From Bdellovibrionales bacterium (lineage in GTDB: Bacteria > Bdellovibrionota > Bdellovibrionia > Bdellovibrionales > UBA1609): a DNA stretch of 34,611 nucleotides. The DNA lies in contig JAHBUX010000021.1 of assembly GCA_019637855.1 (NCBI GenBank), positions 1 to 34,611 of the forward strand, written 5' to 3'. The notes below the pieces were generated by a model. That model saw nothing but the letters and a program-made list of their open reading frames with translations, was not told the origin of the DNA and did not search any database. Shown piece by piece: positions 1-34,611 of the stretch; within the stretch, counting starts at the first letter, position 1; every line of letters begins with the position of its first letter. Both the position numbers and the translations under genes were made by a program.

Positions 1-2
1 GC

Positions 3-212
3 TACAACGGCCGCGGTGTGGCCAGCACAGGCTCAGGCGGCCGCATTGATCTTAAGCAATACTTGCCCGGGGGCGCTCGCGACCCTCGCCTCATGGGTGG
101 GATGAGACCTCCCGGCACTCAGATCCATAACAAATTTGTGGATATCTGGGGACGCATCAGTGTGCGTATGGTTGAGAAATGCCGGCTGGGGATTCTTGCC
201 GGTTGTGGCTGA
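3..212 (+). CDS. C-terminal end of an unknown protein (5' truncated by window)
   Basis: An open frame runs from the window edge to a TGA at 210-212 and encodes about 69 residues without an obvious start. The segment is rich in Gly and Arg, with motifs such as IDLKQYLPGG and an end reading CRLGILAGCG. I do not recognise the family. It may be the tail of a secreted or toxin-like protein, since it abuts the immunity-like gene on the opposite strand, but that is inference from position only. A start inside the window (GTG at 18) is possible but would give only 64 residues and no clear ribosome binding site. It converges on the minus-strand gene that ends at 218. Confidence 0.4.
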   Translation, partial: YNGRGVASTGSGGRIDLKQYLPGGARDPRLMGGMRPPGTQIHNKFVDIWGRISVRMVEKCRLGILAGCG

Positions 213-213
213 T

Positions 214-227
214 CCCTCTAAAGAGGG
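214..227. terminator. Small hairpin between convergent genes, possible terminator
   Basis: CCCTCT at 214-219 is mirrored by AGAGGG at 222-227, which leaves a 5-bp stem with a TAAA loop. It overlaps the stop codon of the minus-strand immunity-like gene and directly follows the stop of the plus-strand partial gene. Only a weak T-rich run follows on the plus strand, so termination is a guess. Confidence 0.25.
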
Positions 228-595
228 TCGGATTGTTTGAGCAGCTCTACGCTACCGTTGGTGTCGTCTAGAGCTGCGATTGCGCCAGAGTATCCAATAA
301 GACAAATTTGGTTTCGACGTGGACTCCATGTAAAGCTTGAATAGGGACTGTCAGCGCGATTGTCTGGCACAATTGGACTTACAATCCATACAAGCTCACC
401 TTTGTCGTTGAAAGCGTGAACATTACTGTTTGTGAAGGAATTGCTGGTCGACCAAAACATAACGATATGTAGGCCCTTGTAGTCCGCTTGTAGAAATGGA
501 TAGCTACCTGGGGTCGGACCTAAAATTTCTTTGCCACCAATAACGAGTTTGTGACTAGTAATCTCAACTACTTTAAACGGCGGATTATTTTTCAT
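218..595 (-). CDS. Orphan immunity-like protein, 125 aa, paralogue of the gene at 4510-4887
   Basis: The product is a soluble 125-residue protein with no signal peptide. It aligns end to end without gaps with the protein at 4510-4887, about 80 of 125 residues identical by eye, sharing LVIGG, GPTPGSYP, DYKGLH, FTNSN, HAFND, LVWIVSP and PYSSFTWSP. The LVWIVSP...LDDTNG pattern resembles short beta-propeller-like hypothetical proteins often found beside toxins. I chose the ATG at 593-595 rather than the TTG at 658 for three reasons: it gives exactly the paralogue's length, it has an AAGGA binding site 9 bases upstream, and the extra upstream residues belong to a toxin remnant. Its start overlaps the remnant's stop (585-587) by 11 bases, the same overlap as in the intact pair. 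The immunity role is inferred from the paralogue's position behind a toxin-like gene. Confidence 0.75.
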   Translation of the reverse strand: MKNNPPFKVVEITSHKLVIGGKEILGPTPGSYPFLQADYKGLHIVMFWSTSNSFTNSNVHAFNDKGELVWIVSPIVPDNRADSPYSSFTWSPRRNQICLIGYSGAIAALDDTNGSVELLKQSDPL

Positions 596-744
596 GCATC
601 CATTCCTTGAAGTTACGAATATTTTGCCAAAACTGGAGTCTGTCACCCCATCTCTCAAGACGTATTGCGCCGCTCCTGATGAGCAATTTTTCCGGCGTGG
701 AGAGCTCTATTGACGATTGTTTTGTAGATACTCGTCTTAGGCAT
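585..744 (-). pseudogene. Shattered C-terminal remnant of a toxin related to the protein at 2805-4520
   Basis: Three reading frames of the minus strand hold, in order, pieces that match the last part of the 571-aa toxin-like protein. HAGKIA (682-699) matches HAGRVA, GAAQYVLRD (650-676) matches GAMQYVLRD, and FKEWMHEK plus stop (585-611) matches IKDWLNGK plus stop. At least two frameshifts separate the pieces, and about four codons seem deleted between the first two. Nothing upstream resembles the rest of the toxin. An ATG at 742-744 with a good AAGGAG site six bases upstream opens a 29-codon frame that runs into the HAGKIA piece, so a short peptide could still be translated. I read this as a dead toxin tail left with its still-intact immunity gene, like the silent or orphan cassettes known for MafB and CdiA toxins. 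Confidence 0.7.
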
Positions 745-1084
745 GGAACTCTCCTTCGTGGTTAGGGACAAGCTTGTGCAGAATTTGGGCCGCGCGGATA
801 GATAGGCTAAGGTGGTGAAACCACTGGGGTGAACCCGGAAGATGTGCGTATTTCGAAAATGGAATCTGAGATTGGCGCAAAGTCTTGAAGAGTAATCACT
901 AGAAGGCCGTTCCCCATCTGCGAATAGCTATACTTACTAGGCTTATCATTTGTAGGTTCTCTCTAGAAAATCCAAAATATTAGAAAGCGGAACGGAAGTA
1001 TCGGGACTTTGCCGCCCAATGGGCTTTACGCCTCCTCGAGCTCATGCTCGCGTGGCACATCTTTTGCCAAATAAACAATCTTAG
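745..1084. other. Non-coding stretch upstream of the secreted-protein cluster
   Basis: I see no convincing gene in these 340 bases. They should hold the promoter of the plus-strand toxin cluster and that of the minus-strand remnant/immunity pair. A TATACT at 929-934 could be a -10 element but has no good -35 at the right distance. Small inverted repeats are present: GTGGT/ACCAC at 812-824, GCCCAATGGGC near 1014-1024, and CGAGC/GCTCG near 1037-1050. None is followed by a T run. Confidence 0.3.
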
Positions 1085-1912
1085 ATGAGGTGTCCCGTGC
1101 GCTTGAGAGTCTACCGTATGCTACTTTTTCTGTGCCTTTCGCCTGCAATAACAAATGCGACCGACTGCCATACTGTTAGCAATGCCGGAAAGGAAGTCGT
1201 CTGGCAGCAAGAGAGAATCGGAATCGCCGCCGCCAAGCTGATAGTGGCTAAGAAGAACTTAAGTGAAAAACAAAGGCATTTCGACGATTTAATCTCTGTG
1301 ACGGCTGAAATTAGGGATGATGAATCGAGGCTCCAGTCGATTCGCTTAGGGCTGGACAAAATTCTTACTTCCAGCGCGCAAATCCTTGAAGTGCTAGCAA
1401 GAAACGAAAGCTATCGGTCCGAACTTGTGCGCCATCTTTCGCTGCATAGGTTGAGCTCTGAAACGTCCATAGGTCAGCTTGAGGAAATGTTCACTAAGTT
1501 GGATTTACCATTCGACATAAAAAAGCAAATTTTGATCATGATTCGCGGTTACAAGGAGATGGAGCGTTTAGATGAGCACCTCTCCTATGGCGCGCTTGAA
1601 CTGGCACTGGAAGCACTTCGCTCCGATGACCCACAAGTAAGCCAGAACTACATTCAGTATGTGCACAAGACCTTGGTGAGCGTACGAGTATCCCTAGAGG
1701 TTGATGGCAAAAAGAAAGAAGACTCCATCGCACAAAAGACCGGCAAGATTGAAAGTCTTCAGTCAGAAGTTCTAGCGCTGTCGAATATTGTCAATCAGCT
1801 CAATGATGAAATTGCCAAGAGAACTATATTGCTAAACAAAAATAAAGTTATCGCCGATGCCGGGTGTGAGCCTCGGGACGGCTTTCAACCTCACAAGGAG
1901 TACGCATTTTGA
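1085..1912 (+). CDS. Exported alpha-helical coiled-coil protein, first gene of toxin cluster
   Basis: The 275-residue product has a basic N-terminus, a hydrophobic stretch (MLLFLCLSP) and an Ala-X-Ala-like cleavage region near residue 25, so a Sec signal peptide is likely. The rest is almost entirely charged helix with heptad-like leucines, strongest at residues 35-110 and 205-255, and two cysteines in the mature part. No binding site precedes the ATG at 1085. An internal ATG at residue 12 has a weak GAGAG upstream and would still leave a signal peptide, so the start is uncertain. Its stop overlaps the TTG start of the next gene by three bases. I do not recognise a family; from the layout I infer an accessory, carrier or delivery partner of the downstream toxin-like protein. 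Confidence 0.75.
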   Translation: MRCPVRLRVYRMLLFLCLSPAITNATDCHTVSNAGKEVVWQQERIGIAAAKLIVAKKNLSEKQRHFDDLISVTAEIRDDESRLQSIRLGLDKILTSSAQILEVLARNESYRSELVRHLSLHRLSSETSIGQLEEMFTKLDLPFDIKKQILIMIRGYKEMERLDEHLSYGALELALEALRSDDPQVSQNYIQYVHKTLVSVRVSLEVDGKKKEDSIAQKTGKIESLQSEVLALSNIVNQLNDEIAKRTILLNKNKVIADAGCEPRDGFQPHKEYAF

Positions 1913-2808
1913 ATCCGTTAGTTGGCTATATGCTCCTGATGCTTCTGATTACCTATAACGCATTCGGATTTGATCGGGGCGATCTTCGAGACGGCTATAG
2001 ATCAACGTTGCGAGAACGAATGAAAGATAGAGACGCCTACCACGTATCAGTTAGGCAACGGCTAGATAACGTTAATCAACGACGCGAAGAATTGGTGGCA
2101 TTTGTAAGTGCGGGTGCCAGATTGAGGGCATTGAGCAATGACCTTAAGGCTAAGTGTGCTTCAAAGATATATACGCTCAATGAAAGTGAGAAATGTCTTG
2201 TTAGTCTGGAGGAGTTAATTCGTGATTCTCTTGATCTTGAGATTCGCCTAGCGCGCTTCTCGGATTCCAATTCCATTGTCATTCGCGACCAGGCCGCACC
2301 AGCTTTAGCGGACATGCGAGCGCTAAGAGTCTATTTGTATAGAGTTCTCGAAGTTTGGAATAGAAATAAAGGACAGTTACTATTGGCGGCCGTAGACCGT
2401 CGAGTCCTGACAGCACGTGAGGCGGGTCGGGTACAAGCAGTATGCAAGGCTGCTCGTTTTGATGCACGTCGCGATACTTTAGCGCTACAAAGAGATTTGA
2501 TCTTAGCAAGGCAAAGTAAAGACGGATTTATTTTATATCGAGCGGACAAGGAATCAATTTCTACTTTAGGACGAATTGCAGAGAGCGAGTCTCTTTGCCA
2601 AATAAATTTGGACGAAGAGAGAAAACAGTATTCCGCAGCGAGATCTGCAGTTTCATCAATGCTAGGTAGTCAGGACGCAAAAGCGTGGTTCGAGGAAGGT
2701 TGCGCAAAAGCTCAGGGATTTTATGGTCAAGATTTGAACTGTGGCAAGGGCATCACACCTGAACTTCTATTTACGATCCACAGCATGAAGAAGCAGGGCG
2801 TAAGATGA
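1909..2808 (+). CDS. Second exported alpha-helical protein of toxin cluster
   Basis: The 299-residue product starts at a TTG (1909-1911) with AAGGAG eight bases upstream. It begins with a hydrophobic stretch (VGYMLLMLLITYNAFG), consistent with a signal peptide. The remainder is predicted largely helical and charged, with several cysteines (around CASKIY, KCLVS, CKAARF, CQINL, CAKAQG, LNCGKG) that could form disulfides in the periplasm. It overlaps both neighbours (TTGA at its start, ATGA at its end), so the three genes are translationally coupled. The family is unknown. It shares the overall style of the preceding gene (signal peptide plus helical rods) but no convincing sequence identity by eye. 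Confidence 0.75.
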   Translation: MNPLVGYMLLMLLITYNAFGFDRGDLRDGYRSTLRERMKDRDAYHVSVRQRLDNVNQRREELVAFVSAGARLRALSNDLKAKCASKIYTLNESEKCLVSLEELIRDSLDLEIRLARFSDSNSIVIRDQAAPALADMRALRVYLYRVLEVWNRNKGQLLLAAVDRRVLTAREAGRVQAVCKAARFDARRDTLALQRDLILARQSKDGFILYRADKESISTLGRIAESESLCQINLDEERKQYSAARSAVSSMLGSQDAKAWFEEGCAKAQGFYGQDLNCGKGITPELLFTIHSMKKQGVR

Positions 2809-4520
2809 AGTTTAAGATCATTCCTCTAGTTCTTTTGGCCTTTATTTCCGGCTCAGTTATCTCCGCGCCTCAAGTGGTTCGTACCTGCGCCCAGGTTGGA
2901 GCTGAATTTGGCCAGTTCATTTGCACAGAGATTTCACTACCAGATTTCTCGCAAATCTTCCCACCTATTGCGATCAATCCCACCCTACCCAATTCGTACT
3001 TTGCTCCTGATCTAAGAACGATTTTGCCGCAGGCGATCCCGGGCTTCGACGGTAGTCAGTTTGATAATATTAGGTCATTTCAGGATCTGCAAAATATCCA
3101 GAACAGGCTGGTGACCAACCTTCCGTCCATCATGGATAGCTTCGTGAACCAATTTATGAAATCGTCGATCGAAATTCCGGATATGAACAGGTTTAGATTG
3201 CCGACCGCTTCAGACTCCGGATTAATGGCAGTAATTCCTCAAACGCCATCTAGTGACGAAGTTATCAGGATGGCGAAGGACCATTTGCGGTCAAGGGGCA
3301 CACCCCTAAATATGGATAGTGGAAATCATATTCAAGCTATGTCGACACTCTTCTTTAGGTTGTTGAAGAGTGAGCGACCTATTTTTGAAAACTATGTGAG
3401 GATGCAAAATGAGATAAATGACAAGCTTGTCGCTGTCGCTACGGCTAAAACCTCCCAGACCTCTAGAGAGTTGATGACAGTACGGCTCGATGAGCAATCA
3501 GTGATAATTGGCGGAGAGGTTTTGGCACGCGAGGAAGTGGGCGCGTACGGTTCTCGCCCTAGAGACCCAAGTCTTCAGCATGCCTATGACAAGCTTGCGT
3601 CGATTCGAGATACGTCACCCCAAGCTTCTTATGCCGCAAGCAAGGGTCTTCAGTTACTGAACTATGCTGATCTCGCTTACGCTGCAGGTGATCGTGAGCT
3701 CGGAGATTTCTATAGAAGCATGGCGCTAACATTGGCGGATATTGGGATTGGATTTATCCCTGTAATTGGTCAAGCGCAGGCAGTTTATGAATTCACCGTC
3801 GGTAAAAGTGCTCTTACTGGTGACGAGTTGAGTTCCGGTGAGCGAGCGATTGCTCTCATTGGCATTATTCCTGCGGGTGGCAAGGTTGCAAAGATCATTG
3901 GTCAGCTTGCAAAAAATGGAAAAGAAGCTGCACATATAATTCAGGCCTACGATTCGCTCAAAAATGTCTTTAGCCATATAGATTTTAGGAAAAACAATTC
4001 TCTATTTAAGAGTCTTCAAAGGGCCATCATAAAACACATGGACGAGTTCGAGATCAAAAGGATATTGGGTGCCGATGAATTAAATGCATTTCATTTGAAA
4101 TCTAATCCTGGACACCAAAGGCCTTTTCAGGCGTGGACGCACGGATTCGAAGTTGCGACCAAACGTGAGGAGAGATTCATACGTTTCTCCGAAGTCGCCG
4201 CGCCTGCTGGGCCTGGCAAGTCCTCTCCCATAGGTGGTTTCTTGGTTCGCGAAATAGATGTCCTAGATTTGAAGAATTCTGGCCTATCTCCAGAGCAGAT
4301 TGGCATTGAGATCAAGAAGAGGTTTTCGCTTCCTGGAGATAGTCCGCTTTATGCGAGTGATGTTATGGTACCGAAAGGAATAACGATTCATGCAGGTAGG
4401 GTTGCAGGTCAGTTCGATGGAGGCGAGGGAGCGATGCAGTATGTATTGCGAGATCCGATTTCGCAGTCCAACTTTACCAGCAACGTCCGTAGTATAAAGG
4501 ATTGGCTCAATGGAAAATAG
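2805..4520 (+). CDS. Secreted polymorphic-toxin-like protein: signal peptide, pre-toxin TG-like region, variable C-terminal domain
   Basis: The 571-residue product starts with a clear Sec signal peptide (MKFKIIPLVLLAFISGSVISA). Residues about 30-290 form an unrecognised region with many Asn, Pro and Gln. Residues about 312-375, with GFIPVIG (316-322), SALTGDE and a hydrophobic GIIPAGGK segment, closely resemble the pre-toxin TG domain that sits just before the toxic domain in many polymorphic toxins. The C-terminal ~155 residues are the presumed effector domain. Features there are RFSEV, a Gly/Pro-rich run, then GRVAGQF and GAMQYVLRD. The spacing recalls TNT-type NAD-glycohydrolase or ART-like toxins, where a GQPGGG-QY motif carries a catalytic Gln, but I cannot confirm this. 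Its ATG overlaps the upstream stop, and its own stop overlaps the next start by 11 bases. Toxin activity is inferred, not shown. Confidence 0.75.
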   Translation: MKFKIIPLVLLAFISGSVISAPQVVRTCAQVGAEFGQFICTEISLPDFSQIFPPIAINPTLPNSYFAPDLRTILPQAIPGFDGSQFDNIRSFQDLQNIQNRLVTNLPSIMDSFVNQFMKSSIEIPDMNRFRLPTASDSGLMAVIPQTPSSDEVIRMAKDHLRSRGTPLNMDSGNHIQAMSTLFFRLLKSERPIFENYVRMQNEINDKLVAVATAKTSQTSRELMTVRLDEQSVIIGGEVLAREEVGAYGSRPRDPSLQHAYDKLASIRDTSPQASYAASKGLQLLNYADLAYAAGDRELGDFYRSMALTLADIGIGFIPVIGQAQAVYEFTVGKSALTGDELSSGERAIALIGIIPAGGKVAKIIGQLAKNGKEAAHIIQAYDSLKNVFSHIDFRKNNSLFKSLQRAIIKHMDEFEIKRILGADELNAFHLKSNPGHQRPFQAWTHGFEVATKREERFIRFSEVAAPAGPGKSSPIGGFLVREIDVLDLKNSGLSPEQIGIEIKKRFSLPGDSPLYASDVMVPKGITIHAGRVAGQFDGGEGAMQYVLRDPISQSNFTSNVRSIKDWLNGK

Positions 4521-4887
4521 ACTTCCGTATACCTATACAGATGTATCGAAGCAAAAATTGGTTATCGGCGGGCGGGAAATTCCCGGGCCAACTCCCGGTA
4601 GTTATCCTTGGTTGAAAGTGGACTATAAAGGCTTGCACCTTGTTTTATTCTGGTCGGTGCAAAGGCCTTTCACCAACAGTAATATTCATGCGTTCAATGA
4701 CCAAGGAGATCTTGTATGGATTGTTAGCCCCGTGGTCCCCAATGAGCGTGGTGAGAATCCTTATTCGAGTTTTACGTGGAGTCCACTTCGAAACAAGATC
4801 GGCTTAATTAGTTTTTATGGATCGATCGTTGTACTCGACGAAACCAACGGTCACGTTGAGTTGCTTGGACAAGAAGATCCCCTTTAA
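4510..4887 (+). CDS. Immunity-like protein, 125 aa, coupled to the toxin-like gene
   Basis: This small soluble protein lacks a signal peptide and starts inside the last codons of the toxin-like gene, with AAAGGA nine bases upstream. Position, size and tight coupling are those of an immunity gene in polymorphic toxin systems. It has a full-length paralogue at 218-595 on the other strand. The beta-strand-rich sequence with FNDQGDLVWIVSP and a closing LDETNG turn suggests a small propeller- or WD-like fold. The toxin is exported and this protein is not, so protection would act in the cytoplasm, or against toxin re-entering from siblings. That is inference; no family member with a proven role is known to me. 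Confidence 0.75.
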   Translation: MENRLPYTYTDVSKQKLVIGGREIPGPTPGSYPWLKVDYKGLHLVLFWSVQRPFTNSNIHAFNDQGDLVWIVSPVVPNERGENPYSSFTWSPLRNKIGLISFYGSIVVLDETNGHVELLGQEDPL

Positions 4888-4903
4888 AAGAGCTGTGGCC
4901 GAA

Positions 4904-4941
4904 GCCTACAGCTCGCTCTCGGGAGGGCGTAGGCCTTTTTT
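4904..4941 (+). terminator. Rho-independent terminator of the toxin cluster
   Basis: GCCTAC at 4904-4909 pairs with GTAGGC at 4929-4934, with an inner stem CGCTCT/AGGGCG between them, and six T residues follow at 4936-4941. It lies 16 bases after the immunity-like stop and reaches into the 3' end of the convergent response regulator gene. Confidence 0.5.
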
Positions 4942-6300
4942 CTTGATCTTTTCTACCAGCGTGGTGCGGTTCAACTTCAACAGCAATGCGGCTTGGTTGC
5001 GGTTCCAGCCGGTTTTTTCCAACGCACGCATGATCAAAGCGTTTTCATAGTTGTCGACTGCCGTATTGAAGTCCACGCCGTTTTCGGGGATGTCCACTTT
5101 GCTCGGGTCCGAGCTGGCCTGAACGCGGCGGTACTTTTCCGGCAGATCACCCACATCCACAATGCCTGCGCCCTTCAAAATCGACAAACGCTCAACCAGG
5201 TTTTCCAACTCGCGGATATTGCCCGGCCATGAGTAGTTCACCAACATTTCCATCGCCTCGGGAGTAATGCCCTTCAGCTGACGGTTACGCGTGCGATTGA
5301 ACATCTCGATAAAGTGATGCATCAGCAACGGAATATCGCTGCGGCGCTCGCGCAACGGGGGAATACGAATTGGGATCACGTTCAAACGATAGAACAAATC
5401 TTCGCGAAAACGCCCCTCTTCAACCGCCAACTCCAAATCAACATTGGTCGCCGCGATCACGCGCACGTTCGATTCGATGGTCTTTGTTCCACCCACCGGT
5501 TCGAAACGACGCTCTTGCAATACCCGCAAGATTTTTACCTGCAAAGACGGACTCATGTCGCCGATCTCGTCGAGGAACAGAGTTCCTTCTTCCGCCAATT
5601 CAAAACGACCCGTACGATTGGCGATGGCCCCGGTGAACGCGCCTTTGACATGGCCGAAGAGCTCGCTCTCCAACAGTTCTGCCGGAATCGCACCGCAGTT
5701 GATGGGGATAAAGGCCTCTTCGGAACGCAATGAATTGTAGTGCAAAGCCTTGGCGATTAACTCTTTGCCCGTGCCACTTTCGCCCATGATCAAAACAGTA
5801 GAGTCGCTCTGTGCGACCCGTTCGATCATGCTCAGCACTTCGGTGATGGCTTCAGACTGACCGATGATGTTGTCGAACTGATATTTGCTATGCAAGGCTG
5901 TGCGCAGCTGTTGATTCTCGCGCGTCAGCTGACTGTGTGACAGCGCGCGATCCACCAACGTTACGATCTCATCCAAATTGCACGGCTTCGTCACGAAGTG
6001 AAAAGCGCCCTTGCGAGTCGCTTCCACAGCGGTCTCTATAGACGCATGACCCGTGAGAATGATCACTTGGATGTTGGGATGAAGCGCGCGCAAACGGCCC
6101 ATCAGCTCGATGCCGTCGCCATCAGGCAGACGTAAGTCAACGATGGCGAGATCGATCGCCTTGTCCGATTGGCTAATCGTCTCGGCCTCTTTGACCGTGG
6201 CGCTGGTAATGACTTGATAACCTTTTCTGTCGAGGGTGCGGAAGAGAGCTGTCCTGAGTGAGGCCTCGTCGTCAATAATGAGGATTCTTTGTCCCTGCAT
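4906..6300 (-). CDS. NtrC-family sigma-54-dependent response regulator
   Basis: The 464-residue protein has the classic three-part plan. A receiver domain (residues 4-120) carries the acidic pair D10/D11, phosphorylation site D55 and conserved K105. An AAA+ sigma-54 interaction domain (about 145-385) has Walker A GESGTGKE at 173-180, the sigma-54 contact loop GAFTGA at 220-225 and Walker B LFLDEIGD. A Fis-type helix-turn-helix lies near the C-terminus (NRNQAALLLKLNRTTL). It is a cytoplasmic transcription activator that would open sigma-54 promoters when phosphorylated. The kinase gene immediately upstream in the same direction (97 bases away) is the likely partner. The target genes are not evident from the window. 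The last bases overlap the hairpin that terminates the convergent toxin cluster. Confidence 0.93.
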   Translation of the reverse strand: MQGQRILIIDDEASLRTALFRTLDRKGYQVITSATVKEAETISQSDKAIDLAIVDLRLPDGDGIELMGRLRALHPNIQVIILTGHASIETAVEATRKGAFHFVTKPCNLDEIVTLVDRALSHSQLTRENQQLRTALHSKYQFDNIIGQSEAITEVLSMIERVAQSDSTVLIMGESGTGKELIAKALHYNSLRSEEAFIPINCGAIPAELLESELFGHVKGAFTGAIANRTGRFELAEEGTLFLDEIGDMSPSLQVKILRVLQERRFEPVGGTKTIESNVRVIAATNVDLELAVEEGRFREDLFYRLNVIPIRIPPLRERRSDIPLLMHHFIEMFNRTRNRQLKGITPEAMEMLVNYSWPGNIRELENLVERLSILKGAGIVDVGDLPEKYRRVQASSDPSKVDIPENGVDFNTAVDNYENALIMRALEKTGWNRNQAALLLKLNRTTLVEKIKKKGLRPPESEL

Positions 6301-6397
6301 TCGGCTCCTTCCTGGCTCCGGATCGGGTAAATTGTCTCTATGAATTCATAGTACGGTTCGCGTTTTGGCGGTGTCAAATTTGCGCGTCAAAAAGCCG

Positions 6398-8284
6398 TCA
6401 ATCTAGAGATTGATCTAGCCTGGGAAGGGAAACAATTGCCTGCGTAAAGCCGGTCTGGGAAAGAATCTCCAGGTTTCCGCCGTGATCTGAGACGATGGTG
6501 TGGGCTGTCGTAAGTCCCATGCCGCTATAAAGGACCGGGTCTCTAGTCGTGAACAGAGGATTGAAAATTTGACTGCGCACTTCCGAGCGAATGCCAGTAC
6601 CATTGTCGGAAATTTTTAGCAGGTATTTGCCTTGCTCGCTCTCCAACGTCACTTCGATTCGTCCGTGCAACTGCGGCTCGACCGTCAAGCGCTCCGTGAT
6701 GGCGTCGATGGAATTCTGCAAAAGGCTGCATAACGCTTGCGACAAAGCGTTGGAGCTAGCGCGGACAAGGGCGGGCTTCTCTTTTATATAGGTGACGTCG
6801 ATGCCCTTTGAGCGCGACTGCAATTCGATCAGCTTCACCGAGCGCTCCAGAATATGCCACAAATCGACTTCGGCCGAGTCGCCCAGGTCCTGCTTGCGTG
6901 CAAAGCTGAGCAAGTTCTGAATGATGTCACGGCAGCGCAGAGTGGCGCTCTCCATAGCTTTGATCTCACTATACAGAGGTTCGGTTTTCTGCATGTCCAT
7001 CAAGATAAGTTGAAGAAACGACAGCATACCGCCCAAAGGATTGTTGAGCTCGTGCGCAATGCTGGACCCGATGGTGCCCAGCTCAGCCAGTTTGGAGGCC
7101 TCTAAGATGCGACGTTCGTAGCGCACCTCTTCGGTTATTGGGCGCAGTAAAATCAATTGCACGCTTTGATTGTCGTGTGTGAGGCCAAGGCGCTGACCCG
7201 CCACTTCATAGGTTTCACTCTCGCCGCGCGCCGTGCTGCGATTGTTGCGGAAGGTAAAGGGGCTGTCGAGCCGATGCGGCGGTTGAAATTCGCGGCCAAA
7301 GAAAACTTCAAAGCAGCGCTTGCCGATAAGATCGCGAAAGTTGTTCTCGCCGGCGCAAGCCTCTTGAAAAGCGCTGTTGAGTTTTAAAATTTCGAAGTCG
7401 GCAGTGACCAAACATAGAGGATAGGGGATCGAGTCGAACGTGGCTTGCCACTGACCCTTCACGGTCTCGGCCTGCTCGAGCTTCTGCAGTCGAGCCAATG
7501 CGAGCGCCAAGGCTTCAGAAAGTTCTTGTAGAAAATCGATTTCATCCGCCGAGAAGCGTTTGCCCTCGGCTTTCGCGAACATCACTTCACCGCGTGAATT
7601 GTCATACTGATAGGGCAGCTCCACGCTGAGAATATTGTGGCCGCTTTGATTCTTGAGAGAGGATTGGCTGTCAAAGCGCACGCGCACCCATTCGATTTCA
7701 ACGGTGCCGTGCAGAGCTTCGTTGAGCATTTTCTCCATTTGCAAAACCGTCGAAGCGCGGTGAATTCCGAGCAAGGCTTTGTGAAAGGCGGCCATGCGGG
7801 TGGTGGTTTCATCGAGGGTGCGTAAAGTCTTGCGCAGCGTTTTATGGCGCTTTTGCACGCGCGATTCGAGTTCGCTCTTCAGGCGCTTTAAGCGCGTGGA
7901 CTGATCTTCGAACAAACTGACCAGTTGGCGGCGCTGGGCCTGCTCGCCACCGGCTTCAAGCGCGGATTGCAATTTGGCCTCGAGCTCAGGGTCTTCAAAG
8001 CTATCAATTAGATCGTGCACGCGGCCCGCATTGGTCCATTCGATCAGCGCGGTGGGCGCAACGCCTTCGCTCGCTACGATCCATAGTGAAGCGGGCGCGC
8101 TCTCGGTGGCAAAGGCGCAGAACTTTTCCAAATCACCCTTGCGCCCCCCGCCGAACACCAGCACGGAGGGCTGGTGCAGCGCTAAATAGTCGCGCGCCTC
8201 TTTGAAGCTAGGGACAAAGGCGGCGCCGATATCCAGCCCTTCAGGCCGCGGATGTCCGATCACCAGCACGTTGGAGGATTGCAT
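6398..8284 (-). CDS. Hybrid-looking sensor histidine kinase (pseudo-receiver, coiled coil, GAF, PAS, HisKA, HATPase)
   Basis: The 628-residue protein has no clear membrane segment. Residues 1-110 look like a receiver fold, but where the phospho-acceptor Asp is expected the sequence reads VLVFGGG, so this part is probably a pseudo-receiver. A charged coiled coil follows (about 115-165), then a GAF-like region (160-270) and a PAS domain (275-390). HisKA has the H-box IAHELNNP with H411, and the ATPase domain carries DNGTGI and GMGLTTAH. It should be a cytoplasmic NtrB-like kinase for the NtrC-type regulator downstream. The gene follows the M14 peptidase by only 21 bases, so the three probably form one operon. 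The binding site before the ATG is poor. Confidence 0.9.
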   Translation of the reverse strand: MQSSNVLVIGHPRPEGLDIGAAFVPSFKEARDYLALHQPSVLVFGGGRKGDLEKFCAFATESAPASLWIVASEGVAPTALIEWTNAGRVHDLIDSFEDPELEAKLQSALEAGGEQAQRRQLVSLFEDQSTRLKRLKSELESRVQKRHKTLRKTLRTLDETTTRMAAFHKALLGIHRASTVLQMEKMLNEALHGTVEIEWVRVRFDSQSSLKNQSGHNILSVELPYQYDNSRGEVMFAKAEGKRFSADEIDFLQELSEALALALARLQKLEQAETVKGQWQATFDSIPYPLCLVTADFEILKLNSAFQEACAGENNFRDLIGKRCFEVFFGREFQPPHRLDSPFTFRNNRSTARGESETYEVAGQRLGLTHDNQSVQLILLRPITEEVRYERRILEASKLAELGTIGSSIAHELNNPLGGMLSFLQLILMDMQKTEPLYSEIKAMESATLRCRDIIQNLLSFARKQDLGDSAEVDLWHILERSVKLIELQSRSKGIDVTYIKEKPALVRASSNALSQALCSLLQNSIDAITERLTVEPQLHGRIEVTLESEQGKYLLKISDNGTGIRSEVRSQIFNPLFTTRDPVLYSGMGLTTAHTIVSDHGGNLEILSQTGFTQAIVSLPRLDQSLD

Positions 8285-8305
8285 GAATGAAAGTGTATGC
8301 GTAAA

Positions 8306-8995
8306 TCAGCGCGGCGAGGCGTCCAGGAATATCTCTCGCATTCCGCTTTCGAAGTTGGGCCAGACCTTGGCTTGCGCGGTCTCGTCGGCCTCTTCAATAC
8401 AAATGACCGGGATTTTGTTGTCGAACCAGCCAAACTGCGAGAGCGAACCCGGCGTCGGGTAGCCGATCTCAGGTACCACTTCGTAGCCGCTCGAGCGACT
8501 TAAGCGCTCGGCATCCTTTCGTCCAGGATCGCCCGCACACACGACCATAGGTTTCCACGAATGGCAGTGAATGATCAGTCGAGGTTTGAATTCGGTGATA
8601 AAGCGAACGACCGCTTGAATTTCTGCCTCAGAGCCAGGGGAGGGGCCCGGATTGTAGCGCTCTTTCTCATGCTCGGGCGACCAGGAGGTGGACGGGTAGT
8701 TGCGATTGAGATCCACACCGCGCCCGTTGACGCGCGTTTGCTTTTTATAGCCATCGACGTTGAGGCAAGGAATCAGCGCCCAGGGGGCTTTGAGGAGCGG
8801 TTGTGGCAGAGCTGCATCGGCCTGCAACATCTGCAGTGTCTTTTCTGCCAAGTGCACACCCAGGGGCTCGTCACCGTGCACACCGCCCATCAAGAGAATC
8901 GGTTGCAAGTGGCGCAAATCACTCAAGCTGTGTGAGGCAAACAGCGCAATCGGCGAGCCCAAATCCGTGTGTGCCCATTGATCGTTGCGGTACAT
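8306..8995 (-). CDS. M14-family zinc carboxypeptidase, MpaA-like
   Basis: The 229-residue protein carries the M14 zinc motif GGVHGDE (H40, E43), the NxDG...GRGVDLNRNYP substrate-binding stretch, a later IHCHSW segment (H143/H145) supplying the third zinc ligand, and a C-terminal IEEADE holding the likely catalytic Glu. The nearest characterised relative by pattern is MpaA, the murein tripeptide amidase that cuts gamma-D-Glu-diaminopimelate. AstE/AspA-type deacylases are the alternative. There is no signal peptide, so it should act in the cytoplasm, for example on recycled wall peptides. It is the first gene of an apparent operon with the kinase and response regulator, and is divergent from glmU with 79 bases between the starts. 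Confidence 0.85.
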   Translation of the reverse strand: MYRNDQWAHTDLGSPIALFASHSLSDLRHLQPILLMGGVHGDEPLGVHLAEKTLQMLQADAALPQPLLKAPWALIPCLNVDGYKKQTRVNGRGVDLNRNYPSTSWSPEHEKERYNPGPSPGSEAEIQAVVRFITEFKPRLIIHCHSWKPMVVCAGDPGRKDAERLSRSSGYEVVPEIGYPTPGSLSQFGWFDNKIPVICIEEADETAQAKVWPNFESGMREIFLDASPR

Positions 8996-9074
8996 GTTTC
9001 TAACTGTAAACTCAATGCGTTAGCGGAGTCCAGCGGATTGCCAAAATCGACGTGAACCCGTTACTTTCTCAGCC
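8996..9074. promoter_or_regulatory. Divergent promoter region, M14 peptidase / glmU
   Basis: These 79 bases separate two divergent starts and must hold regulatory signals for both. I see no clear -10/-35 pair. GlmU has no obvious purine-rich binding site (TTACTTTCTCAGCC precedes its ATG), which suggests weak or leaderless-like initiation. Confidence 0.35.
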
Positions 9075-10448
9075 ATGTCTGCATTTTCAGCCATCATTTT
9101 AGCCGCCGGAAAAGGAACTCGTATGAACACCCCGCTACCGAAGGTGGTGCACCCGGTGGCCGGTCGACCCATGATCGAACGTGTGCTCAAAGCCGTCAAA
9201 GGTGCAGGCGCCCGCGAGGTACGAGTTGTGGTCGGATTTGGTGAGACCTTGGTTCGGCAGATCGTTGAGCCCATGGGGGCGGTGTGCTTCAAGCAAGAGA
9301 AACAGCTGGGCACCGCCGACGCCGTTCGTTCGGCCCAACCGGATTCTCTGGATGGCGATGTGGTGATCTTGAACGGCGACCATCCGTTGATGGAAACCGC
9401 TGATATCGAGAAGTTCCGCAAAGAGTTTCGTGAGAGCAAGGCCGACATCGCCGTCGTGACCTGTGAATTGGAAGACCCCGCCTCTTTCGGCCGCGTGGTT
9501 CGTCATGGCGGAAAGTTGCGCGCCATCGTCGAGATGAAAGATGCCTCGCATGAAACGCGCAAGATCAAAGAGATCAACACCGGCATCTACGTGGTGAAAT
9601 CGCGCATTTTGAACTCTCTGTTGCCGGAAATTGAGAGCCGCAATGCTCAAGGTGAGTTTTATCTTACCGATCTGATTCAGCTAGCCGTTGACGGTGGATT
9701 CAATGTCGAAGGCTTGAAAGCCGACCCGCGCGTGGCTTTGGGTGTGAACACGCAAGTCGAGCTGGCCGAAGCGACGCGCTTAGCGTTCGCTCGCAAAGCC
9801 GCCCGCTTGCTCGAGTCCGGCGTGATGCTTTTGCAACCCGAAGCCACGTTTGTCGAAGACACCGTAGAGATTGAGCCGGCGGCGATTCTATACCCCGGGG
9901 TTTTTCTGCGGGGAGCGACCAAGATCGGTGCCTTCGCCGTGGTTGAGCCCGGTTGCGTGCTTACGGATGCGCGTGTGGGCGCGAATGTTCACTTAAAAGC
10001 CGGTTGCTACATTACAGATGCTTCGATTGGCGCGGGCTCGGATATGGGACCGTACGCGCAGCTGCGTCCCGGTACCGAAGTGGCCGAGAACTGTCACATC
10101 GGAAATTTTGTTGAAATGAAGAAAGCCAAGTTCGGCCGTGGCGCGAAGGCGGGGCACTTGAGTTATCTTGGTGACGCAGAGATCGGCGAGAACACCAACA
10201 TTGGATGCGGCACTATCACTTGCAACTACGCCGCGGACCGCAAGAAGTACGTCACCAAGATTGGTAAAGATGTTTTTGTCGGCAGTGATTCGCAGTTCGT
10301 CGCTCCCGTGTCGGTGGGCGACGGCGCGGTTATTGGCTCGGGTTCGACGATCACCAAAGACGTTCCGGCTGGCGCGTTGGCCGTGACTCGCAGCCCGCAG
10401 ATCATAAAAGAAAATTACAAACCGCGCGCTCCTGGAGAGAAAAAGTAA
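9075..10448 (+). CDS. glmU: Bifunctional GlcNAc-1-P uridyltransferase / GlcN-1-P acetyltransferase
   Basis: GlmU makes UDP-N-acetylglucosamine, the precursor of peptidoglycan and LPS, in the cytoplasm. The 457-residue length is typical. The N-terminal pyrophosphorylase domain starts with LAAGKGTRM and has QLGTADAV and NGDHPL. The C-terminal half is a left-handed beta-helix of hexapeptide repeats with GPYAQLRPGTEV, NFVEMKKA, GHLSYLGDAEIG and GCGTITCNYA, which hold the acetyl-CoA and substrate sites. Its TAA stop shares one base with the glmS start (TAATG), so the two steps of the pathway are translationally coupled. Confidence 0.97.
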   Translation: MSAFSAIILAAGKGTRMNTPLPKVVHPVAGRPMIERVLKAVKGAGAREVRVVVGFGETLVRQIVEPMGAVCFKQEKQLGTADAVRSAQPDSLDGDVVILNGDHPLMETADIEKFRKEFRESKADIAVVTCELEDPASFGRVVRHGGKLRAIVEMKDASHETRKIKEINTGIYVVKSRILNSLLPEIESRNAQGEFYLTDLIQLAVDGGFNVEGLKADPRVALGVNTQVELAEATRLAFARKAARLLESGVMLLQPEATFVEDTVEIEPAAILYPGVFLRGATKIGAFAVVEPGCVLTDARVGANVHLKAGCYITDASIGAGSDMGPYAQLRPGTEVAENCHIGNFVEMKKAKFGRGAKAGHLSYLGDAEIGENTNIGCGTITCNYAADRKKYVTKIGKDVFVGSDSQFVAPVSVGDGAVIGSGSTITKDVPAGALAVTRSPQIIKENYKPRAPGEKK

Positions 10449-12280
10449 TGTGCGGCATCGTCGGTTATCTTGGTCCAAAAAATCCTAAAGATGTCATCAT
10501 GACGGGCCTGAAGGCGCTTGAGTATCGTGGATACGACAGCGCCGGCGTGGCCATCTTGCATGAAGGTAAGTTCAAGCGCGTGCGGGCGGAAGGTAAGCTC
10601 GGCAATCTGAGTGAGAAACTGGCGTCGGAACCTTTTAGTGGTCACCTTGGCATCGGTCACACTCGTTGGGCCACGCACGGAAAGCCCTCCGAGCGCAATG
10701 CCCATCCTCATTCCGTGGGTTCGGTGAGTTTAGTCCACAACGGTATTATCGAAAACTATGTAGAGCTGCGCCAAGAGCTGGTGCGTGAAGGTGCGGTCTT
10801 TGAATCTGAAACCGATTCGGAATTGGTGGCCCATTTGGTGGATCGCCAGTTGGCAAAGACCCCCAATCTTCTGGATGCGGTCTTGCAAGTGTTGCCACGT
10901 TTGCAGGGCGCTTACGCAATTGTGGTGGTGAACGAAAAGCAACCCGACACGATGGTGGCTTTTAAAAATGGTCCGCCGTTGATCGTGGGTGTGGGTGATG
11001 ACGCCATGTATGTGGCTTCGGACATTCAGGCTTTGGTCAACTACACGCGCCGTATTGTGTATTTGGATGATGGTGAAGTCGTTGAAGTAAAAGGCCCTTC
11101 TTACAAAGTGTTCTCGGCCGCGGGCCAGCCTTTGCAGAAGAAAGTGAACGAAGTGAATTGGACTTCCGAGGTGGCCAACAAAGGCGGCTTCTCCCACTTC
11201 ATGCTGAAAGAGATTTTTGAACAGCCGCGCGCCGTGGCTCAAGCCATTCAGCCGCATATCAATCTGGCCAAGAATTCGGTCGAGTTGAACGGCGTTGGCT
11301 TCGATGTGAACGATGTGTTCCGCGATATTGAGCGCGTGTTTGTCGTGGCGTGCGGCACTTCTTACTACGCCGGCTTAATCGGCGAATACATGATTGAGCG
11401 TTTGGCGCGTGTGCCGGTCGAGGTGGATATCGCCAGCGAATTTCGCTATCGCCACCCGGTTTTGCCTAAGAATTCGCTTTTTATTTCCATCTCGCAAAGC
11501 GGAGAGACCGCCGATACCTTGGCTGCGGTTCGTTTGGCCAAGCAAGCTGGCGTGAAGGTGTTGAGCATCTGTAACGTACGGTCGTCTTCCATTGATCGCG
11601 AGGCTGACGGGCATCTGTACATGAACGCCGGCGCCGAAGTGGGCGTGGCGTCCACGAAAGCATTTTCTGCCACGTTGGCCTTGTTGAACCTTCTGTCGTT
11701 AGCTTTGGCTAAGGCACAGGGGCAGTCGACCATTGAAGAAGAACAGAAGCTGGTGCGCCAGCTTCTGGCGGCGCCTTCGCAAATCGAGATCTGCTTGAAC
11801 CTGGATAAGTTTTTTAAAGAAGCTGCGGATAAACTGAAGAACTACCGTGGCTTTTTGTATTTAGGTCGCGGTGTTCACTATCCGATCGCTTTGGAAGGTG
11901 CTCTGAAACTGAAAGAGCTCGCCTATATGCACGCTGAGGGCTACGCCGCCGGCGAGATGAAGCATGGGCCGTTGGCTTTGATCGATAAAGACATGGCGGT
12001 CGTCATGATGGTTCCGCATGATGAATTGTTTGAGAAGTCGCTGAGCAATTTGGAAGAAGCGAAAGCCCGCGGCGGTCAGATCATTTCGATCGGAACAGGT
12101 CATAACCCGCGCTTAGAAGAAATATCCGAACATTACTTGTCGTTGCCAGAGGTCGATTGGTTCACTCTGCCGCTGCTTGAGGTTGTACCCGTGCAACTCT
12201 TGGCGTTCCACGTGGCCTCGTCGTTGGGTCACGATGTGGATCAGCCGCGTAACTTGGCTAAATCGGTGACGGTGGAGTGA
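10448..12280 (+). CDS. glmS: Glutamine--fructose-6-phosphate aminotransferase
   Basis: GlmS makes glucosamine-6-phosphate from fructose-6-phosphate and glutamine, the first step towards UDP-GlcNAc. The 610-residue protein starts MCGIVGYLG, so Cys2 becomes the N-terminal nucleophile of the glutaminase domain (residues 2-215; RGYDSAG and THGKPSERNAHPH are conserved). Two SIS domains follow (about 290-420 and 460-590), with SISQSGETADT, GRGVHYPIALEGALKLKE and the C-terminal AKSVTVE. No glmS ribozyme leader is possible, because the gene begins on the last base of glmU. Its final codons lie in the left arm of the giant palindrome. Confidence 0.97.
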   Translation: MCGIVGYLGPKNPKDVIMTGLKALEYRGYDSAGVAILHEGKFKRVRAEGKLGNLSEKLASEPFSGHLGIGHTRWATHGKPSERNAHPHSVGSVSLVHNGIIENYVELRQELVREGAVFESETDSELVAHLVDRQLAKTPNLLDAVLQVLPRLQGAYAIVVVNEKQPDTMVAFKNGPPLIVGVGDDAMYVASDIQALVNYTRRIVYLDDGEVVEVKGPSYKVFSAAGQPLQKKVNEVNWTSEVANKGGFSHFMLKEIFEQPRAVAQAIQPHINLAKNSVELNGVGFDVNDVFRDIERVFVVACGTSYYAGLIGEYMIERLARVPVEVDIASEFRYRHPVLPKNSLFISISQSGETADTLAAVRLAKQAGVKVLSICNVRSSSIDREADGHLYMNAGAEVGVASTKAFSATLALLNLLSLALAKAQGQSTIEEEQKLVRQLLAAPSQIEICLNLDKFFKEAADKLKNYRGFLYLGRGVHYPIALEGALKLKELAYMHAEGYAAGEMKHGPLALIDKDMAVVMMVPHDELFEKSLSNLEEAKARGGQIISIGTGHNPRLEEISEHYLSLPEVDWFTLPLLEVVPVQLLAFHVASSLGHDVDQPRNLAKSVTVE

Positions 12281-12371
12281 GGAAAGGTACCAGCTTCCTT
12301 TTTGGCATGCATTGCGCCACTTCGTGGCCGCGATGCATGCCAAAAAGGAAGCTGGTACCTTTCCTCACTCC
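12274..12371. repeat. Giant near-perfect palindrome between convergent genes (possible bidirectional terminator)
   Basis: Bases 12274-12312 are perfectly complementary to 12333-12371: 39 bases per arm with no mismatch. The stem then continues with T-G, G-C, C-G and G-C pairs towards an apex GCCAC-TTC-GTGGC. The arms contain the stop codons of both glmS (12278-12280) and the convergent DciA-like gene (12365-12367). T5 lies in the left arm and A5 in the right arm, the reverse of the usual A-stem-T order of a bidirectional intrinsic terminator. Termination would therefore depend on the huge hairpin itself. Each 3' end would form the same structure in RNA, which could also protect transcripts from 3' exonucleases. 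Confidence 0.9.
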
Positions 12372-12745
12372 GAATCCAAAAACCCCTTAAACTGATCCGA
12401 TACTTGATCGGGCTGTGGGAGGCCGCGCCGGTCTAGAGTGAAGCGTATGCCTTTGACCCAATCGCGGCCGACGTGCTCGTTCACCTTCTCTTTCAGAGTC
12501 TTTTCAAAAAAGCGGATCTCTTGCATGCGGGCGGAACTTTTTACCCAAACAATCAGACGACCGCGTTCATACCCCACCGGCTCGCAATGCGTACCTAAGG
12601 TAGGCCCTACAATTTTGGTCCAAAAGCGCCAGATCTTCCAGCGCAGGAACTGATCGGACAGGGGCGACTTGCCATTTGCGAGCAAGGTCTGTAGAACCTT
12701 CGACGCAGGCAGCAATTCTCTCCGTTTCTTTTTATCATCGGCCAT
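12365..12745 (-). CDS. DUF721 / DciA-like protein
   Basis: The product is about 126 residues when started at the internal ATG at 12743-12745; an ATG at 12760 would add five residues and overlap the trmFO start. The order of conserved patches (LLANGKSPLSDQFLRWKIWRFW...VGPTLGTHCEP, then LIVWVKSSARMQEIRFF) fits the DUF721 family, which includes DciA, the loader of the replicative helicase DnaB in most bacteria. The charged tail after about residue 100 is variable in the family. It is divergent from trmFO and convergent with glmS. Its last codons sit in the palindrome. Family assignment is good; the helicase-loading role is inferred. Confidence 0.75.
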   Translation of the reverse strand: MADDKKKRRELLPASKVLQTLLANGKSPLSDQFLRWKIWRFWTKIVGPTLGTHCEPVGYERGRLIVWVKSSARMQEIRFFEKTLKEKVNEHVGRDWVKGIRFTLDRRGLPQPDQVSDQFKGFLDSE

Positions 12746-12758
12746 AGGAGTCCGTAGC

Positions 12759-14186
12759 ATGTCCCGTTTAAACCCGCAAATCTCGATTGTTGGCGGCGGC
12801 TTGGCTGGCAGCGAATGTGCCTATCAATTGGCTGAGATGGGTCACTACGTGCGCCTATATGAGATGCGTGGCACCGGAACCACCACTCCCGCACATAAAA
12901 CAGACCGGTTGGCTGAGCTTGTATGTTCAAACTCGCTGGGCTCCACTACGGACTATTCCGCACCGGGGCAATTGAAGTGGGAGGCCGAGCAGCTTGGCTC
13001 TCTAATCCTGCGTGCAGCCCGCAATGCGGCTGTACCAGCAGGTATGGCGTTGGGTGTGGATCGCGACGTGTTTGCAGCGGAAATCACTGAGACTTTGGAA
13101 AAGCATCCGCGTATTGAGATCGTGCGCGAAGTTGTGCGCTCGCTCGATGAAATTCCGCGCCCTGCGGTGATCGCCAGCGGTCCTTTGACCGACAGCGCAT
13201 TGGCCGAGAGCCTGCGCCAGCATTTTGATGGCGAGTTCATGTACTTCTTCGATGCCATCGCGCCAATCATCGACGCCGATTCGATCAACAAGTTTGTAGC
13301 CTACAAAGCCGATCGGTGGGGTAAGGGCAATCGCGACTACTACAATTGCCCGCTGAACAAAGAGCAGTATGAGAACTTAATTAACGAAATCAAAAATGCG
13401 CGCAAAATTGAGCCAAAGGAGTTCGAAAAGGACACGCCGTACTTTTCTGGCTGCATGCCTGTTGAGGCGATCGTCGAACGCGGCGATCAAACTCTGCGCT
13501 TCGGACCGATGTCGGCCAAGGGACTGCGCAATCCAATGACCAACCAGCCAGCCTATGCGGTGGTGCAGTTGCGGCAAGACAATAAAGAGGGCACGGCCTT
13601 CAATATGGTCGGCTTCCAGACCAAGATGGCCTACGGCGAGCAGGTTCGGGTGTTCCGTATGATTCCCGGCCTGGAGAATGCCGAGTTTTTGAAGTTAGGC
13701 AGTATTCATCGCAATCTATACATACAGACGCCGAAAAAACTGACTCCGGAACTGTCGTCGCAAAAAGACGATTGGTTGTTTTTCGCCGGTCAGATCACCG
13801 GTGTTGAAGGCTACTTTGATTCGACTTGCATGGGCTTGCTGGTTGCCCATTTTCTCAATGACAAGTTGAATGGCCGCCAGATTTCAAAGCCACCCCGTGA
13901 GTCCGCTTTGGGCTCTTTGCTTAACGGTATCACCGAAGACAACGAATACTTCCAACCGACCAACATCAACTTCGCCTTGTTCCCGCGGCCTGAGGGACTA
14001 ACAGGGAAGAAGAAGCGCGAACAAAAGGATTTGAAACGCAAATTACAATTGGATCGCGCCAAGAGCGCGCTGGTCGAATGGATGCGGGCGAAGGGCTTGC
14101 CCTTGAAGATCGCATGGCCGCCACCTGCGGAGGTTGGTGCTGCTGAACCGGAACCCGATAAATTGACAGAGACCTTGCATACGTAA
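12759..14186 (+). CDS. trmFO: Folate-dependent tRNA (uracil-5)-methyltransferase
   Basis: TrmFO methylates U54 in the T-loop of tRNAs using methylenetetrahydrofolate and FAD. The 475-residue protein starts MSRLNPQIS, followed by the FAD-binding VGGGLAGSECAYQLAEMG. Conserved TrmFO stretches follow: HKTDRLAELVCSNSLGS, FFDAIAPI, GFQTKMAYGEQ and FAGQITGVEGYFDS. I chose the ATG at 12759 because AGGAG lies eight bases upstream and the FAD motif then sits at the usual distance from the start; the longer frame from 12669 overlaps the divergent gene. It ends in a charged, Pro-rich tail of about 30 residues. The next gene starts 72 bases later. Confidence 0.95.
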   Translation: MSRLNPQISIVGGGLAGSECAYQLAEMGHYVRLYEMRGTGTTTPAHKTDRLAELVCSNSLGSTTDYSAPGQLKWEAEQLGSLILRAARNAAVPAGMALGVDRDVFAAEITETLEKHPRIEIVREVVRSLDEIPRPAVIASGPLTDSALAESLRQHFDGEFMYFFDAIAPIIDADSINKFVAYKADRWGKGNRDYYNCPLNKEQYENLINEIKNARKIEPKEFEKDTPYFSGCMPVEAIVERGDQTLRFGPMSAKGLRNPMTNQPAYAVVQLRQDNKEGTAFNMVGFQTKMAYGEQVRVFRMIPGLENAEFLKLGSIHRNLYIQTPKKLTPELSSQKDDWLFFAGQITGVEGYFDSTCMGLLVAHFLNDKLNGRQISKPPRESALGSLLNGITEDNEYFQPTNINFALFPRPEGLTGKKKREQKDLKRKLQLDRAKSALVEWMRAKGLPLKIAWPPPAEVGAAEPEPDKLTETLHT

Positions 14187-14257
14187 AATTTAAGTTTTGT
14201 TAAAAAATTAGAAGTGGCTCGCAAACGCACTAGTTGTTGAATTTCGAAGGGACTGCG

Positions 14258-15175
14258 ATGAACACCGAAAATATATTTGCTAACTTGATCTCTACTCCTC
14301 ATGGAGCGCTTTACATGGGCGTGTGCCTGAGCGTGGGAGTGCTGTCAAGCGCACTGGCGATTGGTTACTACACGATCTTTCGTTATCCATCGCTCATTTA
14401 CTTTGCCATCTCCGTACTGGTTTCCTACGCCGTATTCGGTTCGGCCGCCACCAATCCACGCATGCTGATAGAGCTTTCGCACCCTCCGGCTGACTTCTAT
14501 TTCCAGCAGATTTCGGCCACCGTTGGGTTCTTCTTCTTTTTCAAGATGGTGACGGAAAGCTTTGTGCCGTTTCCCAAGGGCTTGTCATTGCGTGCGTTTC
14601 AAATCGTGATCAGCGTTTTGATTGCTGTTCGAGTCTACGCGACCTTTGCACCTCACCCCTGGGCATTCCGCGCGGCTTCGGTTCTTTGCATTACTTTTTT
14701 GCTCTATGCCAGTGTCGTGGCCTTGCGCTATCCCGCCACCACTTCGGCCATGCGCTTGGTCCGAGTTGCCTGTGCGTTTCCGTCGTTGCTGTTCGTTCTT
14801 TACCCGATGATCCGGCTTGGGATTTTGCCCGCATCGTGGGGTAATAGCCAAATGGCCGCGCTGATGGTGGGCGGGCTAACGTTGCATTCGATATTGTGGT
14901 TTTTAGGGTTGGTAGAACTCGCTCGTGAGGCGCGCGAAAAAGAGAAAGCCGCATCTCGTGACCGCATGGCTCGCACACTCGTGCAGTTGGGCGACATGAT
15001 GGGAAATCCGTTGGATACCATCGAGGATACGGTGGCGAAACTTGGAAACAACAAAGAAGAACTTGTGCATGTGCTGGAGAAAATGGACAGCTCCGTCAGC
15101 CGTCTCCGTTTGATCGAAGCGGTGCTGTCGCGCTACGAAAAGAACACGCGCACGGTCTCCGACGAGGGGGCGTAG
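14258..15175 (+). CDS. Seven-helix membrane protein with histidine-less HisKA-like tail
   Basis: The 305-residue protein starts at ATG 14258, with GAAGGGA six bases upstream. Seven hydrophobic segments (from YMGVCLSVGVLSSALAIGY to LTLHSILWFLGLVEL) are followed by about 75 cytoplasmic residues. That tail reads like the dimerisation and phosphotransfer helix pair of a histidine kinase (LVQLGDMMGNPLDTIEDTV). However, the position of the catalytic His of the HExxNPL box is Asp246, and there is no ATPase domain. It could be a dimerising membrane sensor or a decoy partner for a kinase, but no function is known to me. The gene ends in a hairpin and converges with the Mla operon. Confidence 0.75.
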   Translation: MNTENIFANLISTPHGALYMGVCLSVGVLSSALAIGYYTIFRYPSLIYFAISVLVSYAVFGSAATNPRMLIELSHPPADFYFQQISATVGFFFFFKMVTESFVPFPKGLSLRAFQIVISVLIAVRVYATFAPHPWAFRAASVLCITFLLYASVVALRYPATTSAMRLVRVACAFPSLLFVLYPMIRLGILPASWGNSQMAALMVGGLTLHSILWFLGLVELAREAREKEKAASRDRMARTLVQLGDMMGNPLDTIEDTVAKLGNNKEELVHVLEKMDSSVSRLRLIEAVLSRYEKNTRTVSDEGA

Positions 15176-15191
15176 CTGCGGCCACGCTCCC
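15166..15191 (+). terminator. Hairpin at the end of the seven-helix protein gene
   Basis: GGGGGCGT (15166-15173) pairs with ACGCTCCC (15184-15191) through one G-T wobble, and TTTTT follows nine bases later. It overlaps the stop codon and lies between convergent genes, so it may stop transcription from the left. Confidence 0.35.
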
Positions 15192-15195
15192 AGGG

Positions 15196-15990
15196 TTACT
15201 TTTTGCTTTCGTTGGTTTGAATGGATTCGCGAATCAGCGGTTTTAAGAACTTGTTGCGGGGAGAATCTCCGAAAAAAGAGGTGATGCGGTTGTGCAGGGA
15301 CGGGTCGTTGATTAAAGCGCCCAGAGTGCCTTGGCCGTTGTCGATCTTCCTCATCACGCCGGCCATAGGTTCGATCGCATCGGTTCTCATCAAACGGAAG
15401 GTTTCGCGAGCTTCCACCATAAACTTACCGAACTGATCGGTGCTCTCCACCAAGTTGCTCATCAGTTTGGCGCTGCGGCCGTCTTTGTTGATGTTTTCAA
15501 AGAGCAGGCGCACCTCTTTGATCACGCTGACGATCTCACCGAGCTCGGCGCCCTTGGAAGCAATCATATCAATCAGGTCCGGTGTTTTGTCGGTCTCAAG
15601 AATAGCGCCGTCTTTGAGCGGCGGATTGGTGGGAGATCCGGGTTCAATATAGATAAATTTATCGCCCAATGCACCTTGGGTTTTTACAGAGGCCTTTGAA
15701 CCTTCGGTGATGCGTTTTTGCACGGCCTCTTGCAGTTTCAACGTCACTTCGACGTCTGACGAGTTTTCGATAAAGTTGATCTCGTCGATGTTACCGACTT
15801 GCACACCCGTCAATGTGACCACACTGCCACGGCCCAGGCCCTGCACCTGCGGCAAGCGCACCTTAAGGTCATAGGTATCCGTGAAGAAGGATTTGTTTCC
15901 GCCCAGTAGGACGATGGACAGGCAGAACAGCACTACGCCTAAAACTGCAAATACACCTACTTTAATCTGTGTGCGTAGAGATGTTTCCAT
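15196..15990 (-). CDS. mlaD: MCE-domain substrate-binding protein of a lipid ABC transporter, MlaD-like
   Basis: The 264-residue product has one N-terminal membrane helix (VGVFAVLGVVLFCLSIVLLG), then an MCE domain with the typical start YDLKVRLPQVQGLGRGSVVTLTGV and a GDKFIYIEPG stretch. MlaD hexamers sit on the inner-membrane transporter and pass phospholipids to and from the periplasm. The C-terminal half is helical and ends in a Lys-rich tail, longer than in E. coli MlaD (about 183 residues). It is the last gene of the operon: its start lies one base after the mlaF stop. Confidence 0.9.
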   Translation of the reverse strand: METSLRTQIKVGVFAVLGVVLFCLSIVLLGGNKSFFTDTYDLKVRLPQVQGLGRGSVVTLTGVQVGNIDEINFIENSSDVEVTLKLQEAVQKRITEGSKASVKTQGALGDKFIYIEPGSPTNPPLKDGAILETDKTPDLIDMIASKGAELGEIVSVIKEVRLLFENINKDGRSAKLMSNLVESTDQFGKFMVEARETFRLMRTDAIEPMAGVMRKIDNGQGTLGALINDPSLHNRITSFFGDSPRNKFLKPLIRESIQTNESKK

Positions 15991-15991
15991 A

Positions 15992-16729
15992 TCAATAGCC
16001 TCCGTAATCTCCGGTGATAAAACGTTCTAGCGGACCCGGGTCTTTGCGGCTGAGCTCGTCGGCCCGGCGCTCGTCCAGCACGCGGCCCTCGCCCAGCATA
16101 ACAAAGCGATCGCAGACGGCGATGGCCGTAGGCATATCGTGCGTGACGAACACTGAAGTGACGCCCTTCTTTTTTAGACGCAAAACCGTTTCGCGGATTT
16201 TCAATGTGTTGTAGGGATCAAGACCTGCCGTCGGTTCATCGTACAAAATGACCTTGGGACCAATCATCATCGCGCGCGCGAGGCCTACGCGTTTTTGCAT
16301 ACCGCCTGAAAGCTCGGCCGGCAGCTTACCCTCGGCCTCAAGTAGACCGAATTCTTCGAGTTGATCGTGAATGCGGGTTTGAATTTCGTCTTCATTAAAG
16401 GCGGTATGTTCGCGCAATGGGTAAGCCAAATTGTCGTACACGGACATCGAGTCGAACAGCGCGCCGTTTTGAAAAACGTAGGCTACCTTTTTGCGAATGG
16501 CGGTCAGATCGCGTTCTTTGAGTTTAGAAATCTCTTCGCCTTCGATCCAAATCTCTCCGCTGGTGGGCTTTTCAAGGCCAATCAGGCTGCGTAAAACTAC
16601 GCTCTTACCGATGCCCGAACCTCCGACTAAACCGAGGCACTCGCCTTTCTCAACACGGAAGCTGACGTCCTTGTGGACCGCATGTCCATCGAACGATTTG
16701 TTGAAGTGTTTGACCTCGATTATAGCCAT
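15992..16729 (-). CDS. mlaF: ATPase subunit of the Mla lipid transporter
   Basis: The 245-residue ABC ATPase starts MAIIEVKHFNKSFDG. It has Walker A GGSGIGKS, signature LSGGMQKRVGLARAM, Walker B VILYDEPTAGLDP and an H-loop VFVTHDM. I chose the ATG at 16727-16729 because ABC ATPases of this family start just before the first beta-strand, and the longer frame would run deep into mlaE. It overlaps the end of mlaE by ten bases. It powers the MlaE permease at the inner membrane. Confidence 0.95.
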   Translation of the reverse strand: MAIIEVKHFNKSFDGHAVHKDVSFRVEKGECLGLVGGSGIGKSVVLRSLIGLEKPTSGEIWIEGEEISKLKERDLTAIRKKVAYVFQNGALFDSMSVYDNLAYPLREHTAFNEDEIQTRIHDQLEEFGLLEAEGKLPAELSGGMQKRVGLARAMMIGPKVILYDEPTAGLDPYNTLKIRETVLRLKKKGVTSVFVTHDMPTAIAVCDRFVMLGEGRVLDERRADELSRKDPGPLERFITGDYGGY

Positions 16730-17487
16730 TGCTCGAAGATCCAGAAGAACTTGGTTAGAAAATAATCGCCGACCAAGATGCAAATCGAAGAGGTCACCAC
16801 GGACTGACGAGTGGCGCTGCCGACACCCTTGGTGCCGCCTTTGACGGTCAGGCCAAAGTAGCACCCCACAATGGCGATGATGCCCGCGAATACCGGAGTT
16901 TTGAAAAAGCCGGCCAGAAAATCAGGAACCCAGACGGTGGTTAGAACTTTTTGTACGAAGAACACCGGGTCTAGGCCCAGGTCGTTGGCACCTACGAGTA
17001 GGGCGCCCAAGATACCGACGAAGTTTGCAGCAATGGACAAAATGGGAATGGCGATCAAAGCACCGATCACGCGTGGGATCACGATGCGTTTGATGGGAGA
17101 TGTGCCCAGGGCGCGAATGGCGTCGATCTGTTGTGTGACGGTCATCGAGCCGATCTCGGAAGTGATACCGGCGCCAATGCGAGCTGCGAGCACCAAGCAG
17201 GTGAACACAGGGCCCATCTCGCGCACGATCGATAGCGATACGATCTTGGGGATGTAGAGTTTGCCACCAAATTTCTCAAGCCCTAAGCCGAACTGCAAAG
17301 CCATGACCATGCCGGTCGAGCCGGCCGTGACGATGACCAAAGGCAAAGAGCGAATACCGATTTGATAGATTTGCTCGACGATCAAGCGAAAGTACAACGG
17401 GCGGCGAAACAGTTCGCTGACCACCTGCTTGCTCAGGATGGTGGTGCCGCCAAAGAGTTTGAGAAAGTCGAGCTGAGCGGCCTTCAT
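16720..17487 (-). CDS. mlaE: Permease subunit of the Mla lipid transporter
   Basis: The 255-residue MlaE/DUF140 protein has an N-terminal amphipathic region followed by about five to six membrane helices. Family stretches are visible: LVIVTAGSTGMVMALQ, IVREMGPVFTCLVLAARIGAGITSEIG, MTVTQQIDAIRALGTSP and KGGTKGVGSATRQSVV. The last part contains the coupling helix contacting MlaF. The start overlaps the stop of the preceding lipoprotein gene (ATGA), and the end overlaps mlaF, so expression is tightly coupled. Confidence 0.95.
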   Translation of the reverse strand: MKAAQLDFLKLFGGTTILSKQVVSELFRRPLYFRLIVEQIYQIGIRSLPLVIVTAGSTGMVMALQFGLGLEKFGGKLYIPKIVSLSIVREMGPVFTCLVLAARIGAGITSEIGSMTVTQQIDAIRALGTSPIKRIVIPRVIGALIAIPILSIAANFVGILGALLVGANDLGLDPVFFVQKVLTTVWVPDFLAGFFKTPVFAGIIAIVGCYFGLTVKGGTKGVGSATRQSVVTSSICILVGDYFLTKFFWIFEQWL

Positions 17488-17978
17488 GGCGCTTGGAACC
17501 CTTCGACAAAGCGGCTGAAGTCGGCGCGGTTATCCGCAAAGGCTTTCTTTACGCCGACGTAAGACAGCATGTAAATGCACATGTTGCGCTTAAACACCAA
17601 AAGCTCGATGCCCGAGGGAACACCATCGACTTTGCCGAACGCCACCACGCGACGGCCTTCACGGCCTTGAACAGTGACGGTTTCGCTGGATTCGGTCTTC
17701 AAGTCCGACAGGCCGGAGACAATGCCTTGCACGATCTGGTCAAGCGGCGGATCTGACGGATCTTTACAATCCGAGAGGAACGAGATCACGTTGCCGTTTT
17801 TTGGGTTTTTCCAGGCGGCGTCCACACTGGCGCGAGTTTCCTCGGCAAAGCCATTGCCCGGAGCACGGTAAGTCACGCCCTCGGCACGACTGCCTTTGCC
17901 GCCACCATCAAGCTTCACGGTCACGCAACCGGATAGAAGAATGCTGACCAGAATGTAAATCAAAGCTGTGTTATTCAT
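17484..17978 (-). CDS. Lipoprotein heading the Mla operon
   Basis: The 164-residue product starts at ATG 17978 behind an AAAGGG site. It has a lipoprotein signal peptide with lipobox LLSGC (C18). The mature part has an early Gly-rich linker and then a mixed alpha/beta domain with AAWKNPKNGNVISFLSDC; I cannot place it in a named family. As first gene of a coupled lipid-transport operon it may be a periplasmic or outer-membrane partner of the transporter in place of a separate MlaC or MlaA; this is inference. A longer in-frame start at 18098 would put 40 residues before the signal peptide and is unlikely. Confidence 0.8.
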   Translation of the reverse strand: MNNTALIYILVSILLSGCVTVKLDGGGKGSRAEGVTYRAPGNGFAEETRASVDAAWKNPKNGNVISFLSDCKDPSDPPLDQIVQGIVSGLSDLKTESSETVTVQGREGRRVVAFGKVDGVPSGIELLVFKRNMCIYMLSYVGVKKAFADNRADFSRFVEGFQAP

Positions 17979-18195
17979 CGCTGTTGGCCCTTTGGCTAAT
18001 TGTCTTTTCGGAATACAAACGAGGACTCTCAAGGTCGTGTCATTGATTTGTCGTGGGCCCTCGGAAACTGACGTGATCCGCCTGGCCTTTAGGCGCATCC
18101 ACCGTAGTAAGTAATCGTAAATGCGATCGATGTCCAGCTGGCATCAAAGCTGCTTTACATCCAAACGGATCACTCTCACTTGTCGGGGGAAAGTT

Positions 18196-20991
18196 TTGAC
18201 AGGACGTCAGGCTCACATGACTCTCGTCGGCCTAATACTTGCCGTTCAGCCGGTCTGGGCGCAGGTCAGCAAACCTTTGGTACAGGCCGATATTTCGCGT
18301 CTGGCGGACACAGCCCACGTTGAATTCAAGGGCCTAAAAAACTGGCACTATGACGTTCAGCGCGATGGTTCCAAAAAGATCACTGTTAGCGTGGCGCCCA
18401 TCGACGAGGCCAGCGTGGCCCGTTTGCAAGCATTTACTGATCCGTTGGTCTCCGATGTAAAGGTGAACAAGTCGGGCCCGGACGGCAGCTACCAGATCTC
18501 CTTTCATCTGGCCGGTGACGATGTGGAATCTTTCGACTATCTAACGGACGAGCCCTCGCGTTTGATCGTGGATTTCTACCGTAAAGCCGACGAAGGCAAA
18601 AAGGATCAGATCCGCGCCGAGACCGCGCCTGCGGCCCAAGGCGGCAAAAGCGATGCTAAGCCCAAGGCCAAAGTGGCGGCGTCACTAAAGCCCAAAAACA
18701 AAGATGGCTATGAAAATCACCCGGTCAGCCGCAGACCTGCGGGCGATGAATTTTTAGCGGTCAATGCCCCGGCCAAAGAAGAATCCAATGTGGCTCTGCA
18801 TTTCGGAATCTTCGATGCCGGCGATGAAAACTACGACCGTTTTCGTATTAAAGACTACGAAGTACGAGAAGAGGCGATCATCTCTTCACGTCACAACGTC
18901 TATTTGCCCTTTCCTTGGTTGAAGATGAAGGTTGGCTTGCTCGACAAGCTGATGGAACAGCAGCCCGAATATGTAATTCATCCTAAAGACACAAAAGAGA
19001 ATAAAGAGGCGCGCCTACTTTTGGCTTTGTTCCAACGCAAACGCTTTGGCGTCTACATGAAGACGTACGACTACTTCACCAAGAAGTATCCCGAGTCCGA
19101 ATACATGGAGATTTTAAAGAACACTACGGCCACCGTTCACTTGCTGAAGTGGCGCGAAGAGGGAAAGTCGGAAGAGTACGACAAGGCCCGTGCCATGTAC
19201 ACCGAACTGGTGCAGAAGTTCCCCAGCAGCCCGTTACGTGAACACAACTATCTGATCCTTGGGTTTATGCAAATGGAGCGCGGTGAGGCCCTCGCGAGCT
19301 TGCAAACCTTCGAAGGCTTCTTGAAGACCTATCCGAAGTCGACCGAGATTCCGCAAGTACGGCGGGCCTTGGCCGAGTCTTACATGATTTTACGCAAATA
19401 TGACGAAGCTACGGCTGAATACAACGCCATCGTGCGCGACTTTCCGAAGACTGAACATGCGCAGGAGGCGCGTTACCGCTTGGGCGATGTGCAGTTCGCT
19501 AAAGGCGATTACACCCAAGCGATCCGCGCCTATGAAACTGCGGTTAAAGACCTTCCGGCTTTTGAGAAAGTGTATCCCAATGCCACTTACAATATGGCCG
19601 AGGCCCGTTTTTGGCAGAAGGACTTCAAAAAATCGCTCGAGGGCTACGTCAACTTCGTCAACCTGTTTCCCACCCATGAGTACGGCGGCTACGCCCTTAC
19701 GCGCATCGGTGAGTTACTGGGAGTGCTGGGCGCGGATCAACGTCGCGTGATGGGAGCTTTTTTAGAAAGCTACTTCCGTTTTCCTAATCATCCCGGTGCT
19801 AAAGTGGCGCGTATTCGTATGCTGAGCCAGCAGATGCGAGGGATGAAAGAGAAAGAAGAGAAGAAAGCTCTTGAAGAGATCAATGGCTACTCTGACAAAC
19901 TTGATCTGCCGGGCATAAAAGAATTCACCACTTTGATGGTGGCCGAGGGCCTAACTAATCGTGGCGAATACAAAGACGCGTTGGCTAATTTGATAGCTTA
20001 CTATCAAAAAAATCCGACTTCGGCGAACCTGGATAGCTTTAAGAGCCGCATTCTGCGCAATATCGCGAATGAGCTGAAGACCCGTGTCGAAGCGGGCGAG
20101 TTTCTGCAAGCGCTGCAGTTTTATCACGACTACTCCAAAACTTGGTTGAAGAATTCAGACCGCATCGATGTGCCGTTCTTCGTGGCTGGCGCTTACGAGC
20201 GCGCCGGAGCTTACTCGGAAGCGGAAGCGATCTACAAAGATGCGCTGACCAAGCGTCGCCGCATCGTTGGCACGGAAGAGGAAAAAGAAAAGAAAGTGCA
20301 GGAGCACCTGCCTTCGGTTTCGAGTTTGCGCCTCCGCATGGCCGCCACTTCGATGCAAGATCGCAACTACATGGAAGCCTACCAGCAGCTTAAAGACATC
20401 GGCAAAGGCGACGATTTGACGCCTCCCGAAGTGATCGAGCGCGTGCGCTTGAGCGCCATGATCGCCGAGCGCCGCAATGAACCTGAAAAGGCGCGCGAAG
20501 CTCTGATGGAGTTAGCTAAAAAATGGCAGGGAGATCCCGCTTTGCTAGCGCCGGTCAATCTGCAGCTCGCGCAGACATTTATGAAGCTCAAAGATCCCAA
20601 GCAGGCCGAATACTACGCCGGCCGTGTTCTGGCGGCCGAAGGGGGCGAGAATAAAGTCCCGGAAAAAACTTTGGCCGATGCCTATAGCGTTAAAGCCGAA
20701 GCTTTGATGGGACAAAAGAAAAATCTGGCCGCGGTTGAGACGTATCAGAAGATGCTTGAGCGTTTTGAAGACAAAATGCCGCTGGCCAATGTCCGTTATC
20801 AAGCCGGACAAATTCTTTTTGATGCGGGCGATTTGAAAGGAGCTTCCGATATGTGGAAGCATCTCGAAGGCACGCCCAACGATTTCCTGTACAAGATCGG
20901 CAAAGAAAAACTGGAAGACACCAAATGGCGCGGCGACTACGACAAGTACATCTCGCGCATTCCGGCCATGGCTGAGGAGAAGAAGAAGTGA
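18196..20991 (+). CDS. Large exported TPR protein at the head of the flagellar operon
   Basis: The product has about 931 residues. A Sec signal peptide (VGLILAVQPVWAQ) is followed by a beta-rich region (mature residues about 10-110) with VEFKGLKNWHYDV and EPSRLIVDFY, which recalls AMIN-like domains. A Lys/Ala-rich linker follows, then a long run of TPR-like helical repeats to the C-terminus. I prefer the TTG at 18196 (GGGGGA shortly upstream) over the ATG at 18121, which has no binding site and adds 25 non-coding-looking residues. Its last codons overlap the next gene's GTG start, which ties it to the flagellar genes. It probably acts in the periplasm, possibly in motor assembly, but no function is established for it here. 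Confidence 0.85.
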   Translation: MTGRQAHMTLVGLILAVQPVWAQVSKPLVQADISRLADTAHVEFKGLKNWHYDVQRDGSKKITVSVAPIDEASVARLQAFTDPLVSDVKVNKSGPDGSYQISFHLAGDDVESFDYLTDEPSRLIVDFYRKADEGKKDQIRAETAPAAQGGKSDAKPKAKVAASLKPKNKDGYENHPVSRRPAGDEFLAVNAPAKEESNVALHFGIFDAGDENYDRFRIKDYEVREEAIISSRHNVYLPFPWLKMKVGLLDKLMEQQPEYVIHPKDTKENKEARLLLALFQRKRFGVYMKTYDYFTKKYPESEYMEILKNTTATVHLLKWREEGKSEEYDKARAMYTELVQKFPSSPLREHNYLILGFMQMERGEALASLQTFEGFLKTYPKSTEIPQVRRALAESYMILRKYDEATAEYNAIVRDFPKTEHAQEARYRLGDVQFAKGDYTQAIRAYETAVKDLPAFEKVYPNATYNMAEARFWQKDFKKSLEGYVNFVNLFPTHEYGGYALTRIGELLGVLGADQRRVMGAFLESYFRFPNHPGAKVARIRMLSQQMRGMKEKEEKKALEEINGYSDKLDLPGIKEFTTLMVAEGLTNRGEYKDALANLIAYYQKNPTSANLDSFKSRILRNIANELKTRVEAGEFLQALQFYHDYSKTWLKNSDRIDVPFFVAGAYERAGAYSEAEAIYKDALTKRRRIVGTEEEKEKKVQEHLPSVSSLRLRMAATSMQDRNYMEAYQQLKDIGKGDDLTPPEVIERVRLSAMIAERRNEPEKAREALMELAKKWQGDPALLAPVNLQLAQTFMKLKDPKQAEYYAGRVLAAEGGENKVPEKTLADAYSVKAEALMGQKKNLAAVETYQKMLERFEDKMPLANVRYQAGQILFDAGDLKGASDMWKHLEGTPNDFLYKIGKEKLEDTKWRGDYDKYISRIPAMAEEKKK

Positions 20992-21941
20992 TTCAGGCAG
21001 CAGACCCGAAGATGCGTAAGATCTACGAAGTGGCCGAAAGCGTGGCTGTAAGCCGAGCCTCTGTTCTGATCTCTGGTGAGAGCGGAACAGGTAAAGAACT
21101 TCTCGCGCGTTTTATTCATGCTAAGAGCCCGCGTGCCTTACGCCGCTTTGTGGCCTTAAATTGCGCTGCGGTTCCTGAAGGTCTGCTCGAGAGCGAACTG
21201 TTCGGTTATGAAAAAGGCGCCTTCACCGGTGCTGATCAACGCAAGGTCGGAAAATTCGAGCTGGCTCATGAGAGCACTTTTCTGCTGGATGAAATCAGCG
21301 AGATGTCGTTGCCTCTGCAGGCTAAGCTTTTACGCGTATTGCAAGAAGGCGAAGTCGAACGGCTGGGTGGCCACACTCCTGTCAAAGTGAATGTTCGCAT
21401 CATCGCTACCACTAACCGTTCGTTGGAGAAGATGGTGAAGAGCGGTGAGTTCCGCGAAGATCTATTCTACCGTTTGAACGTCATCCCATTGCAGGTTCCG
21501 TCGCTACGCACGCGTCCTCTGGATATTGAGCTGCTAGCCCGTCATTTTGTTGAGACCTCCTGTGTGGAAAACGGATTTCCTCCGAAATTGATTTCGGAAG
21601 CGGCCATGTTGCGCATGAAGACTTATCGCTGGCCGGGCAATGTGCGCGAGTTACAAAACGTGATCGAGCGCAGTGTTCTTCTCTGTCACGGTCAAGAGTT
21701 GGCCCCTGAACAAGTCTTGTTGCCTGAGACCGAGCCGGTTGAGTCGACCTTGGCAGCACCTGGACCTTTGGCTCCCGGAATGACGGTGAGTGAAGCTGAA
21801 CGTCTTCTGATCATGAAAACCTTGGAGTTCACACAGCAGAACCGCACCCGCGCGGCCGAGATGCTGGGAATCAGCATTCGCACTTTGCGCAATAAATTGA
21901 ATGAATATAGAGGGGGATCGATTGAGCAAGATCTTCGATAA
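20988..21941 (+). CDS. Receiver-less sigma-54 activator, flagellar-operon regulator
   Basis: The 317-residue protein starts at a GTG overlapping the TPR gene stop, with GAGGAGAAG as binding site. It opens directly into the AAA+ domain: Walker A GESGTGKE (30-37), sigma-54 loop GAFTGA (77-82), Walker B FLLDEISEM and the arginine-finger region FREDLFYRLNVIPL. A Fis-type helix-turn-helix ends it (NRTRAAEMLGISIRTLRNKL). There is no receiver or other input domain, so activity should be set by expression level or by a partner protein. Position within the operon and relation to FlrA/FlrC/FleQ-type regulators suggest it controls flagellar genes. It overlaps the flgB start. Confidence 0.92.
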   Translation: MIQAADPKMRKIYEVAESVAVSRASVLISGESGTGKELLARFIHAKSPRALRRFVALNCAAVPEGLLESELFGYEKGAFTGADQRKVGKFELAHESTFLLDEISEMSLPLQAKLLRVLQEGEVERLGGHTPVKVNVRIIATTNRSLEKMVKSGEFREDLFYRLNVIPLQVPSLRTRPLDIELLARHFVETSCVENGFPPKLISEAAMLRMKTYRWPGNVRELQNVIERSVLLCHGQELAPEQVLLPETEPVESTLAAPGPLAPGMTVSEAERLLIMKTLEFTQQNRTRAAEMLGISIRTLRNKLNEYRGGSIEQDLR

Positions 21942-22332
21942 AACCACCGACGCGCTGGCCGCGTCGATGAACTTCCGCTCGTTGCGCCACAATGTGGTGT
22001 CGAGCAATATCGCGAACGCGGAAACACCCGGTTACCACGCCAAAGTCGTCGATTTCGAAGACGCCCTCGCCCGCGCCATCGATCTGGAAGGCTTGAACAA
22101 AGAGGCAAAGCTCGATGGAGATCATTTTGCATTGGGTTCAGGCGCAATCTCGCGCTCGCGCGCCGATGTGTATGACAATCCAGTGGCTAACATGACCAAC
22201 GACCAGAACACGGTCGACTTGGAGCAGGAGATGGCCAACCTGCAAGAGAACACGATCATGTACAAAGCCGCCTTGCAGCTGATGAACAAGAAGATCGGTT
22301 CAATGAAATACGCGATCAGCGAGGGTAGATAA
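21922..22332 (+). CDS. flgB: Flagellar proximal rod protein FlgB
   Basis: The 136-residue rod protein contains the conserved rod motif LRHNVVSSNIANAETPGYHAK near the N-terminus and a helical C-terminus with DLEQEMANLQENTIMYKAAL. It is exported through the flagellar secretion channel and assembles on FliE. I chose the TTG at 21922 because GAGGGGG lies just upstream; an ATG at 21901 would add seven residues. It overlaps the activator gene by 20 bases and its TAA shares a base with the flgC ATG. Confidence 0.95.
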   Translation: MSKIFDKTTDALAASMNFRSLRHNVVSSNIANAETPGYHAKVVDFEDALARAIDLEGLNKEAKLDGDHFALGSGAISRSRADVYDNPVANMTNDQNTVDLEQEMANLQENTIMYKAALQLMNKKIGSMKYAISEGR

Positions 22333-22772
22333 TGTCGGACTATTCAACCGGACTTAGAATTTCATCAAGCGGTCTCTCTGCGCAACGTATGCGCATGAAC
22401 ACGATCTCTTCGAACATCGCCAACATCAACACCACGCGTACGCCCGAAGGTGGACCTTATCGTCGTAAGGACGTGGTGTTTGAGTCGATGCCCGATGCGC
22501 GCAATTTCGGTGAGTTGGTCACCATGCCTCCCAATGACAGTCTTCAGCGCGTGCAGGTGACGGACGTCATCTCAGACGACAAGGCTGTTGATCTGCGCTA
22601 TGAGCCCGATCACCCAGATGCGAATCAAGAAGGCTATGTGGCGTACCCACGCATCAATCTGATGGAAGAGATGGCCAATATGATTCAGGCCACGCGCGGT
22701 TACGAGGCCAACGTCTCGGCGATCCAAGCCAGCCGTGACATGGCCATGAGCGCACTCGAGTTAGGTAGATAG
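22332..22772 (+). CDS. flgC: Flagellar proximal rod protein FlgC
   Basis: The 146-residue protein has the N-terminal rod motif (SSGLSAQRMRMNTISSNIAN), a YRRKDVVFE stretch, the GYVAYPRINLMEEMANMIQATRGYEANV segment and the C-terminal coiled coil with SRDMAMSALELG. It forms the proximal rod with FlgB and FlgF. Coupling to flgB is by a one-base overlap. The 70 bases that follow carry a hairpin before fliE. Confidence 0.96.
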   Translation: MSDYSTGLRISSSGLSAQRMRMNTISSNIANINTTRTPEGGPYRRKDVVFESMPDARNFGELVTMPPNDSLQRVQVTDVISDDKAVDLRYEPDHPDANQEGYVAYPRINLMEEMANMIQATRGYEANVSAIQASRDMAMSALELGR

Positions 22773-22775
22773 TCG

Positions 22776-22799
22776 GGGTGAGGAATTTTCCTCCCACCC
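22776..22799 (+). other. RNA hairpin between flgC and fliE
   Basis: GGGTG (22776-22780) pairs with CACCC (22795-22799), and AGGA pairs with TCCT inside, with a two-base bulge and a four-base loop. There is no T run, so it is more likely an mRNA processing or stability element than a terminator. It is the longest gap in the flagellar operon before the flgE leader. Confidence 0.4.
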
Positions 22800-22842
22800 G
22801 GCAAAAAGGTTCTGTTAAACTTTAGGTAGAGGAGTTTAAACC

Positions 22843-23187
22843 ATGGACGGTTTGACGATCTCAAATGCAGACACGCTGATCGATCGCGGTCAGACGCTTA
22901 AGGAAATTCGCAACTCGAATGCGAGCATTCCTAAACCCAGCGTGGGCGGCACGGATGCCGCTGAAGGCAAGTCGTTCGCCGACACCTTGAAAGACGCCGT
23001 CAATTCCGTCAATACAATGCAAAAAGAATCCGACGTCAAAATGCAAGAGTTGGCGACTGGCAAAACCAAGAATATTCATGACGTCATGTTGACGGCCGAG
23101 AGAGCCGACGTCTCCTTACGTTTGATGACTCAAGTCCGCAATAAGATTATCGAAGCCTATCAAGAAATCATGAAGATGCAGGTGTGA
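22843..23187 (+). CDS. fliE: Flagellar hook-basal body protein FliE
   Basis: This 114-residue rod adaptor connects the MS ring to the rod. The C-terminal half carries the family pattern SFADTLKDAVNSVNTMQKES...TGKTKNIHDVMLTAERADVSLRLMTQVRNKIIEAYQEIMKMQV. The N-terminal ~40 residues are variable. A good GAGGAG binding site lies upstream of the ATG. Six bases separate it from fliF. Confidence 0.96.
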   Translation: MDGLTISNADTLIDRGQTLKEIRNSNASIPKPSVGGTDAAEGKSFADTLKDAVNSVNTMQKESDVKMQELATGKTKNIHDVMLTAERADVSLRLMTQVRNKIIEAYQEIMKMQV

Positions 23188-23193
23188 TAGATA

Positions 23194-24846
23194 ATGGGTA
23201 AACTGCTCAGCCATCTGATAGTTCAGTTCCGTCAGTTCTACAAGAATCTGACGCCGGTCAAGCGCCTGTCGATGATCGCCGCGACCACGATTGCCATCGT
23301 CGGTATGAGCGTGATCACCATGATGGTAAGCGGATCCAATATGGTGCCGCTTTTTACTAACGTGGCGCCCGATCAGCTGCCGCAGGTGGTGGATCAATTG
23401 CAGAAACGCGGTATTCCATTTCGCATTTCCGACAACGGCACCACGATTCTGATCACCAAAGAGCTTTTACATTCCACGCAAATGGCGATTATGACTGAAA
23501 TGGGCGGCGCTAAAGTCGGTCAAATCGGTCTGGAGCTCTTTGATAAGCAGGATTTCGGTACGACTTCTTATGCGCAGAAGATCAACTATCAGCGCGCCTT
23601 GCAGGGCGAGTTGATGCGCTCGATCAACACTCTGACCGCCGTTAAGCAATCGAAAGTGATCTTGGCATTGCCCGCCAAAAAGACATTTTTAGAAGAGGGC
23701 GGCGAACCATCGGCCTCTGTTGTCCTGGAAATGCATCCCGGCAAAACTCTGTCGCCGGAACAAGTGCGCGGAATCACCTTCTTGGTCTCGAGCGCCGTTG
23801 AGAATCTTTCGCCCGAAAAGGTCACTGTTGTGGATTCGCGCGGTAAGGTGATGTCGAAGACCTATTCTTCCGACAGCGCTGTCACGGGTGAATTGCTAGA
23901 TTTGAAGCAAAAGGTTGAGAGCGGATTTGAAGAACGCATTGAAGCGGTTTTGAGCAAGGTGGTTGGTGCTGGCAAAGTCGTAGCTCGCGTTGACGCTACG
24001 TTAAACCCGCGCACCAGCGTGACCAATGAGGAAGAGGTCAATGCCGACGGTACCGCGTTGAAGTCGCAGCAGACCGAAGAGGAATTGCTCGACGGTTCGC
24101 GCTCGAATCCGGCCGGGATCCCCGGTAGCCGTGCCAATCTGCCCGGCGCGGAAGATCCGACAACCACGGTCGGTTTTAGACAGAACGTGCGCAAAGAGTT
24201 GAAGACCTCGAACTTCGAAGTTCCGAAGACTGTGCGCAACACCAAAGAGGCTGCCGGTGCCGTTGAGCGCTTGAGTGTCGCCGTGTTGGTGGATGGCGTA
24301 TTCAAACAAGTGACGGACAAAGACGGTAACGTGAAAGAGGAATACTCTCCGCGCGATCCGGCCGAAATGAAGAAGTTAGAACAGGTGATTCGCAGCGCTA
24401 TTGGCTTCAATGCCAGCCGCGGTGACACTGTGACCATTGAAAATATTCCGTTCCAAAAAGAGGATTTCTCGGAAGCTGAAAAGATCCTCAGTACACTTGA
24501 ACGCAAGAAGATCCTGCATGCCTTGGTGAAGTGGATGATCCTTGGCCTAAGCATCGGTCTGGTGTTCTTTGTGATCATCCGTCCGTTCATGCGTTGGATC
24601 ACTGACAGCTTCCAAGATACTGTGGAAGATATGTTGCCCAAGACGATTGAGGAGCTCGAGGAGTTGCAGTCCGTGGACAACTCCTTGCCCGGCATGAGTG
24701 GCGCATTGCCTGTGCTCGAAGAGTCGTTGGACCCTGACAAGGCCGAGAGTGAATTGCTCAAAGAGCGCATCATGAATTTGATGGAACTTGATACCGAGAA
24801 GGCCGCTGGCGCGTTCAGCTTGTGGCTCTCTAGGAGAGACACATGA
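23194..24846 (+). CDS. fliF: Flagellar MS-ring protein FliF
   Basis: The 550-residue protein builds the MS ring in the inner membrane. It has a first membrane helix at about 25-48 (MIAATTIAIVGMSVITMMVS), a YscJ-like ring-building domain with MVPLFTNVAPDQLPQVVDQL and LPAKKTFLEEGGEPSASV, and a linker containing NPAGIPGSRANLPG. A second membrane helix lies near 445-467 (MILGLSIGLVFFVIIRPFM), before the cytoplasmic tail that binds FliG. The stop overlaps the fliG start (ATGA). Confidence 0.97.
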   Translation: MGKLLSHLIVQFRQFYKNLTPVKRLSMIAATTIAIVGMSVITMMVSGSNMVPLFTNVAPDQLPQVVDQLQKRGIPFRISDNGTTILITKELLHSTQMAIMTEMGGAKVGQIGLELFDKQDFGTTSYAQKINYQRALQGELMRSINTLTAVKQSKVILALPAKKTFLEEGGEPSASVVLEMHPGKTLSPEQVRGITFLVSSAVENLSPEKVTVVDSRGKVMSKTYSSDSAVTGELLDLKQKVESGFEERIEAVLSKVVGAGKVVARVDATLNPRTSVTNEEEVNADGTALKSQQTEEELLDGSRSNPAGIPGSRANLPGAEDPTTTVGFRQNVRKELKTSNFEVPKTVRNTKEAAGAVERLSVAVLVDGVFKQVTDKDGNVKEEYSPRDPAEMKKLEQVIRSAIGFNASRGDTVTIENIPFQKEDFSEAEKILSTLERKKILHALVKWMILGLSIGLVFFVIIRPFMRWITDSFQDTVEDMLPKTIEELEELQSVDNSLPGMSGALPVLEESLDPDKAESELLKERIMNLMELDTEKAAGAFSLWLSRRDT

Positions 24847-25892
24847 GCGGCGCACCTGTACGCCTACAAAGGCTTGAAGGCGTAAAGTACGAAGAGCTGC
24901 GCGGCTTTGAAAAGGCCGCCATTCTGGTCAACTATCTAGGCCCCGAAGCGGCGAAGAAACTGTTTAAGTTCGTCGACGACGGCGATATTCGCAAGCTTCT
25001 GGGCGTGATGCAGAAGTATCGTATCGTTCCGGTCGAAGTCACCAAGCGCGTGCTTGAAGAGTACTATGAGATGGTGAGTGAATCGGCTGAGTACATTTTC
25101 TCGGAAAGCACCACCGCGAAAGAGACCGTGGTCGACGCCGTAGGCGAAGAACGCGCACGTGGGATCTTGGGTCACTTGTCGGCCGCCTCGCCGGCCGCCC
25201 GTCAGCTGGAAAGTTTGGAACTGGTGGACGCAAAGTCTTTGTCCAACTTCCTAATTAACGAGCATCCGCAAACCATTGCCGTGATTCTGGCGCACCTTGA
25301 GCCGGAGAAAAAAGGCGAGGTATTGAAACGCTTGCCGGAGTCTCTGCAAGCGGAAGTGGTCTTGCGTCTTTCCAACTTGGATCACGTGGCGCCGGAGTTG
25401 ATTTCCGAGGTCGACCGCGTGTTAAAACAAGAGCTTTCTACTTTGGGTACGGTGGAGCAAGCGTCTCTGGGCGGGGTTCAACCGGTGGCCGAGATGCTCA
25501 ACGTTATGGACAAAAACACAGAGACGGCGATCATGTCCCGCATCGAGGAGAAAGACCCGATTCTGGCGGAAGAGATCCGCAAACTCATGTTCGTGTTCGA
25601 AGACATCGTCAAGATCGACGACAAAGGGATTCAGACTCTGCTCAAAGAAGTTCCGAACGACAAACTCTTGTTGGCGCTCAAGACGGCCAACGAAGAGATT
25701 CGCGGAAAGATCTTCAAAAACATCTCTCAGCGCGCCGCCAAACTTTTGCAGGACGATCTGCAGAACATGGGACCGGCTCGTTTGTCGGATGTCGAATCCG
25801 CGCAGGTCGAGATCGTCAACGTGGCCCGCCGACTGGAGCAAGAAGGAAAGATCCTCATTGCTCGTGGCGGATCTGAGGACGCTCTTGTCTAA
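24843..25892 (+). CDS. fliG: Flagellar motor switch protein FliG
   Basis: This 349-residue switch protein links FliF to FliM and interacts with the stator. The N-terminal domain (KAAILVNYLGPEAAKKLFK) binds FliF. The middle part has the EHPQTIAVILAHLEPEKKGEVLKRLP stretch typical of armadillo repeats. The C-terminal torque domain has FEDIVKIDDKGIQTLLKEV and DLQNMGPARLSDVESAQ with the conserved charged residues. It is exactly coupled to fliF. It begins with about 18 extra residues relative to short homologues. Confidence 0.97.
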   Translation: MSGAPVRLQRLEGVKYEELRGFEKAAILVNYLGPEAAKKLFKFVDDGDIRKLLGVMQKYRIVPVEVTKRVLEEYYEMVSESAEYIFSESTTAKETVVDAVGEERARGILGHLSAASPAARQLESLELVDAKSLSNFLINEHPQTIAVILAHLEPEKKGEVLKRLPESLQAEVVLRLSNLDHVAPELISEVDRVLKQELSTLGTVEQASLGGVQPVAEMLNVMDKNTETAIMSRIEEKDPILAEEIRKLMFVFEDIVKIDDKGIQTLLKEVPNDKLLLALKTANEEIRGKIFKNISQRAAKLLQDDLQNMGPARLSDVESAQVEIVNVARRLEQEGKILIARGGSEDALV

Positions 25893-25906
25893 CACCGGGG
25901 TGATGT

Positions 25907-26683
25907 GTGTCGCTTGAAAAGAGCATTATCAAAGCCAACGCCGCCGGCAGCAGCACGTTCGAGTACAAGGCTCGCGAGCTGACCAAGGAGATCTCAACGG
26001 TTGCCAGAAGCTTCGTAGATCAAGATGCGTTTCGCTCCCCGGATTTCAAAATCTCTGAGTTGGTAGCCAAGCAAGTCGGTATCTCGCAGCTCGAAAACGA
26101 TGCACAACAGGACAAAATCAACGCTCAAGTTCTAGAGCGCCTTAAAGAGGTGCAAGAGAAGGCCTACAAAGAAGGCTATGAACTGGGTTTGATCGAAGGA
26201 ACTGAAAAAGCCTTTCAAGAGAATAAGATCGCTTTGCTCGACAAGCTCAAGGTTATGGAAGGTCAGTTGAAACGCATGGAGGACTTGAAGCAGCACCTCC
26301 TTGTCGACAACGAAGCCGAACTGATCAAATTGGTTTTCTTAACGGCCAAAAAGATCGCTATGCGAGACTTGGAAGAGCATCGTGAAGCCGTATGGGAGAT
26401 TTTGAAAGACGTGGTCGGTGAAATGCAAGCCGACGAGCGCGTGGTCGTGAAACTGGCCAACGAGGACCTTTATTTCATTGAGACCCTTCAGGATAAAGGC
26501 GGCGATCGTATCGATGCCTTAAAGCGCGTGAAGTTTGTCGCTGACGACTCGGTGAAACCAGGCGGCTGTATGATCGAGACCAGTTACGGCAATGTGAACG
26601 CCACGGTCGAAGAGCGTGTGGAGCGCACGTGGACCACATTGCAAGCGCGTATCCCCCGTAAACCGCAAGAACCTAAAGAATAG
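25907..26683 (+). CDS. fliH: Flagellar export apparatus regulator FliH
   Basis: The 258-residue protein starts at GTG 25907 with GGGG six bases upstream. It has a variable N-terminus, then the AYKEGYELGLIEGTEKAFQENK glycine-spaced helix typical of FliH, and a C-terminal V-ATPase subunit-E-like domain ending in VKPGGCMIETSYGNVNATVEERV. FliH inhibits FliI and anchors it to the export gate. Two bases separate its stop from the fliI ATG. Confidence 0.93.
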   Translation: MSLEKSIIKANAAGSSTFEYKARELTKEISTVARSFVDQDAFRSPDFKISELVAKQVGISQLENDAQQDKINAQVLERLKEVQEKAYKEGYELGLIEGTEKAFQENKIALLDKLKVMEGQLKRMEDLKQHLLVDNEAELIKLVFLTAKKIAMRDLEEHREAVWEILKDVVGEMQADERVVVKLANEDLYFIETLQDKGGDRIDALKRVKFVADDSVKPGGCMIETSYGNVNATVEERVERTWTTLQARIPRKPQEPKE

Positions 26684-26685
26684 AC

Positions 26686-27999
26686 ATGGAAAGTTTGAAC
26701 CTGACCAAGTATGAGCGCGCTCTGGAGACAGCTCAGCTGACCAGAGATATCGGGAAGGTGACTCACGTCACTGGCTTTCTGATTTGTGGTTTCATTCCTG
26801 AAGTGGCGGTCGGTTCTGTGTGCGAAATATTCCCGAATTCCGGTGATCCCAGCTTTCTCGCTGAGGTGGTTGGTTTTCGAGATCGCGAAGTGATGTTGAT
26901 GCCGCTCGGTGAGATGCGCGGATTGGGTCTGGGTTCGACCATTTTGGTGCGTCGTCATACAGGTAGTATCGGCGTGGGCGAAGGATTGCTTGGTCGCGTG
27001 ATCAATGGATTGGGTGAGCCGATCGATGGTCATGGCGATATCTTTTTGAACGAAGAGATGCCGATCTATGCCACTGGTGGAAATCCTTTGGACCGTCCCC
27101 CGATTCGCGAGCCGATGAGCCTTGGCGTGCGAGCAATCGATGCCTTGATCACTCTGGGCAAAGGCCAACGGGTCGGGATTATGGCAGGCTCTGGCGTGGG
27201 CAAGTCGGTTCTTATGGGTATGATGGCGCGCAACTCCCAGGCCGACGTCAATGTGATTGCCATGGTGGGTGAGCGTGGACGTGAGGTGCGTGAATTTATT
27301 GAGCACACTCTCGGACCGGAAGGCCTGAAGAAATCCGTGGTCATCGTGGCGACTTCGGATCAAAGCGCGCTGTTGCGTACGCGCGCGGCTTTCGTTGCCA
27401 CGTCCGTAGCCGAATACTTCTGTCAGACTGGAAAAGATGTTTTATTGATCATGGATTCGGTCACTCGCTTCGCCATGGCCCAACGGGAAATCGGTTTGAA
27501 CGTGGGTGAGCCTCCCGCCACCAAGGGCTATACGCCTAGCACGTTCGCGCTGTTACCAAAGCTTTTGGAGCGCGCCGGAAGTTTCGAAGGCAAGGGCAGC
27601 ATCACCGGTCTGTACACGGTGCTGGTCGAGGGCGATGACATGAATGATCCCATCGGGGACTCTGTGCGTTCGATCGTGGATGGGCACATTGTGTTGACCC
27701 GCCAACTGGCGCACAAAGGTCATTTCCCGTCTATCGATGTTCTGCAAAGCAGTTCGCGGGTTATGCGCAATGTGGTTCCGCCTGAACACTTCAAACAATC
27801 TTTGCGCGTGCGCGAGCTGATGGCCACTTATCGCGAGGCCGAAGACCTGATCAATATCGGTGCGTACAAGATGGGATCGAACAGCAAAATCGACCAGGCC
27901 ATCAAGGCCGAGGGCGTCATCGAACAGATGGTGCGCCAAGCCGTTGAAGAACCCAGCAATATGGAAGACGCGCAGGCACAGCTGATGCGTCTGGATTGA
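26686..27999 (+). CDS. fliI: Flagellum-specific export ATPase FliI
   Basis: The 437-residue F1-beta-like ATPase energises unloading of substrates for flagellar export. The P-loop AGSGVGKS spans residues 167-174. Other family stretches are GERGREVREFIE, the Walker B strand VLLIMDSVTRFAMAQREIGL, GEPPATKGYTPS and the VLVEGDDMNDPI stretch. It assembles as a hexamer below the export gate together with FliH and FliJ, which flank it in the operon. Confidence 0.97.
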   Translation: MESLNLTKYERALETAQLTRDIGKVTHVTGFLICGFIPEVAVGSVCEIFPNSGDPSFLAEVVGFRDREVMLMPLGEMRGLGLGSTILVRRHTGSIGVGEGLLGRVINGLGEPIDGHGDIFLNEEMPIYATGGNPLDRPPIREPMSLGVRAIDALITLGKGQRVGIMAGSGVGKSVLMGMMARNSQADVNVIAMVGERGREVREFIEHTLGPEGLKKSVVIVATSDQSALLRTRAAFVATSVAEYFCQTGKDVLLIMDSVTRFAMAQREIGLNVGEPPATKGYTPSTFALLPKLLERAGSFEGKGSITGLYTVLVEGDDMNDPIGDSVRSIVDGHIVLTRQLAHKGHFPSIDVLQSSSRVMRNVVPPEHFKQSLRVRELMATYREAEDLINIGAYKMGSNSKIDQAIKAEGVIEQMVRQAVEEPSNMEDAQAQLMRLD

Positions 28000-28000
28000 G

Positions 28001-28450
28001 ATGAAGTTCAATTTTAATCTCGAAACCGTATTGAAGCATCGTCAGCGTCTGGAAGAGGCTGCACAAAGAGAGTTTGCCGAGGCTCAAGCTGCGGTCAACG
28101 AGGTCTTACAACTGATCGAGTCCATGTACCAGCGCATGGATGAGGCGCGCGAAGAAATACTGCAGGCGCAGAAGGTGGGAACACCGCAGAAGCTGGAAGA
28201 GGCTCGTGGTCTTGACGAATTCGTCATCAACCAGCGCCGGCGCATTGAGTACGCGCGCTTGCAAGCGCGTGAACGCATGGCGGTAGCTGAGGAAAAGCAA
28301 GAGCTACTGATCACGGCGGCGCAGGAGAAAAAGGTTTTGGTGAAGCTGAAAGAACGCCGTCGCCGTGAGTTTGAAGAGCGTATGCGGATGATTGAAGCCA
28401 AAGAGCTCGACGATATGACGATGGTCCGTCAGGCATGGGGGAAGAAGTGA
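28001..28450 (+). CDS. fliJ: Flagellar export chaperone FliJ
   Basis: The 149-residue protein is a nearly continuous antiparallel coiled coil, starting FNFNLETVLKHRQRLEEAAQREF, as expected for FliJ, the stalk that couples FliI to the export gate. It starts one base after the fliI stop. Identification rests on position and coiled-coil form more than on single residues, because FliJ is poorly conserved. Confidence 0.88.
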   Translation: MKFNFNLETVLKHRQRLEEAAQREFAEAQAAVNEVLQLIESMYQRMDEAREEILQAQKVGTPQKLEEARGLDEFVINQRRRIEYARLQARERMAVAEEKQELLITAAQEKKVLVKLKERRRREFEERMRMIEAKELDDMTMVRQAWGKK

Positions 28451-29250
28451 GCTACCAACAGTTTTTTAAAAAAGCCCAAGATGTAAAGCGCGGGACCGAC
28501 ATGAAGTTCAAGGTGAAGAGCAAGCCGGCTGAGCAGTCCGAGCTTGAGTTACGCCGGGCCGTACGCATGAAGACGCGGCGAAAAAATCCGGTCCCATGGC
28601 GCGCCGTGATTGCGCTCGCTCTAAGTCTTGGAGCCTCGGGCTTTTATCTGGCTGCACCCGAATATTTTGAGCAATTGATTGATCGTATCGAGGTGCGCGC
28701 GATGGGATCGGCCTCCGCCTCTGAGGCTGGTAAGGCGGCAGAAAAATCCGCATCAGGCGCAACAAAGACGGAAAAAGCTGCCGGTGCAGAAGTGCACGGC
28801 GAGAAGGGCAAAGGTCCTGACGAGAAGCATGCCGGCACCCAAGATCTCAGTCATTTCGAAAAGTTAAAGCAGAGAAAAGAAGAGCTCGATATGCGTGAGA
28901 AGGAGCTCTCAGAGTTGGAAGAGGAATTGCAAAGACAGAAAGTCGAGCTCGATAAAAGGATCGTGCAACTGGAAGAGATGAGAAGCCAGATTGCCCAGGT
29001 TTTGAAAGATCGAGTCGAAGTGGACCAAGAAAAGGTGACGAAGCTCGTGGATCTGTACTCGAACATGAAACCTAAACAGGCGGCCGATGTGATCGGAACG
29101 ATCAACGAGGATCTCGCGGTCGAGGTTTTGGCGAAGATGAAAAAGAAAAACGCCGCCGAGATCATGAACCTTCTGTCGCCCGAAAAGGCTCGCGTGTTGT
29201 CAGAGAAGTACACTGGCTACCGCCGCAACCACCCGGACCCGAAAGGCTAG
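28447..29250 (+). CDS. MotE-like membrane-anchored coiled-coil protein
   Basis: The product has 267 residues, taking the GTG at 28447 that overlaps the fliJ stop (GTGA); an ATG at 28435 would add four residues. A basic N-terminus precedes one membrane helix (VIALALSLGASGFYLAAP). An Ala/Lys-rich linker and a long coiled coil (about 120-200) follow, then a compact C-terminal domain (VTKLVDLYSNMKPKQAADVIGTIN...MNLLSPEKARVLSEKY) of the MgtE-N/MotE type. MotE is known as a chaperone of the stator protein MotC in other bacteria. Here it probably sits in the inner membrane with the coiled coil in the periplasm and helps stator or motor assembly. Confidence 0.82.
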   Translation: MSYQQFFKKAQDVKRGTDMKFKVKSKPAEQSELELRRAVRMKTRRKNPVPWRAVIALALSLGASGFYLAAPEYFEQLIDRIEVRAMGSASASEAGKAAEKSASGATKTEKAAGAEVHGEKGKGPDEKHAGTQDLSHFEKLKQRKEELDMREKELSELEEELQRQKVELDKRIVQLEEMRSQIAQVLKDRVEVDQEKVTKLVDLYSNMKPKQAADVIGTINEDLAVEVLAKMKKKNAAEIMNLLSPEKARVLSEKYTGYRRNHPDPKG

Positions 29251-31104
29251 TTGAACGTGAACATCGCTGGACTTAACAATTTGCTCGCCACTAAGCCGCA
29301 GACTGCGGCTAAAGGCACTTCGAGCAAGGATTCGAAAGGATCCTCGTTCGAAGACGTATTGGGGCAAGCCAAGTCGAGCGAACTCCCGGAGACTCGCGCT
29401 ACGCGCAATGAGCAAGCTCCGCCGCGTGAAACACAACGCGCGGAACAGCAGCCCGAGCCGAACGCTGAGCAAAAAGGTTTGGACAGCGCAGGATTGCCCA
29501 ACACACTTCCGCCATCTATCGGTACGCCGGTAAATGAGCGGGTAATGAGTGGTCCGATGTTGGCCAGTCCGCCACTTGCCAATAAGGCCATGCTTGGTAA
29601 GGCCGTTGCCGGCGAAGAGAATGTGGACTCTTTGACTCGTCGTGTGGTGTGGAACGATTTCCTACGTAAGATGAAAGACGAATTCGGCGTGTCGGCAGAG
29701 GATGTCTTGCAGGCTTTCGGTTCGCTTAGCGACGAAGACCTGGCAAAGCCGCCGACCGAGACCGTCGACAAGGTCGTAATGGCTCTTGGCCTGAACGATC
29801 AGCAATCTGTACTCGCCAAGCAGTACTTTCAAGATTTGATTCAAAAGACCCAGTCACGTTCAATCGGTGAAGAGCTTACGGCGTCGAGCAAGCAGATCAA
29901 TCTGTCTTTGATGTCTGAGCGCGAGATGCAACGCAAAGCCATGGAGCGTTCACTCGGACAGATGAATTCGAACTTCTTCATGACTGGCCCCAACGCCCGC
30001 CCGCAAGTGGCACCCAATATGGAAACGCCGTTGCAGGCGAACAGCGTGAAGTTGTCTAGCCAAGAAATTCCCGTAGCTGACGGCAAAACGCCGTCGTTGG
30101 CCGCTTTGACTCCAAATCTAGATCCGATGGCGGTCCCGCTGCCGTCGGCCCCGTCGCCCGCACCGGTAGCCCAAGCAGCTCCGTTGAAAGCAGCGATGGC
30201 TCCACAACAGCCGAATCTGGATCAGCTCACGGCGCAAATGCAGCCAGTGACGCCGCAGGATAAGTCGGTGGATCAGCTTTTACAAAAATTTATGCAAGGT
30301 CAGTCGCCCTTGCCTGAGGCCAAAGGTATGCGTGCCGCAGTTTCTCAAGCCGTGGCCGCTTCTACAGCCATGACGGCGAACGCCGCCGCGGCACCCACAC
30401 CTGCTCTTAGCGCCAGCACCATGAATGGTCTATTGGCCGCTTTAGACAAAGGCATAAGTGGTGATGGCGACGGTGAAGAAGAAAGCGGCAGTGATTTTAC
30501 CGACGCGTCTTTCTTGAACATGCCGATCCACGACGCCAACTCCAAACTCAACGCTCCGATTGGAAGCGGCAACGACTTCCAAGCGCAATTGGGTTTAGTT
30601 AAACCGGAAGCAACTATGGCCCCCGCCGACCTGGTCGAACAGGCTCAAGTGATGGTGCGTGACGGTGGCGGCGAGATGAAAGTGACTTTGAACCAGGAAG
30701 GCCTGGGCGAAGTGGCGATGAAGGTAAGTGTTGATCAGGGCAAAGTGAATGTGCAAATGATCACCGAAAGCGATGAAGCAAAAAAGCTTATCGAGCGTCA
30801 GCTGAATGAACTGAAAACCAGTTTGACTCACAACCATCTGCAAGTGACCGACATCAAGGTCGACACCGCCACCAACATGGGCAAGCAGATGGAGCAACAG
30901 TATCAGGATGCGCAACGACAGATGGCTCAAGCGTCGTGGGAGCAATTCCGCCAAGACAATCAGGGTTGGCGCCGCAGTTTCTTCGATACGGCGAGTGCTA
31001 GACAATACAAAGGACAATCCGAAGCTCCGCGTGATGTGCAAGCTCCGACGTCGGCTGCAAGCCGTCGCGCAGCCGGATCACGCCGTTTGGACTTAGTGGC
31101 ATAG
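29251..31104 (+). CDS. fliK: Flagellar hook-length control protein FliK
   Basis: The 617-residue protein starts at a TTG directly after the previous stop, with GAAAGG upstream. The long N-terminal and middle parts are low-complexity (rich in Ala, Pro, Ser, Gln), as in the ruler part of FliK. The C-terminal domain at about 465-540 matches the hook-length control fold (GEMKVTLNQEGLGEVAMKVS...KKLIERQLNELKTSL). It measures hook length and switches export specificity. The tail after residue 560 is basic and variable. Confidence 0.92.
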   Translation: MNVNIAGLNNLLATKPQTAAKGTSSKDSKGSSFEDVLGQAKSSELPETRATRNEQAPPRETQRAEQQPEPNAEQKGLDSAGLPNTLPPSIGTPVNERVMSGPMLASPPLANKAMLGKAVAGEENVDSLTRRVVWNDFLRKMKDEFGVSAEDVLQAFGSLSDEDLAKPPTETVDKVVMALGLNDQQSVLAKQYFQDLIQKTQSRSIGEELTASSKQINLSLMSEREMQRKAMERSLGQMNSNFFMTGPNARPQVAPNMETPLQANSVKLSSQEIPVADGKTPSLAALTPNLDPMAVPLPSAPSPAPVAQAAPLKAAMAPQQPNLDQLTAQMQPVTPQDKSVDQLLQKFMQGQSPLPEAKGMRAAVSQAVAASTAMTANAAAAPTPALSASTMNGLLAALDKGISGDGDGEEESGSDFTDASFLNMPIHDANSKLNAPIGSGNDFQAQLGLVKPEATMAPADLVEQAQVMVRDGGGEMKVTLNQEGLGEVAMKVSVDQGKVNVQMITESDEAKKLIERQLNELKTSLTHNHLQVTDIKVDTATNMGKQMEQQYQDAQRQMAQASWEQFRQDNQGWRRSFFDTASARQYKGQSEAPRDVQAPTSAASRRAAGSRRLDLVA

Positions 31105-31114
31105 GAACAGCGAT

Positions 31115-32185
31115 ATGATGAACGTCAAAGGCGGAACACAAACTTGGTCAACTTCGGCTCAACAACCGAGCTATAAATCGGATAACACGCAGAATTTGAG
31201 CGCCACCGATCGCACTAAAGTTTTGGGCGAGGACTCCGTCGGCGACATGCTCAACAAAGTGGCCGATCCCAACTATGTTGATACCAGTAAGAAGATGCGC
31301 ACGGTTGGGGACAACCAATTGGGCAAAGACGCATTTATGACCATGCTTTTGGCGCAGATGAAAAACCAAGATCCGTCCAATCCGCTGAAGAGCCATGAGA
31401 TGGCCGCTCAGCTGGCGCAGTTCACTCAGCTCGAAAAATTGAATAATATCGACGAGAGCATAGCGGGCATGCGCAAGGATAATCAGCCTACGCATAACTT
31501 CCAAGCGCTCACCTTTATCGGTAAATCGATCATGACGGACACAAGCAAGGTGAGCCGCATGGACAAAGACGGTCATCATGAAATCCGTTTCAACCTTCCT
31601 GCAGACGCGCCCGCATTGACGATGCGAGTGAAGGATGCGGAAGGCACCGTGATACGTACGATCGAACACAAGAACTTGAAAGCCGGAAAAAATGAGTTAG
31701 CTTGGAATGGTTTGACGGACGACGGCTCGACGGCGCCGATTGGCGAGTACTCTATCGAATTCGACGCCAAAGCTTCGAATGGTCGCGGTCTTTTTGTCGA
31801 AACAAAAACCGAAGGCATTATCAGCGGCGTGAACTTCACTCCGCAGGGGCCTCAGCTGATGGTGGGAAAACAAGTCATTAGCATGAGCGATGTGAAGTCG
31901 ATTAGTGATCCGGCAGCTACGCAAGTTCCCGCAGCCACGCAGACTATGGGTTTACCAGTGATGCCAGGTATGCCTGCTCCGCAACCAAACAATATGATTC
32001 CGATCGGCGCACAGGACAACGTTCAACCTAAAGGTCCAAAAAAAGTAGAGGTTAAGCCGGAGAATAAACCGGATGCCGAGAAACGCGCTAAGATGGAAAA
32101 AGGCAATCTGAATGATGCGGCCATGGCTCAAGGCCTCATCAATAAGTTGAATAAAGAAGGAGCCAAGTCAGGAATGGAAGGCTAA
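31115..32185 (+). CDS. flgD: Flagellar hook cap / assembly protein FlgD
   Basis: The 356-residue protein has the FlgD core (LGKDAFMTMLLAQMKNQDPSNPLKSHEMAAQLAQFTQLEKL) at about 70-110, then the beta-rich Ig-like and FlgD-Tudor part (VIRTIEHKNLKAGKNELAWNGLTDDG). After residue about 265 there is a Pro/Gln/Lys-rich tail that makes it longer than E. coli FlgD (231 residues). It caps the growing hook. The stop is followed at once by the GTG of the next gene. Confidence 0.94.
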   Translation: MMNVKGGTQTWSTSAQQPSYKSDNTQNLSATDRTKVLGEDSVGDMLNKVADPNYVDTSKKMRTVGDNQLGKDAFMTMLLAQMKNQDPSNPLKSHEMAAQLAQFTQLEKLNNIDESIAGMRKDNQPTHNFQALTFIGKSIMTDTSKVSRMDKDGHHEIRFNLPADAPALTMRVKDAEGTVIRTIEHKNLKAGKNELAWNGLTDDGSTAPIGEYSIEFDAKASNGRGLFVETKTEGIISGVNFTPQGPQLMVGKQVISMSDVKSISDPAATQVPAATQTMGLPVMPGMPAPQPNNMIPIGAQDNVQPKGPKKVEVKPENKPDAEKRAKMEKGNLNDAAMAQGLINKLNKEGAKSGMEG

Positions 32186-32608
32186 GTGGAGAAGCTGAAC
32201 GCGAACATCGCGAGCTTACGCACATCGATACCGGACGCGCGCCCTCAAGGCCCGCGCCCTGGGTCGTCGGGCGCCGCCGATTTTCGCAATCAGCTGAATG
32301 CTCTGCAACAGCAAATGCCGACGGCTGCGGGTGCAGCGCCGGTTAAACTTCCTTCCGTTTTGAAGTTCTCGAATCATGCTGTGGATCGCATGACCTCGAG
32401 AGGCATCAGCTTCTCGCCTGAGGAATTGGGCAAGATTCAAGGTGCTGTTGCGAAGGCCGCCGGCAAGGGCTCGAAGGAGAGCTTGCTGATCACGGACAAC
32501 GCAGCACTTATAGTGAGTGTGAAAGACAACACGGTCGTGACGGTGATGGACAAGGCGGCTCTTAAAGAGAACGTCTTTACCAATATCGACTCGGCAGTGA
32601 TGATTTAA
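32186..32608 (+). CDS. Flagellar operon protein of the TIGR02530 type
   Basis: The 140-residue protein starts at GTG 32186. The second half shows the pattern FSNHAVDRMTSRGISFSPEELGKIQGAVAKAAGKGSKESLLI...VVTVMDKAALKENVFTNIDSAVMI, which I know from the small flagellar-operon proteins next to flgD and flgE in Firmicutes, spirochaetes and delta-like bacteria. Its role is not well defined; it is thought to act in hook assembly. The N-terminal 50 residues are variable and Pro/Arg-rich. Confidence 0.85.
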   Translation: MEKLNANIASLRTSIPDARPQGPRPGSSGAADFRNQLNALQQQMPTAAGAAPVKLPSVLKFSNHAVDRMTSRGISFSPEELGKIQGAVAKAAGKGSKESLLITDNAALIVSVKDNTVVTVMDKAALKENVFTNIDSAVMI

Positions 32609-32618
32609 AAGGTTTGAT

Positions 32619-32643
32619 GGGCTGGTCCTCGTTGAGGGGGCCC
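32619..32643 (+). other. Hairpin in the flgE leader
   Basis: GGGC (32619-32622) pairs with GCCC (32640-32643), and inside CCTC pairs with GAGG. Only TT follows, so termination is doubtful. Together with the palindrome at 32660-32677 and the hairpin at 32684-32699 it makes the short flgE leader highly structured. Confidence 0.4.
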
Positions 32644-32659
32644 TTCAGTTAACGACTCT

Positions 32660-32677
32660 GAATTCATGGATGAATTC
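32660..32677. promoter_or_regulatory. Perfect 18-base palindrome upstream of flgE
   Basis: GAATTCAT at 32660-32667 and ATGAATTC at 32670-32677 flank GG. It lies 25 bases before the flgE ATG. It could be an operator for a dimeric regulator or an RNA hairpin. Confidence 0.5.
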
Positions 32678-32683
32678 GGGGAA

Positions 32684-32699
32684 CAGACATGGAGGTCTG
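32684..32699 (+). promoter_or_regulatory. Hairpin holding the flgE ribosome binding site
   Basis: CAGAC (32684-32688) pairs with GTCTG (32695-32699). The GGAGG site (32691-32695) lies in its loop and first pair, six bases before the ATG. Folding would influence translation of the hook protein. Confidence 0.4.
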
Positions 32700-32701
32700 C
32701 A

Positions 32702-33988
32702 ATGGGAGTTCTCTCTTCTCTCTATACCGGTGTATCCGGTCTTGCCGCACAAGGTGAAGCGTTAGGGGTTATTGGTGATAACATCGCCAACGCCAACACC
32801 ACCGGCTTTAAGGCGTCACGAGCCGAATTTCAGGACATCGTGGCCAAATCACTCAAAGGTATTTTGGGTGGTAACCAGATTGGTCGCGGGGTGAAAATCG
32901 GCGCGGTCAACCCCATCCTGGTGCAAGGTAACGTCGACGCCACCGAAAAGGTGACGGACTTGGCCATTGCCGGTGATGGTTACTTCACGCTGAAAGGCAC
33001 GGACGGTGAGTCTTTCACTCGTGACGGTTCCTTCCGTTTCGATAAAGAAGGCTATCTGGTAACGAACGACTATCAGCGCGTTCAAGGTTTCCAGACGGAT
33101 GGCAAAGGCGTCATCATCAATAAACTCGGCGACATCCGTTTCCCACGCGCCCTTGTTCCGGCTCGCGCTACCAACAAGATCCGCATGGATCTAAACTTGG
33201 ATTCGCGCGTTCAAAATTTGAAAGTATTCGATCCTAAAAATCCTTACGATTCTTCGCACTATTCAACGGGAATCGAGATGTACGATTCTCAGGGCAACAA
33301 GCACTTGGTGAACATGTTCTTCACTAAGACCGCCGATCGCACCTGGAACTACGTTGGTATGGTGGATGGCAAAGAAGTAACGGGAGCCAAAGAAGATGAA
33401 ATGGCACAGGTCTGCACCGGTCAGGTGACTTTCACCGTGGACGGCAAATTGGACACCGAAACTCAGACGGTGAGCGCGTTCAATTTCAAGGGCGGTGCTC
33501 TGCAGAACCAGCCGATCAAGATCGATTTCGGCGATTCCATCACCACCGATAAAGGCACGGGCATCGATGGGTCGAAACAGTATGGTAAAGAATCTGACCT
33601 GATCTCGTGGCAACAAGATGGTAGCGCCGCAGGTACGATCAACAACCTGTCCTTCAACGACGAAGGCGTGTTGACGGCTCTGTACTCAAACGGTGAGACA
33701 CAAGATATTGCTCAGATCGCTCTAGCGAAGTTCGAAAATCCGGAAGCTCTCTTCAAGGTTGGTAACAACCGTTTGAAAGAGGCGCGTGATTCCGGTGCTC
33801 CGGCGGTGGGTGCTCCCCAGCGCGCGGGTCGCGGTAAGATCTTTGCTAAGTCCCTTGAGCGTTCGACGGTCGACATGGCCCTAGAATTCGTTAACCTCAT
33901 CCAGAACCAGAGAGGTTTCCAAGCCAACGCTAAGACGATTACGACGACCGATGAATTGCTCGGCGAAGTGATCAATCTCAAGCGTTAA
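32702..33988 (+). CDS. flgE: Flagellar hook protein FlgE
   Basis: The 428-residue protein starts MGVLSSLYTGVSGLAAQGEALGVIGDNIANANTTGFK, the rod/hook N-terminal motif, and ends with a coiled-coil segment containing VDMALEFVNLIQNQRGFQANAKTITTTDELLGEVINLKR. It forms the hook, the universal joint between rod and filament. I chose the ATG at 32702 because GGAGG lies upstream and the longer frame from 32666 adds non-conserved residues. It is the last gene of the operon before a strong terminator. Confidence 0.97.
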   Translation: MGVLSSLYTGVSGLAAQGEALGVIGDNIANANTTGFKASRAEFQDIVAKSLKGILGGNQIGRGVKIGAVNPILVQGNVDATEKVTDLAIAGDGYFTLKGTDGESFTRDGSFRFDKEGYLVTNDYQRVQGFQTDGKGVIINKLGDIRFPRALVPARATNKIRMDLNLDSRVQNLKVFDPKNPYDSSHYSTGIEMYDSQGNKHLVNMFFTKTADRTWNYVGMVDGKEVTGAKEDEMAQVCTGQVTFTVDGKLDTETQTVSAFNFKGGALQNQPIKIDFGDSITTDKGTGIDGSKQYGKESDLISWQQDGSAAGTINNLSFNDEGVLTALYSNGETQDIAQIALAKFENPEALFKVGNNRLKEARDSGAPAVGAPQRAGRGKIFAKSLERSTVDMALEFVNLIQNQRGFQANAKTITTTDELLGEVINLKR

Positions 33989-34006
33989 TCGTAAATGAAC
34001 TCCCAG

Positions 34007-34040
34007 GGGAAGGCTTTGGAGAGAGGGCCTTCCCTTTTTT
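34007..34040 (+). terminator. Rho-independent terminator of the flagellar operon
   Basis: GGGAAGGC (34007-34014) pairs perfectly with GCCTTCCC (34027-34034), and six T residues follow (34035-34040). It lies 18 bases after the flgE stop, a textbook intrinsic terminator. Confidence 0.9.
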
Positions 34041-34356
34041 AATAGGGAATCTCTCAGGCGTATCAATATGAGATATTTGCCGTTGATAAAGATTTAAACT
34101 CAGGGATTTTTCTTAGTTCCAGTTTACATAAACTTTATCTATGAGCTGGGTTTTATTCGCTTTTCTGAACTGGTCGTGCCGGTTCTTCGGACGATAAAGT
34201 AAATACAATTCCATAACTTAGTTATATTGGTCTGTTTTGATCCATCTCACTTGTCCTATTTTCGAACGTTCTATAATCGCATGGAAATCTCGCCTCGATC
34301 ACTAAGGTCCAGGTTACTAAACGCCGAGAAGTCTTAAAGGGATTCTTCAGATTCCA
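34041..34356 (+). promoter_or_regulatory. A/T-rich promoter region of the downstream surface-protein gene
   Basis: I see no gene in this stretch. A TATAAT at 34272-34277 preceded by TTGTCC (34251-34256, 15-base spacer) is a possible sigma-70-type promoter. Upstream lies a perfect palindrome AGTTTA-CA-TAAACT at 34121-34134 and a second inverted repeat with TAACTTAGTTA near 34214-34224, which could be operators. No sigma-54 or flagellin-type sigma-28 motif is convincing. Confidence 0.4.
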
Positions 34357-34611
34357 ATGCGGAGTACGTTTGTGAAGTCATTGGGTACGACATCTGTGAA
34401 TCGCCTGGCGAAGCCGCTATTGTTTGCCTTGGCGATGTTATTAGAACCGGCTGCAGCGCAGTCGGGTTCTCGCCTATTGAATATTAGCGGCATTCTTTAT
34501 AACGCGACTGGCACCGCGATTCTGGACAACAGCGTTCAATTCAAATTGGAGATCCGTGATAAGGACGGTCTTTGCGTTTTGTATTCGGAGACTCACACGG
34601 CGGATTTATCG
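34357..34611 (+). CDS. Secreted surface-protein gene, N-terminus (cut by window end)
   Basis: The frame starts at ATG 34357 or, more likely, GTG 34372, which has GGAG seven bases upstream. It encodes a signal peptide with a basic start and hydrophobic core (LAKPLLFALAMLLEPAAAQ). The mature part begins with LNISGILYNATGTAILDN...KLEIRDKDGLCVLYSE, a beta-rich opening I associate with large Bdellovibrio surface proteins with tail-fibre-like ends. That link is from memory of the pattern and is not tested. The gene runs off the window after about 85 codons. Confidence 0.65.
   Translation, partial: MRSTFVKSLGTTSVNRLAKPLLFALAMLLEPAAAQSGSRLLNISGILYNATGTAILDNSVQFKLEIRDKDGLCVLYSETHTADLS

Follow-up and report, generated by a model that had tools for sequence, protein, structure and literature searches.

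The 98-base palindrome that spans the ends of the convergent genes glmS and dciA is very probably a non-autonomous REPIN-like mobile element, with arms that match the terminal repeats of a RAYT-type transposase gene on contig C22; its mobility we infer from sequence comparison. The palindrome lies in the window, the whole stretch of 34,611 nucleotides of a Bdellovibrionales genome that was analysed, where the following features were assigned.

10448 to 12280, forward strand: glmS (SIS and glutamine amidotransferase domains), C-terminus VTVE, stop codon at 12278-12280 within the palindrome
12274 to 12371, no strand assigned: whole palindromic element, 98 bases as first drawn, with the stop codons of glmS and dciA inside
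about 12278 to 12367: element proper, the outermost GGAG / CTCC being part of the coding ends
12274 to 12316, forward strand: left arm, GGAGTGAGGAAAGGTACCAGCTTCCTTTTTGGCATGCATTGCG
12283 to 12301, forward strand: left copy of the family core AAAGGTACCAGCTTCCTTT (46 copies genome-wide with up to two mismatches; reversed control 0)
12317 to 12327, forward strand: apical hairpin CCA-CTTCG-TGG
12329 to 12371, reverse strand: right arm, inverted copy of the left arm
12344 to 12362, reverse strand: right copy of the family core
12365 to 12760, reverse strand: DciA-family gene, C-terminus FLDSE, stop codon at 12365-12367 within the palindrome

The arms are 43 nt each, with 98% complementarity, and enclose a spacer of 12 nt. 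The outer 39 pairs are perfect and are followed by one mismatch, with TTCG at the apex. RNA of the palindrome and its flanks has a predicted minimum free energy of -96.7 kcal/mol (z = -17.7), and none of 200 shuffled sequences was equally stable. The sequence-only reading, which had described a near-perfect palindrome containing both convergent stop codons, was borne out: the longest perfect stem is 39 bp, compared with 13 bp in 100 first-order Markov versions of the window, and no other stem of 12 bp or more was found elsewhere in the window. Comparison of the window with Rfam gave no matches, and its sole match to phage records was the glmS coding end. When the arm was scanned against genome contigs, one match in a Flavobacteriaceae MAG was obtained and was taken as chance.

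The palindrome is not unique in the genome. Its core was found 24 times in forward and 22 times in reverse orientation with up to two mismatches, and the reversed core was not found in the same genome at the same threshold. These family-1 arms mostly form inverted pairs with a spacing of 30-75 bp, although unpaired single arms occur too. We examined 19 paired palindromes, in which the perfect cases have stems of 23 to 44 bp and the centres are of several kinds, either short (TTTCCGAT) or longer (CTGGMATGC or TTGGMATGC) with an inner hairpin. Judged by open reading frames, which give approximate gene calls, a gene's stop codon lies directly at an element end in at least 10 of the 19 pairs, and six of the 19 lie between convergent genes with stop codons at both element ends. 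Hairpins of one family at convergent gene ends, for which a search had been suggested, are thus present in this genome. On sequence grounds, the other copies of the family exclude a one-off inverted duplication. All perfect stems longer than 15 bp in 400 kb of contig C1 belonged either to family 1 or to a second palindrome family, GGTAGGGCCTAACATTTCCGG, which has 37 arms genome-wide (L174-L203). Second-family sequences (AAAGGTAGGGCCTAACATTTCCGG) were seen at G000:C1:326914, 327619 and 363395, and many copies of this family are single arms.

Six matches to PF01797 (Y1_Tnp) were obtained in this genome. One is the Y1/HUH transposase gene of RAYT type on C22, which is placed exactly between inverted family-1 arms that are separated by 790 bp. 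Another, also on C22 (L053), lies between second-family arms and is that family's own RAYT gene. Repeats and transposases correspond one to one, two families with two PF01797 genes, and the same was found in G014, from another genus of the same family, and in G039, from another family of the order. The flanking-arm test identified a RAYT-like PF01797 gene above cut-off, with arms in inverted order and no GTAG head. Neither a GTAG nor a CGTC head is present in the two families, which have GGTACC (family 1) and GGTAGG (family 2), each paired within the stem. The family-1 transposase matched NCBIfam REP_Tyr_transpos with E = 3.3e-16 and 59.5 bits, below the cut-off of 80; HYH and YKYVYRNPVEAGL, predicted from sequence to be the HUH motif and the catalytic tyrosine, are visible in the protein.

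Presence and absence between species were compared in several gene neighbourhoods of three genomes of the same genus (G001-G003), and the element was absent from every orthologous site examined. The gene pair at C24:127615 is 18 bp apart and element-free in G001, and the pair at C26:33720 is 5 bp apart and element-free in G002. No palindrome was found at the same-genus sites orthologous to C3:50255, C2:18051 and C1:386228. Downstream of C2:18051, four of four genomes (this one and three relatives) have a canonical terminator (seven or more T). Because all four share it, the element must have entered C2:18051 on the near side of the terminator, directly behind the stop codon. We also considered that the element might insert into short hairpins already in place, but this need not be assumed, as the empty sites in G001 and G002 have none, despite a short palindrome in G014. 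At the glmS/dciA locus, an element-free site is visible only in this other genus.

The same-genus genomes are uninformative on the glmS/dciA site because the two genes are not adjacent in G001 and G003; in G001 mnmG lies between glmS and dciA, and G003 agrees in spacing and strands. The dciA-mnmG block (window 10448-14186) is inverted relative to glmS in this genome compared with G001. In G014 glmS and dciA are convergent neighbours as they are here, with 13 bp between their stop codons. Both stops lie inside a short palindrome, TAAGGTGC-GTG-GCACCTTA (C11, L114:605-625), which may represent either a native terminator of short length or a repeat that has decayed. The VTVE end of glmS, stop position included, is native. 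The dciA stop, in turn, probably arrived with the element and shortened DciA by a few residues, because the G001 and G003 orthologs share the Glu of FLDSE and continue for several residues beyond it. A different Y1-transposase gene was seen between mnmG and glmS in G001 (C11:26459-27000, L115); the glmS end has therefore taken insertions in several lineages. The attachment site of Tn7 is also located just behind glmS.

Palindromes paired with transposases were also found outside the genus. G014 contains a dispersed family, CGCCAAAAGGTACCTGCTTCC.., of about 30 palindromes (CGCCAAAAGGTACCTGCTTCCTTTTCCGATATGC), together with a transposase gene that has near-identical cognate arms on either side. 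Pairs 380 bp apart in G014 were rejected as gene-carrying copies, since they proved to be runs of N. Assembly gaps of this kind were seen directly at palindrome copies in G014 (L118, L119 and L236), and copy numbers in draft genomes are therefore probably underestimates. In G039, 28 arms of GGTACCCGGTTCTTTTTGCAGAA were found, one pair of which flanks a transposase gene and another of which forms a palindrome directly after the glmS stop codon. G030 carries three RAYT genes (L147, L159 and L168), each with a different inverted arm, beginning AAAGGTACCCCCTAG and AACCAAAAGGCGC in two cases and being AAAGGTGAGCCGCACCTTT in the third.

In a tree of 37 Y1 proteins, the transposases with dispersed-palindrome arms fell into one clade of ten with support 100/100; the bootstrap is not fully settled, and the inner order of the clade is unusable. 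The three G030 genes, closely flanked by their arms, are within this clade. Closely flanking inverted arms were found in nine of its ten members and mostly start GGTA or AAAGGT; two of these nine, from loci other than those named above, have inverted arms that are 90-94% alike and start GGTACC. Comparison of arms at the locus of the G003 member revealed no flanking inverted arms. Most loci of the 27 Y1 proteins outside the clade are without such arms, and a few (for example L152 and L173) have unrelated inverted repeats at a larger distance.

The two arms of one copy resemble each other more closely than the arms of different copies. Arm mismatch is 0.06 within a copy and 0.35 between copies over the 11 nt inside the core, 0.24 and 0.55 over the 4 nt outside it, and 0.66 and 0.73 at 5-8 nt outside, where 0.75 corresponds to random sequence. 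Because arms agree within copies and differ between them, the pattern suggests that each arm is renewed from its partner, through template switching or in the course of transposition. The copy at 12274-12371 is extreme: its symmetry reaches 11 nt beyond AGGTACC and includes seven more symmetric bases, GGAGTGA, than other copies. Such symmetry on both sides, the most of any copy, and the likeness of arms within copies are consistent with a local origin, by a recent inverted duplication of the glmS end or by fold-back template switching. However, the core recurs as a repeat across the genome and has an associated transposase, and G001 and G003 likewise have the Glu codon that precedes the dciA stop here, so the extra symmetry, part of which can be accounted for by two Glu codons, may be partly coincidence. 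A local origin is therefore very improbable, although fold-back copying may have perfected the arms after insertion of the mobile element. That the palindrome was created during assembly is hardly credible. Palindromes like this do disturb assemblies, and several in G014 end in N runs or at contig ends, but the copies differ in their flanks, centres and stem lengths and the same architecture recurs in independent genomes.

The palindromes might instead have been selected by the host, as a bidirectional terminator or 3′-end stabiliser that was kept or spread for ending and protecting both mRNAs. The six copies between convergent genes with both stops in the element would fit such a role, as would the extreme hairpin energy, the short G014 palindrome holding both stops of the same gene pair, and the palindrome of another family after glmS in G039. 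The T5/A5 tracts, however, lie within the stem, and only TTT follows the core on either strand; a consensus scan limited to loops of 3-8 found no terminator-like site. In addition, the copy at C2:18051 has an older terminator just downstream that is kept in three relatives, another copy lies inside an open reading frame, and the same gene pairs function in relatives that have no element. An intrinsic bidirectional terminator also places a strong hairpin between convergent genes, but the element differs in its U-tract of only three, in its dispersed near-identical sequence and in its absence from relatives. We consider selection as a terminator or stabiliser unlikely. Thus the hairpin family at convergent ends envisaged in the sequence-only reading stood, but a new class of 3′-end element did not, since a mobile element and the transposase genes cognate to it account for the family; nor did a lone duplication.

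Long perfect arms had been thought very unusual in bacterial chromosomes because SbcCD-type nucleases attack them. This premise is not simply applicable here. No match to an SbcD gene was obtained in this genome by a search that was positive in 13 of 14 control genomes, and none was obtained in the same-genus genomes or in G014. Clear SbcD matches were found in G034 and G039, and G039 also carries a similar palindrome family, so that absence of SbcCD is not required as the cause of tolerance. A palindrome as long as this one, with a spacer at its centre, falls well short of the length that causes instability in E. coli.

In the mechanism that we propose, the transposase would recognise the element when it is folded as a single strand, for instance on the lagging-strand template, and would excise or copy the element and insert it elsewhere. 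Insertion in this compact genome would be tolerated mainly at gene ends, leaving copies that abut or supply stop codons; at the present locus the glmS stop position would be native and the dciA stop element-borne. The arms of one copy would be kept alike by copying one arm from the other, and the hairpin, once transcribed, may stabilise or end both mRNAs as a side effect. A more specific model is distinctly unlikely: that this transposase clade spreads long perfect palindromes specifically into convergent stop codons, the symmetric ends supplying both stops, the hairpin replacing or insulating termination, and fold-back arm renewal also copying host bases.

From their sequences, we would file these elements as RAYT/TIRYT-associated and closest to the TIR repeats of Di Nocera et al. 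(2013; PMC3733652). The sections of that paper used here describe, as in our case, a RAYT-like gene with long inverted repeats on both sides that are unrelated to GTAG REPs (TIRYT, TIRtrons), moderately abundant dispersed families that are often dimers (here 46 arms and 19 inverted pairs), and repeats resembling a non-autonomous companion of a transposase. Arms of the GGTAC/GGTAG type are not described in those sections, and the dimers here form near-perfect stems of 23-44 bp, often with stop codons at both ends. With REPINs and RAYTs (Bertels and Rainey 2011, PMC3116915; Nunvar et al. 2010, PMC2817692) the elements share inverted doublets forming one hairpin, dispersal mostly outside genes, and a cognate RAYT that has these repeats on either side, each RAYT with one family. 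They differ in having no unpaired GTAG head, in numbering tens of copies rather than hundreds, and in a transposase that scores below the REP_Tyr_transpos cut-off. REP elements, in the portions of PMC3733652 and PMC12306157 used here, are similarly found immediately behind stop codons, for the most part between genes that are convergent or co-directional, with some inside genes and with ends that can provide a stop codon. Most REPs are near 3′ gene ends and their ends often provide the stop codon, according to the same portion of PMC3733652, and work cited in that of PMC12306157 indicates that translation in E. coli can be reduced by REPs located no more than 15 nt from a stop codon. Classical REPs measure 20-40 bp and have short stems, in contrast to the long stems found here. 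The family is new, and its stems are unusually long and perfect, with many abutting stop codons; the kind of element is already known.

These results add a further lineage to those with RAYT-linked palindromes, which are known chiefly from gammaproteobacteria; several independent arm families occur in it, and each repeat is cleanly matched to one transposase. Stems that are so long, perfect and close to stop codons offer a good natural test of how hairpins influence translation termination, the 3′ ends of mRNAs and replication, here in a genome for which the SbcD search was negative.

The copy inside a reading frame is on contig C12 (G000:C12, element at 72716), within a DNA polymerase III alpha-type ORF (L010:721-3018). 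It is read in frame as about 20 residues, KVPASFPKGGPPFGKEAGTF, and in this respect resembles the in-frame palindromic elements of Rickettsia.

Follow-up and report, generated by a model that had tools for sequence, protein, structure and literature searches.

The window, which is the whole 34,611-nucleotide stretch of DNA analysed here, carries an intact ORF on its forward strand at 14258-15175, with an ATG start and a TAG stop. It encodes a protein of 305 aa, in which a membrane region is followed by a tail that resembles the DHp domain of HisKA kinases at the level of its family. The features of the locus are given below.

12669..14186, forward strand: trmFO (GidA family; PF01134, 291.7 bits), the neighbour lying 71 nt upstream of the gene; context only
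14258..15175, forward strand: gene for the 305-aa protein, with a membrane region and a DHp-like tail that is almost certainly kinase-dead; intact ORF, homologue P0002
14306..14914, forward strand: membrane sensor region, residues about 17-219, 7TMR-DISM-like; six hydrophobic segments, seven helices in a low-confidence model
14954..15148, forward strand: DHp-like (pseudo-HisKA) tail, residues 233-297; family alignment, profile against HisKA, kinases retrieved by the profile
14993..14995, forward strand: Asp246 codon, at the catalytic-His position; His in this column in 22/22 aligned kinases
15005..15007, forward strand: Asn250 codon, at the His+4 position, the phosphatase residue of HisKA kinases; Thr, Ser or Asn in 16/16 tails
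15196..15990, reverse strand: MlaD-domain gene (PF02470, 66.4 bits), the convergent downstream neighbour; context only

The gene had been described as standing alone after trmFO, and this was confirmed: trmFO lies directly upstream and the MlaD-domain gene, followed by ABC-ATPase and MlaE-permease genes, lies downstream on the opposite strand. A promoter and terminator scan of 13900-15400 gave 0 and 2 sites, compared with 0.7 and 2.6 in shuffled sequences, so no excess was seen. In the window (10448-18098) the trmFO, glmS-like and mla genes are arranged and oriented differently from those of congeners (L106, L107, L108), and the trmFO-mlaD interval of the congener genome G002 contains other genes. 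The interval therefore looks variable in the genus.

A Kyte-Doolittle scan of the protein showed six segments above 1.5, all within hydrophobic residues 17-219. Two AlphaFold models were available, with mean pLDDT of 52 and 54, the second of them from the single sequence. The AF2 model with mean pLDDT 52, which is of low confidence, displayed one additional helix at residues 76-102, giving seven in all; beyond the membrane part, a long helix reaches residue 262 and a further one spans 269-303. The first-pass annotation had called the protein seven-helix. Six of these helices are supported by the hydrophobicity scan and the seventh appears only in the low-confidence model, which leaves the count plausible and not proven. 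In Pfam, the protein matched 7TMR-DISM_7TM (PF07695) with 14 bits over residues 18-219, below the curated cutoff of 29, and the NCBIfam scan gave no match. Its likeness to the 7TMR-DISM receptors lies in the homologue P0002, which exceeds the same cutoff with 30.7 bits, and in the alignment of the window protein along the same stretch. It differs from them in its own sub-cutoff score, in having no extracellular DISMED domain listed by Pfam and in having no HATPase. The membrane regions of 12 family proteins fell into groups without mutual match at E<=0.01, namely the window protein with P0002, the bulk of the others, and L114 alone. As these groups are mutually unmatched, different sensors carry the same tail.

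The tail of the protein reads LGDMMGNPLDTI (second printing: MARTLVQLGDMMGNPLDTIEDTV), and its relatives were collected stepwise. The full-length homologue P0002 in genome G109 showed E=1.7e-34 and 25-26% identity; among 140 genomes of the order it was the only full-length homologue besides the window's own, and two other genomes gave partial matches (E 0.006-0.007). Searched with the lone window protein at E<=10, 47 genomes of the taxonomic family yielded, apart from the protein itself, 10 matches that were weak and partial, and none of the 28 stretches that it matched in the wider contig collection was confirmed. A two-row profile retrieved seven further tails from 143 genomes of the class. 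The eight-row tail profile, run on 368 genomes of the phylum, had 12 strong matches (E<=6e-9), which are spread over 7 genomes and comprise the eight training genes, L116 and three new ones in G247. At E<=0.01 the same profile found some match in 128 of the 368 genomes, mostly weak. A pattern scan of contigs in the wider genome collection added L165 (Oligoflexales), L166 (Polyangiaceae), L167 (Oligoflexaceae) and L168 (a Proteobacteria MAG), together with two members known already. Family size is a lower bound, given by the 368 genomes of the phylum and by one pattern in the wider collection.

The handles L163 and L164 denote the same loci as L117 and L113, respectively, and each locus was counted once; L113 with L117, and L115 with L116, appear to form orthologous pairs. 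In L112 and L116 the sequence is truncated or broken, and L165 is cut by a contig end, so that its 5' neighbour is not visible. G247 holds three of the membrane proteins (L154, L155, L156), with a receiver gene upstream of just one. Judged from these searches, the family is small and sporadic, lies mostly within the window's phylum and appears to be new.

The lone window protein showed no Pfam match to HisKA or to HATPase at E<=10, and it was not among the 56 matches of a HisKA scan of its own genome (E<=1). When its tail was aligned with hhalign against 30 HisKA domains of the same genome, the probability was 1.9% and the score 14.0, inside the range of the shuffled controls. The family tail profile behaved differently against the same domains, with a probability of 87-91% and a score of 32-34, while 60 column-shuffled versions of the Asp-only alignment reached at most 9.7% and a score of at most 18.0. 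The tail had earlier been called HisKA-like, with an HMM search as the proposed check; the similarity is thus absent for the lone sequence and significant for the family profile. With the Asp-only profile, the hhalign match sets in immediately past the Asp/His column, and the equivalence of that column therefore rests on a column check of the hmmsearch alignment. Of 23 weak-match loci fetched (L125-L147), 22 gave an aligned ORF and L142 gave none. In all 22 proteins the Asp246 column holds the kinase His, within the motif HExxxPL (HDMGTPL in one). This bears out the earlier placement of Asp246 at the His position.

Ten of these weakly matched proteins were scanned; all showed HisKA over the cutoff, and nine also showed HATPase, the one exception being truncated at a contig end. 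By comparison, Pfam HisKA (PF00512) exceeded its cutoff of 26.9 in 0/10 family proteins scanned (the window protein and nine relatives). Sub-cutoff matches were seen for L114, which belongs to the window's genus (18.2 bits, E=0.0027), L154 (11.6 bits, E=0.3) and P0002 (11.0 bits, E=0.45), and none was listed at E<=1 for the remaining six relatives. We conclude that the tail is very probably a DHp domain descended from HisKA kinases. The tail profile also weakly matched receiver-HisKA-HATPase proteins (L125, L128, L130, L132), in which the receiver-then-DHp order of the gene pair described below occurs in a single chain.

Sixteen tails could be compared residue by residue. The His position is Asp in 14 and His in two (L111, L112), and Glu is found at His+1 in none. 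Asn occupies +3 in 15 tails, with Gly in the window copy; +4 is Thr in 10, Ser in five and Asn in one, the window copy; Pro is present at +5 in all 16; and +7 is Gln in 15, with Asp in the window copy. Four of the tails (L165-L168) were found through the pattern RD[LR][TIN]N[TS]PLQ, which makes their motif partly a matter of construction, and leaving them out gives Asp 10/12, His 2/12, Asn at +3 11/12, Thr, Ser or Asn at +4 12/12 and Gln at +7 11/12. Some of the weakly matched kinases carry HEINTPLQ (L127, L134), so Asn at +3, Thr at +4 and Gln at +7 may be plain inheritance. Against the family motif of the RDxxN[TS]PLQ type, the window copy has kept Asp, Pro and Asn at +4 and has not kept Arg at -1, Asn at +3 and Gln at +7.

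By script, at most 65 further residues precede the stop in 15 tails, and the ORF of L112 ends about as soon. This is too short for the 111-position HATPase profile and leaves no room for an ATPase domain. The window protein itself ends 59 residues past Asp246, in agreement with the earlier statement that no ATPase domain follows. His loss among the homologues is general with two exceptions, L111 (976-1851) and L112 (1411-1941), which keep the His (HLIN[ST]PLQ), yet lack Glu at the next position and, like the others, an ATPase domain. These two might act as phosphotransfer proteins.

Published genetics gives these residues a meaning. As reported in PMC3510030, the acidic Glu at His+1 of HisKA kinases is required for kinase activity only, and Thr or Asn at His+4 for phosphatase activity only. 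Phosphatase activity of HK853 without its CA domain has been reported by other authors, according to a passage of PMC7005713, and the His itself is possibly part of the phosphatase chemistry, a point that PMC5231405 presents as contested. Taken with the tail counts, this means that the kinase-specific parts were lost and that the phosphatase-specific residue was kept as Thr, Asn or Ser. On its sequence, the protein is almost certainly kinase-dead.

Gene neighbourhoods were compared over 16 loci, 15 of them with a visible 5' neighbour. A single-domain receiver gene lies directly 5' on the same strand in 11 of the 15, and receiver linkage played no part in finding any family member. The receiver-only proteins have about 120-136 aa, and the acidic pair, the phospho-Asp, the Thr and the Lys are kept in 7/7 aligned receivers. 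The junction between receiver and sensor genes is a 4-nt overlap in eight loci, a 20-nt overlap at L168 and a 46-nt gap at L154; we infer translational coupling of the two genes. Receiver and sensor occupy 3069-3437 and 3434-4288 in L163, and 3018-3404 and 3401-4234 in L167. The first-pass annotation had proposed that the protein could bind a response regulator without phosphorylating it, and the many relatives whose genes adjoin a receiver-only gene argue for such binding. The four loci without a receiver gene 5' are the window, L155, L156 and L112.

Receivers of these loci (L154, L111, L168 and others) weakly match PF20274 (cREC_REC, cyclic-phosphate processing receiver), with L154 reaching the 27-bit cutoff. 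At L116 (1053-1779) what follows the receiver gene is a remnant of the pseudo-DHp gene that has lost its membrane region. The pair lies next to a gene encoding a HATPase domain in L163, L164 and L162. In L163 (3069-6163) and L164 (3066-6159) the three-gene order is a receiver-only protein, the pseudo-DHp membrane protein and a 7TMR-DISM/HATPase protein with an LSHDLSN motif; HisKA in this third gene showed E=0.023 in L163 and was unlisted at 0.05 in L164. The receiver gene of the G002 locus comes after a HisKA-HATPase kinase gene. Counting the third gene of L163 and L164 and the kinase of G002, a kinase-like gene, a receiver gene and the pseudo-DHp gene occur together in three loci.

The window copy is a divergent orphan. 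Its 5' neighbour is trmFO and not a receiver gene, and the best match of the module-receiver profile in its genome was 43 bits, where four module receivers left out of training scored 94-135 bits. A dedicated receiver relocated elsewhere in the genome (L157) was considered and rejected, as it gives these 43 bits; its gene overlaps a HisKA-HATPase kinase gene. L157 (541-2137) consists of this receiver-only gene and the overlapping kinase gene, whose product has a weak C-terminal receiver match. Three congeners showed no match to the window protein at E<=0.001, and the gene is absent from the trmFO-mlaD neighbourhoods of G001, G002 and G003; G002 holds another family member elsewhere (L114). With no receiver neighbour, and with Gly for Asn at +3 and Asp for Gln at +7, the window copy must either have an unlinked receiver as its target or be in drift.

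The tail was also aligned with kinase DHp domains of its own genome (30 of the 56 HisKA matches, and a 628-aa kinase encoded in the window). The alignment to P0002 gave z 17.4, compared with a best value of 3.4 among the 30 HisKA domains. The 628-aa kinase (6398-8284; HisKA 40.5 bits, HATPase 53.8 bits) had been put forward as a candidate partner. Its DHp domain showed z=1.6 against the tail, compared with 17.4 for the family homologue, and as it has no special similarity we rejected it as a special partner.

The computed results, namely the family-level DHp homology, the loss of kinase features, the residue at His+4 and the receiver linkage in relatives, are consistent with a membrane sensor that is no longer a kinase, docks to a receiver and most probably accelerates the removal of its phosphoryl group. 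We give this reading a probability of roughly 45%. On this reading, the HisKA-derived DHp domain has lost its phosphoacceptor His, mostly to Asp, the Glu next to it and the entire ATP-binding domain, and has kept Thr, Ser or Asn at His+4, where Thr or Asn positions the attacking water in HisKA phosphatases. The sensor would dock to the receiver encoded just 5', which has a complete phosphorylation site; the adjacent receiver is the most likely target because in most relatives the sensor gene directly follows, and usually overlaps, the receiver gene. On a signal at the membrane, the sensor would speed dephosphorylation of the receiver, or hold it, and phosphorylation would be left to an ordinary kinase. 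Docking, phosphatase activity and control by a signal are thus the parts that we infer. The sensor probably binds receivers or turns them off rather than on. Ser at +4 in 5/16 tails, unlike the Thr or Asn of the cited work (PMC3510030), counts against a phosphatase, and for the window copy Asn at +3, Gln at +7 and a receiver partner are all missing.

The same homology and linkage data would fit a pseudo-DHp that has no phosphatase activity and only binds the receiver, perhaps in its phosphorylated form only, so that the receiver is sequestered or sensed at the membrane, in the manner of DivL or PhyT. DivL, which has Tyr in place of the His, binds and stabilises DivK~P, as described in PMC4211667. 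PhyT, which is membrane-anchored and has a degenerate ATPase domain, keeps PhyR at the membrane, and according to PMC5898713 its phosphatase activity was not detected in vitro. Both proteins have a catalytic-like or degenerate ATPase domain, however, whereas it is wholly missing here, and Thr, Ser or Asn at His+4 in 16/16 tails would be unneeded for docking alone. We regard pure docking as rather unlikely.

An accessory subunit, with the tail in mixed dimers that tune a true kinase, was the first of the two roles proposed in the first-pass annotation and is also conceivable, since DHp domains dimerise. RocA offers a precedent, being described in PMC7028121 as a pseudokinase with six putative TM domains that works through CovS, and in L163, L164 and L162 a HATPase-domain gene adjoins the pair. 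The recurrent neighbour is nevertheless a receiver gene (11/15), with a kinase-like gene in three loci, and the window tail is far from the own-genome kinase DHp domains compared (best z 3.4 of 30; 1.6 for the 628-aa kinase), and this role appears improbable. For the window copy in particular, the gene may be a degenerating relic that lost its partner and is on its way out: it has no receiver neighbour, the best receiver of its genome scores 43 bits against 94-135, Asn at +3 and Gln at +7 are not kept, and three congeners show no match to the protein at E<=0.001 and do not have the gene between trmFO and mlaD. Yet the 305-codon ORF is intact, and Asp246, Asn at His+4 and Pro have been kept at 25-26% identity to P0002. 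Three further orphans exist (L155, L156, L112), of which L155 and L156 retain Asp, Asn at +3, Thr at +4, Pro and Gln at +7. We therefore consider decay of the window copy improbable, and a sensor that promotes dephosphorylation remains the preferred reading. Tentatively, the family may represent a kinase-free class of membrane receptor phosphatases, in which the off-switch would be a separate transmembrane sensor with a DHp domain alone, Asp for His, a gene overlapping that of a single-domain receiver, and interchangeable sensor domains.

Among known receiver phosphatases, CheX, CheC, CheZ and the Rap proteins are soluble and have unrelated folds. The ExxN motif of CheX and the DxxxQ motif of CheZ, as given in PMC3510030, resemble the D-x-x-N or D-x-x-x-N spacing of the family, and the resemblance is one of motif spacing only. 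The HisKA (PF00512) DHp of bifunctional kinases such as EnvZ, HK853 and CrdS shares with the family an aligned helix with an xxNPL/NTPL motif, Thr or Asn at His+4 (in the family also Ser) and a membrane sensor before it. The family differs in having Asp for His in 14/16 tails, no Glu at His+1 and no HATPase domain.

DivL, a pseudo-histidine kinase of Caulobacter, likewise has a DHp domain without the phosphoacceptor His and acts with the regulator DivK, which is a single-domain receiver. It differs from the family by its CA-like domain, its PAS domains and the Tyr at the His position, and in the account of PMC4211667 this pseudokinase, although it binds its regulator without having the His, does not act on it as a phosphatase. 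PhyT/PhyP of Sphingomonas is described as a membrane protein with a DHp and no working ATPase that acts with the single-domain receiver SdrG; in contrast to the family, PhyT can be phosphorylated on its His, has an HRxxN motif and a degenerate ATPase domain, and relays the phosphoryl group. RocA of Streptococcus is described as a pseudokinase that combines a DHp domain with six putative TM domains, and differs in that its His is present (H246, dispensable), in its CA-like domain and in acting through the kinase CovS.

The phosphatase activity of bifunctional kinases has been examined, in the work cited, with laboratory variants in which the CA domain was removed or the His or neighbouring residues were changed. 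The natural loss of both the His and the CA domain, next to a receiver, would let one ask what a DHp domain limited to binding or dephosphorylation does. The family could show whether Asp stands in for His, and it could separate kinase sensing from phosphatase sensing within one pathway. In open-licence papers we found no description of an Asp-for-His, DHp-only family paired with a receiver; related proteins covered there include DivL, ChrS, RocA, PhyT and laboratory constructs. This class of pseudokinases is already known, and the part that appears new is the Asp-for-His, DHp-only family paired with a receiver.
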